Shown one piece after another: positions 1 through 59,774 of a DNA stretch of 59,774 nucleotides. Made by a program: the position numbers and the translations under genes. Numbering within the stretch: the first letter of the stretch is position 1; each line of letters begins with the position of its first letter. Origin of the DNA: an uncultured Gammaproteobacteria bacterium (GTDB taxonomy: Bacteria; Pseudomonadota; Gammaproteobacteria; Nitrosococcales; Methylophagaceae); contig CAJQOM010000014.1 in assembly GCA_905479985.1 (NCBI GenBank), forward strand, positions 1-59,774, written 5' to 3'. Under the pieces are notes generated by a model. It made no database searches, was not told the DNA's origin, and worked only from the letters and a program-made list of their open reading frames with translations.

Positions 1-1
1 T

Positions 2-130
2 GATTTATCGATTCATAGCCAAAGTAAACTGAGTGCCGTTGCTCGCCAACTCAATGAAAGACCCAGAAAGACGTTAGAATATGAAACACCGGTACAAAGA
101 TTTAATGCTTGTGTTGCATCGACCGGATGA
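2..130 (+). pseudogene. IS30-family transposase, C-terminal tail (cut by window edge)
   Basis: Reading in frame from base 2 gives a 42-residue tail ending in TGA. It carries the RPRKTL...YETP signature found at the C-terminus of IS30-family DDE transposases. The stop codon lies in a stretch (gttgcatcgaccggatgaat) that looks like the family's right terminal repeat, into which the transposase gene normally runs. Only this right end is visible, so I cannot tell whether the element is complete. It lies directly upstream of the arsenic operon, a sign that the operon's left flank has been mobile. Confidence 0.75.
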
Positions 131-397
131 ATCCACAGCACAAAGCTGTCAAACTAACTCTGGTTTATTGAGCAAATATTTTGTCAGCTCAAGTCTGAAC
201 TAGTATAGCTAACAAGTATGCCTTTTTAAGCGCCTCTTTATTTTAATGCTCTTATATTTTGACTGTTTTTAGATGCTCAGTTTGTTTATACCCGTGTTCC
301 TTCAAATTACCAATTTGTATCACAGCTACTCGCCTCATTATTTGCGTTATCATATCCAATAATAGAACGACTATTGCAAAGCTAAAAGAGAGAGAAT
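131..397. other. Intergenic region upstream of the arsenic operon
   Basis: No coding sequence or RNA gene is recognisable here. It must hold the promoter of the seven-gene arsenic operon, but I see no convincing -35/-10 pair. A purine-rich AGAGAGAG stretch just before the ATG at 398 serves as the ribosome binding site. No obvious ArsR-type palindrome was found by eye. Confidence 0.5.
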
Positions 398-1825
398 ATG
401 GCACGAACAACAGAATATGATCTTTGCATTATCGGTGGTGGGGCGGCTGGCTTAGTCACGGCGGCTGGTGCTGCTGCATTAGGTGCGAAGGTGATACTGC
501 TTGAGCGTGATAAGTTGGGTGGGGATTGCCTTTATACGGGTTGTGTTCCGAGTAAGGCTTTGATTCATTCGGCTCAAGTTGCCTATGGTGTAACACAAGC
601 ATCGCGTGCTGGGTTGTCAGCGAACCTTGAGCCTATTGACCAAGCGCAGGTGATGGCGCGTGTTGCTCAGGTTATTCAACAGATTGAGCCTAATGATAGC
701 CCGGAGCGGTTTCGTGACTTAGGCGTTGAAGTGTTGTTGGCTCAAGCGCAATTTATTGATGACAATGCATTAACCGCAGGCGATAGAACCATTACGGCAG
801 ATCACTTTGTGATAGCAACAGGAACACGGCCTGCGGTGCCAGATATTCCGGGACTGGAGAGTGTTGATTTTCTGACCAATGAAACCATTTTTAATGTCAC
901 TGCTCCGATTGAACATTTAATTATTATTGGCAGCGGCCCAATTGCCTGTGAAATGGCACAAAGTTTTGTTCGCTTAGGGTCGAAGGTTTCGATAGTCAGT
1001 CACTCTAACTTACTAGCGCGTGAAGATGATGACATGTCGGCAGTGGTGAAGGCACAGTTTGAAGCTGAGAACATTGATTTACATTTAGGCGTTGAGGTTG
1101 AGTTAATCATTAAGACCGACACTGGCTTGGCGGTACAGTTTGATAATGGCGAACATCAGATGATTGAAGGCAGTCATTTATTAATGGCGACGGGTCGTTT
1201 AGCGAACATTGAGAATCTAGGTCTTGAGCAAGCGGGCGTCGATGTTGCGTCGGGGCGTTTGCTACTCGATAAGCGACTGCGAACGACTAATAAGCATATT
1301 TTTGCCTGTGGTGATGTGGCTGGGCCGTATCTCTTTACCCATATGGCTGAACACCAAGCGGGCATTGTCTTGCGTAATACTTTATTTCATTTACCGTTTA
1401 AAGCACAAACGACGGGTATTCCGTGGTGCACTTTTACGTCGCCAGAATTGGCGCGTGTTGGTTTGTCGGAAGCCGAAGCACGTACGCAAGGTATTAGACA
1501 TGCCGTGTATTGTTTTCCTTTTGCTGAGATTGATCGTGCGATTACCGATGACGACACGGCGGGGATGGCTAAAATCATTACGACACCGCGCGGTAAAATA
1601 TTAGGTGCCTGCATTGTTGGGCCACATGCCGGGGAATTGATTGCTGAATATAGTTTGGCGATGTCGGCAGGCTTGTCAGTCTCTGCTTTGAGTAAGACGA
1701 TTCATCTCTACCCCAGTTTGGCTCAGATAAACCGTCGGGTAGCGGATATTCGGCTGAAAGCTTCTTTGACGCCTTTTAAACTAAAGCTAATGAAAAAGCT
1801 GTTTGGTTTGAGGGGTGGGGAATAA
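398..1825 (+). CDS. FAD-dependent pyridine nucleotide-disulfide oxidoreductase (arsenic operon)
   Basis: This 475-residue flavoprotein belongs to the lipoamide dehydrogenase / mercuric reductase family. Seen: an N-terminal FAD-binding GGGAAG (about 13-18), the redox-active disulfide C44/C49 in GGDCLYTGCVPSK, a second nucleotide-binding loop IIGSGPIACE, and the FAD-contacting ACGDVAG. The C-terminal active-site region reads H436-LYPSL but lacks the His-Glu pair of true lipoamide dehydrogenases, and there is no N-terminal heavy-metal domain, so it is neither Lpd nor classical MerA. It probably moves electrons from NAD(P)H to a thiol, disulfide or arsenical. It opens an operon with a VTT-family membrane protein and arsenosugar genes, a partnership common for this subfamily. 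The substrate is unknown. Confidence 0.85.
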   Translation: MARTTEYDLCIIGGGAAGLVTAAGAAALGAKVILLERDKLGGDCLYTGCVPSKALIHSAQVAYGVTQASRAGLSANLEPIDQAQVMARVAQVIQQIEPNDSPERFRDLGVEVLLAQAQFIDDNALTAGDRTITADHFVIATGTRPAVPDIPGLESVDFLTNETIFNVTAPIEHLIIIGSGPIACEMAQSFVRLGSKVSIVSHSNLLAREDDDMSAVVKAQFEAENIDLHLGVEVELIIKTDTGLAVQFDNGEHQMIEGSHLLMATGRLANIENLGLEQAGVDVASGRLLLDKRLRTTNKHIFACGDVAGPYLFTHMAEHQAGIVLRNTLFHLPFKAQTTGIPWCTFTSPELARVGLSEAEARTQGIRHAVYCFPFAEIDRAITDDDTAGMAKIITTPRGKILGACIVGPHAGELIAEYSLAMSAGLSVSALSKTIHLYPSLAQINRRVADIRLKASLTPFKLKLMKKLFGLRGGE

Positions 1826-1826
1826 T

Positions 1827-2513
1827 ATGCGGATGAAGTGGCTATTGTCAGTCATTTTTATTGGCTTAATCGCGAGCTTCTTTATTTTTGGCGGGCCTGA
1901 GTATTTCACCTTAGCCGGCTTTCAAGATTATAAGGCGTCGATGTTGGATTACGTTGACCAGCATTTTGTGGCATCTGTTTTTATTGCCGTGGCGATTTAT
2001 ATTGCTGCAGTGGCACTCAGTTTGCCGGGGGCGGCTTTTTTATCGTTGCTGATGGGGTTTGTGTTTGGCCGTTGGCTAGGTTGGACATTGCTCGTGGTCG
2101 CGGCAACGATAGGCGCTGTGTTGGTGTTTTGGCTTGCCCGTTATTTGTTTTCTGATTGGGCTAAGGCCAAACTGCAAGGTGTGGCGGCGGCGCAAAAAAT
2201 CATTGATACCTTTGAGCGACACGCCTTACATTATTTATTGTTTTTACGGTTGGTGCCGTTGTTTCCATTTTGGTTAGTGAATTTAACGATGGCGATGACG
2301 ACAATCAAAACACGGCAATATGCTATTGGGACTTTTTTAGGTATTCTGCCGGGCAGTTTTGTGTTTGCTAACTTAGGCCAATCTTTAGCGACGATTGAGC
2401 GGCTTGATCAGGTTTTTTCTAGTGAATTATTATTGGCTTTTGGCCTATTAGGACTGTTAATGTTGGTGCCAGTTTTTATGAGCAAGACCAAACAGTCATT
2501 TGAGGATAAGTAA
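1827..2513 (+). CDS. TVP38/TMEM64 (VTT/DedA-like) membrane protein
   Basis: An integral inner-membrane protein of 228 residues with about six hydrophobic segments. The VTT-domain signature is visible: a glycine-rich LSLPGAAF re-entrant segment followed by F-LRLVPLFPFWLVN. I chose the ATG at 1827 because a strong GGTGGGG site lies just upstream; an in-frame GTG at 1815 would overlap the previous gene. Relatives are thought to act as lipid scramblases or proton-coupled transporters, but this subfamily has no assigned substrate. Its one-base spacing after the oxidoreductase implies co-translation, and the two probably act together at the membrane. Confidence 0.82.
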   Translation: MRMKWLLSVIFIGLIASFFIFGGPEYFTLAGFQDYKASMLDYVDQHFVASVFIAVAIYIAAVALSLPGAAFLSLLMGFVFGRWLGWTLLVVAATIGAVLVFWLARYLFSDWAKAKLQGVAAAQKIIDTFERHALHYLLFLRLVPLFPFWLVNLTMAMTTIKTRQYAIGTFLGILPGSFVFANLGQSLATIERLDQVFSSELLLAFGLLGLLMLVPVFMSKTKQSFEDK

Positions 2514-2520
2514 TTAAGTC

Positions 2521-3477
2521 ATGCTAGATTCTGCACCCTTACTGCAACAGAGTGATTTTCCTGCGATTAGTAGAGGAAAGTTAGAGACGGTACAAGTGAA
2601 TTTGGGCTATCTGTGCAATTTGAGCTGTGTGCATTGTCATGTTAATGCTGGACCTAAGCGGACTGAGTTGATGTCTAAAGCCACGATAGACCAAGTGTTG
2701 ACTTATACAGTGGCTTCTGGTGCGACGACATTAGACTTGACGGGCGGGGCGCCAGAAATGAACCCGCATTTTTATTATTGTGTTGCTGAAGCACGCAAGT
2801 TAGGTCTTAAGGTCATTGATCGTTGTAATCTGGTGATATTAGAAGAACCGGGGTATGAAGGCTTAGCGGCTTTTTTGGCTGAGCACCAAGTGACGGTTGT
2901 GGCGTCCTTGCCTTGTTATATTGAAGACAATGTCGATAAGCAACGGGGCAATGGGGTATTTCAACAAAGCTTGGCCGGCTTAAAGCAATTGAATGATTTA
3001 GGCTATGGCGTTGAACACAGTGATTTGATACTCGATTTGGTGTTTAACCCTCAGGGCATCAACCTTCCTCCTGAGCAACAGGCACTTGAGTTGAGTTATA
3101 AAACACATTTATCAACAGAATTTGACGTGGTGTTTAACCAGCTTTATACCATTGCCAATATGCCAATACAGCGCTTTGGTAGTACTTTGATGAGTAAAGG
3201 TTTATTCGATGAGTATATGGGTTTATTGGTGTCGAGTTATAACGCGAGTACATTAGATGATGTGATGTGCCGCCAAATCATCAGTGTGGATTGGCAGGGT
3301 TATGTTTATGATTGTGACTTTAATCAAATGCTCGATTTACCCTTGGCTGACCAAGGCGTTGTGCATATTAGTAAATTGACGGCTAAGACGCTTGAAGGGC
3401 AAACCATTGCGACTCGTCAGCACTGCTATGGTTGTACTGCCGGTCAAGGTAGTAGTTGTGGCGGCGCGTTGACGTAA
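2521..3477 (+). CDS. arsS: Arsenosugar biosynthesis radical SAM protein ArsS
   Basis: A radical SAM enzyme of 318 residues. The [4Fe-4S] cluster motif CxxxCxxC is C32-NLS-C36-VH-C39, followed by the NAGPKRTE stretch typical of the ArsS family. The C-terminal third holds further cysteines, including C302, C305 and C313 in the closing CYGCTAGQGSSC motif, consistent with an auxiliary iron-sulfur cluster. ArsS proteins are linked to adding a deoxyadenosyl or ribosyl moiety to dimethylated arsenic during oxo-arsenosugar formation, and are almost always found next to ArsM, as here. The ATG at 2521 lies seven bases after the previous stop. The family call is firm; the exact reaction is inferred from family knowledge. 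Confidence 0.9.
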   Translation: MLDSAPLLQQSDFPAISRGKLETVQVNLGYLCNLSCVHCHVNAGPKRTELMSKATIDQVLTYTVASGATTLDLTGGAPEMNPHFYYCVAEARKLGLKVIDRCNLVILEEPGYEGLAAFLAEHQVTVVASLPCYIEDNVDKQRGNGVFQQSLAGLKQLNDLGYGVEHSDLILDLVFNPQGINLPPEQQALELSYKTHLSTEFDVVFNQLYTIANMPIQRFGSTLMSKGLFDEYMGLLVSSYNASTLDDVMCRQIISVDWQGYVYDCDFNQMLDLPLADQGVVHISKLTAKTLEGQTIATRQHCYGCTAGQGSSCGGALT

Positions 3478-3501
3478 GACTTTTTAATTTAGGAATAAGT
3501 G

Positions 3502-4623
3502 ATGGCTCTTGAACATAGTGTATTAGATCGGTATTCAGAAGGTGCAGAGTCGCGTCAGGCTGATTTGTGTTGTCCTGTTGATTATGATGCGTCGTTATTA
3601 GCATTGTTACCGCAAGAAATTATTGAAAAAGATTATGGCTGTGGTGATCCGTCTCGCTATGTTCGCGAAGGCGATGTGGTACTGGATTTGGGGTCTGGCT
3701 CGGGCAAAATTTGTTATATGGCTGCACAATTAGTCGGTGAACATGGCCGGGTGATTGGCGTTGATATGAATGATGATATGTTGGTGTTAGCTCGCAAATA
3801 TCAACCTGAAATGGCGGAAAAGCTAGGCAATGATCGGGTTGCGTTTGTGAAAGGGTTAATTGAAGATTTAGCGGTTGATTTAGCCGCCGTTGACGAGCAG
3901 CTTGCTACAACACCAGTGTCAGATGCTGGGGCGTTATTACGTTTGCAAACATGGCAACAAATGCAGACTCAAACAAACCCATTAATTAAAGACGATTCGA
4001 TTGATTTAGTGGTGTCAAATTGCGTGCTTAATCTGGTGCAAGATAGCGATAAAACAAAGATGGTTGAAGAGATCTTTCGGGTGACAAAACCCGGTGGCCG
4101 TGTGGCGATCTCAGATATTATCAGTGATGAATTAGTCCCAGACCATTTAAAAGCAGATCCGACATTATGGAGTGGCTGTATTTCTGGTGCTTTGCAAGAA
4201 CAAGCGATGTTAGATGCTTTCGTTGAAGCTGGATTTGTGGCTGTTGCTTACGATAAATGGGAAGCAGAACCTTGGCAGGTTGTTGAAGGCATTGAGTTCC
4301 GATCAGTGACGATTACAGCGATAAAACCGATGGCAGATCCTTGTTTGGATGTCGGCCATGCCGTGATCTACCGTGGGCCTTATTCAGAAGTGTACGATGA
4401 TGAAGGGCATGTTTATCCACGTGGCCATCGTATTGCGACGTGTGCACGGAGTTATGATTTATTAACCAATGGGGTTTATAAAGATGACTTTATTGGCATT
4501 GCACCAGCAAGTTTAAAACCAGCCGTGAGTTGGTGTGCACCTGCCGGTACATTACGTCCTGCTTCGGAAAGCAAAGGTGCAATACATCAAGGTGGCAGTG
4601 CTTCTGATGGGGCGTGTTGTTAG
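3502..4623 (+). CDS. arsM: Arsenite S-adenosylmethionine methyltransferase ArsM
   Basis: A class I SAM methyltransferase of 373 residues that converts As(III) to mono- and dimethylated arsenic. The SAM-binding motif is LDLGSGSGK (about 61-69). The three conserved arsenic-binding cysteines are present: C47 in DYGCGDP, C174 in SNCVLNL and C226 in SGCISGA. A C-terminal extension of roughly 100 residues ends in Cys-Cys. The ATG at 3502 follows an AGGA site by seven bases and is preferred over the overlapping GTG at 3499. Lying between arsS and the glycosyltransferase, it probably supplies methylated arsenic for arsenosugar assembly as well as detoxification. Confidence 0.92.
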   Translation: MALEHSVLDRYSEGAESRQADLCCPVDYDASLLALLPQEIIEKDYGCGDPSRYVREGDVVLDLGSGSGKICYMAAQLVGEHGRVIGVDMNDDMLVLARKYQPEMAEKLGNDRVAFVKGLIEDLAVDLAAVDEQLATTPVSDAGALLRLQTWQQMQTQTNPLIKDDSIDLVVSNCVLNLVQDSDKTKMVEEIFRVTKPGGRVAISDIISDELVPDHLKADPTLWSGCISGALQEQAMLDAFVEAGFVAVAYDKWEAEPWQVVEGIEFRSVTITAIKPMADPCLDVGHAVIYRGPYSEVYDDEGHVYPRGHRIATCARSYDLLTNGVYKDDFIGIAPASLKPAVSWCAPAGTLRPASESKGAIHQGGSASDGACC

Positions 4624-4629
4624 CTTGTC

Positions 4630-5319
4630 ATGTCAATTAGTATCGTCATTCCTTGTTTAAACGAGGCGAAAGGCATTCGTTTTTTCTTGTCTCGCTTGCA
4701 AACCTTACGTTCTCAATGCGAGTTAGTGTTAGTTGATGGTGGCAGTGATGATGACACTGTGGCCATTGCTGGCCCTTATGTTGATCGTTTGATCGCGTCT
4801 GAATCTGGCCGAGCACTACAAATGAATGCCGGTGCTGATGTTGCCCAGTCTGATGTTCTATTGTTTTTGCATGCGGATACCTTTTTACCTGATGATGCTT
4901 TGGAACAGATTCATATAGCGATTGAGAGCGGTTATCAATGGGGACGGTTTGATGTGCGTTTAGTGGGCAATCACTGTTTGTTACCTTTAATCGCGGGATT
5001 GATGAATTGTCGCTCATCTTTGACCCATATTGTGACGGGAGATCAGGCACTATTTGTTGATAAATCTTTGTTTGTCGAGGTAGGGCAGTATCCCAATATT
5101 GCTTTGATGGAAGACATTGCCCTGTCTAAAACATTGAAAGCAATCACGCCGCCGTATCGTATTCATAGTCGGGTAGAGACTTCTGCAAGACGCTGGATTC
5201 GGTTTGGTGTTATTAAGACGGTGTTATTAATGTGGTGGTGTCGTTTTCAGTATTTTTTGGGTGTTGAACCTCAGTATTTACAGCAGCTTTATCGGCGAGG
5301 TCAATTTTGGATACGGTAA
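4630..5319 (+). CDS. Arsenosugar-type family 2 glycosyltransferase (TIGR04283-like)
   Basis: A GT-A fold family 2 glycosyltransferase of 229 residues. It begins with SIVIPCLNEAKG and continues with LVDGGSDDDT, the nucleotide-sugar binding region; LFLHADT supplies the metal-binding DxD-like element. The length and the FDVRL...GDQ pattern match the small arsenosugar-associated glycosyltransferases. It probably transfers a sugar or sugar-phosphate to or from the arsenic-bearing riboside; the donor is unknown. It starts six bases after arsM, and its last 13 bases overlap the next gene, so translation is probably coupled. Confidence 0.83.
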   Translation: MSISIVIPCLNEAKGIRFFLSRLQTLRSQCELVLVDGGSDDDTVAIAGPYVDRLIASESGRALQMNAGADVAQSDVLLFLHADTFLPDDALEQIHIAIESGYQWGRFDVRLVGNHCLLPLIAGLMNCRSSLTHIVTGDQALFVDKSLFVEVGQYPNIALMEDIALSKTLKAITPPYRIHSRVETSARRWIRFGVIKTVLLMWWCRFQYFLGVEPQYLQQLYRRGQFWIR

Positions 5320-6092
5320 TACGGTTAGGTGTATTTGTCGGAATGTTGATTCTGATGATCGTCTGGGAAATATATGCACCTCGACGGCCACTGCGTTATT
5401 CGCGTTGGCAACGTTGGCCCATTAATATCGGTTTGTCGATGATCACAACATTGCTATTACGATTTAGTATTGGTGGCATTGCTTATTTTTCGGCCCTATT
5501 AGCAGCAGAAATGCAGTTTGGTCTGCTGAATGTGATCAACCTGCCAGTATGGTTATCTGTTGTACTGGCTTTGGTGTTATTTGACTTAGCCGTTTATGGT
5601 CAGCATTTGTTATTACATCGTTGGCCATTGTTATGGCGTTTGCATAAAATTCACCATACTGATTTGGATTTTGATGTGACAACGGCTGTCCGTTTTCACC
5701 CTGTAGAAATTATATTGTCTTTAATTTATAAGGTGATTATCGTCAGCTTATTGGGTGCGCCGGTAGTCGCTGTGCTGATTTTTGAATTGATATTAAGCAC
5801 CAGCGCGTTATTCAATCACAGTAATATTGCGATTCCAGTGCGTTGGGATCGTCGATTACGTTGGCTGCTTGTGACGCCCGATATGCATCGTATTCATCAT
5901 TCAACGGATCAGCGTGAGACCGATAGTAATTTTGGTTTTTCGATTAGTGTTTGGGATCGCGTATTTGGTACTTATACTGCAGAACCGGCAATGGGTCATG
6001 ATGATATGGAGATCGGTTTATCTCAGTATCGGTATAGCCCGACTGTGACGTTAAAAAAATTGTTGTTAATGCCGTTTAAATCACGGGTATGA
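5307..6092 (+). CDS. Fatty acid hydroxylase / sterol desaturase superfamily membrane protein
   Basis: A membrane-bound di-iron oxygenase of 261 residues with four or more hydrophobic segments. The histidine clusters that bind iron are complete: H100-xxx-H104, H113-xx-H116-H117, H131, H171 and H194-xx-H197-H198. The superfamily hydroxylates or desaturates lipids (sterols, fatty acids, carotenoids, alkylglycerols); the substrate here cannot be read from sequence. It starts with TTG inside the end of the glycosyltransferase gene, behind GCGAGG, and its own stop overlaps the next start (ATGA). Embedding of a lipid hydroxylase in an arsenosugar operon is unusual and hints at a lipid-linked product. 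Confidence 0.83.
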   Translation: MDTVIRLGVFVGMLILMIVWEIYAPRRPLRYSRWQRWPINIGLSMITTLLLRFSIGGIAYFSALLAAEMQFGLLNVINLPVWLSVVLALVLFDLAVYGQHLLLHRWPLLWRLHKIHHTDLDFDVTTAVRFHPVEIILSLIYKVIIVSLLGAPVVAVLIFELILSTSALFNHSNIAIPVRWDRRLRWLLVTPDMHRIHHSTDQRETDSNFGFSISVWDRVFGTYTAEPAMGHDDMEIGLSQYRYSPTVTLKKLLLMPFKSRV

Positions 6093-6709
6093 CTTACCGA
6101 TATTCTGATGCCTGCATTGTGGTGTTTTGCAAAGCGCCCATTGTCGGAGAGGTTAAAACGCGGTTGATGCCTGCACTGAGCGCATCGGAAGCGGCACAAG
6201 CACATATCACGCTAACTGAACGCTTATTAACGTGGTTATCTGCTTCAACACTCTGTCCTGTTCATTTATGGTGTAGTCCCGATACAGATCATGCTTTTTT
6301 TCAGCGTTGTGCTACTCAATATGGGGTGTCTTTATACGCTCAGTGTGAGGGTGACTTAGGCGTTAAGATGGATCAGGCTATTCAAACGAGTTTGGATGCG
6401 TTTGACCAGGTGTTATTAGTTGGCTCTGACTGTCCTTCTTTATCTGAACCTGATTTGATTCAGGCTTTATCGGATTTGAACTCTGGTCAAGATGTTGTTT
6501 TAGCGCCGGCGGAAGATGGTGGCTATGTGATGATTGGCTGTAAAGCATCTCAGCCAGCGTTGTTTGCGGACATGGTCTGGGGTACAAATCTGGTTTTTCA
6601 ATCAACTGTGGATAGGTTAAACCGGATGGGATTGCCTTTTTCTACGACACCAATGCAATGGGATGTTGATCGATTTGAAGATTGGCAGCGTTTTTGCGAG
6701 ATGAAATAA
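6089..6709 (+). CDS. DUF2064 / TIGR04282-like arsenosugar-associated glycosyltransferase family protein
   Basis: A 206-residue protein of the DUF2064 family, related to nucleotidyl- and glycosyltransferases such as CofC. Diagnostic stretches are FCKAPIVGEVKTRL near the start, LLVGSDCPSL in the middle and LAPAEDGGYVMIG after it. These small proteins recur in arsenosugar clusters beside the TIGR04283-like family, as here. The likely role is forming or transferring an activated sugar group; the precise reaction is not known to me. It overlaps the preceding gene by four bases and is the last gene of the operon; 41 bases separate it from darP. Confidence 0.83.
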   Translation: MTYRYSDACIVVFCKAPIVGEVKTRLMPALSASEAAQAHITLTERLLTWLSASTLCPVHLWCSPDTDHAFFQRCATQYGVSLYAQCEGDLGVKMDQAIQTSLDAFDQVLLVGSDCPSLSEPDLIQALSDLNSGQDVVLAPAEDGGYVMIGCKASQPALFADMVWGTNLVFQSTVDRLNRMGLPFSTTPMQWDVDRFEDWQRFCEMK

Positions 6710-6750
6710 CGTAGAATAGCTGCGAGAAATGATGAGACTGTAACGAGACT

Positions 6751-7257
6751 ATGACTGAATTTGATGGTGAAGATGAATTTGATGACGAGAAAAGTAAATC
6801 TCAAATCAAGCGTGAATTACGTGAGTTAAAAGTACTAGGTCAAGCTTTGATTGCTTTGCCTTTGAAAGATATAGAGAAACTTGATTTGCCAGAGCGCGTC
6901 TATGACTCGGTTGTGAAGGCACAATCTATGACACATGGTGCTTTAAAACGTGAAGTTGGCTTTATTGGCCGTTTGATCGCGGATGAAGATCATGCTGTGA
7001 TTGCTGAGAATGTAGCGAAACTTAAGCAAGTTCACCATGGTGACGTAAAGCAATTCCATCAGTTAGAGCAATGGCGTGATGATTTATTGGCGGGTGATGC
7101 TCAAATCATGACATTACTGCATCAGCAATTTGACGAGTTTGATGGTCAGTACGTTCGTCAGTTAGTGAGAAATGCAGCTAAGGAAGTAAGCCAAAGCAAA
7201 GCGCCGAAGTCTTCGCGTTTGTTATTTAAATATCTGCAACAATGCCAAAGCAAATAA
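6751..7257 (+). CDS. darP: Ribosome biogenesis factor DarP (YjgA, DUF615)
   Basis: A small charged alpha-helical protein of 168 residues (the E. coli protein is about 183) that binds precursor 50S subunits late in ribosome assembly. Characteristic stretches are the acidic N-terminus, SQIKRELRELKVLG, the LPLKDIEKLDLPE segment, and a C-terminal SRLLFKYLQ. No signal peptide or membrane segment. It may be read from the arsenic operon promoter or from its own promoter in the 41-base gap; no clear promoter is visible. Its end faces the sensor kinase gene across nine bases. Confidence 0.88.
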   Translation: MTEFDGEDEFDDEKSKSQIKRELRELKVLGQALIALPLKDIEKLDLPERVYDSVVKAQSMTHGALKREVGFIGRLIADEDHAVIAENVAKLKQVHHGDVKQFHQLEQWRDDLLAGDAQIMTLLHQQFDEFDGQYVRQLVRNAAKEVSQSKAPKSSRLLFKYLQQCQSK

Positions 7258-7266
7258 GGCCATTGT

Positions 7267-8616
7267 TTAACGCTTAGGCAAGGTAATAATAAAGCAAGCA
7301 CCGCCCAGTTGGCTATTGCCTAAGCTGATCTTACCTTGGTAAGCATCGACAATATCACTGGCAATGGCGAGCCCTAAACCTTGTCCTTCTGTTTGGGTAT
7401 CCATTCTTTTGCCACGCTTTAAAATATCGGCTTGTGCGGCCTGTGGTATACCTGCACCATCATTATCAACATAAAAGGTAATGTGTTCTTCATCGCTCAT
7501 AATGCCGGCATTGACTTTACTCGTGCAATATTTATAAGCATTTTCTAAGATGTTACCGAACAGTTCGTACATATCACCTTCATCTGCGCTCAGGGTGAGT
7601 GCGGTATCGAGTTTACTTTGGTATTTCACTTGTTTTTCTCGATAAACTTTATCTAACGAAGCGGTGATTTTATTAATGAGTTCGCTAATAGCAACCGGCG
7701 CCTGTAGTGTCGTTCTGCCTTCTGTTGCAGCACGTTGCAATTGGTAATCAATCGACTTGATAATTTGTTCGAGCTGGGTATCTGTTTCACGCTTGTGCGA
7801 GAGTTCACCTCGATTTGGGTTGAGCTCATTTTGTAAGACGGCTAAGGGCGTTTTAATACTGTGAGCCAGATCAGCTAAGGCATTCTTATAGCGTTGACGG
7901 CGACTCTGTTCTTGGTCGAGTAGGGTGTTAATATTACGGGTCAGTTGATTTAATTCTGTTGGGTAATTTTGCGAGAGGCGGTTTTCAGCGCCATTTTCTA
8001 TCGCTTGTAAGTCATCGGCCACATCTGATAATGGCCTGAGACTCCAACGTAATATGAGTATTTGAATCAGTAATAATCCTAAGCCAGTGCCACCCAACCA
8101 GTACCAGAGATTTAAGCGAAATTCGTTGTTCGCTTGTTGGGTGGCCTTTAAATCTTGTGAAACATGAAGGGTGAAGTCATATTCTTGTCCTTTACTATTT
8201 TCCCAGGTGACACTATAGGCCAAGTTTAATAACTTCTCTGAACCCGAGTCAATCTTGTAGAGTAGCTCATGCTGTTGTTGCTGCCTTTGAATATTTGGCA
8301 AGGTAAGGGCTCTACCTAATAGGGAGCCTGATTGCCAGACGGTATTAGTTTGATTGACTATTTGGGCGTATAAGCCGGAGTTAGGTGTACTAAAAGCCGG
8401 CTCGGCTAGACTAGCGGGCATATTGATGGTGCCAGACTCAGTAAATTCGGCAGCGGTTAATAGCATATAGATATGATTTTTCAGTTGTTTGTGCTGGGTG
8501 ACATCATAGCTTGCTTTAAAAGCATTGTTGAGACTAAAGGCGGTGAAGCCAAGAAATATAGTCAGGATGATACTGACTGCCAGTAGCAGTCGTTTGCTAA
8601 GAGAGAGTGCTTTCAC
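7267..8616 (-). CDS. Sensor histidine kinase (PhoQ-like)
   Basis: An inner-membrane sensor kinase of about 449 residues: a transmembrane helix near the N-terminus, a periplasmic domain of about 140 residues, a second helix near residue 175, a HAMP segment starting LRPLSDVADDL, the phosphoacceptor H-box LAHSIKTPL, an N-box NILENAYKY and ATP-lid motifs DNDGAGIP and GQGLGLAIA. Architecture and partner resemble PhoQ. I chose the GTG at 8616, which overlaps the regulator by 20 bases and puts the first helix right at the N-terminus; a GTG at 8652 is also open. Neither has a good ribosome binding site, so expression probably depends on coupling. Confidence 0.87.
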   Translation of the reverse strand: MKALSLSKRLLLAVSIILTIFLGFTAFSLNNAFKASYDVTQHKQLKNHIYMLLTAAEFTESGTINMPASLAEPAFSTPNSGLYAQIVNQTNTVWQSGSLLGRALTLPNIQRQQQQHELLYKIDSGSEKLLNLAYSVTWENSKGQEYDFTLHVSQDLKATQQANNEFRLNLWYWLGGTGLGLLLIQILILRWSLRPLSDVADDLQAIENGAENRLSQNYPTELNQLTRNINTLLDQEQSRRQRYKNALADLAHSIKTPLAVLQNELNPNRGELSHKRETDTQLEQIIKSIDYQLQRAATEGRTTLQAPVAISELINKITASLDKVYREKQVKYQSKLDTALTLSADEGDMYELFGNILENAYKYCTSKVNAGIMSDEEHITFYVDNDGAGIPQAAQADILKRGKRMDTQTEGQGLGLAIASDIVDAYQGKISLGNSQLGGACFIITLPKR

Positions 8617-9292
8617 TTTGTCGCGATAAATTGAGTCTGTAACCTCGGCCACGTAGTGTTTCTATAGGGTTTAACTGTTTTTCCGGGTCTAATTTTGTTC
8701 TTAGGCGCTTCACGAAGACTTCGATGACATTACTATCACGGTCATGGTCTTGTTCGTAGATATGGTCGGTCAGCTTGGTTTTCGAGACGACTTCACCGGC
8801 ATGTAGCATCAGGAAGTGTAGTAGCCGATATTCGTAGGCGGTGAGTTCTACTTCAATGTCATCATTTGTGACGATCTGGCTTGAAGGGTTAAGGGTGATG
8901 CAACCGCAAGATAGAATCGGGTTTGACCAGCCAGAAGCGCGACGTGCTAAGGCATGAATGCGGGCAGAGAGCTCTTCAAAATGAAACGGTTTGACTAAAT
9001 AGTCATCAGCGCCAGCATCAAGCCCTTCGACCTTGTCTTGCCAGCGGCCACGCGCCGTTAAAATAAGAATGGGGAAGGCGATATCATTAGCGCGGAGTTG
9101 CTTAATAACGTCTATACCCTGGATCAGGGGGAGTCCCAAATCTATCACTGCAACATCATAAGGATACTCTAGGCCTAAATAAAGTCCTTCTTTACCATCT
9201 GCGGCGGTGTCGACTGTTAAATTTTGCTTATGTAGGGCTGCTTTTGTCTGTTCGCGCAGTTGTGCTTCGTCTTCAATAAATAAAATACGCAT
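8597..9292 (-). CDS. OmpR/PhoP-family response regulator
   Basis: A DNA-binding response regulator of 231 residues. The receiver domain has the acidic pair E7/D8, phosphoacceptor D51 in VIDLGLP, T79 and K101. The C-terminal winged helix includes ELTAYEYRLL, the recognition region DSNVIEVFVKRLR, and the closing RGRGYRL. It pairs with the overlapping kinase gene. The signal is unknown, but the two genes immediately upstream encode periplasmic proteins (a PepSY protein and a cytochrome c), suggesting an envelope, metal or redox cue. Confidence 0.92.
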   Translation of the reverse strand: MRILFIEDEAQLREQTKAALHKQNLTVDTAADGKEGLYLGLEYPYDVAVIDLGLPLIQGIDVIKQLRANDIAFPILILTARGRWQDKVEGLDAGADDYLVKPFHFEELSARIHALARRASGWSNPILSCGCITLNPSSQIVTNDDIEVELTAYEYRLLHFLMLHAGEVVSKTKLTDHIYEQDHDRDSNVIEVFVKRLRTKLDPEKQLNPIETLRGRGYRLNLSRQSESTLS

Positions 9293-9301
9293 AAGGTTAC
9301 T

Positions 9302-9568
9302 TTACTGAACTTCAAGTCCGGTTTCGGCATCCAGTTGATAGACTTTTATTTTACCGTCGTCGTGAAGGACTTTTACTCTAAAGAGTTGTTTAGCGCCTTC
9401 TTGTTTTGGATCGACAGACAATACTTTACCACCAGACTGAGTTTGGATATGTTCCGCTGCTGAGTCTTTCGTTAATGGTAGAGAAACCCCTGATACGACA
9501 TCTCCAGCATAGGCTAGACTACCAATGGCAAGTGTCAGGCTGAAGATAATAGGTCGGAGAGGGTTCAT
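9302..9568 (-). CDS. Periplasmic PepSY-domain protein
   Basis: A small exported protein of 88 residues with a clear signal peptide (hydrophobic FSLTLAIGSLA, cleavage likely after AYA). The mature part fits a single PepSY domain: the segment GGKVLSVDPKQEG followed by FRVKVLHDDGKIKVYQLDAETG, the usual two-strand ending. PepSY domains are thought to inhibit proteases or bind ligands in the envelope, and single-domain versions often lie beside PhoP/PhoQ-like systems. It is two bases downstream of the cytochrome gene and nine bases upstream of the regulator, so it belongs to the same operon and may modulate the sensor. Confidence 0.82.
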   Translation of the reverse strand: MNPLRPIIFSLTLAIGSLAYAGDVVSGVSLPLTKDSAAEHIQTQSGGKVLSVDPKQEGAKQLFRVKVLHDDGKIKVYQLDAETGLEVQ

Positions 9569-9570
9569 TG

Positions 9571-10002
9571 CTATTGGCCTAACTGCGGGCTAACTGTGCC
9601 AATAGCGCCATCCGCTCTGGCTTTTAGATAACTATAAATATTGTCAGCATTTTTCATCACGGTTCCGTTACGCTTCCACGCTGGCATGCGGCCGCTTTTT
9701 GTGACTTTTCTAGCGGGGCTAACTTGGCCCGATGTCACAGTCTTGGTATATTCTTGATGAGACAATGTCGCTAAGCTTTCAGCGAGATTAGGTGCCTTTG
9801 GGCTGCCTTGGCCGAAAGTACCATGGCAACGCGCACACCATTGACGAAACACGGTATAACCTTGATAGCTGTTTGAGTCTAATGCTTTACCATCATTTGT
9901 CACGGTGTAGGGAGCATCAGCATGGCTTGGCATAGCTGCAATCGTTAAAAAAGCGGCTAAGCTGAGAGCTGAAAGGTGTGACATTTTTTTCTGGTTTTGC
10001 AT
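9571..10002 (-). CDS. Periplasmic c-type cytochrome (PQQ alcohol dehydrogenase-associated type)
   Basis: An exported class I cytochrome c of 143 residues. After a signal peptide ending near SHA comes one haem-binding motif, C56-AR-C59-H60. The likely axial methionine is M106 in SGRMPAW. The ending NIYSYLKARADGAIG is the pattern seen in cytochromes that accept electrons from PQQ-dependent methanol or alcohol dehydrogenases (XoxG/cytochrome cL/c-553i-like), fitting a methylotroph. No dehydrogenase gene is in the window, so the partner is inferred. It is the first gene of the operon continuing with PepSY and the two-component system. Confidence 0.83.
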   Translation of the reverse strand: MQNQKKMSHLSALSLAAFLTIAAMPSHADAPYTVTNDGKALDSNSYQGYTVFRQWCARCHGTFGQGSPKAPNLAESLATLSHQEYTKTVTSGQVSPARKVTKSGRMPAWKRNGTVMKNADNIYSYLKARADGAIGTVSPQLGQ

Positions 10003-10108
10003 TGTTTAATGCTCCGTGGGCTACTAGATATAGTTCAATTAAAAACTATTCACTTTGTTTCGGCAAGTCTATTACCCTAAAAGTTTCGATTCTGCCTGTT
10101 TCCTTGGG

Positions 10109-10615
10109 TTAAAAATAGCCTTTATTGATTTGGTGATGCAATGCTATAGGAATTGATTTTTCAGGGCGGTAGTTTAAAACAGTCTGATATTGCTGCCCTT
10201 GATAATGATATGAAACGAGATAATGCTTGGTTGGTTTTTGTGGTTGGCAACGTTGACTATCTTGGACGCTGTTATAGTCATTCTGATTGTAATGATAGGC
10301 GGTGACACCACCTAAAATAGTGCCAGCAATGGTCATCAATGTTTTGCCTTTTCCATCACTAAACTGATTACCAACAATGCCGCCGATGACTGCACCGGCA
10401 ACAGTTGCTGCATATTTTTTGGTTTCAGCTTGTGATGCTTGTGTGTTTGATGTCAGGCAATGTTGGCCATTGGCCGAGTTATGAAGTGGATCGATATCAG
10501 TGATATATAAACTTTTTTGATGGACAGCGTTATGATAACTTTGCTGGGCATAAACTGTTGTTGAATACAATATGCCTATACTTATTAAAATGAGTTTGAG
10601 GATCTGATAAAGCAT
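10109..10615 (-). CDS. Glycine-zipper outer membrane-type protein
   Basis: An exported protein of 168 residues with an N-terminal signal peptide (about 1-23, ending VYA). Residues 70-105 form a glycine-zipper pair, AGAVIGGIVGNQF then IAGTILGGVTAYHY, as in the 17-kDa surface antigen / glycine zipper 2TM family. The rest, with a KHYLVSYHYQGQQYQT stretch, resembles the usual C-terminal tail of that family. It is probably an envelope stability protein; no lipobox cysteine is evident. It sits alone, about 107 bases before the cytochrome operon on the same strand. Confidence 0.75.
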   Translation of the reverse strand: MLYQILKLILISIGILYSTTVYAQQSYHNAVHQKSLYITDIDPLHNSANGQHCLTSNTQASQAETKKYAATVAGAVIGGIVGNQFSDGKGKTLMTIAGTILGGVTAYHYNQNDYNSVQDSQRCQPQKPTKHYLVSYHYQGQQYQTVLNYRPEKSIPIALHHQINKGYF

Positions 10616-10790
10616 TGTGGTATCCCTTTGCTTCAGAATTATTACAGAGTTTATCTCGATAAAGCTGAATCAACCCTGAATAAGCTATTGTTTTTTTTGT
10701 GACGGTCGTTGTATACAGCATTTCTATTCTGGCCTAAGCTACCGAGATGTTCTGGCTATTTAGCCTCTATTAAAGATCTTGTTGGGTAAG

Positions 10791-13181
10791 ATGGAACGAC
10801 ATATAACGCAATCATTATTAGATCAAGATAGCCTTCATCTTTCACAGCTTAAGATGCTATTGGCTCAGTCACCAACGGGTATTATCGGAAGTTTAGGTGT
10901 CAGCTTGTTGATTTCCCTGGCTTTATGGTCTGAAGTGCCGCTGTATTATTTATTGATCTTCATGGGTTATCAATTGTTGGTTGCGGTGGGGCGTCTATTT
11001 GTTGTGCAGTGGACTAGATCTGAGTTATCTCATCATCATTCCAATGTACTGTCTTCGAACAACTTAAAACAGTATGAGCTTCGATTTGCGTTAGGGAGTT
11101 TTGCCGCTGGATTGGGGTTTGGTAGTTTAAGTTTGCTACTCACAGTTGAACTGTCCTTGACTGCCCAATTTATGATTACTTTTGTCATTGCTGGTGTCAC
11201 CGCTGCTGCGATTGTCGCTAATGTGAGTAGTTTGTTGAACTACTACGCCTATATTTTTCCTTCTTTGTTATTGTTGTTTGCTAGTCTTATTTTCGTGTCA
11301 ATGCCGATACTTGCCTTACTGGTGTTGATTTATCTAATTATTATGATTGTTTTAATTCGCCGCGTTAATGCGATTTTTATCGATGGTTTAAATTTAAAAC
11401 GACACAATGTTGGCTTAGTCGATAGTTTGACGGATCATAATCAAGAGCTTGAACATTTACTGGTTAAGCTAAATGATAGTGAGAAACTATCGAGTAGTGC
11501 CTTTAATAAGGCTGGCGTCACTATGATGTTAGTCGATAAGGACTTACAGATTTTCAAAGTCAACCATGAGGCCTGCCTCTTACTCGGCTATACCGAGCAG
11601 CAGTTGACGAGTTTGGGCTTGTTAAATTTATCCTATGCGAATGAAAAACAGGCCACTCAGGATTTCTTTAATGACTTGATTTCAGGTAAAAAACAACAAT
11701 ATCATGTTAGAAAACGTTACGTCCGCATTGATCACGTCGATATCTGGGTACAAGAAACTGTGTCAGTAGTAGTCGATAAAGATGATGAATTCGCTTATGC
11801 GATTGTGCATGCTCAAGATGTGACGGAAGAATACCGTTTAACGAAGAAACTCAGTTATCAGGCAAACCACGATGTTGTTACTGGCTTAAATAACCGTCAT
11901 GCCTTTGAAAGTAAAATGCAGCGTTTATTTTTAGCTGATGAGGAATCAGACGTTCAACATGTCTTATGTTATATCGATTTAGATCAATTTAAAGTGGTCA
12001 ACGACACATTTGGGCATACGGTTGGTGATACTTTACTTCGTGAGTTAGCGGACATTTTTAAGCAGAGTCTGCGTAAGTCAGATATGTTGTCGCGAATTGG
12101 TGGCGACGAGTTTACCTTGTTAATGTTTGATTGCTCCATCGATGCCGCTAAAAAGCAATTGAATTTATTGTTAAATCGCTTACGTAACTTCAATTTTGAC
12201 TATGAAGGCCAGTTGATTAATACGACGGCGAGTATCGGCTTAGTGACGTTTGATCAGAGCAATACCTTAACTGAGGTCTTAAAGCAGGCTGATAGTGCAT
12301 GTTATGCAGCCAAAGAGGCCGGACGAGACCGTTTGCATGTTTATTATTTGGATGATGAGTCTATCTCTCAACGAACAGGTGAAATGTCTTGGGTGTCGAG
12401 AATTCAACGGGCATTAACTGACAAGCAGTTTTTACTTTACAGCCAAGAGATAGTCCATATCGCTGGTACCGATACTCTACCGCATTATGAGTTGTTGATT
12501 CGTATGCGAGGTGAGGATGGCAAGATTATTCCCCCCGGCTTCTTTTTGCCTGCGGCGGAACATTATAATTTAGCGGCGGCAATCGATTTGTGGGTAGTCG
12601 AACATGTATTGTCGACGCTCAAACAGGCCATTGAATTAGGGCATGATATTAAAGGTGTTTATGGCGTTAATTTGTCTGGGCACTCTTTGGGCGACAAGCG
12701 CTTTTATGAGTCGATTATCGAGATGGTCGGGCAATATGACTTAAGCCAACATGATGCCTATATTTGTTTTGAGATTACTGAAACGGCCGCTATTTTAAAT
12801 ATGTCATCAGCGTTGCGGTTTATTAACGAATTACGGGCGATGGGGTGCTTATTCGCACTGGATGACTTTGGCAGTGGCTTGTCTTCTTATGCTTATTTAC
12901 AGCAGATGCCAATTGATTTCTTAAAAATTGATGGCATGTTTGTTAAAAGTTGTTTAGATGATCCCGTCAAGCTTGAAATGATCCGGTCTATTAATAGTGT
13001 CGGTCATGTGATGGGGGTTAAAACGATTGCCGAGTTTGTTGAGAATGATGCTATTTTTGATAAGTTAGGTGAAATTGATGTTGATTATGCACAAGGTTAT
13101 TGGAATGGCGTGCCTGTCCCTTGGGCGTTAGCACAAGCTGTGGCTAATGACACTGCGTCCATTGTTTCTCAAGACGCTTAG
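10791..13181 (+). CDS. Membrane PAS-GGDEF-EAL cyclic-di-GMP enzyme
   Basis: A 796-residue protein. An N-terminal membrane domain (about 30-190, six or more hydrophobic segments) is followed by a PAS domain (about 235-350), a GGDEF domain with intact GGDEF at 437-441 and an inhibitory RxxD site at 428-431, and an EAL domain. The EAL signature reads ELL, but the other catalytic elements are present (GVNLSG, FEITETA, LDDFGSG, LKIDG), so both synthesis and hydrolysis of c-di-GMP remain possible. The ATG at 10791 is preferred; a TTG at 10779 would add four residues. The last 38 bases overlap the end of hrpA on the other strand. Confidence 0.92.
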   Translation: MERHITQSLLDQDSLHLSQLKMLLAQSPTGIIGSLGVSLLISLALWSEVPLYYLLIFMGYQLLVAVGRLFVVQWTRSELSHHHSNVLSSNNLKQYELRFALGSFAAGLGFGSLSLLLTVELSLTAQFMITFVIAGVTAAAIVANVSSLLNYYAYIFPSLLLLFASLIFVSMPILALLVLIYLIIMIVLIRRVNAIFIDGLNLKRHNVGLVDSLTDHNQELEHLLVKLNDSEKLSSSAFNKAGVTMMLVDKDLQIFKVNHEACLLLGYTEQQLTSLGLLNLSYANEKQATQDFFNDLISGKKQQYHVRKRYVRIDHVDIWVQETVSVVVDKDDEFAYAIVHAQDVTEEYRLTKKLSYQANHDVVTGLNNRHAFESKMQRLFLADEESDVQHVLCYIDLDQFKVVNDTFGHTVGDTLLRELADIFKQSLRKSDMLSRIGGDEFTLLMFDCSIDAAKKQLNLLLNRLRNFNFDYEGQLINTTASIGLVTFDQSNTLTEVLKQADSACYAAKEAGRDRLHVYYLDDESISQRTGEMSWVSRIQRALTDKQFLLYSQEIVHIAGTDTLPHYELLIRMRGEDGKIIPPGFFLPAAEHYNLAAAIDLWVVEHVLSTLKQAIELGHDIKGVYGVNLSGHSLGDKRFYESIIEMVGQYDLSQHDAYICFEITETAAILNMSSALRFINELRAMGCLFALDDFGSGLSSYAYLQQMPIDFLKIDGMFVKSCLDDPVKLEMIRSINSVGHVMGVKTIAEFVENDAIFDKLGEIDVDYAQGYWNGVPVPWALAQAVANDTASIVSQDA

Positions 13182-16100
13182 CTGAAATAGGGTAGGCGGT
13201 TTTTATACCTTGTGCGAATAATGAGATTCTAAATTCTTCTATCATCCATCGATAATGGGCGAGGGCGGCTGTGCTGTCTTTGTCGACATAGCTTAAATAA
13301 CGTTGCCAATGTGGCTGGACTTCGATCATCCATTGTTTATCACGCATCGGATCACTGGTCAGTTTATCTAACCGTTGACCAATCGCCTGAAAATAGGCGG
13401 GTAGACGCCTTAGTGTTTCTTCAGGCGTGTGATGTGCAAAGCCCTGATAAACCAAATAGTTGAGTTGTGACTTAATATCTTTAACAGCATTGAGTGCCGT
13501 TAACGGTAAATTACCCGATAAACGTTTGGCGACGGCATGGTATTCGGCTAATGGTTTTGCCAATAATTGGGCAAGCTTATTAGCTGTTTCAATTAATTGG
13601 CCACGCTGTTGCTCGAGGCGCTGCTCAAATTCTGTTTGATTGCTAATACGGTCTTGACCTAGGATGAAACATTGATCAAAAGCCAGATGAATAAGGTCCG
13701 ACTTTAATTGTTCACAAGGTGTTTTTGTTGCGTTAGAGGTTGTATCTGCATGTTTGAATGGGCTTGCTGGCACGCTGACATAATGCAAACACATTTGCTG
13801 CATATTCGGTAAGTGTTTGTTGAGATATTTGATGTTGTCGGCCTGGGCTAACATGAATAAGCGTCTTAAACCGAGATGGGTTTGATGCTCTGCTTGCTTG
13901 GCCGTATCCAATAACGTTAAGTCGACATGTGTTCCTTGATCAATTAATGCCGGGTAAGCGGTCATTTCTAATTGATTTTGTTCTAATGTGATGTGTTCTG
14001 CTAATTCACCAAATGACCAACTACTTAGTCCTTGTTGCTCATATTCACTATCCGGAATGGCTTGGAAACTGGCGGCCGCTTGTTGTGCCCATTGTTGTTT
14101 TAATTCGGACAGGTCTCGACTTTCATCAAGTGCTTTTCCGGTTTCATCAACCAGCTTAAAATTCATTTGCAAGTGGTTTGGGAGTGCAGTTGTTTGCCAG
14201 TCTGATTGCGGAATTTCAACCCCAGATAACCGTAATAATTGTTTTGATAGTACGGCTAATAAGTCACCATCCTCAGGTGACATGGCTTTTAGACAGTTAT
14301 CGGCATAATTAGGCACAGGAATAAAATGACGACGTTGTGATTTCGGTAAGCTCTTGATTAAGAAAATGACTTTTTCTCTTAATAAACCTGGTACGAGCCA
14401 ATCGTAACGTTCAGGATTTGTTTGATTGAGTAATGACAACGGAATCGTTTGAGTGATGCCGTCTTGTTGTTGTCCCGGTTCAAAATGGTATTCCAGGTCA
14501 AGTGGCACGCGATTCACTAAGAGTTGATCTGGGAAACTGTCTGCGGTGATATGTTCCGCTTGATGTTGCATTAAGATGTCACGGCTTAAAAAGAGGTGCT
14601 TTGGCTCTGTTTGTTCAATTTTCTTCCGCCAGTTTTCAAAGCCGGCACCATTGACAATATGCTCCGGTATTTTTTGTTGATAAAAGTCGAATAAGACGTC
14701 GTCATCAACCAGTACATCTCGTCGACGGGATTTTTGTTCGAGTAATTCGATACTTTGTATCAGCTCAAGATTATGTTTGAAAAAGGGGGCGCGGCAATGC
14801 CAATCACCTTGGACTAAGGCATCTCTAATAAAAATCTCATGTGACATGACAGGGTCGATTGGACCAAAATGACGACGACGGCGGGCCACAATGGGCAAGC
14901 CATAGAGTGACACTTGTTCGAAGGCAACAACCTGAGCTGGCTTCTTTTCCCAGTGTGGGTCGGCATATTGTCTTCGAACTAAGTCGCCCGCAATTTCTTC
15001 AATCCATTCAGGTTCTATCTTGGCGACAATACGGGCATAGAGCCGACCTGTTTCTACCAGTTCAGCGGCCATTATCCATTTAGGGCCTTTTTTATGCAGT
15101 GCAGAGCCGGGAAAAATATGCAGTTTTAAATTTCGGGCGCCGGTATATTCTGCTTTATCGGTTTTGACGGCAATATTACTTAATAAACCCGATAATAAGG
15201 CTTGGTGTATCGCTGGGTAATCAGCGACTTGTGAGTTGGGTTTAAAGCCCATTTGTGTGATCTGAACATGCAGTTGTTGGTGAATGTCATGCCACTCTCT
15301 TAAACGCATAAAGGACAAAAAGTTCTCTTTGCAGTATTTACGTAGCTTATTTTGACTTAAGTGTTTTTTCTTGTCGTGGTACAGCGCCCAGAGTTTTAAG
15401 TAGGCCAAAAAGTCGGACCGGTCATCTTTAAATTGACTATGTGCTTGATCTGCCGCTTGTTGTTTATCCATTGGTCTTTCACGTGGGTCTTGAATACTTA
15501 AAGCACTGGCAATAACCAATACTTCTGTCAGGCAGCCTAATTTATCGGCCGCGAGAATCATTCGGGCGATTCTAGGGTCAATCGGCAGTTTGGCTAATTG
15601 TTGTCCAAGTTGTGTTAAACGTTGTTGATTGGTGACGGCACCCAGTTCTTCAAGCAAACGGAAACCGTCATTGATCACTTTTTGCGGCGGCGGATTGATA
15701 AAAGGAAATTGTGCCGGATCACCTAATCTAAGTGAGGCCATTTGCAAGATAACGGAGGCGAGATTAGTTCTGAGTATTTCAGGATCAGTGAAGTCTGGGC
15801 GGCTATTAAAATCAGTTTCATCATAAAGTCGAATGGCGACGCCTGCCGCAACACGACCACAACGTCCTGAACGTTGGTTTGCACTAGATTGTGATATTTT
15901 TTCTATGGGTAGCCGTTGGACTTTGTTACGCACACTGTAGCGACTAATTCGAGCGAAGCCGGGATCGATGACATACCGAATACCGGGGACAGTCAATGAG
16001 GTTTCGGCTACATTGGTAGATAGGACAATACGTCGGTGACCACCTGTTTTGAAAACACGGTTTTGTTCTGCAGCAGATTGTCTGGCAAAGAGTGGTAATA

Positions 16101-17052
16101 CTTCTGTTTGCTCGGGATGATGTTTTCTGAGGGCTTCGGATACTTCTTTGATATCGCGCTCCCCGGATAAGAAAACCAGAATGTCACCTTGACCTTCTCG
16201 GCATAACTCATCTGTGGCTTCGATAATTCCCCGGACCATGTCGTAATCGCGCTGCTCTTCATCATCCTCCATCGGCGGGCGATAACGAATCTCGACGGGA
16301 TACGTTCTGCCGGTGACTTCAATGACAGGCGCTTTGTCGAAATGTTGTGAAAACCGTTCGGTATCAATAGTGGCCGAGGTGATGATCACTTTAAGATCAG
16401 GGCGCTTAGGTAGTAATTGTCTGAGATAGCCGAGTAAGAAGTCGATGTTTAGACTGCGTTCATGGGCTTCATCGATGATGATGGTGTCGTATTGATTTAA
16501 AAACTTATCATTTTGGGTTTCGGCCAATAAAATGCCATCAGTCATCAGTTTTATGTAGCTTTTATCCGCTTTAACTTGGTCATGAAAGCGGACTTTATAG
16601 CCGACAACGTCTCCGAGCTGGCTTTTTAATTCTTCAGCGAGTCGCGTTGCCACCGTTCGGGCGGCAATACGCCGCGGTTGGGTATGGCCAATCAATCCTT
16701 GAACGCCACGACCAAGTTCTAAGCAAATTTTAGGGATTTGTGTTGTTTTACCTGATCCCGTTTCACCGCTAAGAATAATAACTTGGTTATTTTGAATGGC
16801 GTCGGCAATTTCTGCTCGCCGTTCGGTCACCGGTAAGTCTTGGTTGAACTCTGGTTTAGGTAATTGCTGTTGACGCAGCTCACGTCGCGTTATGGAGGCT
16901 GTGAGTTTACTTTCGAACTGACTGAGCTGGCTGGCGTTTAACTCGAGATCTTGCTGCTTTCGCAAGCCGGCTAATCTGCGACGCAGTGGGTGCTGGTCAA
17001 TGAGCATGGCATTGCTGATCGACTGCTGTAGTTGGTTAAGCTTATTTTTCAC
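13144..17052 (-). CDS. hrpA: ATP-dependent RNA helicase HrpA
   Basis: A DEAH-box RNA helicase of 1302 residues, almost the length of E. coli HrpA (about 1300). Motif I is GETGSGKTT (96-104), motif II DEAH (194-197), motif III SAT, and motif VI QRSGRCGRVAAG. The long C-terminal half (DUF3418-type region) is present. HrpA acts on mRNA processing and rescues stalled ribosomes. It starts with GTG; an internal ATG at codon 16 is an alternative, but the family aligns from the longer start. Its 3' end overlaps the c-di-GMP enzyme gene, so the two transcripts are complementary there. Confidence 0.95.
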   Translation of the reverse strand: MKNKLNQLQQSISNAMLIDQHPLRRRLAGLRKQQDLELNASQLSQFESKLTASITRRELRQQQLPKPEFNQDLPVTERRAEIADAIQNNQVIILSGETGSGKTTQIPKICLELGRGVQGLIGHTQPRRIAARTVATRLAEELKSQLGDVVGYKVRFHDQVKADKSYIKLMTDGILLAETQNDKFLNQYDTIIIDEAHERSLNIDFLLGYLRQLLPKRPDLKVIITSATIDTERFSQHFDKAPVIEVTGRTYPVEIRYRPPMEDDEEQRDYDMVRGIIEATDELCREGQGDILVFLSGERDIKEVSEALRKHHPEQTEVLPLFARQSAAEQNRVFKTGGHRRIVLSTNVAETSLTVPGIRYVIDPGFARISRYSVRNKVQRLPIEKISQSSANQRSGRCGRVAAGVAIRLYDETDFNSRPDFTDPEILRTNLASVILQMASLRLGDPAQFPFINPPPQKVINDGFRLLEELGAVTNQQRLTQLGQQLAKLPIDPRIARMILAADKLGCLTEVLVIASALSIQDPRERPMDKQQAADQAHSQFKDDRSDFLAYLKLWALYHDKKKHLSQNKLRKYCKENFLSFMRLREWHDIHQQLHVQITQMGFKPNSQVADYPAIHQALLSGLLSNIAVKTDKAEYTGARNLKLHIFPGSALHKKGPKWIMAAELVETGRLYARIVAKIEPEWIEEIAGDLVRRQYADPHWEKKPAQVVAFEQVSLYGLPIVARRRRHFGPIDPVMSHEIFIRDALVQGDWHCRAPFFKHNLELIQSIELLEQKSRRRDVLVDDDVLFDFYQQKIPEHIVNGAGFENWRKKIEQTEPKHLFLSRDILMQHQAEHITADSFPDQLLVNRVPLDLEYHFEPGQQQDGITQTIPLSLLNQTNPERYDWLVPGLLREKVIFLIKSLPKSQRRHFIPVPNYADNCLKAMSPEDGDLLAVLSKQLLRLSGVEIPQSDWQTTALPNHLQMNFKLVDETGKALDESRDLSELKQQWAQQAAASFQAIPDSEYEQQGLSSWSFGELAEHITLEQNQLEMTAYPALIDQGTHVDLTLLDTAKQAEHQTHLGLRRLFMLAQADNIKYLNKHLPNMQQMCLHYVSVPASPFKHADTTSNATKTPCEQLKSDLIHLAFDQCFILGQDRISNQTEFEQRLEQQRGQLIETANKLAQLLAKPLAEYHAVAKRLSGNLPLTALNAVKDIKSQLNYLVYQGFAHHTPEETLRRLPAYFQAIGQRLDKLTSDPMRDKQWMIEVQPHWQRYLSYVDKDSTAALAHYRWMIEEFRISLFAQGIKTAYPISAKRLEKQWTQCH

Positions 17053-17176
17053 TGTGATGTCTAGATGAATGCAGAAAGGGAAAGGTTGGCTGACGCTTTA
17101 TTTTAAATCATTTGTTGTCGCGTAGGGGGCCTTTGTTGTTTCAAGGTGGGCCTGTTATTTCAGGGTAAAGGCTGAC

Positions 17177-17638
17177 TTAACAATTTATATTGTTGATATC
17201 GCCATCGGGCATGGTGGTGTTACAAAATATAGTGCCACTTTGATGTGCGCCTTCGATGTTCGCACCGGTGAGGTCGGCATTGGTAAAATCAGTAAAAATC
17301 ATTTGCACTTTCCGTAAATCAGCATGACGCAAATTAACGTTTTGTAATTGGGCATAATCTAAAATCGAGCGTCTTAGGACTGCATTTTCTAAATTGGCAT
17401 TGTTTAATTTAGTATGGGCTAACCATGCGCCCTTTAATGATGACTGGTTAAGGTTAGCATTGGTTAAATTGGTACTACTGAAGTCAGCGTGGTTGAGGTT
17501 TTGCTTACTTAAGTCTGCATTGCTGAGGTCACAATGATTACATTGGTGCGTATTTATCAGCTTATCCATATCTGCCTGATCATAGGCTATTGCACTGTTT
17601 GTTATTATTGAACCAGCCAATAGTAGCGCTAACTTCAT
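17177..17638 (-). CDS. Exported pentapeptide-repeat protein
   Basis: A 153-residue protein with a signal peptide (1-18, ending IAYA). Residues about 36-135 are made of A(D/N)LXX pentapeptide repeats (ADLSK, ADFSS, TNLTN, ANLNQ, ANLEN, ADLRK, ADLTG), predicting a right-handed quadrilateral beta-helix. Cysteines flank the repeat block (C33, C36, C138 and the C-terminal C153), possibly forming disulfides in the periplasm. An AGGAGAGA ribosome binding site precedes the ATG. The function is unknown; the export signal argues against a gyrase-protecting Qnr role. Confidence 0.85.
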   Translation of the reverse strand: MKLALLLAGSIITNSAIAYDQADMDKLINTHQCNHCDLSNADLSKQNLNHADFSSTNLTNANLNQSSLKGAWLAHTKLNNANLENAVLRRSILDYAQLQNVNLRHADLRKVQMIFTDFTNADLTGANIEGAHQSGTIFCNTTMPDGDINNINC

Positions 17639-17771
17639 TTGTCTCTCCTGAATAAGGATTTAGATATCACACAATTTATCACTATTGACGGTGTTGTCAT
17701 TAAGTTAGTTCCCCGATTTCAGCGATTTGCCATTCTAAAAGATAGTTTAGCGTGAACACAAGGGCCTGTGT

Positions 17772-18065
17772 TTATCGAGGAAGTTTAATCGTGGGTTCTT
17801 TAGCTGGACGATAAAAGGCAGCAATATGACCAGCCGTCATCACGAGGTCAGCATTATTGTTGTCCGCAATGGTATTCAAAATGACCAGTCGTTCCGCTTT
17901 TTCTGCGCCACTGACTTTGACTTTGATCAATTCATGGCGACTTAAGGCATTGTCTATTTCGGCTTGCACTGTGTCTGTTAAACCCTTATTACCCAACATT
18001 ACAACGGGTTTTAAGGGATGTGCTAGACCCCGTAAATAGCGTTTTTGCTTATCGTTAACTGCCAT
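17772..18065 (-). CDS. yhbY: Ribosome assembly RNA-binding protein YhbY
   Basis: A CRS1/YhbY-type RNA-binding protein of 97 residues, the same length as E. coli YhbY, involved in 50S subunit assembly. The KH-like fold signature VMLGNKGLTD is visible, followed by ELIKVKVSG. I use the ATG at 18065: the opening AVNDKQKRYLRGLAHPLKP matches the family start, whereas an upstream in-frame start at 18125 adds 20 non-conserved residues that would run into rlmKL. It is divergent from rlmKL with 48 bases between, so the promoters of two rRNA-related genes share this short region. Confidence 0.93.
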   Translation of the reverse strand: MAVNDKQKRYLRGLAHPLKPVVMLGNKGLTDTVQAEIDNALSRHELIKVKVSGAEKAERLVILNTIADNNNADLVMTAGHIAAFYRPAKEPTIKLPR

Positions 18066-18113
18066 GGAAGTGCGTACCTGTATTAAAATAGGTCGATTAT
18101 ACAGGATGCAACT

Positions 18114-20312
18114 ATGACCCCACATAAGTTTACGATTACTGCCGCTCGCGGGATGTTGCCATTACTGGCAAAAGAACTGACTGCGATGGGTATTTCCGAT
18201 ACCAAGGAAGAGCAGGGTAATATTCGTTTTACCGGTAGTTTGGAACAAGCTTATCGCGTTTGCCTATGGTCGCGCGTTGCTATCCGTGTCCTGATGCCTA
18301 TTGCCCAATTTTCGGCAAAGACGACGGATGAACTCTATGCCGGTATTCATGACTTGCCATGGGAAGATCACATTGATGGGGAAGGCAGTACTTTAGCCGT
18401 TGATTTTAATAGTTTCCGTTCTAAAATTCATCACACGCAATATGGTGCTCAGCGGGTCAAAGATGGTGTTGTTGACCGTTTTCGTGAACAAACGGGTGAA
18501 CGGCCCTCAGTTGATTTACATCAGCCAGACTTAAGAATCAATGTCTACGTCAAGCATAACCAAGCGACGGTGAGTATTGATTTGTCTGGTGAGAGTCTCC
18601 ATAAACGGGGTTATCGGGTGACTACGACGGCTGCGCCGTTAAAGGAACATTTGGCCGCAGCCATTCTCATGACAGCAGATTGGGCTAATTTGGCTAAACA
18701 AGGCTGGAGTTTGATTGATCCTATGTGTGGCTCAGGTACATTTTTGATTGAAGCAGCCACGATGGCGGCGGATATTGCGCCGGGGCTGCAACGAGATTAT
18801 TTTGGTTTTTTATACTGGAAACAGCATGATAAAACGGTTTGGAAGCAACTAAAGGCTGAAGCGGAACGCCGTCGCCAAAGTGGTTTGTCGCGCCTACCTT
18901 TTATTATGGGTGGCGATACGGATGCGTCATCCGTTAAGGCGGCTAAAGACAATATTGCTGAAGCGGGCCTTGGCGATAGAATTCAAGTAGAGCAACGTGA
19001 TTTACTTGATTGGCCTGCGCAATCAAAACAATTATCAGATCAAGGCTTGATGGTCTGTAACCCGCCTTATGGGACAAGAATCGGTCAAGTCAGTGAATTA
19101 CATTACCTTTATGAAAGTTTGGGCAATATCATCAGTGATAGCTTGCCAGGATGGCGAACGACGTTGATTACGGATAATGCTGAATTGGCTAAGTTTACGG
19201 GCTTAACAGAATTTGAACGTTTTCCTTTTGATAACGGGCCAATTCCATGTCAGGTTATTCATTATCGCGCTGCGAGAGCTGTCTCTAGCAAAGCACAAAT
19301 GTCGATGCCTGTTGAGGTTGAGGCACCTGCTCAAGCGATTATTGTCGACCCAGACTATCAAGTATCAGAACATTGCGAGATGTTTGCTAATCGCTTCAAG
19401 AAAAACCTAAAGCATATGGCGAAATGGGCTAAGAAAAATGACATCGACTGTTATCGTGTCTACGATGCTGATTTGCCTGATTATGCGGTCGCGATTGATC
19501 TCTATGGCGACGCTGTTCATGTGCAAGAGTATGCACCGCCTAAACAAATTGACCCAGAAAAAGCGGTTCAACGATTGAAAGATGTGATGCATGTATTGCC
19601 ATTGCTGCTTGATATTCCAGCGTCAAAAGTGGTGCTCAAGTTACGTCAAAAACAACGTGGCCATCAGCAATATGAAGCACAAGGCGCTCAAAATCAGCGC
19701 TTTAAAGTGACCGAGTCTGGTTTGCAGTTTTTGGTTAATTTGACCGATTATTTGGATACGGGCTTATTCATCGATCATCGTATTACACGCCAAAAAGTCG
19801 CAAGTTTAGCGGCTGGCCGTGATTTCTTAAACCTGTTTGCTTATACCGGTTCAGCCAGTGTTTATGCGGCGATGGGCGGCGCAAAAACGACGGCGACGCT
19901 GGATATGTCGAACACTTATTTAAGTTGGGCAGAAGACAATATGGCGCTCAATGGGTTTAAAGGTGATGCACACCGTTATATCCGAGCGAACTGTCTTGAA
20001 TGGTTGCAAGCGGCACAACAAGAAAAGCAACGTTATGGCTTGATATTTTTAGATCCACCAACGTTCTCTAATTCAAGTCGAATGGAAGGTGTTTTTGATA
20101 TTCAACGTGATCATGTGGCGTTGATTCAAATGGCAGCCGCTTTGTTAACAGAGGATGGTCAGTTGATTTTTTCCACTAATCGCCGTGACTTCAAAATGGA
20201 TGCGACTGCTTTGTCTGCGTTGGAGCTTAAAGATATTCGTCATGACACGCTGCCGTTAGATTTTAAACGTAATGCAAAAATTCATGCTTGTTGGCTGATT
20301 AATAAAGCGTAA
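18114..20312 (+). CDS. rlmL: Bifunctional 23S rRNA methyltransferase RlmKL (m2G2445 / m7G2069)
   Basis: A two-headed rRNA methyltransferase of 732 residues (E. coli RlmL is about 700). The N-terminal part carries a THUMP RNA-binding domain, followed by the RlmL methyltransferase with DPMCGSGTFLIEAA and CNPPYGTR, which methylates N2 of G2445. The C-terminal RlmK half has FAYTGSASVYAA for SAM binding and LDPPTFSNS, giving m7G2069. Both active sites look intact. The gene ends 17 bases from the end of ppk1 in a convergent arrangement without a visible hairpin. Confidence 0.95.
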   Translation: MTPHKFTITAARGMLPLLAKELTAMGISDTKEEQGNIRFTGSLEQAYRVCLWSRVAIRVLMPIAQFSAKTTDELYAGIHDLPWEDHIDGEGSTLAVDFNSFRSKIHHTQYGAQRVKDGVVDRFREQTGERPSVDLHQPDLRINVYVKHNQATVSIDLSGESLHKRGYRVTTTAAPLKEHLAAAILMTADWANLAKQGWSLIDPMCGSGTFLIEAATMAADIAPGLQRDYFGFLYWKQHDKTVWKQLKAEAERRRQSGLSRLPFIMGGDTDASSVKAAKDNIAEAGLGDRIQVEQRDLLDWPAQSKQLSDQGLMVCNPPYGTRIGQVSELHYLYESLGNIISDSLPGWRTTLITDNAELAKFTGLTEFERFPFDNGPIPCQVIHYRAARAVSSKAQMSMPVEVEAPAQAIIVDPDYQVSEHCEMFANRFKKNLKHMAKWAKKNDIDCYRVYDADLPDYAVAIDLYGDAVHVQEYAPPKQIDPEKAVQRLKDVMHVLPLLLDIPASKVVLKLRQKQRGHQQYEAQGAQNQRFKVTESGLQFLVNLTDYLDTGLFIDHRITRQKVASLAAGRDFLNLFAYTGSASVYAAMGGAKTTATLDMSNTYLSWAEDNMALNGFKGDAHRYIRANCLEWLQAAQQEKQRYGLIFLDPPTFSNSSRMEGVFDIQRDHVALIQMAAALLTEDGQLIFSTNRRDFKMDATALSALELKDIRHDTLPLDFKRNAKIHACWLINKA

Positions 20313-20329
20313 TAACGTTAATCACATGG

Positions 20330-22420
20330 CTAATAGGTTTTGGCCATTTGTTCTAACAGGGTTGATTGAGCGCAAACGACTTCTGTATTGTCATCTTGTT
20401 CTACCCGCTGATAGCGGCCATCGGGTGCTAAATGCCATGCCTGGACATTATCGGCTAAGTAAATATTTAAATCGTCGATGATTTGTTGACGAAGTTGTTT
20501 TGACTGAACTGGAAAGCACGCTTCGACACGGCGTAATAAATTACGTTTCATCAGATCTGCACTGGCAGCCCAGACTTCTGGCTCACCGTCGTTTTCGAAA
20601 TAGTATATGCGAGTGTGTTCTAAGAAGCGGCCGACAATACTGCGTACGCGAATATTTTCCGACAAGCCTTCAATCCCAGGTTTGAGACAACAAATACCGC
20701 GGATGATGAGATCAATTTTCACACCTGCCATTGAGGCGCGATAGAACGCACTGATCATCGTCGGCTCAACTAAGGAATTGACTTTGATAATGATGCGAGC
20801 CGGCTTGCCCGCTTGTGCATTCGAAATTTCTCTATCGACACGACTTAGTAAACCATCCATCAGTGTAAAAGGCGCGTGTAATAATTTATTGGTTTTGGGG
20901 ACTTTCCCTAAACTGGTGAGCTGAACAAAAAGATGACTTACATCCTCGGTGATTTGCTTATCAGAGGTTAGGAAGCCGTAATCGGTATAGATACGCGAGG
21001 TGCTACGGTGATAATTGCCTGTTCCGAGATGAGCATATTGTCTCAGCTTATTATTTTCACGCCGCAAGATAAGCAGCATCTTGGCATGGGTTTTATAGCC
21101 GACAATCCCGTAAACCACATGGACTGCTGATTGTTGTAACCTGGAGGCCAATGCGACGTTTTCGGCTTCATCAAATCGTGCTCGCAACTCAATGACAACA
21201 GTGACTTCTTTGCCCGCTTTTGATGCAACAACCAATGCATCGACAATGGGGGATTTTGCGCCGGTTCGATACAGCGTTTGTTTGATCGCTAAGACAGTTG
21301 GATCAGTGGCCGCTTGTTTTAATAAATCAATCACAGGACTAAAGGAATGATAAGGGTGATGGAGTAAGACATCTTGTTTACGTAATACTGCAAAAATGTC
21401 TGATTTGCTTGAAAGTACGCTCGGAAAGCCTTGGGTGAAAGGCCTAAACTTGAGTTCAGGACGATCAATCAAACTATAGATGGCTTGCATACGGCTTAGG
21501 TTAACGGGTCCATTGACGAGATAGACGTTATCTTCTTCCATGCCACATTGAATACGCAGGAAGTCGACCATGGCATCGGGACAATTGTGCGCAATTTCAA
21601 GACGGACTTCATCACCATAGTTACGGTGGGTTAATTCATCAGCAATGGCGGAGAGCAAATCGCTGGTTTCTTCAGTGTCAATGGCCAAGTCACTGTTTCG
21701 GGTGACGCGAAATTGATAGCAACCTTTGACTTTCATGCCATAAAACAAGTCTTCTGCAAAAGCATGAATAATCGATGATAAAAATACAAACCGGTGTGTT
21801 TGCGCTTTATCACCTTCTGGAGGGAGCTCAATGATTCTGGGCAATGCCCGGGGTGCTTGTAGAATGGCGAAGCCGCGATTGCGGCCAAAGGCGTCTTTAC
21901 CAATCAGGGAAACAATAAAGTTTAAACTTTTATTGAGTAGCCTCGGAAAGGGATGGGCTGAATCAAGGCCCATTGGGCTTAGGATCGGGGCAATTTCTTC
22001 TAAGAAATAAGTCCGAAGCCATTTTGTCTGTTCGGGTGTCCAGTTGGCACGCGATAACACTTGAATGCCTTCTTGCTCTAGTTCGGGAAGTAGAACATCG
22101 TTTAATATTTGATATTGTTCTTCAACAATTTCATGGGCACGCGCTTTAATAAGCTTTAAAGCTTCTTGGGGGGTAACTTGGTCGGCTTCTATATATAAAT
22201 CACTGATTTCAATCTGTTGAATTAAACCGGCCACGCGGACTTCAAAAAACTCGTCTAAGTTAGTACTTGAGATACACAGATAGTTGAGTCGTTCGAGTAA
22301 TGGGACAGACGGATCAAGCGCTTGCTGTAATACCCGCCAATTAAATTCAAGCAAGCTTAAATCTCGGTTTAGATATAGGTCAGGGTTATCTAGGTCTATT
22401 GTTGTAATGTCGGTTGTCAT
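20330..22420 (-). CDS. ppk1: Polyphosphate kinase 1
   Basis: A 696-residue enzyme that reversibly transfers the gamma-phosphate of ATP to polyphosphate. The start DLYLNRDLSLLEFNWRV is the PPK1 N-terminal signature. The autophosphorylated histidine is H445 in GYKTHAK (H435 in E. coli) and the second catalytic histidine H602 in LEHTRIYYF (H592 in E. coli), ten residues offset in both cases. The GTGNYH stretch between them is conserved. No ppx exopolyphosphatase gene adjoins it here. Confidence 0.96.
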   Translation of the reverse strand: MTTDITTIDLDNPDLYLNRDLSLLEFNWRVLQQALDPSVPLLERLNYLCISSTNLDEFFEVRVAGLIQQIEISDLYIEADQVTPQEALKLIKARAHEIVEEQYQILNDVLLPELEQEGIQVLSRANWTPEQTKWLRTYFLEEIAPILSPMGLDSAHPFPRLLNKSLNFIVSLIGKDAFGRNRGFAILQAPRALPRIIELPPEGDKAQTHRFVFLSSIIHAFAEDLFYGMKVKGCYQFRVTRNSDLAIDTEETSDLLSAIADELTHRNYGDEVRLEIAHNCPDAMVDFLRIQCGMEEDNVYLVNGPVNLSRMQAIYSLIDRPELKFRPFTQGFPSVLSSKSDIFAVLRKQDVLLHHPYHSFSPVIDLLKQAATDPTVLAIKQTLYRTGAKSPIVDALVVASKAGKEVTVVIELRARFDEAENVALASRLQQSAVHVVYGIVGYKTHAKMLLILRRENNKLRQYAHLGTGNYHRSTSRIYTDYGFLTSDKQITEDVSHLFVQLTSLGKVPKTNKLLHAPFTLMDGLLSRVDREISNAQAGKPARIIIKVNSLVEPTMISAFYRASMAGVKIDLIIRGICCLKPGIEGLSENIRVRSIVGRFLEHTRIYYFENDGEPEVWAASADLMKRNLLRRVEACFPVQSKQLRQQIIDDLNIYLADNVQAWHLAPDGRYQRVEQDDNTEVVCAQSTLLEQMAKTY

Positions 22421-22546
22421 TAGGCTTATTATTCATGGGTTATATGACGTTGGCGTGACAGTAACCTATTGAAATAGGACTATCGGCTTTTTAAGTTATT
22501 GAAAGTATAGCCTAATGATTGAACCAAAAGTGTCGCCCGGTTTGAA

Positions 22547-23020
22547 TTACCAGCGATATTTATCAAAGTTATCGGGGTTAGCCCAGTAACGGCTGTTTAG
22601 CCATTCTTTCTTGAACTGATAATCTTCAATGGCATAGCTATAGAGTGCATAACAGTCAAACTCCCCGCGTTTTTTAAAACCCAGCGCCAGATAATCGGCG
22701 AGTTGCCAGTTTGTATTGACATGCCGCTGCTCAACAATCAGTAATAGGTGTTGGGCATGTTGGTTACGTAAGGCGGCAAGCCACTGTGTAGCATCGACTT
22801 TAGTCAAACTTTCAACGACATCACTGATAATGGCGATATCGATTGGTGGTATTGTGGTCAGTTGCGCTAAGGTGAATGGTGTTGCCAAGGTATGGGATCT
22901 GGTATCTTGCACCTTATATAGCGTCTTATTAGCCAGTTCGCCGGCTAAAAGAAGACGTTGACCACGGTATTGTTGAATAAAGGGCAGGATAATTTTTGAT
23001 AAATCTGATGAAGCTGTCAT
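22547..23020 (-). CDS. DUF6231-like conserved hypothetical protein
   Basis: A soluble 157-residue protein without signal peptide or membrane segments. The middle ([19 protein letters not shown], then [11 protein letters not shown]) resembles a Rossmann-type methyltransferase-like core without a clear SAM motif, and the C-terminus ends in [12 protein letters not shown], which I associate with the DUF6231 family. Function unknown. Its start codon overlaps that of ycgN on the opposite strand (CATG), so its promoter and ribosome binding site must lie inside ycgN. A strong AGGAGG lies 21-29 bases upstream but precedes a tiny seven-codon reading frame instead. Confidence 0.72.
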
Positions 23021-23492
23021 GACTGAACAGAATAAAACATCTCCTCCTTTCTGGGAAACAAAACGACTCAGTAAAATGAGCCATGAAGAGTGGGAAAGTT
23101 TATGCGATGGCTGTGGCCGTTGCTGTTTACATAAGCTAGAAGATGCTGACAGTGGTGACTTGTTTTACACCCGAGCGGCGTGTGAATTACTGGATATTGC
23201 GCAATGTCGCTGTACTGATTATGCCAATCGTGAGCAGCGGATGCCTAACTGTGTCCAACTCAGTGTTGAACAAGCGCAATATTTCGAATGGCTACCGCCT
23301 AGCTGTGCTTATCGACTCATTGCTGAAGGTGAGCCATTACCAATTTGGCACCCCTTAATCTCAGGTGACCCACAGAGTGTCATCAAAGCAGGAATTTCTG
23401 TTCGTGATATTGCAAAGCCAGAAGCTGAACTGGGTGACTTAAGAGATGAAATTGTGTTGTTGCGTGATGCGCTTGAAGACGCTGTTCGTTAG
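23019..23492 (+). CDS. ycgN: YcgN-family cysteine cluster protein (UPF0260)
   Basis: A 157-residue cytosolic protein with the family cysteine cluster: [12 protein letters not shown] near residues 29-40, then C-x-C in AQCRCTDY, C in MPNCVQL and PPSCAYRL. The pattern suggests binding of zinc or an iron-sulfur centre; the biochemical role is not established. The N-terminus ([24 protein letters not shown]) was checked against my memory of the E. coli protein and supports this start, even though it shares its ATG bases with the divergent neighbour. The next gene follows after three bases. Confidence 0.93.
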
Positions 23493-23495
23493 GTT

Positions 23496-23921
23496 ATGAA
23501 GCCTGAAGAAAGCAAAATTTTCACGGCCAGTTTAGAAAAGGCGGCCATTGCATTATTGCGGTTAGAAGTGTTTCGCAAACCAGATGATCTTGCACGGCGC
23601 TTTGGTTTACCGCTGCCTGTGCCGCGCCATTGGTGGCGTAATACCGATCAAAAAACCACGCCTATTGATACGATATCTCCGACACCGAAGCAAGCAAAAA
23701 TGATTCGCCGTGCAACGCAAATATTAGAAGGTTGGGAGAAAATAAAGCGTTACCGCCCCGATTGTGGTGCGTCATTAAATAATGGCAAACGGTGTAAAAA
23801 TTCAGTGGCAATAAGACCCCCTGAGGGTTGGGATCGAGGCTGTTTAGCTGACCGATGCCGGATTCACGGTGGCTTAGCACGGACAATCAGGCGTAAGAAA
23901 ACCACTGATGTTGATGAATAA
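23496..23921 (+). CDS. Hypothetical protein with C-x-C...C-x(n)-HGG zinc-ribbon-like motif
   Basis: A basic protein of 141 residues. The N-terminal half is helical, with FRKPDDLARRFGLPLPVPRHWW. The C-terminal half carries the pattern CGASLNNGKRCKN...C-LADRC-RIHGG, recalling short cysteine-histidine modules with a terminal HGG seen in many phage and bacterial proteins; metal binding is likely but not proven. It follows ycgN by three bases and should be co-transcribed, so it may share a function with that cysteine-cluster protein. I do not recognise a named family for the full length. Confidence 0.6.
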   Translation: MKPEESKIFTASLEKAAIALLRLEVFRKPDDLARRFGLPLPVPRHWWRNTDQKTTPIDTISPTPKQAKMIRRATQILEGWEKIKRYRPDCGASLNNGKRCKNSVAIRPPEGWDRGCLADRCRIHGGLARTIRRKKTTDVDE

Positions 23922-23991
23922 AATGCCTATCATTATCACGATTTCGGTATTATTGGCGCTTGTTTAAAATGAAGATAGGGCGGTGACTTTG

Positions 23992-25293
23992 ATGACTGAT
24001 ACAACTTTGAAGACTTTTAATCAGCGTCTTTGTACCTTTTTAGATGCTTCACCGACGCCTTTTCATGCTGTGAAATCAATGAAAGCACGGCTTGATACCG
24101 AAGGCTATATTGGCCTTGATGAAGGGTCTAGTTGGACTGGCTTGGCATCGGGTCGTTATTATGTGACCCGTAATGACTCCTCCTTAATTGCCTTTGTTTT
24201 ACCTGATGTTGATTTAGCCGATGTCGGTTTTAAACTAATGGGCGCTCATACTGATAGTCCTTGCCTACATGTAAAACCGCAACCTGAAAAACTCACACAA
24301 GGGTTATGTCAATTAGGGGTTGAAGTCTACGGCGGTGCATTGCTTAACCCGTGGTTTGACCGTGATTTATCAATGGCGGGCCGGGTGAGCTATGTTGATA
24401 CTAACCATGTGTTAAAGCATGACTTGGTCAATTTTGAAAAAGCGATTGCAATGATTCCTAGTTTGGCGATTCATTTAGATCGTGAGGCGAATAAAAACCG
24501 GACTGTCAACTCACAACAACACCTGCCGCCGATTTTGATGCACGGTGATGATGATAAGGTATTTAATTTCAGAACACTGTTAAAACAACAATTATTAAGT
24601 GAATCACCAGAGTGTGGTGTTGCTGATGTATTAGATTATGAAATCAGCCTTTATGATACGCAAGGGGCTGCTATCACGGGTTTGAACAGTGATTTTATCA
24701 GCAGTGCACGGTTGGATAATTTATTGAGTTGTTTTGTTGGGTTAGAAGCACTTTTAGCAAGTGATGACCAGCAGCCATCGTTGTTGATTTGTAGTGATCA
24801 TGAAGAAGTAGGCAGTTTATCGACCTCAGGTGCACAGGGGCCGTTTTTAGAATCAGTTTTACTGCGATTGTGTGACGGTCATGAAAATTATCATCGAATG
24901 ATTCAAAACTCGTTGTTAATCTCTGTTGATAATGCCCATGCGATTCATCCAAACTATGCTGATAAACATGATGCCGAACATGGGCCAAAACTCAATGCCG
25001 GCCCAGTGATTAAAACAAATGCGAACCAGCGTTATGCTACCAACAGTGAAACGAGTGCCTATTTTCGTCAGCTATGTGCACGTGTTGATGTGCCAGTGCA
25101 AGATTTTGTTGTTCGCAGTGATATGGGATGTGGCAGTACAATTGGGCCGATCACAGCCGGCGGCATTGGCGTTAAGACGTTAGATGTGGGTTTGCCCAGT
25201 TATGCAATGCATTCAATTAGAGAACACGCGGGTAGTCGAGATGCCCATATGCTGTGTCAGGTGATGACACAATTTTATAATGATTCAATTTAA
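23992..25293 (+). CDS. apeB: M18-family aspartyl aminopeptidase (ApeB type)
   Basis: A metallo-aminopeptidase of about 433 residues that removes N-terminal acidic residues, forming large tetrahedral complexes in this family. The conserved start [12 protein letters not shown], zinc-ligand regions [16 protein letters not shown] and CSDHEEVGS, and the C-terminal [14 protein letters not shown]...MHSIRE signature are all present, closely matching Pseudomonas ApeB. I use the ATG at 23992; a GTG three codons upstream is also possible and is nearer to the TAGGG ribosome binding site. It probably heads a short operon with the 94-residue hypothetical and the DUF445 gene. Confidence 0.94.
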
Positions 25294-25307
25294 GGTAGAT
25301 ATTTAAC

Positions 25308-25592
25308 ATGGCTGAAACAGTAGACGAATTAACGGTCGAGTACATGGAAGGCGAGGAAATGACGGTTAAGGAATTAGATAAGGTTGTCTTAACAAAAGGC
25401 GCATGGGCAACATTAATGTACCGTTACCAAGATTTAGATCGTAAAACAGGGGAATTTGGACCTGAAAAGTACACGATCCGCCGTTATCAAAAACGTAATG
25501 GTGAATATAGCCAACGCTCTAAATTCAATATTTCGAGTAAAGACCAAGCCAAATCGGTCATTGCTGCATTAACGAAATGGACTGATGAATAA
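25308..25592 (+). CDS. Conserved small hypothetical protein
   Basis: A soluble 94-residue protein without cysteines, signal peptide or membrane helices. The first 20 residues are acidic; the remainder holds VVLTKGAWATLMYRYQDLD and YTIRRYQKRNGEYSQRSKFN, a pattern I recall as a conserved family of unknown function in gammaproteobacteria. A good AAGGTAGA site precedes the ATG. It lies 14 bases after the aminopeptidase and overlaps the DUF445 gene by eight bases, so its translation is linked to that membrane protein. Confidence 0.75.
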   Translation: MAETVDELTVEYMEGEEMTVKELDKVVLTKGAWATLMYRYQDLDRKTGEFGPEKYTIRRYQKRNGEYSQRSKFNISSKDQAKSVIAALTKWTDE

Positions 25593-26307
25593 AAGCCTTA
25601 TTACTAATGTCATTGCTGCCGGTTTTATCGCGGCAGGTATGGCGTCGGTAGGACACGTTAAAGAGATTCTATTAGCCGTTGGGATGTTTGCTTTGGCCGG
25701 TGGCGTGACGAATTGGCTTGCGATTCATATGCTATTTGAAAAAGTGCCGGGACTGTATGGTTCAGGTGTCGTAGTTGCCCGTTTTGAAGAATTCAAAGCG
25801 GGTATTCACGGTTTGGTGATGGAGCAGTTTTTTAGTCAAGAAAACTTAGATCGCTTCTTTTCTGACATGGTGACGGAAGATGAACATCATCTGCTCGACT
25901 TTACGCAAGTCATTGATGACACTGATTTAACGCCTGCGTTTGATGGGCTTGTTGAAACCATTATGGGCTCATCATTTGGTAGCATGCTTGCCATGGCAGG
26001 TGGTGAGGCTGCCGTGACGCCGCTTAAAGATCCTTTTATTATTAAAATGAAAACCGCGTTAAATGACATCGCGCATAGCCCGTCATTTCAGCAAAGTGTC
26101 AAAGCAAAGTTAACTAGCTCTCCTGTTAGTCAAGACATCTTTCAGCAAGTTGAGCATGTTGTAAATGCACGCTTGGATGAGTTGACACCACAGATGGTGA
26201 AAGACATTATTCAAACGATGATCCGTCAACACTTAGGTTGGTTAGTCGTTTGGGGTGGTGTGTTTGGTGGCTTAATTGGTCTAGTAACAACCCAGATTTC
26301 CCTTTAA
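25585..26307 (+). CDS. DUF445-family membrane protein
   Basis: A 240-residue protein with hydrophobic segments at the N-terminus (about 5-22 and 28-48) and one at the C-terminus (about 217-235), and a soluble, mainly helical part between. The motif GGVTNWLAIHMLFEK is the hallmark of the DUF445 family, whose role is unknown. The C-terminal HLGWLVVWGGVFGGLIGL closes the family pattern. It overlaps the preceding small gene by eight bases and ends a three-gene group. Confidence 0.87.
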   Translation: MNKSLITNVIAAGFIAAGMASVGHVKEILLAVGMFALAGGVTNWLAIHMLFEKVPGLYGSGVVVARFEEFKAGIHGLVMEQFFSQENLDRFFSDMVTEDEHHLLDFTQVIDDTDLTPAFDGLVETIMGSSFGSMLAMAGGEAAVTPLKDPFIIKMKTALNDIAHSPSFQQSVKAKLTSSPVSQDIFQQVEHVVNARLDELTPQMVKDIIQTMIRQHLGWLVVWGGVFGGLIGLVTTQISL

Positions 26308-26350
26308 AACCAATATTTTGCGGCATAATCCACATATTTATCTTTAAGGT

Positions 26351-26381
26351 TTAACGCTTTCTGTTTTCTTACACTTATAAT
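26351..26381 (+). promoter_or_regulatory. Possible sigma70 promoter for the PilZ gene
   Basis: A TATAAT hexamer at 26376-26381 matches the -10 consensus; a weak -35 candidate TTAACG lies 19 bases upstream. Transcription would start about 30 bases before the exceptionally strong GGGAGGGAGG ribosome binding site of the PilZ gene. Confidence 0.4.
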
Positions 26382-26421
26382 TGGCGATAAGCAGTGAAAG
26401 AAGTAGAGGGAGGGAGGACTA

Positions 26422-26682
26422 ATGACATCAGCTAATCAACGTCGTCATGAGCGGGTAAAACATCAGGCTAATATTCAATTGCAAGCAGATGCCACCGTTT
26501 ATACGTTTGAAATGCGAGATTTTTCAGAATCAGGACTGTATTTATTTTGTCCCAATACGAGCATCGTAGCGCTTGACGATGTCGTGAAAATTCAAACACT
26601 TGAGTTTGAAGATGCGCCGATTCTCGATGCCAAAATCGTTCGTTTAGATGAGACTGGTTTTGCCGTCGAGTTTCTTCAATAG
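26422..26682 (+). CDS. Single-domain PilZ protein (c-di-GMP receptor)
   Basis: An 86-residue protein that is little more than one PilZ domain. The two c-di-GMP-binding elements are visible: an RxxxR-type motif in NQRRHERVKH near the N-terminus and the DFSESGL motif (D/NxSxxG) at about 34-40. Single PilZ proteins act as adaptors that pass the c-di-GMP signal to motility or surface machinery. A long purine-rich ribosome binding site suggests high expression. Its last seven bases overlap the end of the convergent yigZ-type gene. Confidence 0.88.
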   Translation: MTSANQRRHERVKHQANIQLQADATVYTFEMRDFSESGLYLFCPNTSIVALDDVVKIQTLEFEDAPILDAKIVRLDETGFAVEFLQ

Positions 26683-27257
26683 GTTTTGAACTTCTGAACT
26701 AATCCCTTTTTTTCTGATAACGGTAACAACACCGTTACTGTCACTCGCTCACTAAAGTCCTGATTAATCAATTGCCCATTACATTTTTTAAGCTGATATT
26801 CCAAGCTTTGTAATTCACTATATTCAATCTCCATTTCAAACTCTGTCATTTCCACCCAAGGTTGAAACTCAGCTTGTTCAATCGCCATTTTAGCGGCATT
26901 GCCATAGGCTCTTGTTAATCCGCCTGTTCCCAGCTTAACGCCACCGAAATAACGAATCACACCCACCACAACATTGATTAGATTCTCACCTTCAAGGGGG
27001 GCTAAGATTGGTCTGCCTGCTGTGCCAGAAGGTTCGCCAGCATCATGGCATCGTTCATTGATAAAGCCATCGTCCTGTCTTATGCGCCAAGCAAAGGCCA
27101 AATGGTTCGCACCGGCATGTTGACTGGCCAGTTTGTTTAATTGTTGAACGGCCTGTTGTTGAGTCGTACAAGGGTAAATAGCACCAATAAAGCGTGATTT
27201 TTTAATTTCAAACTCTGCCAGTGCATTGTTACGAAGGGTTTGAAGTTGCTTAGCCAT
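26676..27257 (-). CDS. yigZ: YigZ/IMPACT-family protein
   Basis: A 193-residue protein of the YigZ/IMPACT family. Diagnostic stretches are EFEIKKSRFIGAIYP, the NERCHDAGEPSGTAGRPIL signature, and VGVIRYFGGVKLGTGGLTRAYG. The C-terminal DUF1949-type domain is present. In eukaryotes IMPACT regulates translation via GCN2; bacterial homologues have nucleotide or tRNA-like binding features but no settled role. The gene faces the PilZ gene and shares its 3' end with it. Confidence 0.93.
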   Translation of the reverse strand: MAKQLQTLRNNALAEFEIKKSRFIGAIYPCTTQQQAVQQLNKLASQHAGANHLAFAWRIRQDDGFINERCHDAGEPSGTAGRPILAPLEGENLINVVVGVIRYFGGVKLGTGGLTRAYGNAAKMAIEQAEFQPWVEMTEFEMEIEYSELQSLEYQLKKCNGQLINQDFSERVTVTVLLPLSEKKGLVQKFKTY

Positions 27258-27340
27258 GGCATTAGTTTATAAGGTTATGACTTGGTTTAATATATTGATT
27301 ATCATTGAGGCTTTGTTTGGCCTAGTATCACGGTGCTTTA

Positions 27341-27367
27341 TTGTCAATAAAGAGACACGTGTATACT
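27341..27367 (+). promoter_or_regulatory. Candidate promoter of the cation ATPase
   Basis: TTGTCA (27341-27346) and TATACT (27362-27367) are separated by 15 bases, slightly short for sigma70. The palindrome ACACGTGT overlaps the upstream edge of the -10 element and could be a regulator site. Start near 27375 would give an untranslated leader of about 130 bases. Confidence 0.4.
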
Positions 27368-27397
27368 GGGTTTAATATTGATTACAGATATCGCTAT

Positions 27398-27502
27398 TTT
27401 TAGGCGTTGGTCGTACATCATGATTTACCCAACACCTGCACCTGCCTAGATATTCCTCACGTGATATTTGTAACCGATTCGTTATCACCTCACGAAAAGG
27501 TG
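27398..27502 (+). promoter_or_regulatory. Structured leader upstream of the cation ATPase
   Basis: Two inverted-repeat pairs lie between the candidate promoter and the ATPase start. TAGGCGTTGG (27401-27410) can pair with CCAAC at 27429-27433 and with GCCTA at 27444-27448. Just before the gene, CACCT (27486-27490) can pair with AGGTG (27498-27502), which would mask the AAGG ribosome binding site eight bases before the ATG. The palindrome TCACGTGA lies between. I do not recognise a known riboswitch class; a role in ion-responsive control is a guess. Confidence 0.35.
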
Positions 27503-27507
27503 TCCAT

Positions 27508-30348
27508 ATGAATGAACAGTTGACATGGGTATTTAACAACACTTTTCTCGGCTGGCTGGCACTGCTGATTATCGTGATAATTGTTGGTGTAGGGGTCAGA
27601 CGCCAGTTTAAAAGTCGTAATGCGCCATTAGAAGATGCTACTGCAACAACATCCCAGAACTGGCACACCGAAACGGCAGAAACCATCTTTGAGCACCTTG
27701 AATCATCACCTGACGGGCTAACAGAGCAAGGGGTTATTCAAAAGCGTATTCAATATGGGCCAAATCAGCTTCCCGAACCTGAGGTGCGTAGTTGGCTGTC
27801 ACGCTTTCTTTATCAGTTTCATAATGTGCTGATTTATGTGCTGATTGCTGCTGGTGCTGTTACGGCCATTTTAGGACATTGGGTTGATGCCAGTGTGATT
27901 CTTGGTGTGGTTGTTATTAATGCTGTTATTGGTTTCGTGCAAGAAGGCAAAGCAGAGAATGCTTTGCGGGCAATTCGACAAATGCTTTCTCCGAATGCCA
28001 TGGTGTTGCTTGATGGTAAGAAAATGACTATCGCAGCCCAAGAACTGGTTCCCGGCGATGTGGTTTTATTACGACCTGGCGATAAGGTACCCGCCGATCT
28101 CCGCTTATTTCGTTTGAAGGGGTTACAGATCCAGGAAGCGGTACTCACCGGTGAATCGCTTCCCGTTGAAAAGATAACTGAGCCTGTTGCGCTGGATTCG
28201 GTCATCGGTGACCGTCGCTGTATTGCTTACTCAGGCACGCTGGTTTCCCATGGTCAAGGCGCTGGTGTGGTGATAGCCACAGGCGTGCAATCTGAGATTG
28301 GTCGGATCAGTACATTGGTGTCAGAGGTTGAATCAATCACAACACCGTTACTACGCCAAATAGACCAATTTTGCCGTTGGCTGACATTCGCCATTCTAGG
28401 TCTTGCTGTCATCACCTTTTTCTTTGGCGCATTCATTCGGGATTATACCTTTGCTGATATGTTTTTAGCGGCTGTCAGCCTTGCGGTTGCTGCGATTCCA
28501 GAAGGTTTACCGGCCATCATGACCATCACCTTGGCTATCGGTGTACAACGGATGGCGCGACGTAATGCCATTATTCGCAGATTGCCTGCCGTCGAAACCT
28601 TGGGGGCGGTGAATGTCATTTGTTCTGATAAAACCGGCACCTTAACGCGCAATGAAATGACCGTTCGGACGATTTCGACTGCCAGTCATCTATTTGAACT
28701 CAGTGGTACTGGTTATAACCCTGATGGCGCAATAACGTTTTCGGGCAATCTAGTGCCAACTGATGACAAACCACTGTTATTGGCGGCCATTCGGGCATCA
28801 GTGTTATGTAATGATGCGTCATTAGAATATCAAGATCCGGACTGGCTTATTCAGGGTGATCCAATGGAGGCTGCTTTGTTAGTGTCAGGTTTAAAGGCCG
28901 GGTTAGATAATGACAGCGAGGCTAAACAATACCCGCGTACTGACCTTATTCCTTTTGAATCAGAACATCGTTTTATGGCAACGCTTCATCACAGTCATAG
29001 TGGTGATGCCTTTATTTTTATCAAAGGTGCACCTGAACGACTATTGGAACTGTGTCGCTATCAAAAAACAGTGAACGGTGAGCAAGCGATAGATGAAGAT
29101 TATTGGCTAAACCGTATTGATGACATGGCACAGCAAGGGCAGCGAATATTGGCGATTGCTGCCAAGCCCGTCAGTTTTGAACAAACGGAGCTGACATTTA
29201 CTGATGTTGAGGAAGGACTGACACTGCTTGGCATCTTTGGCCTGATTGATCCCCCTCGTGAAGAAGCGATTGAGGCTATCAAGAAATGTCATGCTGCTGG
29301 AGTTAAGGTCAAGATGATTACCGGGGATCATGCCGCCACAGCATGTGCTATTGCTCAACAACTTAAATTGACTAATGTTGAGGATGTACTGACCGGACAA
29401 GCGTTAGATTTAATGGGTGATGATGAACTGCGACAACACGTTATTGATGTTGATGTGTATGCACGGGTTAATCCTGAGCATAAATTACGATTAGTTAAGT
29501 TAATGCAAGAACAGCATTTAATTGTTGCTATGACGGGGGATGGGGTGAATGATGCGCCGGCTTTAAAACGCGCTGACATTGGTACGGCAATGGGCTACAA
29601 CGGTACTGAAGTCGCCAAGGAAGCCTCTGAAATGGTGCTGGCTGATGATAATTTTGCCTCTCTTTCTTATGCGGTTGAAGAAGGCCGTACGGTTTATGAC
29701 AACCTTAAAAAAGCCATCCTGTTTATTCTGCCGACGAATGGCGGCGAGGCACTTATTATCCTTGCTGCTATTTTGTTTGGGTTTCACCAATTACCGTTAA
29801 CGCCGGTGCAAATTCTCTGGGTTAATATGGTGACAGCGGTCACTTTGGCGTTGTCACTCGCTTTTGAGCCGCCAGAACAGAATGTCATGCGACGCGATCC
29901 GCGTAATGCACAGGAGCCTATGTTAACACCGCATCTAATTTGGCGAATTCTATTTGTTTCTTTGATTTTAATGGGGGGGACATTCGGGCTTTTTCTTTGG
30001 GAAATAGGGCGCGGGATGCCGATAGAATATGCACGAACAGTGGCCGTCAATACCTTAGTTATGTTTGAAATGTTTTACTTGTTTAATTCACGCTACATTA
30101 AAGATTCAATCCTTAATTGGCATGGGTTAAGCGGCAACCGCTATGTGTTAATGGCCATTATGATATTGATCGTTTTTCAACTCGCTTTCACCTACCTTGG
30201 ACCGATGCAGTCATTATTCGGCACAGCGGCGATCGAGCTTATAACTTGGGGCCGTATTTTACTCGTTTCCTCTTCAGTGCTGTTCTTAGTTGAGTTGGAA
30301 AAATATTTTATGCGACGCATGGAGGCGAAGCGCATTAAACCAATTTAA
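27508..30348 (+). CDS. P2A-like cation-transporting P-type ATPase
   Basis: A 946-residue membrane pump. Seen: an extra N-terminal hydrophobic segment (about 13-30) before the cation-ATPase N-terminal domain, the actuator TGES (214-217), the M4 motif PEGLP (331-335), the phosphorylation motif D374-KTGTLT, the hinge [18 protein letters not shown], and a C-terminal set of helices. The layout is that of SERCA-type calcium pumps. In M6 the sequence [11 protein letters not shown] keeps the Asn and Thr ligands but has Ala where SERCA has its key Asp (800), so the ion may not be calcium. The transported ion cannot be decided from sequence. Confidence 0.9.
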
Positions 30349-30451
30349 ACAGGCTATGCGCTTGATGCCTGAAGGAAAGTGGTGTTTACTGACAATATAT
30401 TTGGCTTGACCCTTTTTAATTAGAAGGCAAGCATTCACTTAAAGGTTGGGT

Positions 30452-30871
30452 ATGGAAAATTTTATCGAGTTATTGACTGAGTACTGGTGGCTAGTACTCA
30501 TTTTGATTGGCGTCATTATTGTACTTTCTGCTAAAAAAGTAGGCAAAGCTTTTGGTGGTGAAACCATTGAGATTAAGGCAGTAGAAGCCGTTGAATTGCT
30601 CGAACAGCAACACGCCATCATAATTGATCTGGCGGAAAAGACCACTTTTGAAAAAGGCCATATTCCTGGTGCCATCAATATGCCGGGCGTGACCTTTATT
30701 AATGGCTCTGTTGCAGCGCTAGCCGATAACACAAAACCGGTTATTCTGATCCCAATGAAGGGGTTGATTCCAATGCCGGTTGTACAGCACCTTGAAAGCG
30801 AAGGCGTGCCACAGATTTATATCTTAAAAGGCGGCTTAAATGAATGGACAGAAGCTGGGCTTCCTTTATAG
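30452..30871 (+). CDS. Membrane-anchored rhodanese-like protein without catalytic cysteine
   Basis: A 139-residue protein with one N-terminal transmembrane helix (about 11-27) and a cytoplasmic rhodanese domain. The family landmarks FEKGHIPGAINMP and YILKGGLNEW are clear, but the active-site loop that normally starts with Cys reads ILIPMKGL, with Pro101 at the expected position. Sulfurtransferase activity is therefore unlikely; a binding or scaffolding role is more plausible. The ATG at 30452 follows AAAGG by six bases; an upstream TTG would add two residues. Confidence 0.85.
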   Translation: MENFIELLTEYWWLVLILIGVIIVLSAKKVGKAFGGETIEIKAVEAVELLEQQHAIIIDLAEKTTFEKGHIPGAINMPGVTFINGSVAALADNTKPVILIPMKGLIPMPVVQHLESEGVPQIYILKGGLNEWTEAGLPL

Positions 30872-30977
30872 ATCCTGTGTTTAGCGCCTCTATGTCAATA
30901 AGCCCAAATTTAGATTTTCCTATGATGGATTGATTTAGCAGTAGCCGTTGATTCTTTTCATCGTTACATTGCTTGCT

Positions 30978-30986
30978 CTGGTATGA
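30978..30986 (+). promoter_or_regulatory. Extended -10 promoter of dbpA
   Basis: TGGTATGAT is an extended -10 element (TGn plus TATGAT) without a clear -35. It would start transcription about 24 bases before the dbpA ATG, which itself lacks an obvious Shine-Dalgarno sequence. Confidence 0.4.
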
Positions 30987-31016
30987 TCATGTCTTTTTTT
31001 ACCGCGACTTTTCTTC

Positions 31017-32399
31017 ATGGCACAAGCCTCTTTTTCATCTCTTTCACTATCTAAAGCGCAGCTGGCTAATTTAACGTCATTGGGTTATCACAAGATGACG
31101 CCAATTCAGGCGCAAAGTTTGCCGGATATTTTGCAAGGCAAAGATGTGATTGCTAAGGCAAAAACCGGCAGTGGTAAAACCGCAGCGTTTGGTTTGGGTT
31201 TGCTGAATAAAATCAATCCACGTTTCTTTGGTGTGCAAGCTTTGGTTATTTGCCCAACGCGTGAGTTAGCAGATCAAGTCGGCAAGGAAATTCGTCGTTT
31301 AGCCCGTGCGACCTCAAATATTAAATTGGTTTTATTGTGTGGTGGTAAACCGTTAGGCCCTCAAATCGGCTCCTTAGAACATGGGGCTCACATTGTTGTT
31401 GGTACGCCCGGACGGATTCAAGATCATTTACGTAAATCGACATTAAAGCTAGAAGGCTTAACAACGCTGGTATTGGATGAAGCCGATCGGATGTTGGATA
31501 TGGGCTTTATTGATGCGATGCAAGAGATTATTGATCAAACGCCCTCATCGCGTCAGACCTTACTTTTCTCAGCAACATACCCCGATACAATTCAGCAAAT
31601 CAGCCGTCGTTTTCAGAAAAAACCGTTAATGGTGACAGTCGAGTCTGACCATCAAACCAGTGTGATTGAACAGTTATTTTATGAAGTCAAAAGACCGGAG
31701 CGTAATAACAGTTTATTAGCCTTATTCGAACATTATCAACCTGACTCAACCGTGGTGTTTTGTCATACTAAAAAACAATGTGATGAAGTGGCTGTTTGGT
31801 TACGTGACCATCAGATAGACGCATTGGCGATCCATGGTGATTTAGATCAACGCGAACGCGATCAAGTGTTGGTTAGGTTTGCTAATAATAGTTGTTCGGT
31901 CTTGGTTGCCACTGATGTGGCCGCTCGTGGTTTGGATATAAAAGCATTAGCAGCAGTCATTAATTATGAACTGCCACGTGACCCTGACATTTATGTCCAT
32001 CGTATTGGTCGAACAGGACGTGCCGGTGAGAAGGGCATTGCATTAAGCTTATTTACTGAGGCTGAACAAGTTCGCGTTAAAGCGATTGGCGTTTATCAGA
32101 AAAAGCCCAGCATTATTGATGTGCCTGAATCATTAGATCGTGATCCGGGGTATTCGCTGCAGTCACAGATGGTGACAGTGCAACTTGATTCTGGTCGTAA
32201 AGATAAACTCAGACCGGGTGATATTTTGGGTGCACTCACTGGCGAGGCCGGCTTAATGGGCTCTCAGATTGGTAAGATAGATATTTTTGATATGTCGAGT
32301 TATGTGGCGATTGAGCGCACAGCATTACGACAAGCCATGAATTATTTGGCACAAGGTAAAGTAAAAGGGCGCAGTATTCGCGCTCGTAAAATTAGTTAG
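31017..32399 (+). CDS. dbpA: ATP-dependent RNA helicase DbpA
   Basis: A DEAD-box helicase of 460 residues (E. coli DbpA has 457) acting on the 92-hairpin of 23S rRNA during 50S assembly. Motifs: Q-motif with MTPIQAQSLP, AKTGSGKT (48-55), PTRELA, DEAD (154-157), SAT, and HRIGRTGRAG. The last 75 residues (GRKDKLRPGDILGALTGEAGL...IGKIDI) form the DbpA-specific RNA-binding domain, separating it from other DEAD-box proteins. It is followed after 15 bases by rapA and may be co-transcribed. Confidence 0.95.
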   Translation: MAQASFSSLSLSKAQLANLTSLGYHKMTPIQAQSLPDILQGKDVIAKAKTGSGKTAAFGLGLLNKINPRFFGVQALVICPTRELADQVGKEIRRLARATSNIKLVLLCGGKPLGPQIGSLEHGAHIVVGTPGRIQDHLRKSTLKLEGLTTLVLDEADRMLDMGFIDAMQEIIDQTPSSRQTLLFSATYPDTIQQISRRFQKKPLMVTVESDHQTSVIEQLFYEVKRPERNNSLLALFEHYQPDSTVVFCHTKKQCDEVAVWLRDHQIDALAIHGDLDQRERDQVLVRFANNSCSVLVATDVAARGLDIKALAAVINYELPRDPDIYVHRIGRTGRAGEKGIALSLFTEAEQVRVKAIGVYQKKPSIIDVPESLDRDPGYSLQSQMVTVQLDSGRKDKLRPGDILGALTGEAGLMGSQIGKIDIFDMSSYVAIERTALRQAMNYLAQGKVKGRSIRARKIS

Positions 32400-32414
32400 T
32401 TTTGAGGTAGTGAT

Positions 32415-35273
32415 TTGTCAGAGTCAACATTTGCCGTTGGGCAACGCTGGATTAGTAATAGCGAAGCAGAGTTAGGTTTAGGAATTGTTAAGGAAAACAG
32501 TGGTCGCCGTGTTGTGATTAGTTTTCCGGCTGCGAGTGAAGAGCGGACTTATGCTGCTGATAATGCCCCTTTGAGCCGTGTTATTTATCCTGTTGGCGAT
32601 ACTGTTAAGACAGAAGAAGCTGTCAATTTCACCATCACGGCGCAGCATGATTTGAATGGTTGCATTATCTACCATGGGTCTGATGACGCGGGTAAAGAAA
32701 TCAGTGTTCATGAACTTGATTTAAGTAGCCATGTTCAGTTCAGTCAGCCACAAGATCGCTTGTTTGCTGGGCAAGTCGATAAAAACCGTCAGTTTGAATT
32801 ACGTACCGAAGCGTTGGCGCATCAACATCGATTAGAACAGTCTTCCGTGTTTGGCTTAATGGGACCACGAGTTCAACTATTACCCCATCAAATTTATATT
32901 GCCCATCAAGTAGCTCAACGCTTTGCACCGCGTGTATTATTGGCTGATGAAGTCGGCCTCGGTAAAACGATTGAAGCTGGCCTGATTGCACATCAGCAGC
33001 TCTTAACGGGCCGAGCACAACGCATTTTAGTCATTGTGCCTGATAGTCTCGTCCATCAATGGTTGGTTGAGTTATTACGCCGTTTTAATCTGCACTTCAC
33101 CATTATGGACTACGAGCGTTTTGATGCCATTACTGAGGCAGAAGAGGGTAATCCATTTGAAAGTGCTCAGTTGGTATTGTGTCAGCTATCGATGCTGGCT
33201 GATCAAGATAATCCTGATATTTATCGCCAAGCCTGTGCAGCCGATTGGGATTTAATGATTGTTGATGAAGCCCATCACCTGCAGTGGTCTGAGCAAGAAG
33301 TCAGTGCCGAATACCACTGTATCGAAGGGTTAGCGCGTGAAGTCGCTGGACTCTTGTTGTTGACGGCAACACCTGAGCAATTGGGCGTTGAAAGTCACTT
33401 TGCCCGTTTACGGTTACTCGATCCTGAACGCTACTATGACTTAGCCGAATTTAAAGCCCAAGAAGCGACTTATCAACCAGTGAGTGCTTTAGTGACGGCT
33501 TTATTGGCTTATGAGTCTGGTGATGGTTTAACTGATTTTGCCTCGGATCTTGATGCATACTTGGGTGCTGATACTGCAAAAGCATTACAGTCTGCCGAAG
33601 ACTTTGACGCTGAAAAGCAACGGGTTATCGACGCTTTATTAGATTTGCACGGCACGGGCCGGTTGTTGTTTCGAAATACCCGTGATGTGGTAACGGGTTT
33701 CCCTGAAAGACATTTACATCGTCATGCTTTAACCGCCTCCGATGTCTACAATGATCAAGCCTTAAATGGTGAACCTTTGGCTTTATTACAAGCTGAGCGT
33801 TTACTAGGTGATGATTGGTTAAGTCATGATACTCGGGTGACTTGGCTAGTTGATTGGTTAGCTGAGCATCGCCAAGAAAAGGTGTTGGTTATTTGCGCAC
33901 AGGCTGAGACAGCACAAGATTTAGAACAATGCTTACGATTGCAGCATGGGAAACGCAGTAGTGTTTTTCATGAAGGTTTATCCTTGATTAACCGTGATCG
34001 TGCTGCGGCGTATTTTGCAGATGATGAAGAGGGCGCACAAGTTATGGTGTGTTCTGAAATCGGCAGCGAAGGCCGCAACTTTCAGTTCTCTCATCATTTG
34101 GTGTTATTCGATTTACCGCTTAACCCAGACTTATTAGAGCAACGCATTGGCCGTTTAGATCGTATTGGCCAGCAACAAGATGTCCAGCTGCATGTGCCCT
34201 ATTATGAAAACTCGGCACAAGAAGTTTTACTGCGTTGGTATCACGAAGGTTTAAATGCCTTTGAACGCGTTTTCCCCGCTGGGGGCAGTATTTATCAAGC
34301 TGTTTCGGCAGCGTTACAACGGTGTTTAAAAGATGCCCATGATGACACGTTACTGACTGCGCTCATCACCCATACGCAAACCTTGGTTGCGGAGGCTATG
34401 TCTTCTTTAGAACAAGGACGGAACCGATTATTAGAACTTAATTCTTGTAAACTCCCCGTGGCAAATGAACTCATCGCTGATTTAGAAGATGGTAGTCAAA
34501 GTCTCGAGTTAGCCCAGTTTATGGATAAAGTGTTTGATGAGTATGGTGTTGAACAGCAAACACATAGTGCCGATAGTGTGATCTTGAGTCATGGTACTGA
34601 AATGCTGGAAAGTCATTTCCCAAGTTTGCCAGAAGATGGCATGACAGCAACCTATAAACGTCACCGTGCCTTACATCGCGAAGATATGGCTTTTTTGAGC
34701 TGGGAACACCCAATGGTGTTGGGCAGTTTAGACATGATTACACGCAGTGATTTTGGTAATACTGCGTTTTGTACGCTTGAGTACGATCGTTTACCTGCTG
34801 GGACTTTATTGCTTGAAGCGATTTTCAAGATTAGTGTGCCAGCACCTAAAGCATTGCAAGTAGGCCGCTTTTTATCGCATTCATACCTGCGTGTTGTCAC
34901 TGATGAGCAAGGGCGAGATTTTAATACGCTGCTCGATGAGGAAACATTTAACCAATATGTCGGTCGAATCCCTAGAATCACCAAGCAAGAATTAGTTAAA
35001 CAAGCTCGGCCGATGATTAATCGTTTGGTTATCGCCGCAAAAAAACTTGCTGAAGCACAGCAAAAAAATATTATCGATTCGGCGGTTGCAGAGATGCAAG
35101 CGGCAATGCTACCAGAGCATGAGCGATTGCAACGATTAGCTGAGGTTAATAAGGCGATTCGGCCAGAGGAATTAGCGCACTTGAATGAAACTCAGCTTGT
35201 TTTAGCTGAGGCTTTATCATCAGGTCAGTTAGTATTAGATGCGGTTCGTGTTGCTATTGTGACCGAACCATAA
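32415..35273 (+). CDS. rapA: RNA polymerase-associated ATPase RapA
   Basis: A Swi2/Snf2-type ATPase of 952 residues (E. coli RapA has 968) that binds RNA polymerase and aids its recycling. The N-terminal GQRWISNSEAELGLG (Tudor-like region), motif I DEVGLGKT (178-185), DEAHH, LLTATPEQLG, and the motif V-VI block CSEIGSEGRNFQ...QRIGRLDRIGQ are all present, as is the C-terminal RapA-specific domain. It starts with TTG five bases after a GAGGTAG site; the second residue onward aligns with the family, so this rare start is likely real. Confidence 0.95.
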   Translation: MSESTFAVGQRWISNSEAELGLGIVKENSGRRVVISFPAASEERTYAADNAPLSRVIYPVGDTVKTEEAVNFTITAQHDLNGCIIYHGSDDAGKEISVHELDLSSHVQFSQPQDRLFAGQVDKNRQFELRTEALAHQHRLEQSSVFGLMGPRVQLLPHQIYIAHQVAQRFAPRVLLADEVGLGKTIEAGLIAHQQLLTGRAQRILVIVPDSLVHQWLVELLRRFNLHFTIMDYERFDAITEAEEGNPFESAQLVLCQLSMLADQDNPDIYRQACAADWDLMIVDEAHHLQWSEQEVSAEYHCIEGLAREVAGLLLLTATPEQLGVESHFARLRLLDPERYYDLAEFKAQEATYQPVSALVTALLAYESGDGLTDFASDLDAYLGADTAKALQSAEDFDAEKQRVIDALLDLHGTGRLLFRNTRDVVTGFPERHLHRHALTASDVYNDQALNGEPLALLQAERLLGDDWLSHDTRVTWLVDWLAEHRQEKVLVICAQAETAQDLEQCLRLQHGKRSSVFHEGLSLINRDRAAAYFADDEEGAQVMVCSEIGSEGRNFQFSHHLVLFDLPLNPDLLEQRIGRLDRIGQQQDVQLHVPYYENSAQEVLLRWYHEGLNAFERVFPAGGSIYQAVSAALQRCLKDAHDDTLLTALITHTQTLVAEAMSSLEQGRNRLLELNSCKLPVANELIADLEDGSQSLELAQFMDKVFDEYGVEQQTHSADSVILSHGTEMLESHFPSLPEDGMTATYKRHRALHREDMAFLSWEHPMVLGSLDMITRSDFGNTAFCTLEYDRLPAGTLLLEAIFKISVPAPKALQVGRFLSHSYLRVVTDEQGRDFNTLLDEETFNQYVGRIPRITKQELVKQARPMINRLVIAAKKLAEAQQKNIIDSAVAEMQAAMLPEHERLQRLAEVNKAIRPEELAHLNETQLVLAEALSSGQLVLDAVRVAIVTEP

Positions 35274-35305
35274 ACATCATTATCAACATTGATTAAGGTT
35301 AAATA

Positions 35306-35878
35306 ATGCATATTAGGTCTGTTTGCCTGTTCTTACTTACCTTTTCTCTCATGTTGCCTGTGGGTAGTAATGTTGCCAAACCGGCAATGGAACACAACAA
35401 AGATAAACAGATCACAAGTGGTTGGTTGGAATCTGTCGTGTTAGAACCATGGCAAATAAAACTCAGAGCCAAATTCGATACGGGGGCGAAAACGTCCTCC
35501 CTTCATGCTGTTGATATTCAGCGTTTTAAACGTAATGGGCAAGCTTGGGTCCGATTTAAAACCGAAGATAAGAAAAAAGACCTTACCACCAAATCGATTG
35601 AGTTGCCGGTCAAACGAGATGTTAAAATAAAGTCACATCACCGCGGTGCTGCCGTCAGGCCCGTAGTTGCAATGCGTTTTTGTTTAAATGGCCATCTTTA
35701 TCATGGTGAATTTAGTTTGGTTGACCGGAGTGGCTTTAATTATCCGGTATTGCTTGGTAGAAGAGTCTTAAAGCAGGGTATCATTGTGGATGCGTCAACG
35801 ACATTTACTTTGCCGATCGATTTACCACAATGTAAGCGTCTTCTTGAAAAGAATGTTGTAATAAACAGGGAACAATAA
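35306..35878 (+). CDS. Retropepsin-like / putative ATP-dependent zinc protease family protein (exported)
   Basis: A 190-residue protein with a signal-peptide-like N-terminus (1-24). The domain (PF05618 type) includes AKFDTGAKTSSLHA with D58-T-G as the retropepsin-like active-site triplet, RPVVAMRFCLNGH, and the closing VLLGRRVLKQGIIVDAS. The family was named an ATP-dependent zinc protease, but the visible motif is that of an aspartic peptidase. It is the first of three closely spaced genes with a 7TM transglutaminase-like protein and an ATP-grasp ligase-like protein. The substrate is unknown; a periplasmic peptide is a reasonable guess. Confidence 0.82.
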   Translation: MHIRSVCLFLLTFSLMLPVGSNVAKPAMEHNKDKQITSGWLESVVLEPWQIKLRAKFDTGAKTSSLHAVDIQRFKRNGQAWVRFKTEDKKKDLTTKSIELPVKRDVKIKSHHRGAAVRPVVAMRFCLNGHLYHGEFSLVDRSGFNYPVLLGRRVLKQGIIVDASTTFTLPIDLPQCKRLLEKNVVINREQ

Positions 35879-35879
35879 T

Positions 35880-37424
35880 TTGAAAGACTTGCACGTCAAG
35901 TTTTTAGCGCTGGCTTTGCTATTATTTGCATTTAGCCTGATGTTCTATAAAGCCAATACGCTCGGTCTACCACTCTTTCCCAGTGAGGAAGTTGAAGTGT
36001 GGAGTGTCGAAGCACGTGTGGCATTCCAACCTAAAGAAGGCCCAGTTAAGATACGTTTTGCTTTGCCTAACCAGCCAGAAGGCTTTGTCATTGCCGATGA
36101 AAACTATGTTTCTGGTAAATATGGTTTGGCCTTTGAAACTGCTGACGATAATAAGATTGCCGAATGGGCTGTTCGACGCGCCAGTGGTGAGCAAGTCCTA
36201 TATTATCAACTGCACTTAGCACGAGATGATAATCAAATCTCATCGCTTAAGCCTAATATAACGAGTCAACATGGACAGGATGTTTATTTCCCCGACGTAC
36301 CTGGCTACTCAGAAGCCACGGCCACGATTGTTGAGGCTTTATTGAGCGAGGTTCGCCAAAAATCAGCTGATATTAAAACGTTCACGCGCGAGTTGTTATT
36401 GCGATTTAATGCTGATGAACCTGATGAAAATGTACAAGTTTTATTAAGTAATATTAAAACAGATAAAGCCCGTGTGGACATGCTAAGAGCAGTGCTCGCA
36501 GGTGCTCGCATTCCCTCTAGAATTGCTCATGTGTTGTTGCTCCGTGATGGCCTGCGGCATGGCAAACTTGAACCATGGTTACAAGTGCATGACGGCGAGC
36601 AATGGCTGTCCTTTGATCCCGGTAATGGCATTTCAAAGTTACCAGAGAATGCGCTAATCTGGAAAGTCGGTGAGCAACCTTTACTTGAAATGCGTGGGGG
36701 CAAGCAAGCAGAGCTTGATTTTTCAATCAGTCGCCATACGCAAGAACCCATCTATTTAGCTGAACAACGTGCCAGAAAGCTGGATTCTCATGCCATGGAA
36801 TTTTCACTTTACAGTCTGCCGATCGAGACTCAAAATGTCTATCGTATCCTGCTGATGGTCCCACTTGGCGCCTTTCTAATTGTGTTGCTACGTAATATTA
36901 TTGGGATTAAATCCTTTGGTACTTTCATGCCTATTTTGATTGCATTGGCATTTCGAGAAACCGAATTGATCTGGGGTATTGTGTTGTTTAGCCTTATCGT
37001 CGCCTTGGGCTTGGCAATCCGTTTTTACCTTGAATATTTGCAGCTTTTATTGGTGCCTAGGCTCGCAGCTGTGCTTATTATTGTGATTATTTTGATGACC
37101 ATGATGACGATCTTCAGCCATAAACTAGGGTTTAGTCATGGTCTCTCTATTGCGCTGTTCCCAATGGTCATTTTGGCCATGACGATAGAGCGAATGTCCT
37201 TGATCTGGGAAGAAAAAGGGCCCTCCGAAGCTATTACACAAGGTGTCGGGAGTTTATTCGTCGCCGCTATTGGCTTTTTGGTGATGAGTAATGACTTGTT
37301 AAACCATATGATTTTCGTATTTCCAGAATTGTTGTTGGTTATTTTGGCGCTGACGTTACTGTTAGGTCGATACACAGGCTACCGTTTGACTGAGCTTTGG
37401 CGGTTTCGTGAAACATTGCGGTAG
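35880..37424 (+). CDS. Inactive transglutaminase-like protein fused to seven transmembrane helices
   Basis: A 514-residue membrane protein. One N-terminal helix (about 8-24) is followed by a periplasmic region containing a transglutaminase-like fold (about 150-260) whose catalytic Cys is absent (the region reads KTDKARVDMLRAVLAGARIPSRI), although the later LQVHDGEQWLSFDPGNG block is kept. Residues 325-505 hold about seven hydrophobic helices, including ILIALAFRETELIWGIVLF. This matches the known fusion of an inactive transglutaminase with a 7TM domain. It starts with TTG one base after the upstream stop, behind CAGGG, and is flanked by its usual partners. Confidence 0.87.
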   Translation: MKDLHVKFLALALLLFAFSLMFYKANTLGLPLFPSEEVEVWSVEARVAFQPKEGPVKIRFALPNQPEGFVIADENYVSGKYGLAFETADDNKIAEWAVRRASGEQVLYYQLHLARDDNQISSLKPNITSQHGQDVYFPDVPGYSEATATIVEALLSEVRQKSADIKTFTRELLLRFNADEPDENVQVLLSNIKTDKARVDMLRAVLAGARIPSRIAHVLLLRDGLRHGKLEPWLQVHDGEQWLSFDPGNGISKLPENALIWKVGEQPLLEMRGGKQAELDFSISRHTQEPIYLAEQRARKLDSHAMEFSLYSLPIETQNVYRILLMVPLGAFLIVLLRNIIGIKSFGTFMPILIALAFRETELIWGIVLFSLIVALGLAIRFYLEYLQLLLVPRLAAVLIIVIILMTMMTIFSHKLGFSHGLSIALFPMVILAMTIERMSLIWEEKGPSEAITQGVGSLFVAAIGFLVMSNDLLNHMIFVFPELLLVILALTLLLGRYTGYRLTELWRFRETLR

Positions 37425-37435
37425 GTCATCCTAAA

Positions 37436-38479
37436 ATGACCACTAACAAACAAGACATTGGGTCAATACTGCAAAAGCAGAAAGCTAAATGGTTAAAAAT
37501 AGCCATGGGTTTTGATGCTAAATTACCTTGGCGCCGTTTAGAAAAGCTAGGCATTTTAGGCATGAATAAACGCAATGGCGATTTCATTGCTAAATACAAT
37601 TCGCGCTCTAAATACCCCCTTGTTGATGACAAGGTTCAAACTAAGCGACTTGCAGAACAAGCAGGTTTGGCTGTGCCTAAACTATACGGTATTGTCAAAA
37701 TAGAAAAAGATATTCCGCCTTTGGTTAAGCAACTCGAAGACTATGGTGACTTTGTCATTAAGCCTGCACATGGTAGTGGCGGTGAAGGCATTTTAGTCAT
37801 AACCGGTACATCGCAACATGGTTTCCGTAAAAGTAGCGGTCAAATACTGTCTCAGGATGGCCTTGTTCACCATATTTCCAATATCTTAAGCGGTATGTAT
37901 AGTCTGGGTGGTCTGCCTGATGTCGCACTTGTTGAGCAACGGGTGCGGTTTGACCCCGTTTTTGCTGATATTAGTTATCAGGGTGTGCCGGACATTAGAA
38001 CGATTGTGCTCAAAGGTGTGCCGGTAATGTCTATGCTGCGTTTACCAACGCATGAGTCTGATGGCAAAGCGAACTTACATCAGGGCGCTATCGGCGTTGG
38101 CATCGATTTAAAAACCGGTAAAACGCTCGGTGGCGTGATGCATGAGCAATTTATCACGCAACACCCTGATACTGGGTTTTCCATTACTGATGTTCAAATT
38201 CCTAATTGGGATTTGATTCTAGATTTGACTGCTCAATGTTATGACTTGGTTGGCTTAGGCTACATCGGTGTCGATATTATTTTAGATCAGCATCATGGGC
38301 CTTTGATGTTAGAAATGAATGCGAGACCTGGGCTGAGTATTCAAATAGCGAATCAATGCGGTTTGTTAACACGGCTAAATCAGATCGAGGCAATGACAGA
38401 ATTACCCAAAGACGTTGCTCAACGTATTGCTTTGGCGAAAACGTTGCAAGGTGAAACATCAAACAGTCTCAATGGGTGA
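37436..38479 (+). CDS. Alpha-L-glutamate ligase-like ATP-grasp protein (RimK-related)
   Basis: A cytosolic ATP-grasp enzyme of 347 residues. The phosphate-binding loop is FVIKPAHGSGGEGILVI, and the metal-binding motif is LEMNARPGLSIQIAN near the C-terminus. Relatives attach glutamate or other amino acids to peptides or proteins. Together with the preceding retropepsin-like and 7TM proteins it forms a conserved trio. A plausible reading is ligation inside the cell, then membrane passage or sensing, then trimming in the periplasm, but no product is established from sequence. The ATG follows GTAGGT by a usual spacing. Confidence 0.87.
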   Translation: MTTNKQDIGSILQKQKAKWLKIAMGFDAKLPWRRLEKLGILGMNKRNGDFIAKYNSRSKYPLVDDKVQTKRLAEQAGLAVPKLYGIVKIEKDIPPLVKQLEDYGDFVIKPAHGSGGEGILVITGTSQHGFRKSSGQILSQDGLVHHISNILSGMYSLGGLPDVALVEQRVRFDPVFADISYQGVPDIRTIVLKGVPVMSMLRLPTHESDGKANLHQGAIGVGIDLKTGKTLGGVMHEQFITQHPDTGFSITDVQIPNWDLILDLTAQCYDLVGLGYIGVDIILDQHHGPLMLEMNARPGLSIQIANQCGLLTRLNQIEAMTELPKDVAQRIALAKTLQGETSNSLNG

Positions 38480-38508
38480 TTTGTTCAAGTAATCAACTGT
38501 AAAATTGT

Positions 38509-38546
38509 GTAATAACCACGCCGTGAGGCGTTAATTACAGTAGAAT
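38509..38546 (+). promoter_or_regulatory. Interrupted palindrome and -10 element before the RND operon
   Basis: GTAAT (38509-38513) and ACGCC (38518-38522) mirror GGCGT (38527-38531) and ATTAC (38534-38538) around the four-base centre GTGA. A TAGAAT -10-like hexamer follows at 38541-38546. The palindrome covers the place of the -35 box, as expected for a repressor or MerR-type operator. It could alternatively be a weak terminator of the preceding operon, but no run of T follows it. Confidence 0.4.
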
Positions 38547-38592
38547 TTAGCCTGTTCGGACTTCTTTGTCTTTTAGCTTTTAGGAGAAACAT

Positions 38593-39834
38593 TTGTTAAA
38601 ACGTGTTTTATTACCGCTTATCATCCTATCCATTGCGATTGCAATTTATATGGCGTTGAGTGCTTCTAAGCCAGAAAAGAAGAGTCTGCAACAAGCTGAA
38701 AAAATATGGCGCGTGAATACGGTACCCGTTAAGTTTGAACAAATTTCCCCTGAGATTACGATTTATGGCCGTGTCGAAACACCACGTCGCGCCTCACTCA
38801 ATGCCGCATTAACGGCAGATGTAACTCAAATAAACATTTTGGAAGGTGCGATTGTTTCTAAAGGTGATGTGTTAATTACTTTAGATAATAGCGACGCTGA
38901 TTTATTACTGAATCAACGCGAGGCCGACTTGGCAGAAATCAATGCCTTGATCTCTAGCGAACTAGCACGGCAACGACGTGATAAAGGGCTATTGGCTAAT
39001 GAGAGGTCTTTATTAACCTTAGCCGAGAAAGCCGTCACCCGGGCAAAAAAGCTTGATGCCTCTCGTTTGGTGACGCGTTCTTCATTAGATGAAGCGGTCT
39101 CTAATCAACAAAGACAAATTGTCACTTTTAAACGGTTACAGTATGACATTTCTGAGCATCCTGCTCGGATGGCAGGATTAAAGGCAAGACAGTCCCGTGC
39201 TAAAGCGCTACTAGAACAAGCGCAATTAGATGTTGACCGTACTTTTATTAAAGCGCCTTTTAATGGTCGTATCGCTAACTTAAATGCTTCTTTGGGTGAT
39301 CGCGTCCGGGTCGGTGATAATTTGTTAACGGTTTATGATCTTGAACATTTAGAAGTGCGAGCGCAAATTCCTGGTCGTTACCTTAAACAGGTCCGCGATA
39401 ATTTGACTAAGGGCCAAAACCTGACGGCATTAGCCACGTTAGACGATAAAGTGCTCACCTTTGAATTGACCCGTTTATCGGGTGAAACGCGACAAGACAG
39501 TGGCGGTGTGGATGGTCTATTTGGCTTAGCGGCAGATAATCACACATTAGCACTGGGCACCTTTCTTGAACTATCACTTTCTTTAGGCTCACAAGAAAAT
39601 GTGATTGTGATGCCTTTTAACGCCTTATATGGCTTGAACCGGGTTTATCGTATTGAAGAAGGTTATTTAAAAGCGGTGAAAATTTCACGGATCGGTGAAT
39701 ATGAGAACAGTGATGGTCAAACGCAATTATTAATTCGCAGTAATGATTTAAAAGCCGGTGATCGCGTTATTAGTACACAATTGCCCAATGCTATTACAGG
39801 GTTACGCGTAGAGACTTTGAATGACGACTCATAA
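38593..39834 (+). CDS. RND efflux periplasmic adaptor (membrane fusion protein)
   Basis: A 413-residue HlyD/AcrA-type adaptor anchored by an N-terminal helix (about 4-23). After it come a lipoyl-like half (VTQINILEGAIVSKGDVLITLD), a coiled-coil hairpin (about 105-215), the second half-motif FIKAPFNGRIANLNASLGDRV, and beta-barrel domains. It links the inner-membrane pump encoded next to an outer-membrane channel that is not in the window. It starts with TTG after a strong AGGAG site. The pump gene overlaps its end by 14 bases. Confidence 0.92.
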   Translation: MLKRVLLPLIILSIAIAIYMALSASKPEKKSLQQAEKIWRVNTVPVKFEQISPEITIYGRVETPRRASLNAALTADVTQINILEGAIVSKGDVLITLDNSDADLLLNQREADLAEINALISSELARQRRDKGLLANERSLLTLAEKAVTRAKKLDASRLVTRSSLDEAVSNQQRQIVTFKRLQYDISEHPARMAGLKARQSRAKALLEQAQLDVDRTFIKAPFNGRIANLNASLGDRVRVGDNLLTVYDLEHLEVRAQIPGRYLKQVRDNLTKGQNLTALATLDDKVLTFELTRLSGETRQDSGGVDGLFGLAADNHTLALGTFLELSLSLGSQENVIVMPFNALYGLNRVYRIEEGYLKAVKISRIGEYENSDGQTQLLIRSNDLKAGDRVISTQLPNAITGLRVETLNDDS

Positions 39835-42800
39835 GTCCGATTTTATTGGCTTATTTGCCCAGCATAAGGTTGCTGCTAATCTGTTAATGCTGATCTTGAT
39901 CCTTGCCGGGCTAGCGTCTTTAACCCGGCTAAACACTCAATTTTTTCCTAACTTTGTCTTAGATACTATTACCGTTCGTGTTGAATGGCGTGGTGCCAGT
40001 TCTGAAGATGTTGAAGATGCGATTTCATCTAGGCTTGAACAAGAATTACGCACGATTGATTTCGTGAAAAAAATGACTTCAACATCCTCATTTGGCAGTG
40101 CTGTCGTTGCCTTAGAGTTTGAAGAAGGCACCGAGATGGGCGCAGCCTTAGACCAAGTTAAGGAAGAAGTCTCTCAATTACGAAACCTCCCTAGCGACTC
40201 AGAAATTCCAAAAATTAGCTTGGTCACGGCTTATGAACCCATCGCCCGTTTATTGATTACAACCGACGGCGAACTAGACGAATTACGCTATTTTGTTCAT
40301 GAAGCGGAACATGAACTATTAGATCGCGGTATTTCTAGGGTGACGATTACAGGGCTGCCCGAAGAAGAAATGGCAATCCAATTATCAACTCAAAAGCTAG
40401 AATCCCTCGGTTTAGACCTCAATGATGTCGGTGATCGGATTGCTGAGTTAAGCCGTGATTTACCGGCAGGTGAAGTCGGCAATGCAGACACAGCACGATT
40501 GTTACGAAGCCTTGACCAACGCCGTGATGCAGAAGCCTTTGCTCAGCTACCCTTAAAAACAGATTACTCTGGTCGTCTCGTGCTGTTAGACGATGTGGCA
40601 ACGATTGAACGCCGGCCAATGCGTAATCAAGTCAGTTTATTTTTTGAAGATAAGCCAGCTGTTGAAATCCGTTTACAAAGGACCGAAAGTGCGGATTCAT
40701 TAAAATCTGCCGAAATTTTAGAACAATGGGTTGAAGAAACTGTGCCAAATTTGCCTAGAGGGGTGAGTTTAAAAGTGTATGACGCCAGTTGGGAATTGAT
40801 CGCTGAGCGTATGAACTTATTGCTAACCAACGGAATTGGCGGCTTAGTCTTAGTAATCGGTATTTTGTTTTTGTTCCTACATGGGCGCGTCGCAATTTGG
40901 GTTGCAGTGGGGATCCCCGTTTCCTTTATGGCGACGTTGTTTGTGATGTACTTATTCGGTGGCACAATCAATATGATCAGTCTGTTTGGCCTGATCATGG
41001 CATTGGGGATTATTGTCGATGATGCTATTGTCGTTGGTGAAGACGGCTTAGCGCACTATCAAAGTGGCGAAGGCTCCCTGATGGCTGCAGAAGGGGGTGC
41101 AAGAAGGATGTTAGCCCCAGTTATTGCTTCATCGTTAACAACCATCTCCTCCTTTCTACCATTAATGTTGATTGGAGGAACAATTGGTAACATATTGTTT
41201 GATATACCATTTGTCGTTGTTTGCGTCATCATTGCTTCTTTATTTGAAAGTTTTTTAATCCTGCCAGGCCATTTACGCCACGCTTTCCAAAAAATTCATC
41301 ATCAAGAACCGCCGCCACGTCGTCAATGGTTGGATGCTAAGTTTAATTATTTACGCGACGAATTGTTTAGACCGTTGGTGACAAAAGCAATTCAATATCG
41401 CGGCATTACCATTACTGCCACATTAGGTTTATTGATTATCTGCTTTGGTTTATTAGCCGGTAATAGAATCTTATTTACCTTTTTCCCTTCTCCAGAAGGA
41501 GTCAAAGTGTTTGCTAATGCACGTTTCACGGCCGGGACACCTTCTCATGTTGTCGCTGAGTTTTTAGATGAACTGAATCGGACTTTAGATGAAACTGAAG
41601 AAGCCTTAGGTGGCGATTTGATTGTTTTAGATGTCACGCGCTTAGGCAGTGCCAGTACGGCAGGACGTGCGTCTTCTCAAACCGCTGAGCGCTTTGGTTC
41701 TATTCAAGTTGAAATGATATCGCCTGATGCCCGTGAGGTCAGAAATAAAACCTTTATGCGTGAATGGCGACAGCGAATTGTCTTACCCGCTGGGATAGAA
41801 ACATTTACTTTATCTGAATCTCGTACTGGCCCGCCAGGTAATGATATTGATATTCGCTTAACGGGTGCATCAGCAGATATTTTGAAGCAGGCGGGACAAG
41901 ACGTTGTTCAGGCCTTGAAACAACTACCTGGCATCAATGCCATTGAGGATGATATGCCTTATGGACAAGAGCAGCTCATTTATGAAATAAAAGGTCAAGG
42001 CGAGGTATTAGGTTTGACTGTGAACAATGTCGGTCGCCAATTACGGGCTGCATTTGATGGTCGTTTGGTCCAGATTTTTCAAGATGGTGATGATGAAGTT
42101 GAAGTCCGTGTCATGTTGCCAGATAGTGAGCGTAATACCTTATCGACACTTGAAAACTTTATGATTCGACTGCCACAAGGCGGGAGTGTGCCACTCTCTT
42201 CCGTAGTGGAATTTAAAGCACGACGTGGCTTTGATGTGTTGCGTCATACTAACAGTCAACTCGCAATTCATATTACGGCTAATGTTGATGCCAAATTGAA
42301 TAATGCCAATGAAATCATTGCAGATTTGAAAACCAGTTTATTACCCGAATTATCACAACGTTATGGCGTCAAAGCCGGATTCGAAGGTAGGGCTGAAGAT
42401 CAGGCAGAGACCATTAGTGAAATGAAGCAAGGCTTGATGTTAGCCTTGATTTTAATTTATCTCATTTTAGCTTGGGTCTTTTCATCTTATGGTTGGCCGT
42501 TAGTAGTGATGGCGGCAATTCCATTTGGTTTAATTGGCGCTTTATTTGGTCATGCTGCAATGGGCATAGATCTGACCATCTTGTCGCTGTTCGGTATTTT
42601 TGGTTTGTCTGGCATTGTGGTCAATGACTCGATTATCTTAGTCACTTTCTTTAAGCAGCAGCGTGAGAAGGGGGTTGAGACGACGGAAGCCATTATTACT
42701 GCAGCTACCCATCGCTTACGAGCCGTTTTATTAACGTCATTAACCACGATTGGTGGCTTAACGCCGCTGCTCTTTGAAACATCACGACAAGCACAGTTTT

Positions 42801-42943
42801 TGATTCCGATGGCAGTGTCGATCTCATTCGGTTTGATGTTTGCTACTGTGTTGGTGTTGTTAGTGATTCCTGCTTTATTATCGGTCCACGAAAGTATTGC
42901 AGAAAAATTTATGGATCGCAGTATGGTGGCTAAAAAAAGCTAA
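39821..42943 (+). CDS. RND-family efflux pump permease (AcrB/HAE1-like)
   Basis: A proton-driven inner-membrane pump of 1040 residues with twelve predicted helices and two large periplasmic loops. The proton-relay pair in TM4 is D400-D401 in ALGIIVDDAIVVGE. The repeat-2 counterpart GLSGIVVNDSIILV is typical. The first helix region reads HKVAANLLMLILILAGL, like the MdtB/MexF-type and metal-independent groups, and the CusA-type metal ligand pattern is not evident, so organic substrates are more likely. It forms an operon with the adaptor; no outer-membrane factor follows. Confidence 0.93.
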   Translation: MTTHKSDFIGLFAQHKVAANLLMLILILAGLASLTRLNTQFFPNFVLDTITVRVEWRGASSEDVEDAISSRLEQELRTIDFVKKMTSTSSFGSAVVALEFEEGTEMGAALDQVKEEVSQLRNLPSDSEIPKISLVTAYEPIARLLITTDGELDELRYFVHEAEHELLDRGISRVTITGLPEEEMAIQLSTQKLESLGLDLNDVGDRIAELSRDLPAGEVGNADTARLLRSLDQRRDAEAFAQLPLKTDYSGRLVLLDDVATIERRPMRNQVSLFFEDKPAVEIRLQRTESADSLKSAEILEQWVEETVPNLPRGVSLKVYDASWELIAERMNLLLTNGIGGLVLVIGILFLFLHGRVAIWVAVGIPVSFMATLFVMYLFGGTINMISLFGLIMALGIIVDDAIVVGEDGLAHYQSGEGSLMAAEGGARRMLAPVIASSLTTISSFLPLMLIGGTIGNILFDIPFVVVCVIIASLFESFLILPGHLRHAFQKIHHQEPPPRRQWLDAKFNYLRDELFRPLVTKAIQYRGITITATLGLLIICFGLLAGNRILFTFFPSPEGVKVFANARFTAGTPSHVVAEFLDELNRTLDETEEALGGDLIVLDVTRLGSASTAGRASSQTAERFGSIQVEMISPDAREVRNKTFMREWRQRIVLPAGIETFTLSESRTGPPGNDIDIRLTGASADILKQAGQDVVQALKQLPGINAIEDDMPYGQEQLIYEIKGQGEVLGLTVNNVGRQLRAAFDGRLVQIFQDGDDEVEVRVMLPDSERNTLSTLENFMIRLPQGGSVPLSSVVEFKARRGFDVLRHTNSQLAIHITANVDAKLNNANEIIADLKTSLLPELSQRYGVKAGFEGRAEDQAETISEMKQGLMLALILIYLILAWVFSSYGWPLVVMAAIPFGLIGALFGHAAMGIDLTILSLFGIFGLSGIVVNDSIILVTFFKQQREKGVETTEAIITAATHRLRAVLLTSLTTIGGLTPLLFETSRQAQFLIPMAVSISFGLMFATVLVLLVIPALLSVHESIAEKFMDRSMVAKKS

Positions 42944-42957
42944 CGATTGTCTTAGGT

Positions 42958-43614
42958 TTAGTGACCATTTCGAATTCTAAGCAATAAGTTTTGCCATAAG
43001 CTTAAGTGGGCTGCGTCGGAGACGCGTTGATTTTCTTTTGGCTTGGTTAACCATAACCCTGAGCCATTAAAACTATAAACTGGTATTAAATCAGTTCTTT
43101 GTGATGCATACTTAATCTCAATTATTAAGTTATCCAAGACCAATGGCACAGCACGTTTATTTTCAAAATAGGTCAGTACCATATGGGCTTGGTTCAATTC
43201 GATAGCTTTAACATAGGTCAGCCTGAGCTTGCTTTCATCGACGCCTAATTGTTTTAAGGTGAAATATTTGGCAATGGCGTAATCTTCGCAATCGCCGCCG
43301 CCAATAGAGAGGGTTTCTATCGGCGTTGCCCAATAGTCTTTTTGCTCCCACAGTGCCTGGTCGTTGATGAATTGCACATTGGCATTGAAGAAGGCATTAA
43401 CGCGATTTAATTTCTCTTGCTCAGGTAGATCCTGATTATCTTGAATGAGCTGTTGCCAGTCGATAACGCGTTGCCGTGCAAATTTATTGTATTTTTGTTC
43501 GATCGTATTGAGCTGCTGCTCTGTCATGTCCTGTTCAGAATGTGCTGACCAAGACAAAGCAAAGCCGATGAGCATTATGCAGCCCAATCGTTTTGTTTTT
43601 GTGTTAAACAACAT
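42958..43614 (-). CDS. lapG: LapG-type periplasmic transglutaminase-like cysteine protease
   Basis: An exported cysteine protease of 218 residues (hydrophobic N-terminus about 9-24). The catalytic triad is readable: C109 in GGGDCEDYA, H144 in NQAHMVL and D161 in LVLDNLI. This matches the bacterial transglutaminase-like cysteine proteinase (BTLCP) family typified by LapG, which cleaves large surface adhesins and frees cells from biofilms when c-di-GMP is low. It lies 12 bases downstream of the lapD-like gene, the receptor that normally sequesters it. No adhesin substrate gene is in the window. Confidence 0.92.
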   Translation of the reverse strand: MLFNTKTKRLGCIMLIGFALSWSAHSEQDMTEQQLNTIEQKYNKFARQRVIDWQQLIQDNQDLPEQEKLNRVNAFFNANVQFINDQALWEQKDYWATPIETLSIGGGDCEDYAIAKYFTLKQLGVDESKLRLTYVKAIELNQAHMVLTYFENKRAVPLVLDNLIIEIKYASQRTDLIPVYSFNGSGLWLTKPKENQRVSDAAHLSLWQNLLLRIRNGH

Positions 43615-43626
43615 CGTGTTGCTCGG

Positions 43627-45534
43627 TTAGCGGCTAATACCGTAGATTGATTTGGCTTTAACAATATCGAGGTCGGCATCCGACTTGACCCCTTCGGCTA
43701 ATACTTTGATATCTAACAAGCTCGCGACTTCACTGATGAGATCTAAGAATTGTGTTTTATTCGGATCATCCGCAATATTTGTTGTGAGATCACGCGCTAA
43801 TCGGAGATAGTTAATATTAAGCGACTTGAGTTGTTCAATATCAATAATATCTGGAGAATAACGTTTTAATAAAACCGTTGCTCCCAATGAATTGACAAAA
43901 TGAGCAAAACTGGCAAAAGCAGCAATATCTTTGGTGACAGAATAGGCGGTGACACTGAAACTAAGGAGTTTTAAATCAATTTTTGTTTTCGCTAATCGTT
44001 CTTTTAACCACAGGTTAAAGGCATGTGAGCTGATTGAATCCATTGTTAAGTTAATGGTCACAGGATTAGTTTTGGCCGTTTCTTCCATTAAGGAAATGAC
44101 TTTATTGACAATGGCTTGATCTAACGCTTCAACGAGCTGAAACTCTTGTGCCATTGAAAAGAAGGTCCCGATCGATAACAGGTTGCCATCATTATCGCTA
44201 ATAGCGGTAAAGACTTCTTCCATGACTTTTTGAGGGGGTATTTGTTTGTAATCATGCGCCTCTGCGGTGAAGGTAATTTCTGGCGTGGGAAGATTATTAT
44301 CAATGGCACTGCTGATCAGTATTTTCCATTCCATATCACTCATTGGACTGGCAAGATCATCTTTGATGTAATAGGCGTTATTGCCAATGTTTTTAGCATG
44401 TTCATAAGCTTCGACCATGCCGGGATAAAGTTTATCGAAATCACTGCTACGTTCGTAATGAATCACACCAATATGAATTAAATCTTCTTGTTGATATGAC
44501 TTACCTAAAATAGCAATATCGTTTTTAAGTTGTTTAATCAGCCGTAACATTTCATTTTGGTTAAAACCTGGGAATAGTAAGGCAAACTCTGACCCTTGAA
44601 GTCGATAGGCCGTTCTACTGAACTGTTCTGTTGATCTTAGAATCGCGGCAAACTCAAGCAATAAGTTATTAACAGCCTCATTACCTTTGTCTTTACTTAG
44701 GAAGCCTAAATCATCAAACTTAATTAAGGCCGCATAACCTTCGCCTTTATAACCCGATAAGGCTTGTTTTAAATTGACTTGAAAAGTCGCCTGATTGAGC
44801 AATTTCGTTAAGGGATCTTGTTTCAGGCTTTCACTGACTATCTCTAGACGTCGATTAAGACGGCTAATCATATGGCCGATTTTGTCGGACATGCTGTTCA
44901 TGGATAAAGCGACATGTTTAACCTCACGGGTCCATGGTAATTTGGTGATCGTGGTGAAATGGCCTGCTGAAATTTGTTCAGCTTGTTGGGCAATATCATG
45001 TAAGGGCCGTAGGGTGTAGCGTAAAACGGTGATCAGTAAGAGCATGGCTGCAAGGAATATAAGGCCAGATACGATTAAGGTTGATTGGGCTTGTTGATAT
45101 AACTTTAAGTAGCCATATGCTGGATTAGATGTCACATACAGTTTGCCACTCATCTGCCAGCCTGAGCTGATTTCAGAGACCGCCGTTGCACCTTGCATTG
45201 GTACTAACTCAATAAACCAAGCTGGCACACCAGGCACGATTTGAGGATTAGTCAATTTAACCAGTTCTTGATTATCAATATTCACTAAGCGCATTTCTCG
45301 GTAATAACCGGTATCGAAAATAGCAGTCATCATCGTTTCAAGGATAGGATCTTGTTCATTCTCCATATGCGGGCTAAGAGAAAGTCCTAATGAGGTCGCG
45401 GTATCTTTGACGTGGAATTGTGATTCGACTTCTAAATAGCTTTTGATATTGTTAATGCTCAATATCAGACTGGCCGAGAATACGATAAAAAATATTAAGC
45501 TCAGTAACAGTAATAATTGTTTAGACAGTGACAT
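43627..45534 (-). CDS. lapD: LapD-type c-di-GMP receptor with degenerate GGDEF and EAL domains
   Basis: A 635-residue inner-membrane receptor: TM helix (about 6-25), periplasmic LapD/MoxY-type sensor domain (about 26-150), second TM helix (about 155-173), HAMP, GGDEF-like and EAL-like domains. The GGDEF site reads RLQGSEF and the EAL signature is lost (VMEEVF at that position), so it should bind but not make or break c-di-GMP. In LapD, binding pulls LapG away from its adhesin. The protein stops at KSIYGISR, where EAL domains normally have QGY..GRP, so it is slightly short at the C-terminus. It is read together with lapG. Confidence 0.92.
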   Translation of the reverse strand: MSLSKQLLLLLSLIFFIVFSASLILSINNIKSYLEVESQFHVKDTATSLGLSLSPHMENEQDPILETMMTAIFDTGYYREMRLVNIDNQELVKLTNPQIVPGVPAWFIELVPMQGATAVSEISSGWQMSGKLYVTSNPAYGYLKLYQQAQSTLIVSGLIFLAAMLLLITVLRYTLRPLHDIAQQAEQISAGHFTTITKLPWTREVKHVALSMNSMSDKIGHMISRLNRRLEIVSESLKQDPLTKLLNQATFQVNLKQALSGYKGEGYAALIKFDDLGFLSKDKGNEAVNNLLLEFAAILRSTEQFSRTAYRLQGSEFALLFPGFNQNEMLRLIKQLKNDIAILGKSYQQEDLIHIGVIHYERSSDFDKLYPGMVEAYEHAKNIGNNAYYIKDDLASPMSDMEWKILISSAIDNNLPTPEITFTAEAHDYKQIPPQKVMEEVFTAISDNDGNLLSIGTFFSMAQEFQLVEALDQAIVNKVISLMEETAKTNPVTINLTMDSISSHAFNLWLKERLAKTKIDLKLLSFSVTAYSVTKDIAAFASFAHFVNSLGATVLLKRYSPDIIDIEQLKSLNINYLRLARDLTTNIADDPNKTQFLDLISEVASLLDIKVLAEGVKSDADLDIVKAKSIYGISR

Positions 45535-45660
45535 GGTTCATTCCTTGGTATCTTGCCTTGGTATTGATAGACAATGACCGGTTTAGTAAAATCAACGACG
45601 AGAAAATGCCTGATTATTGTATCTTAATAGGTCAAGTTAAACCTTTAAACAAATCACGCT

Positions 45661-46662
45661 ATGGCCAATTTAACCTCAAATAACATTATGTTTCTTGTGG
45701 TGATATTGGTAGGATCAGTATTTCTTCTGTGTGATGATTTATTAATGCTCACTGCTTTACTCCAAATGTCTTTGCTGATTGCCTGTGGCAGCGCTTGGCA
45801 AAAATATGCACCAAGCCACCTATCGCCATTGGCACATCGCCGAGCGTTAACAGACTTGGTGTTTTATATCTTATTGCCCGCATTGGTGTTGGATGTGATC
45901 TGGCGAGCGCCGTTAAATCAGTCTTCTTTGTTTATTTCATTATTAGCCGCTTGCGGTGTTGCCAGTGGCTTAGCCATTGTTTGGTTTGTCTTGCGTTATC
46001 TAGATTGTTCACCGAAACAAAAAGGCGTTTTATTACTCGCGTCGGCTTTTCCTAATGCCACTTATTTGGGTCTACCGGTTTTAGATCAAGTGATGGGACC
46101 GGCGACGCGTGCAACCGTTTTACAATATGACTTATTTGCTTGCACGCCGATTTTACTGTCTCTAGGGATGTTAATTGCACGTCACTTTGGCGATAACAAA
46201 ACGGATTTACACCCATTAAAAGAACTCTTGAAAGTGGCGCCGTTATGGGCAGTGGCTCTTGGGGTAGCATTTAACGTCAGTGGTTTTATTCAACCGGATT
46301 TTATCCATACAGCATTAGCCACGTTAGCCGGTGGCGTCGTGCCGTTAATGTTAATCGTACTGGGTATGAGTATTCGTTGGCAACGTTTGCATTATCGGCT
46401 GATGCCTTTGCTATTGCCGGTGATTGTCACTTCCTTAATCTTGGTGCCCTTAGTGGTGCTCTCGGCCAGCCATTTACTCGGACTCTCAGCGAACTTAATG
46501 CAACAAGTCGTGATTGTCGCTGCCATGCCAACGATGGTGTTTGGTGTCGTCATCAGTGAGCGTTATCAGCTGGATACTGAGCTTTATGCCTCGGCAGTGA
46601 CTGTCACGACGCTGCTCAGCCTGGTGACATTACCAATCTGGTTTTACACCTTATCTAGCTGA
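45661..46662 (+). CDS. AEC-family transporter
   Basis: A 333-residue integral membrane protein with about ten hydrophobic helices in two halves. The central LLASAFPNATYLGLPVL and the repeated hydrophobic blocks are typical of the auxin efflux carrier (AEC) family, which exports or imports organic acids and similar anions in bacteria. Substrate unknown. It is divergent from lapD with 126 bases between, and its end overlaps the CinA-like gene by 19 bases. Confidence 0.88.
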   Translation: MANLTSNNIMFLVVILVGSVFLLCDDLLMLTALLQMSLLIACGSAWQKYAPSHLSPLAHRRALTDLVFYILLPALVLDVIWRAPLNQSSLFISLLAACGVASGLAIVWFVLRYLDCSPKQKGVLLLASAFPNATYLGLPVLDQVMGPATRATVLQYDLFACTPILLSLGMLIARHFGDNKTDLHPLKELLKVAPLWAVALGVAFNVSGFIQPDFIHTALATLAGGVVPLMLIVLGMSIRWQRLHYRLMPLLLPVIVTSLILVPLVVLSASHLLGLSANLMQQVVIVAAMPTMVFGVVISERYQLDTELYASAVTVTTLLSLVTLPIWFYTLSS

Positions 46663-47393
46663 TTTGACCACGTTAGGTTGGCTTTCTCAATTGCTGATTT
46701 TAGTAAGCCCATGGCTTGATCAATTTGGTCTGTCTGACCACGCAAGCTCAATTCAATATGGGGTACTTCACCTAGGTGTGGCAAGCTAGAAAAACGCAAT
46801 GTCGGGTAATTTTCAACAATTTTTATCATCACGGGTAATAAGTCTGATTCTCGGCCATGCGTTACATAAATAATTTGCTCATCTTGAGGAGATAAGTCTC
46901 TCAGTCCCGGATAGAGATTATCTAGCACCCATTCAATCATTGGCCATGACATTTCTGGAAAACCTGGCATAAAGTGGTGGTCATCAAATGAAAAACCGGG
47001 CACGCGGTTGATTGTATTCGGGATAATTCGGCTTCCCACAGGCAGATGTCCCATTAAGATACGGTTTGGGTAGGCTTGTTGGCCGTACTGTCCCTCGATC
47101 TCAGCTACTGCGTGGGGATGGGGGAGCAAATCAACATTGGCGACTCTGGCGACCGTTTGTCTTGTTCTATCGTCTGGTGTGGCACCAATACCGCCAAAAC
47201 TGAAGACCAGATCTTTAGTGGCTAGGGTGAAGCTTAAAAAACGTTCTAACTGTTCGGCTTCGTCGCCGACAATAATCGTCCAACTCAGCTCTAAACCACG
47301 CTGGGCTAACACTGACTGTAAGTACTGGAAATGCTGGTCTTGTCGCTTACCTGACAGTAATTCATCACCAATAATCAATGCACCAATATTCAT
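46644..47393 (-). CDS. Molybdopterin-binding / CinA N-terminal domain protein
   Basis: A 249-residue protein corresponding to the MoCF (MoaB/MogA-like) N-terminal domain of CinA. The landmarks are ALIIGDELLSGKRQDQH, FSFGGIGATPDDRTRQ and VPGFSFDDHHFMPGFPEM. The C-terminal nicotinamide-mononucleotide deamidase domain of full CinA is missing, so this is the short version that many gammaproteobacteria carry. The function is unclear; pyrophosphatase or cofactor-related activity is possible. It follows the haemoglobin gene on the same strand by 14 bases. Confidence 0.88.
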   Translation of the reverse strand: MNIGALIIGDELLSGKRQDQHFQYLQSVLAQRGLELSWTIIVGDEAEQLERFLSFTLATKDLVFSFGGIGATPDDRTRQTVARVANVDLLPHPHAVAEIEGQYGQQAYPNRILMGHLPVGSRIIPNTINRVPGFSFDDHHFMPGFPEMSWPMIEWVLDNLYPGLRDLSPQDEQIIYVTHGRESDLLPVMIKIVENYPTLRFSSLPHLGEVPHIELSLRGQTDQIDQAMGLLKSAIEKANLTWSNQLDKV

Positions 47394-47407
47394 GGTCGTT
47401 CCGCCTT

Positions 47408-47815
47408 TTAGGTGAGTGTCGCTTCAGTTTCTTCCCGATTTCGCATAAAATCAGCCGTTTTGACAAATGACGCCATTAATTGCTCTGCCAATAACTCGTC
47501 TAACTCTAATGTGGCGAGCGCATGCGCCATGCAATATAACCATTGATCGCGTTCTTCGATACCAATAGAAAATGGCATGTGACGTTGGCGTAACCTTGGA
47601 TGACCATATTTCTCAATATAGAGGTCAGGGCCACCTAGCCAACCGGTTAAAAAAAGAGTTAGTTTTTCTTCGCTGCTAGCGATATCAACCGGATGCATGT
47701 CGCGAACCCGTTTGGTTTGGACTGTTTCAGACATAATCTGATAAAAAGTTTTAGCAAGATGCCGAACCGCAGGTTCACCACCAATACGGATATAATGGGA
47801 CTCTAGTTCTGACAT
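47408..47815 (-). CDS. Group 2 truncated haemoglobin
   Basis: A 135-residue haem protein of the TrHb2 group, which binds oxygen or nitric oxide and protects against nitrosative stress. The conserved order is IGGE near the start, LFLTGWLGGP, the proximal histidine in RLRQRHMPF, and the Trp of helix G in ERDQWLYCM. I take the ATG at 47815 (MSELESHYIRIGG); an in-frame TTG at 47827 would add four residues. It is divergent from the fae homologue and its promoter must lie in the same 181-base region. Confidence 0.92.
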   Translation of the reverse strand: MSELESHYIRIGGEPAVRHLAKTFYQIMSETVQTKRVRDMHPVDIASSEEKLTLFLTGWLGGPDLYIEKYGHPRLRQRHMPFSIGIEERDQWLYCMAHALATLELDELLAEQLMASFVKTADFMRNREETEATLT

Positions 47816-47886
47816 GACGTGGCTCAAGATAATAAAATTGTCTTTTATCTTAACCTTGTTCGAGGTAACTATAAAGCAATGTTACT

Positions 47887-47964
47887 TGCGACAATCTATT
47901 GAGACAAGGATAATTGTCGCACCTTATCAAACACCTTTGTTTTGTCATGTTCTGTGTGTTTGAT
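47887..47964 (+). promoter_or_regulatory. Two perfect inverted repeats upstream of the fae homologue
   Basis: TGCGACAAT (47887-47895) is mirrored by ATTGTCGCA (47913-47921), and ATCAAACAC (47926-47934) by GTGTTTGAT (47956-47964). Both pairs are perfect over nine bases with gaps of 17 and 21. They lie in tandem between the haemoglobin and fae starts, so they could be operators for either gene or stem-loops in the fae leader. No known binding motif was recognised. Confidence 0.5.
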
Positions 47965-47996
47965 GACTTTTATTAATCTACAAGGGGTGTCAATCC

Positions 47997-48539
47997 ATGA
48001 GTGAAAAAATTGTAATGCGTACGGGTGAATGTTTATTAGCCGGTGGTCCTCCATTTACGGCTGCTGAACCTGAAGTCATGATTGGTGAATTAGACGGTCC
48101 TTTTGGTTCTGCTTTTGCTAATTTAATGGGTGACCAAGTAAAAGGTCATTCACGTGTTTTAGCGCTGATGAATACTGATGTCATGGTGCGTCCTGCGACT
48201 TTAATGGTCAGTAAGGTCACTGTTAAAAGTAACGCTTACACGACTATCTTAATGGGTACAGTCCAAGGCGCGATTGCAAACGGCGTGTTAGATGCAGTTC
48301 GCAACGGCACTATTCCTAAAGAAAGAGCCAATGAGTTAGGTATCATTGTTTCTGTTTGGTTAAATCCTCAAATCACCTCTGTTGAAGATCTAGATCATGA
48401 AGCCTTATTCAATATCCATCGCGAAGCGACACGTAAAGCGCTTGAAAAAGCGATGAACTTTGAGCCAAGCATTGATTACTTATTAGAAAACCAAGATAAG
48501 TTGGTCCATAAGTATTATGAAAAAGCATTGGCTAAATAA
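47997..48539 (+). CDS. fae: Formaldehyde-activating enzyme homologue (Fae-like)
   Basis: A 180-residue protein of the Fae family, which condenses formaldehyde with tetrahydromethanopterin in methylotrophs. Family landmarks are TGECLLAGG, GPFGSAFAN, the MVSKVTVKSN core strand and VQGAIANGVLDAV. Aligned by eye with Methylorubrum Fae, the proposed catalytic histidine near residue 22 corresponds to Glu24 here, with a two-residue insertion before it; this suggests a Fae paralogue with a shifted activity or a sensing role. A clean promoterward region with tandem inverted repeats and a strong terminator make it a single-gene unit. It is the clearest methylotrophy marker in the window. Confidence 0.9.
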   Translation: MSEKIVMRTGECLLAGGPPFTAAEPEVMIGELDGPFGSAFANLMGDQVKGHSRVLALMNTDVMVRPATLMVSKVTVKSNAYTTILMGTVQGAIANGVLDAVRNGTIPKERANELGIIVSVWLNPQITSVEDLDHEALFNIHREATRKALEKAMNFEPSIDYLLENQDKLVHKYYEKALAK

Positions 48540-48560
48540 GTCAGCAAAGACTTAATGTAG

Positions 48561-48599
48561 AAAACGGCCTATATAGTTCGCTATATAGGCCGTTTTTTT
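48561..48599 (+). terminator. Strong intrinsic terminator of the fae homologue
   Basis: A perfect 16-base stem, AAAACGGCCTATATAG (48561-48576), closes on a TTCG tetraloop and CTATATAGGCCGTTTT (48581-48596), followed by further T residues. It starts 21 bases after the fae stop. The A-rich left arm could make it work in the opposite direction too. Confidence 0.95.
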
Positions 48600-48676
48600 G
48601 TTTGAAAACTTGCTAAATGCCTTTGAGGCCGTTATTTTTAGGACTATAAACACCGTGATGAAGAGAACAAGGTTGA

Positions 48677-49210
48677 ATGGCTGATACTCCGCATAAAGAT
48701 GAACATAATCTTTATTCTATTGATTTGTTGATGCAACAAACGCGTCAGCTCGCCGCGCGTTATCGTCAGACAACTGGAAACACCTTACCTATCACCGGTG
48801 AAATTGCCCGTTTTGATGTGGCAAAAGCATTGAATCTGACCTTGAGCGATGATTTAACCTTGGGCTATGACGCGATTGGTAATGCTGACCGTGATGGTTT
48901 GAAAGTGTTGATTAAAGGCCGGGTTATTTTTGAAGACAGTCATTCCAGCCCACGACTCGGCCAACTTAAGCCAGATGGCCGTTGGGATCGGGTTGTGATG
49001 GTGTTATTTGATGACGATTATCTTCCTGTTGAGATGTATGAGGCAACGGCTGATGCTATTAGTGCTGCATTAGAAGCTAAGGCAGAGAGTAAAAATAAAA
49101 AACGTGGGGCCATCTCGGTAGCCCAGTTTAAGATTATTAGTGCATTAGTTTGGACCGAACAAGAAGGCGAAGTTGCTGATGTTTGGGATAATCATAATGA
49201 TGTCGAATAA
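48677..49210 (+). CDS. Conserved hypothetical protein upstream of lemA
   Basis: A soluble, acidic 177-residue protein without signal peptide or membrane helices. It begins with a helical stretch (SIDLLMQQTRQLAARYR), then a mixed region with LGYDAIGNADRDGLKVLIKGRVIFED and a short basic loop SKNKKRGAISVAQFKIISALVW. I recognise it as a conserved protein that tends to accompany LemA, but know no function. An AAGGTTG site precedes the ATG. It lies 12 bases before lemA in what looks like a three-gene operon with the GIDE protein. Confidence 0.72.
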   Translation: MADTPHKDEHNLYSIDLLMQQTRQLAARYRQTTGNTLPITGEIARFDVAKALNLTLSDDLTLGYDAIGNADRDGLKVLIKGRVIFEDSHSSPRLGQLKPDGRWDRVVMVLFDDDYLPVEMYEATADAISAALEAKAESKNKKRGAISVAQFKIISALVWTEQEGEVADVWDNHNDVE

Positions 49211-49222
49211 AGGGTGCATGAA

Positions 49223-49798
49223 ATGGTAGTAGGTGACTTTATTGGTTGGGGTATTTTGGCGACATTGGTCGTTTATATTATCGTTCTTTATAATAACCTC
49301 GTCTCTTTAAAACACAATATTAGCAAGGCTTGGGCAAATATTGATGTCTTGTTAAAACAACGTCATGATGAGCTGCCAAAACTGGTTGAAACGTGTAAGC
49401 AATATATGCAGTTCGAACAGGAAACGCTTGAAAAAGTAATGGCTGCTCGAAACTCAGTGGCTCAAGCACAACAGCAAAATGATATTCCGGCTTTGGGGCA
49501 AGCAGAAGGGGCTTTGCGCTTAGGTTTAGGTGGTTTATTTGCCGTTGCAGAAGCTTATCCCGATCTTAAAGCCGATACCACATTTCAACATTTACAAGCC
49601 CGTATCACCGGCTTAGAAAATGCGATTGCTGATCGCCGTGAGTTTTATAACGAAAGTGTCAATGTCAATAATGTCAGAATCGAGCAATTTCCTGATCTCA
49701 TCATCGCACGCTTTTTTAACTTCAAAGCGCATAGTTTATTAGAGTTTGCAGAACACGAATTGGCCGATGTCAATATTAAGCAATTATTCGATAACTAA
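49223..49798 (+). CDS. lemA: LemA-family membrane protein
   Basis: A 191-residue protein with an N-terminal transmembrane helix (about 6-25) followed by the LemA coiled-coil core: YNNLVSLKHNISKAWANIDVLLKQRHDELPKLVE, then the family EFYNESVNVNN motif before a short C-terminal helix. Function is unknown; LemA proteins often occur beside membrane proteases or GIDE proteins. The ATG at 49223 lies about eight bases after AAAGGG; an in-frame GTG three codons upstream overlaps that site. The next gene begins three bases after the stop. Confidence 0.92.
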   Translation: MVVGDFIGWGILATLVVYIIVLYNNLVSLKHNISKAWANIDVLLKQRHDELPKLVETCKQYMQFEQETLEKVMAARNSVAQAQQQNDIPALGQAEGALRLGLGGLFAVAEAYPDLKADTTFQHLQARITGLENAIADRREFYNESVNVNNVRIEQFPDLIIARFFNFKAHSLLEFAEHELADVNIKQLFDN

Positions 49799-49801
49799 TT
49801 G

Positions 49802-50713
49802 ATGTTCAATGATGTTATTACCGCGTTAACCGGTAATATATTAAACCTACCCATTTGGTTCTTTTGGGCATTAACGGCGTTTTTAACCGGCTTTAGCTTG
49901 AATGCCTTTTATCGTTTATTTCGCTGGTTTCAATATGCTCGGTTAATTGAGAGCGTGCCGACAGCAAAAATTCGCAGTGCGGCGCAAGGTTATGTTGAGC
50001 TATCTGGTATTGCCAAACTCATGGATGGGCCTATTATTGTGTCTCCTTTGACAGGTAAAACCTGTGTTTGGTACAGCTATATCATTGAAGAAAAGGTAGA
50101 TACTTCACGCAGGGAAGGTCATTTCAATAGCGCTTGGCAGATTGTTGATCAAGGAAAAAGTGAAGAGTTATTTTTATTAGAAGATGAAACTGGCCGCTGT
50201 GTCATTGATCCTGATGATGCAGATGTTGTTATTAGTCATAGTAAAATGTGGCATAAACGCCATGTTAACCCGCCTAGGCGTTATAGTGAGCAGCTTATTC
50301 GCGATGGCGATCCACTCTACGCAATCGGTTTTTTTAAAACGGTTGCGGATATAGAACAACAGCAAACACGCCGACAAGTTGCACATCTTTTAAGACAATG
50401 GAAGCAAGACCCTGGCTTGTTATTGCACCGTTTTGATCAGGATCGTAATAATCAACTAGATCCTGATGAGTGGGAGAAAGCCCGTGTGGCAGCAGAAAGT
50501 GACGTCAGGCGTGAGCAAGGACTCAAGGCAAGTGAAGAACAGTTAAATGTAATGATGAGTAGCGATGTGTCCGATCAAGCTTATATTTTATCTTCTGAAC
50601 CAGAAGCCGTATTAATTCGGCAATATCGCTGGCGTGCGTTGAAATCACTTGGGGTATTCTTTGTTTTTGGTTCGGTGGCTGTTTGGCTCTTTAATGTTAG
50701 ATTTGGTTTATAA
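49802..50713 (+). CDS. GIDE-domain membrane protein with an EF-hand-like loop
   Basis: A 303-residue protein with helices at the N-terminus (about 14-35) and C-terminus (about 283-300). Between them is a GIDE domain, the module of mitochondrial MUL1-type ubiquitin ligases: ARLIESVPTAKIRSAAQG, VELSGIAKLMDG, and PLTGKTCVWYSYIIEEK. The bacterial form lacks a RING finger. Unexpectedly, residues 212-223 (DQDRNNQLDPDE) form a canonical EF-hand calcium loop. GIDE proteins often lie next to LemA, as here. I use the ATG at 49802 rather than the TTG before it. Function unknown. Confidence 0.85.
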   Translation: MFNDVITALTGNILNLPIWFFWALTAFLTGFSLNAFYRLFRWFQYARLIESVPTAKIRSAAQGYVELSGIAKLMDGPIIVSPLTGKTCVWYSYIIEEKVDTSRREGHFNSAWQIVDQGKSEELFLLEDETGRCVIDPDDADVVISHSKMWHKRHVNPPRRYSEQLIRDGDPLYAIGFFKTVADIEQQQTRRQVAHLLRQWKQDPGLLLHRFDQDRNNQLDPDEWEKARVAAESDVRREQGLKASEEQLNVMMSSDVSDQAYILSSEPEAVLIRQYRWRALKSLGVFFVFGSVAVWLFNVRFGL

Positions 50714-50718
50714 GTTAT

Positions 50719-52638
50719 ATGCAAGAAGAAATTAGTTTGGCGTTTGGTGATGGTGGCTTATTGTCACAACACATTAAGGGATATTCGCCGCGTCTCCAGC
50801 AGCAGGAAATGGCCAGTACAATTGCTGAAGCCTTGTCGAACATTACCGTGTTAATTGCTGAGGCGGGTACCGGCACTGGCAAAACCTTTGCTTATCTCGT
50901 ACCTGCTATTTTATCAGGTCAGAAAGTCATCATTTCGACCGGTACAAAGAATTTACAAGACCAATTGTTTAATAAAGACATACCCACTTTGCGAAAAGCA
51001 TTGGCCATGCCTTTTCAAGCCGCTTTGTTAAAAGGACGGAGTAATTATTTATGTCACTATCGGCTCCATCAAGCACAACACGATCCTTTGATGATGCCGC
51101 ATTCCGACACTTTACATGATCTGATGTTATGGTCGGGTGAAACACGGTCCGGTGATCTCAACGAAGATGATTTATTAGAAGAGGGCTCGCCATTATGGCC
51201 AAAAGTGACCTCAACCATTGATAATTGTTTGGGCTCAGATTGTCCTAATTCAGCGGAATGCTTTATCAATGAAGCCCGTAAAAAAGCCCAAGAAGCGGAT
51301 ATTGTTGTGGTTAATCACCATTTATTAATGTCTGATATGGCGTTAAAATCTGCTAGCCAAGGTGAAGTATTACCAAATGCTGATGCCTATATTATTGACG
51401 AAGCCCACCAGTTACCCGATATTGCGACGCAGTTTTTAGGCGACCGTATTAGTAGCCATCAAATTCAGGAATTATGTCGGGACACTGTTCGGGAAATGGC
51501 ACAAGATGCCGCTGATATGTCATCGCTACAAGATCATGCTGACAAAACAGAGTCCGCACTGCGGGCATTTCGATTAAGCTTGGGTGATAAGGAACAACGG
51601 ACACCTTGGATGACAATGCTAGAAAGAATGGGTGTTGAAAATAAGTTAACCGACTTGATCGAAGCGATGGAAGACTTGGCGGAGCAATTAAGTCTTGCAG
51701 CAGAGCGCGGGAAAGGGCTTGAGCAATGCCATAGCCGTGGCAAGGCGCTTTTAGAGACCTTACATTTCTTTGATCAGCAGCAAGATGATGCCGAGTTGGT
51801 TTTGTGGACTGATATTCGTCAAAATGGCATGACACTGCATGCCACGCCACATAATATTAGCGATCATTTTCAGCAGTGGATTGAGCAAAAGCCACAATCA
51901 TGGATCTTCACGTCGGCCACGTTAACTGTTGCGGGAAAATTCAATAATTTCAGTCATCAATTAGGGATTTCTGAAGCCGATAATGTTGTTTGGCCAAGTC
52001 CTTTTGATTTTGAAAAACAAAGCTTACTCTATATGCCAAAGATTCCTGTTGATCCGAGTCATGACAGTTATTTAGACCATATTATCCAAATCAGCAAAGA
52101 TATGATTGCGTATAGTCGAGGGCGGACATTCTTGCTGTTTACCAGCTACCGGGCGTTGAATAAAGTTGCCGATGCACTTACTGATATTGATTACCCATTA
52201 ATGGTACAAGGTCGGGGTTCAAAATCGAGTTTACTAAGCGAGTTTCGCGAGCATGGTAATGCGGTTTTATTAGGCACTAATAGCTTTTGGGAAGGGGTCG
52301 ATGTGCGAGGAGAAGCGTTATCCTGTGTGTTAATCGATAAAATTCCTTTTTCAGCACCCGATGATCCCATTTTGCAAGCAAAAATCGAGCATTTGAAGCA
52401 GCGGGGCGGTAGTCCCTTTTCATCGATTCAGATTCCAAGTGCCGTGATTCAACTTAAACAGGGCATTGGCCGCTTAATTCGCGATCAATCGGATTATGGT
52501 GTGTTGGTTTTGTGCGATCCGCGTTTTTTGACAAAGCCATATGGTAAACATTTTTTAAGGAGTTTACCGCCGATGCCTATTACGCAGGACAAAGCCGATG
52601 TTGAACGTTTTTTTAAAACCCGTGAAACCAGTGCTTAG
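50719..52638 (+). CDS. yoaA: DinG-family ATP-dependent DNA helicase YoaA
   Basis: An XPD-like iron-sulfur superfamily 2 helicase of 639 residues (E. coli YoaA has 636), involved in DNA damage tolerance together with the polymerase chi subunit. Walker A is GTGTGKT (50-56), motif II DEAH (227-230), and the four iron-sulfur cysteines are C112, C170, C175 and C181. C-terminal motifs SFWEGVDVRGE and QGIGRLIR are intact. It starts five bases after the GIDE gene and ends three bases from the convergent DUF3010 gene. Confidence 0.93.
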   Translation: MQEEISLAFGDGGLLSQHIKGYSPRLQQQEMASTIAEALSNITVLIAEAGTGTGKTFAYLVPAILSGQKVIISTGTKNLQDQLFNKDIPTLRKALAMPFQAALLKGRSNYLCHYRLHQAQHDPLMMPHSDTLHDLMLWSGETRSGDLNEDDLLEEGSPLWPKVTSTIDNCLGSDCPNSAECFINEARKKAQEADIVVVNHHLLMSDMALKSASQGEVLPNADAYIIDEAHQLPDIATQFLGDRISSHQIQELCRDTVREMAQDAADMSSLQDHADKTESALRAFRLSLGDKEQRTPWMTMLERMGVENKLTDLIEAMEDLAEQLSLAAERGKGLEQCHSRGKALLETLHFFDQQQDDAELVLWTDIRQNGMTLHATPHNISDHFQQWIEQKPQSWIFTSATLTVAGKFNNFSHQLGISEADNVVWPSPFDFEKQSLLYMPKIPVDPSHDSYLDHIIQISKDMIAYSRGRTFLLFTSYRALNKVADALTDIDYPLMVQGRGSKSSLLSEFREHGNAVLLGTNSFWEGVDVRGEALSCVLIDKIPFSAPDDPILQAKIEHLKQRGGSPFSSIQIPSAVIQLKQGIGRLIRDQSDYGVLVLCDPRFLTKPYGKHFLRSLPPMPITQDKADVERFFKTRETSA

Positions 52639-52641
52639 GTT

Positions 52642-53067
52642 TTACTGGCTATCCAAATACGCAAATGCTGTCATGAAGGCTTGTTCTTGAAACTGCTTTA
52701 AACCCGTGTCTTTAAAATTCATCGTTGTATGACTATTTTTAATAATCTCTTTAATTTTTGATGAGGCTAATAAAGTCACATTCAAATCGTCAATCAACTG
52801 AATCGCCGCTTCTAATTTAAAACTAACGGCACCACCGGCAAATTTCCCGCGTGTTAAGCGTTCTTTAATAGCCACTTTTTCGACCTGATAATCGGCGATT
52901 AATTTGGCAAAATCAAATTGGAGTTTTTGTAATTGTTGTTGATCTTTTGCATCACTAATTGACAGTTTTTTCACGCGGCATTCGTTTAAAGTATATAAAC
53001 CATCCTCTAATGACATCAGGCAAATAACAACATCATTACCCTTGAGTTCTACACCGCATACTTTCAT
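52642..53067 (-). CDS. DUF3010-family protein
   Basis: A 141-residue soluble protein beginning MKVCGVELKGNDVVICLM, a strand pattern like an RNase H/actin-type fold, followed by KVAIKERLTRGKFAGGAVSFKLEAAIQL and ending in QEQAFMTAFAYL. This is the DUF3010 family; function unknown. The Gly-rich GKFAGGA loop and DUF3010's RuvC-like look hint at nucleic-acid binding, but catalytic residues cannot be assigned. It is the last gene of a minus-strand group of four, 41 bases after the DUF2237 gene. Confidence 0.85.
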   Translation of the reverse strand: MKVCGVELKGNDVVICLMSLEDGLYTLNECRVKKLSISDAKDQQQLQKLQFDFAKLIADYQVEKVAIKERLTRGKFAGGAVSFKLEAAIQLIDDLNVTLLASSKIKEIIKNSHTTMNFKDTGLKQFQEQAFMTAFAYLDSQ

Positions 53068-53108
53068 TAGTTGATCCTAGTGATTTGTCAGCTGGCTATG
53101 ATACGCGT

Positions 53109-53492
53109 TTAGTTTAAATCAATGGCAAATTCTTTTAACAGCTCGATCGGCACGATGTCGAGGGCTTTTTTATGTGTCCGCGTTAGATGTACCCTGGGTG
53201 CCATTTTCTGATGGTAGGCCTCTAGCCAGCGTTGTGCACATAAACACCAGCGATCGCCTTGATTCAATCCCGGAAAGCCAAATTCTGGGACAGGTGTACT
53301 GAGATCATTGCCTTTAAAACGTGAATATTCGAGAAAAGCGATACTGACTTCTATACATATCGTATGCGAACCAATATCGTCATCATTAGTGTTACAGCAG
53401 CCATCTCGGAAGAAACCCGTAATAGGATCTTCACCACATGGCAATAATGGTTCACCAAAGACATTGACTGATTCATCAAGTTCAATTGCCAT
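53109..53492 (-). CDS. DUF2237-family protein
   Basis: A 127-residue soluble protein of the DUF2237 family. The pattern NVFGEPLLPCGEDPITGFFRDGCC, then SHTICIEVS, SRFKGNDLSTP and GDRWCLCAQRWLEA is highly conserved in this family and rich in cysteines (C19, C31, C32, C45 and the WCLC pair), suggesting metal binding. Function is unknown. Its gene is 17 bases after the DUF6494 gene, and the same neighbourhood with pterin dehydratase-like genes occurs in other marine bacteria as far as I recall. Confidence 0.88.
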   Translation of the reverse strand: MAIELDESVNVFGEPLLPCGEDPITGFFRDGCCNTNDDDIGSHTICIEVSIAFLEYSRFKGNDLSTPVPEFGFPGLNQGDRWCLCAQRWLEAYHQKMAPRVHLTRTHKKALDIVPIELLKEFAIDLN

Positions 53493-53509
53493 ACTTTTCC
53501 TTATAACAC

Positions 53510-53719
53510 TCAGTTTTCAAGATTTATTTTCCCATCGATCTGCTGGCTAATATTCAAACTGGCAACAGACAAAGTCATGTTAATATCTAATACTTCTGAC
53601 CCATTCAATTCGCCAGATTCAATGGCTTTGTGTATTGTCTGCTCAATGATTCTTTGTGATGAGATGCCGACCTTTTTAAGGTATTGCCTAATCTGTATAT
53701 TTAAGTTGTCTTCGTTCAT
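53510..53719 (-). CDS. DUF6494-family small protein
   Basis: A 69-residue protein: DNLNIQIRQYLKKVGISSQRIIE forms a helical, ribbon-helix-like first half, and LDINMTLSVASLNISQQIDGKI a beta-strand second half. This matches the small DUF6494 family as I recall it. An AGGAGAAGG site lies just upstream of the start. Function is unknown; the close spacing ties it to the DUF2237 and pterin dehydratase genes. Confidence 0.8.
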   Translation of the reverse strand: MNEDNLNIQIRQYLKKVGISSQRIIEQTIHKAIESGELNGSEVLDINMTLSVASLNISQQIDGKINLEN

Positions 53720-53749
53720 AACCTTCTCCTGATTTGCCAGCAGTTGTCG

Positions 53750-54136
53750 TTATTTATCGTACTTAATATATTTAAAGCGTTGATCATCGGGTGTACCAAC
53801 CAAAGCACTACCTTCTAAGCCTGGCTGCCACATGATGACGTCTTCTATTTTTTTCGCTAACTCGAAATCTTTATCTGTGATTCCTTTTGCAGCATGGTTC
53901 ATTAACTTAACGATTACAAAAGCATACGACATGCTCATATCAGGATGATGAAACCCCGCCTCAGCTAAGTGTCCAACCGTGTTGACAACCATCAATGTTG
54001 CTTTCCAACCGCTTGTTTTATATTTACGGCGTATCCAACCGTTTTCTAAATACCAGTGGGGGAGTTCAGCCTTTAAAAAGGCGTCGACTTCATCATTTGA
54101 GTATACTCGCTCGTCTTCACCTTCACGCCATGCCAT
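53750..54136 (-). CDS. Pterin-4a-carbinolamine dehydratase-like protein
   Basis: A 128-residue protein of the pterin-4a-carbinolamine dehydratase (PCD/PhhB) family, which recycles oxidised pterins. The active-site pattern E-x3-H-H-P-x5-Y-x9-H-x8-D fits exactly: E59, H63, H64, P65, Y71, H81 and D90. An N-terminal extension of about 20 residues and a C-terminal tail make it longer than E. coli-type PhhB-like proteins. No phenylalanine hydroxylase gene adjoins it; in a methanopterin-using methylotroph it could act on another pterin, which is speculation. It is the first gene of the four-gene minus-strand group. Confidence 0.85.
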   Translation of the reverse strand: MAWREGEDERVYSNDEVDAFLKAELPHWYLENGWIRRKYKTSGWKATLMVVNTVGHLAEAGFHHPDMSMSYAFVIVKLMNHAAKGITDKDFELAKKIEDVIMWQPGLEGSALVGTPDDQRFKYIKYDK

Positions 54137-54427
54137 GTTTCATTTCCTTAATCAATTCATGTTTAAAATTAAGAGTAGCCCATATTTATAACGTATTGCA
54201 AGATATATAAAATTCAGGTTTCCGTACTAAAATATGACTACTCCAAAGCCATTCATTATCTATGACCATGGAATTAAGGACAGTGTTTCTTATGACGCTG
54301 AAAAAAATGCCGTTAAGTCTGCATTCCATCGCCACAGGAATCGAACAAAATCCTCATTGTTTTTGTCTAATGGATAACTCAAACAGGTATAACTTAGAAA
54401 TAGCTAAGGATGCATTTGGAGTGATTT
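54137..54427. other. Divergent intergenic region between the pterin dehydratase and NfeD genes
   Basis: This region should hold both promoters. It contains an open frame of 47 codons starting at 54234 (MTTPKPFIIYDHGIKD...) and ending at 54377, and another frame running into nfeD; neither has a good ribosome binding site or a recognisable family, so neither is called. No terminator or RNA gene is evident. Confidence 0.5.
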
Positions 54428-55789
54428 ATGAAGTTACTCACTGTATTAGTGCTATGTAGTTTAGTGATAGCAGCGGTTATACCGCAAAGTCAGGCTGTGC
54501 CAACACGACAAGCCTTTGTGCTAGATATTAATGGTGTTATTAGTCCTGCCACGGCAGATTATGTTGAACGCGCCTTTGATAAAGCAAACCAGGCCAATAC
54601 CGAATTTATCCTTTTGAGAATGGATACACCGGGTGGTTTGGACTTATCTATGCGAAGCATCATTAAAAAAATATTAGCTTCTCCAATTCCTGTTGTGACT
54701 TATGTTTCACCGGGTGGCGCACGCGCAGCTAGTGCTGGAACTTATATTTTATATGCTAGTCATGTTGCCGCCATGACACCTGGCACCAACCTTGGTGCAG
54801 CTACACCTGTACAAATGATACCTTCAGCACCCACTTTACCTAACGAGAAACCACCGTTGCAAAAGGAAAATGAAACAGACAATAAAAACCTTTCTAATCA
54901 AGCCCAAGATCCAATGTCTAAAAAAATAATCAATGATGCTGTGGCTTATATTAAAAGCTTAGCTGTATTGAGAAACCGTAATGCACAATGGGCTGAACAA
55001 GCTGTTCGGGCAGCAGCCAGCTTGCCTGCTAAAGAAGCGCTTGAAAAAAATGTCATTGATATCGTTGCGATCAGTCGAACTGATTTGTTTAGACAATTAG
55101 ACAATAGAAAAATCAAGATCTTAGGAGAAGAGAAAACTCTCACAACCCAAGATCTCACTGTCAGTGAAATACTGCCAGATTGGCGGAACAAACTTTTAGA
55201 TACCATTACTAATCCTAACGTTGCCTATATCTTAATGCTTATCGGTATTTATGGGATTATTTTCGAGTTTTCAAGCCCTGGTGCCGTTGTACCTGGCACA
55301 GTGGGGGCTATTAGTCTGTTATTAGCCTTATTTGCTTTTCAAGTGTTACCCATTAACTATGCCGGCCTTTCTTTAGTTATTTTAGGTATTTCTTTGATGA
55401 CGGCCGAAGCCTTTCAACCAAGTTTTGGCGTGTTAGGGCTCGGCGGTATCGTTGCATTTGCATCTGGTTCTATCATTTTAATTGATACTGATGTACCTGG
55501 TTATGGTGTTGATCTCGGTGTTATTGCTGGTTTTACAGTAACCACTTCCGCCTTCTTTATTATGGCCTTAGGTTTAGTCTTCAAAGCGAGACGTCATCCT
55601 ATTGTTTCTGGTCAAGAACAAATGATCGGCGCGCATTGTGTGGCACTGGAAGATTTTGAGCAACGGGGCAGGGTGCTTGTTCATAGTGAAGTCTGGCATG
55701 CACTCGCATCAAAACCTATGAAAAAGGGTGACGGAGCCTCAGTTCAATCCAGAGATGGACTGATATTAACTATAATCCCACATCACTAA
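54428..55789 (+). CDS. NfeD-type membrane serine protease (long form)
   Basis: A 453-residue protein with a signal peptide (1-23), a ClpP/SppA-like protease domain (about 28-230), four to five transmembrane helices (about 263-390) and a C-terminal OB-fold NfeD domain (about 400-453). The serine nucleophile is S102 in ARAASAGTYI, preceded by the oxyanion-forming MDTPGG block. Long NfeD proteins cleave the hydrophobic C-terminus of their partner stomatin. The stomatin gene follows after 12 bases, completing the classical pair. Confidence 0.93.
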   Translation: MKLLTVLVLCSLVIAAVIPQSQAVPTRQAFVLDINGVISPATADYVERAFDKANQANTEFILLRMDTPGGLDLSMRSIIKKILASPIPVVTYVSPGGARAASAGTYILYASHVAAMTPGTNLGAATPVQMIPSAPTLPNEKPPLQKENETDNKNLSNQAQDPMSKKIINDAVAYIKSLAVLRNRNAQWAEQAVRAAASLPAKEALEKNVIDIVAISRTDLFRQLDNRKIKILGEEKTLTTQDLTVSEILPDWRNKLLDTITNPNVAYILMLIGIYGIIFEFSSPGAVVPGTVGAISLLLALFAFQVLPINYAGLSLVILGISLMTAEAFQPSFGVLGLGGIVAFASGSIILIDTDVPGYGVDLGVIAGFTVTTSAFFIMALGLVFKARRHPIVSGQEQMIGAHCVALEDFEQRGRVLVHSEVWHALASKPMKKGDGASVQSRDGLILTIIPHH

Positions 55790-55801
55790 GGAGAAATTCT
55801 C

Positions 55802-56560
55802 ATGACCCTGACTTTTTTATCCGTTTTAGCCTTAACTGCATTGGCTTTAATTATCAGTGCCATTAGAATCCTGCGTGAATATGAGCGCGGCGTTGTTTTC
55901 CTATTAGGTCGATTTTATGGTGTGAAAGGGCCAGGCTTCATCATTATCATTCCGTTTATTCAACAAATGGTTCGTGTGGACTTACGGACGATTGTAATGG
56001 ATGTCCCAACACAGGATGTCATTTCAAAAGACAACGTCTCAGTTAAGGTTAATGCTGTGGTTTACTTCAGAGTGATTGACCCAGAAAAGGCGATTATTCA
56101 GGTAGAACACTTTTATGACGCCATTAGCCAATTATCACAAACGACCTTACGTTCGGTATTAGGTCAACATGAGCTTGATGAAATGTTGGCTGAGCGCGAC
56201 AAGCTCAATGTTGATATTCAAACATTACTTGATTCTCAGACAGATGCTTGGGGTATCAAAGTTGCTAATGTTGAAATTAAACATGTCGATATCGATGAAA
56301 GTATGATTCGTGCCATTGCAAAACAAGCGGAAGCCGAACGTGAAAGGCGTGCCAAGGTCATTCATGCTGAGGGAGAGTTACAAGCCTCAGAAAAATTGTT
56401 AGCGGCAGCAAAAGTATTAGCAGAACAATCTGAAGCAATACAATTGCGTTATTTACAGACGCTCACCGATATTGCTGGAGATAAGTCATCAACCATTGTG
56501 TTTCCATTGCCTGGGGACTTATTAGGCACTATTAATCAATTCACGCGTAATAATCATTAA
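55802..56560 (+). CDS. SPFH/stomatin family protein (slipin)
   Basis: A 252-residue membrane-associated stomatin. An N-terminal hydrophobic hairpin (about 4-20) is followed by the SPFH/band 7 domain: [47 protein letters not shown], then a coiled coil rich in Ala and Glu ([19 protein letters not shown]). The C-terminus ends in [12 protein letters not shown], the segment that NfeD proteases target in archaeal homologues. It forms an operon with the NfeD gene behind a strong AAGGAGA site and probably organises membrane microdomains. Confidence 0.95.
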
Positions 56561-56870
56561 TCATTGTTTAAATTTTGTCATTGTTTGAACATCGGTAAGT
56601 TAAGCCATATCCATCCGTAACTCTAAGCTTTAAGATGATAACCTATTTAACATAATATACATTATGCGAAGCCATATTTGGGAGGTTTTCACCTCGAGGG
56701 CAATATTCGTGTAGAACGTCATTAAGGATGATAATTCCGTCATGCATGAGAATGGCTACAGATATTGGTATGAAGTGTTTTTCTTCATAGTGCGGAGATG
56801 TTTATTGGGGTTTTTATCAGAGGAACATAAATGTCAGAATTTAAAAACTAACCGTTAATCCGTATAAAAC
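56561..56870. other. Border region between the core operon and the degraded zone
   Basis: 310 bases without a real gene. Present are the short palindromes CATAAT-ATAC-ATTATG (56651-56666) and GAGGT-TTTC-ACCTC (56682-56695), a weak hairpin at 56770-56790, and a strong AGAGGA ribosome binding site followed by ATG at 56831. The frame from that ATG stops after six codons (MSEFKN), as if a gene start had been cut off by whatever brought in the downstream segment. No terminator is evident after the stomatin gene. Confidence 0.5.
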
Positions 56871-57620
56871 TTACTCAGATTCAATTTTATCAATGAAGCT
56901 AGATTTTTCCATTTGAATAATTTTGTTATAGAATTTTATCTCTTTTAAGTAATCGTGCATTCTTCTAGCATCGATAGCATCTTTTTCTTGAAGACTCTGT
57001 CCATTACAAAAGATGTAATCATCTGGATGCCAATCCCAAGTATTTGACCTTGCAATTTTTGAAGCAAATTCATTACGAAATGACTCATGACTTAAGCCTT
57101 TAGAGAAAAGCCCTTTTTGTGGGATTAACTTTTGATCTTGAAATAACAATAACGAAATAGATTTAATCATCATACGAGTTTTATAGTAATGCCAATAACC
57201 ACTATAAAGTGGTAAGAAGCGACTATATTTTAAGCCTGCCCCGCCATCATCACCGTGTATTATTTCAATTATTATAGCTACTGTTTCATTAGAACCATGA
57301 TCGTATGCAGGCACAAACTTGATGCCTTTTTCAGCTACAAAATAAGCGATGACGAACATATCTTCAGTAGGCTGAAAGTTAACGATAAACTCATATATAG
57401 CCTCAAAGTCATAACCTAATTTGAATATCTCTTGAATCGGCCTATCCCCTGTCTTTAACCATTTATGATTAAGAAAGAAATGTGTCGATAATTTATCCAA
57501 GAATTCAGGAGTTATCGCATCAACAGTACTATCTAAAGTATTGAAGTTACTTATTTTAAAGCCAAACTCAGGAAATAGAACTGGAATATCTGACACAGAA
57601 ATACCGTGCACTTTAAGCAC
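56871..57620 (-). CDS. Hypothetical protein with XRE-like N-terminal domain, probably truncated by an in-frame TAG
   Basis: The open frame gives 249 residues from a GTG with no ribosome binding site. The first 60 residues (SVSDIPVLFPEFG...FLDKLSTHFFLNHKWLKTGDRPI) recall the helix-turn-helix of XRE/CI-type regulators, where F-x-WL-TG closes the domain; the rest matches nothing I know. Upstream in the same frame, an ATG at 57731 opens MDTLNKIKKLFEFKE, then a TAG at 57684-57686, then 21 codons in good continuity with the called start. The natural gene was probably 287 residues, starting 12 bases after the hsdR stop. It may be a pseudogene or a rearranged restriction-linked gene. Confidence 0.6.
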   Translation of the reverse strand: MLKVHGISVSDIPVLFPEFGFKISNFNTLDSTVDAITPEFLDKLSTHFFLNHKWLKTGDRPIQEIFKLGYDFEAIYEFIVNFQPTEDMFVIAYFVAEKGIKFVPAYDHGSNETVAIIIEIIHGDDGGAGLKYSRFLPLYSGYWHYYKTRMMIKSISLLLFQDQKLIPQKGLFSKGLSHESFRNEFASKIARSNTWDWHPDDYIFCNGQSLQEKDAIDARRMHDYLKEIKFYNKIIQMEKSSFIDKIESE

Positions 57621-57743
57621 CTGTAATACACGTTTAGCAATTGCCCTAGAATCACTGCGTTTTGCATAACGTCTATCTTCGAACTACTCTTTAAATTCAA
57701 ATAGCTTCTTAATTTTATTGAGTGTATCCATGAGCGGGCTTTA

Positions 57744-58877
57744 TTAAGTCCAACTCTCTGACAAAGCCTCAGCTTGTTTCAAACATAAATCTATCGCTTC
57801 ATCAGCTTTATCAGGTGGGTATTTCCATTTTCGCAGTGCACGCCTAACCAAATTACGTAATTTAGCTCTAACGCTATCTCTGACTTGCCAGTCGACTGTT
57901 GTACTTTTCCTTAATTGTGCTGTGACATATTTTGCTAACTCACGAAGATTGTTATCACCTAACTCTTTAACAGCGGATTCGTTTTGAATTAAAGCACGAT
58001 AAAAAGCAATTTCATCATAGTTAAGGCCCGATTTTTCAGCAGCGTCAGCATCCGCTGCCATTTCTTTCGCCATGTTGATCAATTCTTCAATGACCTGTGC
58101 CGTTTCTATCGCACGGTTGTGATACTGACGTAATGTTTCCATGATTCGGTCAGAATATTTCTTTTCCGAAACCACATCTGTTTTCATTCGTGCTTTAACT
58201 TCATCACGTAACAATTTTTCTAATAGGTCAACTGCCAAGTTCTTTTCTTCCAGATTTGCAACATCTTCCATAAACTCTGGTGATAACAATCCAATATTAG
58301 GTTTATCTAAGCCAACTAGACTGAATATATCATCAACACCCTCAGCAATAATGGCATTATCAATAATTTGTTTTAAGGCTGAATTTTTTTCTTCATCTGT
58401 TCGTCTTTTTTCTATTGTGGTGAATTTGCTGATCGCTTTTTTCACCGCATCGAGAAAGGCAATTTCTTTTGAAAAGTGCTTCGCTTCATCTAAGGTTGCA
58501 CACAAGGTAAATGCAGATCGCACTTTGGCCATCACATCTAAAAATCGCTTCTTACCATTCAGCTCACCCTTTGCCCCTTCAAGTGACAGAATATGATTCA
58601 TCACCTTGGGTAATAAACTTAGAGCTTGTGTTTCATAGTCACTGTAATCACAACCATGCATCAAACCATGCAACTTATCGATATTCTCCAACAAGATGGC
58701 ATAAGCTTCATGACTATCATGGGTTGGTTTACCCTTACCATTTGAATTAGTATAGGTTTTCAATGCCTGTTTTAACTCATTGGCAATACCAATGTAATCC
58801 ACCACCAATCCGCCGGGCTTATCTTTAAACACCCGGTTAACGCGGGCAATCGCCTGCATCAGATTATGCCCTTTCAT
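57744..58877 (-). pseudogene. hsdR: Type I restriction endonuclease HsdR, C-terminal fragment
   Basis: About 377 residues matching the C-terminal third of HsdR. It begins abruptly inside the helicase region at MKGHNLMQAIARVNRVF (helicase motif VI) and continues through PGGLVVDYIGIA to the usual ending (VDWQVRDSVRAKLRNLVRRALRKW). The endonuclease and DEAD-like motor domains are missing, as are hsdM and hsdS. The frame extends 43 codons further upstream, but those residues are only the antisense of an EAL-domain remnant. A working restriction enzyme cannot be made. A downstream gene on the same strand begins 12 bases after the stop. Confidence 0.9.
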
Positions 58878-58879
58878 TA

Positions 58880-59314
58880 TATTTGGAATTAGAGGTGTTG
58901 GAAACAAGCGCATTAACGGATATTGATTATGTTTCTGCCACGATGCACTCTTGTATAAACCTTGGCGTTGACTTCGCTTTAGATGATTTTGGTACAGGGT
59001 ACTCATCCCTCACTCATCTTAGACGTTTGCCAGCTGGTTTGATTAAGATAGATCAGAGTTTTGTCATGGATATGCTAGTAGACCCGGATGATTTGTCTAT
59101 TGTTGAAGGCGTTATCAGTCTTGCTAGATCATTCAAACATCGTGTGATTGCTGAAGGAGTAGAGACAATTGAGCATGGTATTGCGTTATTAGATATTGGG
59201 TGCGAATTAGCCCAAGGTTATGGTATAGCTAGGCCTATGCCTGCTAGTAATATTCCTGATTGGCTTAAAGAATGGAGGCCTGATCTTGCTTGGTCTAACC
59301 ATGAGATTAAGTAA
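58880..59314 (+). pseudogene. EAL-domain (c-di-GMP phosphodiesterase) C-terminal fragment
   Basis: About 145 residues forming the C-terminal half of an EAL domain: LELEVLETSAL, DFALDDFGTGYSSLTHLRRLP, LIKIDQSF, IAEGVET and LAQGYGIARPMP, then a tail typical of stand-alone EAL proteins. The EAL signature itself and any sensor or GGDEF part are absent because the sequence is joined at about 58878-58882 to the hsdR fragment on the other strand. It has no start codon context of its own and is presumably dead. Confidence 0.88.
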
Positions 59315-59412
59315 GACAAGATTGATTTAGATAAAAGAGGGACTTAAAGATATATTTTGTCGCTAAGCTGCCCTGATTACTAAAATTAATAATAAATGCG
59401 GGCTAACACCAA

Positions 59413-59586
59413 TCATTTACTACTAAGCATAGTATCAGCCCATTCATCAATCCGTTCCACCTGATGGGCTATAACATCAAACTCTCGATTGTCACCATCA
59501 GCACTTTGAATACAAATATCATGCTTTGTATCTGCCCAATCAATGCCAATAAATGCGGTAAAACTAGTCGTATTTAACATGTTCAT
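59413..59586 (-). pseudogene. IS110-family transposase (DEDD recombinase), N-terminal fragment
   Basis: A 57-residue frame starting ATG behind a good CGGGAG site. FIGIDWADTKHDICIQ is the opening of the RuvC-like DEDD domain of IS110 recombinases (first catalytic Asp in GIDWAD), and the following REFDVIAHQVERIDEWADTM continues the family pattern. It then ends in LSSK and a stop, with no recognisable continuation in any frame of the next 100 bases, so about five-sixths of the protein has been lost. Confidence 0.85.
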
Positions 59587-59774
59587 AGAAATACTCCCGT
59601 GCTACATTATTCGTAAGGGACATGCATGCTTAGGATCTGCGAAAGCAATATAGGTGAGCCGGTGTAACGGCAAGCCCTGAGTATTCGTTAGTGATCCCAG
59701 GCAGCACTGCAGACTCGAAACTAAAGCGGTAAACATCGTATGTTAGGGTCGGATTATTCGTAGTCTGCGGTGCA
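59587..59774 (-). mobile_element. IS110-type left end, non-coding, possible bridge RNA region
   Basis: The 188 bases upstream of the transposase remnant hold no protein frame, as expected for the long left end of IS110-group elements, where a bridge RNA that specifies target and donor DNA is encoded. Three copies of (A)NTATTCGT lie at 59606-59614, 59680-59688 and 59753-59761, spaced about 74 bases apart on the plus strand, and a GCCGGTGTAACGGC hairpin lies between them. The element's outer end is beyond the window. The bridge RNA call rests on position and family knowledge, not on a structure match. Confidence 0.5.

Follow-up and report, generated by a model that had tools for sequence, protein, structure and literature searches.

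Arsenosugar synthesis by ArsM and ArsS is already known, and in Synechocystis sp. PCC 6803 ArsS is described as working together with ArsM in this process (Xue et al., 2019, as cited in PMC8552651). The locus reported here occupies positions 398–6709 of the window, i.e., the entire analyzed stretch of 59,774 nucleotides of contig CAJQOM010000014.1 from an uncultured gammaproteobacterium of the Methylophagaceae. It resembles the Synechocystis system in having an ArsS above its family cut-off, an adjoining ArsM-like methyltransferase and both arsenosugar-associated glycosyltransferase families, but differs from it in the presence of a PF04116 hydroxylase (hereafter FAH) between the transferase genes, as well as of VTT and FAD genes, and in an ArsM that falls below the arsenosugar ArsM model. 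The arsinothricin cluster arsQML of Burkholderia gladioli, as described in PMC8552651, is similar in that ArsM adjoins a radical SAM enzyme, whereas the window has an ArsS-family radical SAM enzyme, transferases and a hydroxylase in place of ArsQ and ArsL. The arsinothricin ArsM model is also the best-scoring model for the window ArsM. The enzymes for arsenolipid making and for the later arsenosugar steps are, to our knowledge, not settled, and a literature search (most subscription papers being outside its scope) returned neither FAH as a partner of arsenosugar clusters nor any paper joining arsenosugars with a sterol desaturase or fatty acid hydroxylase.

The original prediction of a seven-gene operon with gaps of 1–24 bases or overlaps was borne out by the ORF check, with all seven open reading frames in place, nearly contiguous and on the + strand, in the following order:

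398–1825, + strand: FAD-containing pyridine nucleotide-disulfide oxidoreductase, class I (PF07992, 193.7 bits; PF02852; CLYTGC motif)
1827–2513, + strand: VTT-domain (TVP38/DedA-type) membrane protein (PF09335, 83.4 bits, passing the gathering cut-off of 33.9)
2521–3477, + strand: ArsS, arsenosugar radical SAM enzyme with a DUF3641 domain (TIGR04167, 456.7 bits; cut-off 300)
3502–4623, + strand: ArsM-like As(III) S-adenosylmethionine methyltransferase (NF040538, 355.2 bits, cut-off 500; PF13847, 96.7 bits; cysteines)
4630–5319, + strand: TIGR04283 arsenosugar-associated GT2 glycosyltransferase (256.6 bits; cut-off 182)
5307–6092, + strand: FAH, PF04116 membrane di-iron hydroxylase, predicted (106.5 bits, passing the cut-off of 31)
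6089–6709, + strand: TIGR04282 (DUF2064/CofC-like) protein of nucleotide-sugar/nucleotidyl transferase fold (187.5 bits; cut-off 134)

The intergenic distances in gene order are 1, 7, 24, 6, −13, and −4 bases. Gene starts were refined to ATG 1827 for VTT (1 base past the stop of the FAD gene at 1825), ATG 3502 for ArsM, TTG 5307 for FAH (with GAGG at 5297–5300 and a 13-base overlap with the GT2 gene) and ATG 6089 for the TIGR04282 gene (4-base overlap with FAH). The next gene 3′ of the operon, DarP (YjgA), is found at 6751, 41 bases downstream.

ArsS carries the CX3CX2C motif as CNLSCVHC and scores above the TIGR04167 cut-off, as do both arsenosugar-associated transferases, TIGR04283 and TIGR04282, above theirs. 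The ArsM scores are lower than the NCBIfam equivalog cut-offs (NF040538, 355.2 vs. 500; NF008823, 184.5 vs. 263; NF038099, 124.7 vs. 400), and its cysteines stand in CC, YGCG, SNCV, and SGCIS, which we take to be those of ArsM enzymes; its gene context likewise fits an ArsM. The weak PDB relatives of the GT2 protein are lipid-linked or GalT1 glycosyltransferases, and the TIGR04282 protein matches 3cgx, a putative nucleotide-diphospho-sugar transferase (E 1.2e-19). The FAD protein reaches 495.7 bits against NF004991 (cut-off 620); its assignment as MerA, an enzyme that requires a C-terminal cysteine pair, was ruled out by a TIGR02053 score of 352.8 bits (below 454.45) and by the lack of a C-terminal CC, the only cysteines being at 10, 44, 49, 184, 304, 344, 372, and 405. 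VTT is likewise a recurrent partner, fused to the FAD protein in nine ORFs and to rhodanese in many FAH–VTT pairs. The operon shows no lipid enzyme, a point against the membrane-lipid explanation given below.

FAH is a predicted di-iron hydroxylase of the PF04116 fatty acid hydroxylase superfamily. Its histidines 100, 104, 113, 116, 117, 131, 171, 194, 197, and 198 are invariant across 27 aligned FAHs, and the clusters HX3H (H100/104), HX2HH (H113/116/117), and HX2HH (H194/197/198) are invariant both in these 27 and in 58 rows, in agreement with the earlier claim that the histidine clusters are intact. For the AlphaFold2 model (pLDDT 93.4), the nearest solved fold is the hydroxylase domain of Scs7p (PDB 4zr0, 4zr1; Z 6.7, rmsd 4.9, 184 residues; VIA-align listed Scs7p entries only), a fatty acid 2-hydroxylase whose substrate is the ceramide acyl chain. 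The two share the type of histidine box but only 18–19% identity, with a Foldseek E of about 1 (best E 1.1, not significant), and a search of the FAH profile against solved structures gave nothing at E ≤ 1. The closest curated model (NF052566) is that of OlsE, a membrane enzyme of the same superfamily and histidine pattern, described as hydroxylating a lipid at its ornithine head group (PMC3972451). FAH was ruled out as an ornithine lipid hydroxylase of this kind by its score (91 bits vs. a cut-off of 475), and its context is that of arsenosugar, not ornithine lipid, genes. Specificity positions compared between the window clade and an ArsS-poor clade yielded just three weak columns (106, 118, 212), which is too little to name the substrate of FAH.

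Within the genus, the operon-type FAH is present in 17/20 ArsS-positive vs. 0/9 ArsS-negative genomes, two of these nine having distant FAH homologues only. The identical seven genes in identical order were found in 11 of the 20 fetched genus loci; seven of the other nine hold part of the operon on short contigs or contig ends, and two (L074, L075) hold a different ArsS cluster without FAH. The operon of genome G003 is split over two loci (L087 and L088). Among 369 Gammaproteobacteria, FAH (E ≤ 1e-90) occurs in 131/183 ArsS-positive vs. 20/186 ArsS-negative genomes (odds ratio 21) or, without the 20 genomes supplying query rows, in 111/163 vs. 20/186 (odds ratio 17.7); the KatG control gave 66/183 vs. 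59/186 (odds ratio 1.2, p 0.38). A lack of co-occurrence between the hydroxylase and arsS beyond this strain would have refuted the original prediction; instead, the two strongly co-occur in the genus, in the class, and further, which supports a functional link with the arsenosugar genes; we are highly confident that FAH is functionally tied to the ArsS pathway. The arsenosugar genes, in turn, often go without FAH, since it is absent from 52/183 ArsS-positive class genomes at E ≤ 1e-90 (and from 34 at 1e-30).

Proximity was assessed among the matches listed, which provide 111 FAH rows in genomes with an ArsS place. In 36 genomes from 25 families (three of these genomes being of the window's own genus) FAH lies within 12.2 kb of ArsS, on the same strand in 36/36; the other nine same-contig pairs among these matches are >120 kb apart, seven of them on opposite strands. 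When 80 of the 183 ArsS-positive class genomes were opened, FAH was seen in 20 of the 80 ArsS loci, always on the ArsS strand (20/20), a count that includes the FAH of L168, a long-branch member of another subfamily. In an unsupervised clustering of ArsS neighbors, FAH ranks after ArsS itself, the glycosyltransferases, VTT/FAD, and ArsM, and its cluster comprises 30 loci with 31/31 ORFs on the ArsS strand.

The window FAH belongs to a supported clade of 24 rows (98, starred), Methylobacter included, where FAH is flanked by both glycosyltransferase genes in 20 rows, by one in three, and by none in one. The arrangement GT2–FAH–TIGR04282, with FAH wedged between the two transferases, is common to the named methanotroph Methylobacter luteus, which also carries ArsS, and to Methyloglobulus; ArsS is present in 8/10 genomes with this arrangement (one of the ten being also listed as G002) vs. 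3/20 genomes with other FAHs. Starred branches of the FAH tree force at least six label changes; the tree was built by a "quick" method, has 136 inner branches, of which 63 are open, and leaves aside 32 of the 65 named loci that bear the label "other". An arsenic-exclusive FAH family was ruled out, since numerous ArsS-less bacteria carry members of this subfamily as well: beyond those in the class, 76 of the best 80 named FAH loci have no ArsS (>150 bits) within a flank of up to 8 kb, and in a draw from the phylum FAH occurs in 37/166 ArsS-negative genomes, with ArsS in just 3/17 FAH-positive genomes of its gammaproteobacterial part. Overall, given the co-occurrence across genus and class, the shared strand and the supported clade, FAH is a real and recurrent partner of arsenosugar clusters. 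This membrane hydroxylase, co-inherited with ArsS in Proteobacteria and set between two as yet unassigned transferases in the clade of Methylobacter luteus, is accessible to gene deletion, and a product can be sought by standard arsenic speciation.

Our overall explanation, which we hold at slightly less than even odds, is that of an arsenosugar operon with the hydroxylase as a true pathway partner, with a membrane lipid as the GT2 acceptor and with FAH acting on that lipid or on the arsenosugar linked to it. It draws on the observed gene content, order, conservation, co-inheritance, intact active site, and fold, from which we infer the substrate, the product, and the roles of the VTT and FAD proteins. 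ArsM would convert arsenite to dimethylarsinous acid by methylation, ArsS would add the 5′-deoxyadenosyl group of SAM, as has been demonstrated for ArsM/ArsS of Synechocystis, and the base would presumably be lost via a housekeeping phosphorylase or nucleosidase. The CofC-like TIGR04282 protein might activate arsenoribose or aid its transfer, and the GT2 enzyme would place arsenoribose on an acceptor. The latter would most likely be a membrane lipid, given that the FAH gene is wedged between, and overlaps with, the two transferase genes and that membrane lipids and their head groups are the targets of FAH-superfamily enzymes, OlsE among them. At the cytoplasmic face, FAH would hydroxylate either the arsenosugar linked to this lipid or the lipid acceptor itself; the VTT protein may move the lipid or handle it laterally, and the FAD disulfide reductase may keep arsenic thiol partners reduced. 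A membrane lipid of any kind is the probable substrate of FAH. An arsenic-bearing lipid as the candidate product of the operon is put forward tentatively, and a lipid-linked arsenical in this position is consistent with PF04116 family chemistry. A full version, in which GT2 loads 5-dimethylarsinoyl-ribose on a membrane lipid, FAH hydroxylates the arsenolipid, its movement across or along the membrane falls to VTT, and FAH was recruited to ArsS clusters several times, seems rather doubtful as a whole. The originally predicted lipid-arsenical reading of the operon is partly supported: it has gained a functional link via co-occurrence, with the product kept as a candidate only, other uses of the hydroxylase being compatible with the sequence too. 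If a lipid-linked arsenosugar is indeed made, arsenolipid synthesis in bacteria would gain in FAH its first assigned enzyme.

FAH might instead be a general membrane-lipid hydroxylase (acting, e.g., on an amino- or phospholipid) that protects the envelope when metalloids or reactive sulfur cause stress and that shares no more than its regulation with the arsenosugar genes, its product being arsenic-free. We regard this as a serious possibility, although not a probable one: it would account for FAH relatives in ArsS-less genomes, for OlsE, an ornithine-lipid hydroxylase, as the nearest curated model, and for units of FAH, VTT-rhodanese, and ArsR-rhodanese standing apart from ArsS, but less readily for the window-clade FAH, wedged with overlaps between both arsenosugar transferase genes in the genus and in Methylococcales, or for the FAH–VTT pair being commoner in ArsS-positive genomes (9/20 far FAHs vs. 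3/23 FAHs of ArsS-negative genomes, p 0.04).

Direct oxidation of a small organoarsenical by FAH, at an As-methyl or sugar carbon, would lead to demethylation or to an oxidized arsenosugar with no lipid involved. Such a role could be read from FAH placed 51–181 bases from ArsS in five genomes among the matches listed (G268, G395, G152, G196, G396), from FAH beside ArsM in one ArsS-less genome (L272), and from the 3/20 clusters where FAH adjoins ArsS with no glycosyltransferase close by. However, the PF04116 enzymes known to us take hydrophobic or membrane-held substrates, and no methylarsenical precedent was found, which makes this role improbable. The ArsS-positive class genomes without FAH would suit a chance or passenger gene with no pathway role; we consider this exceedingly improbable in view of repeated joinings in varied gene orders across the 25 families, where FAH invariably shares the strand of ArsS and keeps an intact active site, and reject it on the class co-occurrence, the KatG control, the shared strand, and the label changes in the tree. 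As a further observation, in the common sister unit, where FAH and VTT-rhodanese stand with a divergent ArsR-rhodanese regulator, the conserved cysteines of this regulator are located only in the rhodanese loop (54/54), a pattern that fits either a sulfur or an arsenic signal.

The window (contig C14 of a 2.2-Mb genome in 46 contigs) opens with an arsenosugar operon at 398-6709, comprising seven plus-strand genes spaced, in gene order, by 1, 7, 24, 6, -13 and -4 bases (negative values being overlaps). Family model searches assigned these genes as follows:

First gene, plus strand: FAD disulfide-reductase-like oxidoreductase (FAD)
Second gene, plus strand: VTT membrane protein (VTT)
Third gene, plus strand: radical SAM enzyme ArsS (TIGR04167)
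Fourth gene, plus strand: ArsM-like methyltransferase
Fifth gene, plus strand: glycosyltransferase TIGR04283 (GT2)
Sixth gene, plus strand: membrane di-iron hydroxylase PF04116 (FAH)
Seventh gene, plus strand: CofC-like transferase-fold protein TIGR04282 (with GT2, the GTs)

The FAH start is placed at TTG 5307 (GAGG at 5297-5300), a choice supported by homologues at loci L096 and L139 that have ATG at the equivalent place. The ArsM-like protein fell below every curated equivalog cut-off in the family model search, and a curated model search ruled out the FAD protein as MerA. At window 1-130 the contig opens inside an ORF with terminal residues RQLNERPRKTLEYETP, an end that had no Pfam match and that presumably resembles an IS30-type transposase C terminus.

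Among the 29 genomes of the window's genus, some of them incomplete (completeness from 67%), ArsS is present in 20, and an FAH of the operon type was found in 17 of these 20 vs. none of the nine ArsS-negative genomes (Fisher p 2e-5), the 17 including G019, interrupted by a contig end; two of the nine carry distant FAH homologues only. Of the 20 genus loci fetched, 11 carry all seven genes in the window's order, and seven of the remaining nine hold a partial operon on short contigs or contig ends. A different ArsS cluster, without FAH, is found at L074 and L075 (genomes G021 and G004), where an FAH 48-49% identical is located elsewhere in the genome.

The core of the arsenosugar cluster is already known. 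No paper in the literature searched mentions arsenosugar together with sterol desaturase or with fatty acid hydroxylase, and the hydroxylase as a recurrent partner of such clusters appears not to have been previously described there. ArsS was detected in 183 of 369 Gammaproteobacteria, and in a sample of 80 ArsS loci, all outside the genus, FAH is near ArsS in 20 (20/20 on the ArsS strand), along with GT2 in 53, TIGR04282 in 52, ArsM in 25, VTT in 20 and FAD in 17. Query-free clustering of ArsS neighbours placed ArsS, the GTs, VTT/FAD and ArsM ahead of the FAH cluster (30 loci, 19 outside the genus; 31/31 on the ArsS strand); the cluster ranked after it shows mixed strands (21 loci, of which 18 lie outside the genus; 13/28 same strand). 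Arrangements vary (GT2-FAH-TIGR04282; FAH-VTT-ArsS; FAH-ArsS; ArsS-GTs-FAH-VTT). Among the matches listed, FAH and ArsS lie within 12.2 kb in 36 genomes of 25 families (36/36 same strand), and the remaining nine pairs that share a contig are separated by 121 kb to 2.9 Mb.

A search of the same 369 genomes with a profile built from 27 ArsS-linked FAHs detected FAH at E ≤ 1e-90 in 131 of 183 ArsS-positive vs. 20 of 186 ArsS-negative genomes (odds uncorrected for kinship), and at E ≤ 1e-30 in 149/183 vs. 35/186. Without the 20 genomes supplying profile rows, the counts are 111/163 vs. 20/186 (odds ratio 17.7, uncorrected for kinship); the control KatG was found in 66/183 vs. 59/186. By family, ArsS occurs in 99, FAH in 87 and both in 78. 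A phylum draw (279 genomes, E ≤ 1e-60) gave FAH in 86 of 113 ArsS-positive vs. 37 of 166 ArsS-negative genomes (odds ratio 11), a large share of these FAH counts coming from one family (f201).

In a 141-row FAH tree, the window's protein falls inside a 24-row clade (SH-aLRT 98) of 13 genus rows, eight named rows with a GT nearby, and three more (L096, L139 and L172, the last of them named). Both GT genes flank 20 of the 24 rows, one flanks three (L169, L173, L176) and none flanks L172; the nine named or titled rows are Methylococcales (Methylobacter, Methyloglobulus and kin), except L169, from genus genome G002. In whole-genome checks, 8 of 10 genomes of the window-clade kind (L169-L176, L226, L239) carried ArsS, and so did 3 of 20 with other FAHs. 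Most FAH-VTT pairs and most ArsS-positive genomes fall in a second large clade; a third is ArsS-poor. The "near ArsS" label requires at least six changes on supported (starred) branches, which argues that, as judged from this phylogeny, FAH has been recruited to ArsS clusters more than once.

In many genomes a VTT protein, often rhodanese-bearing, follows FAH, with a divergent ArsR-rhodanese regulator upstream:

L130:892-1599, divergent: ArsR-rhodanese regulator, FAH at about 0.85 kb
L261:3311-4039, divergent: ArsR-rhodanese regulator, FAH at about 0.85 kb

The regulator, whose sole conserved cysteines are both in the rhodanese loop CRGPYC (54/54 homologues), adjoins FAH-VTT-rhodanese pairs both with and without ArsS. 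VTT adjoins FAH in 10 of 20 near-ArsS cases at the class ArsS loci, in 16 of 17 regions (the first 17 of a separate fetched set), and in 9 of 20 far-from-ArsS FAHs of ArsS-positive genomes vs. 3 of 23 FAHs of ArsS-negative genomes.

An FAH exclusive to ArsS is contradicted by its occurrence in ArsS-negative genomes and by ArsS-positive genomes without it. No FAH at E ≤ 1e-90 was detected in 52 of 183 ArsS-positive Gammaproteobacteria genomes, and the gammaproteobacterial part of the phylum draw had ArsS in only 3 of 17 FAH-positive genomes. Of the 80 best named FAH loci, 14 are labelled near ArsS or a GT (L178 weakly so), and four have ArsS (>150 bits) within the fetched flank; in Alphaproteobacteria, Rhodobacteraceae included, most of the FAH loci lack both ArsS and a GT nearby. 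At L272 (genome G160, no ArsS detected), FAH directly adjoins an ArsM-like gene (507 bits).

ArsM and ArsS are known to act together in Synechocystis (PMC8552651), and OlsE, the nearest curated relative, hydroxylates the head group of a lipid (PMC3972451). The overlap of the FAH gene with both transferase genes suggests that the enzyme would take their product or acceptor as substrate, and its membrane nature suggests that this substrate would be held on lipid. The original prediction was a possible lipid-linked arsenical end product; our analysis suggests, by inference, that FAH may work on a lipid-held product or acceptor of the transferases. Nearly as good is the alternative that FAH is a general lipid hydroxylase, co-regulated in response to stress from metalloids or sulfur, because FAHs occur in ArsS-negative genomes and a rhodanese-type regulator stands beside FAH units. 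The AlphaFold2 model of FAH (pLDDT 93.4, pTM 0.90) had no significant Foldseek match (best 4zr1, E 1.1), and in a second structural comparison the Scs7p hydroxylase domain aligned to it (Z 6.7, 184 residues, rmsd 4.9); the model fits the PF04116 superfamily, its predicted fold not indicating a substrate.

A natural pairing of VTT with FAD is indicated by their fusion in nine ORFs (L092, L090, L166, L102, L281, L075, L074, L178, L122; seven of the loci fetched around ArsS, L281 and L178 around FAH), two of them confirmed by Pfam. In the four genus loci examined over a longer stretch (L072, L077, L078, L083), two extra same-strand genes lie directly upstream of the FAD gene and possibly extend the operon; those of L078 encode an anion transporter of the SulP/STAS type and a universal stress protein.
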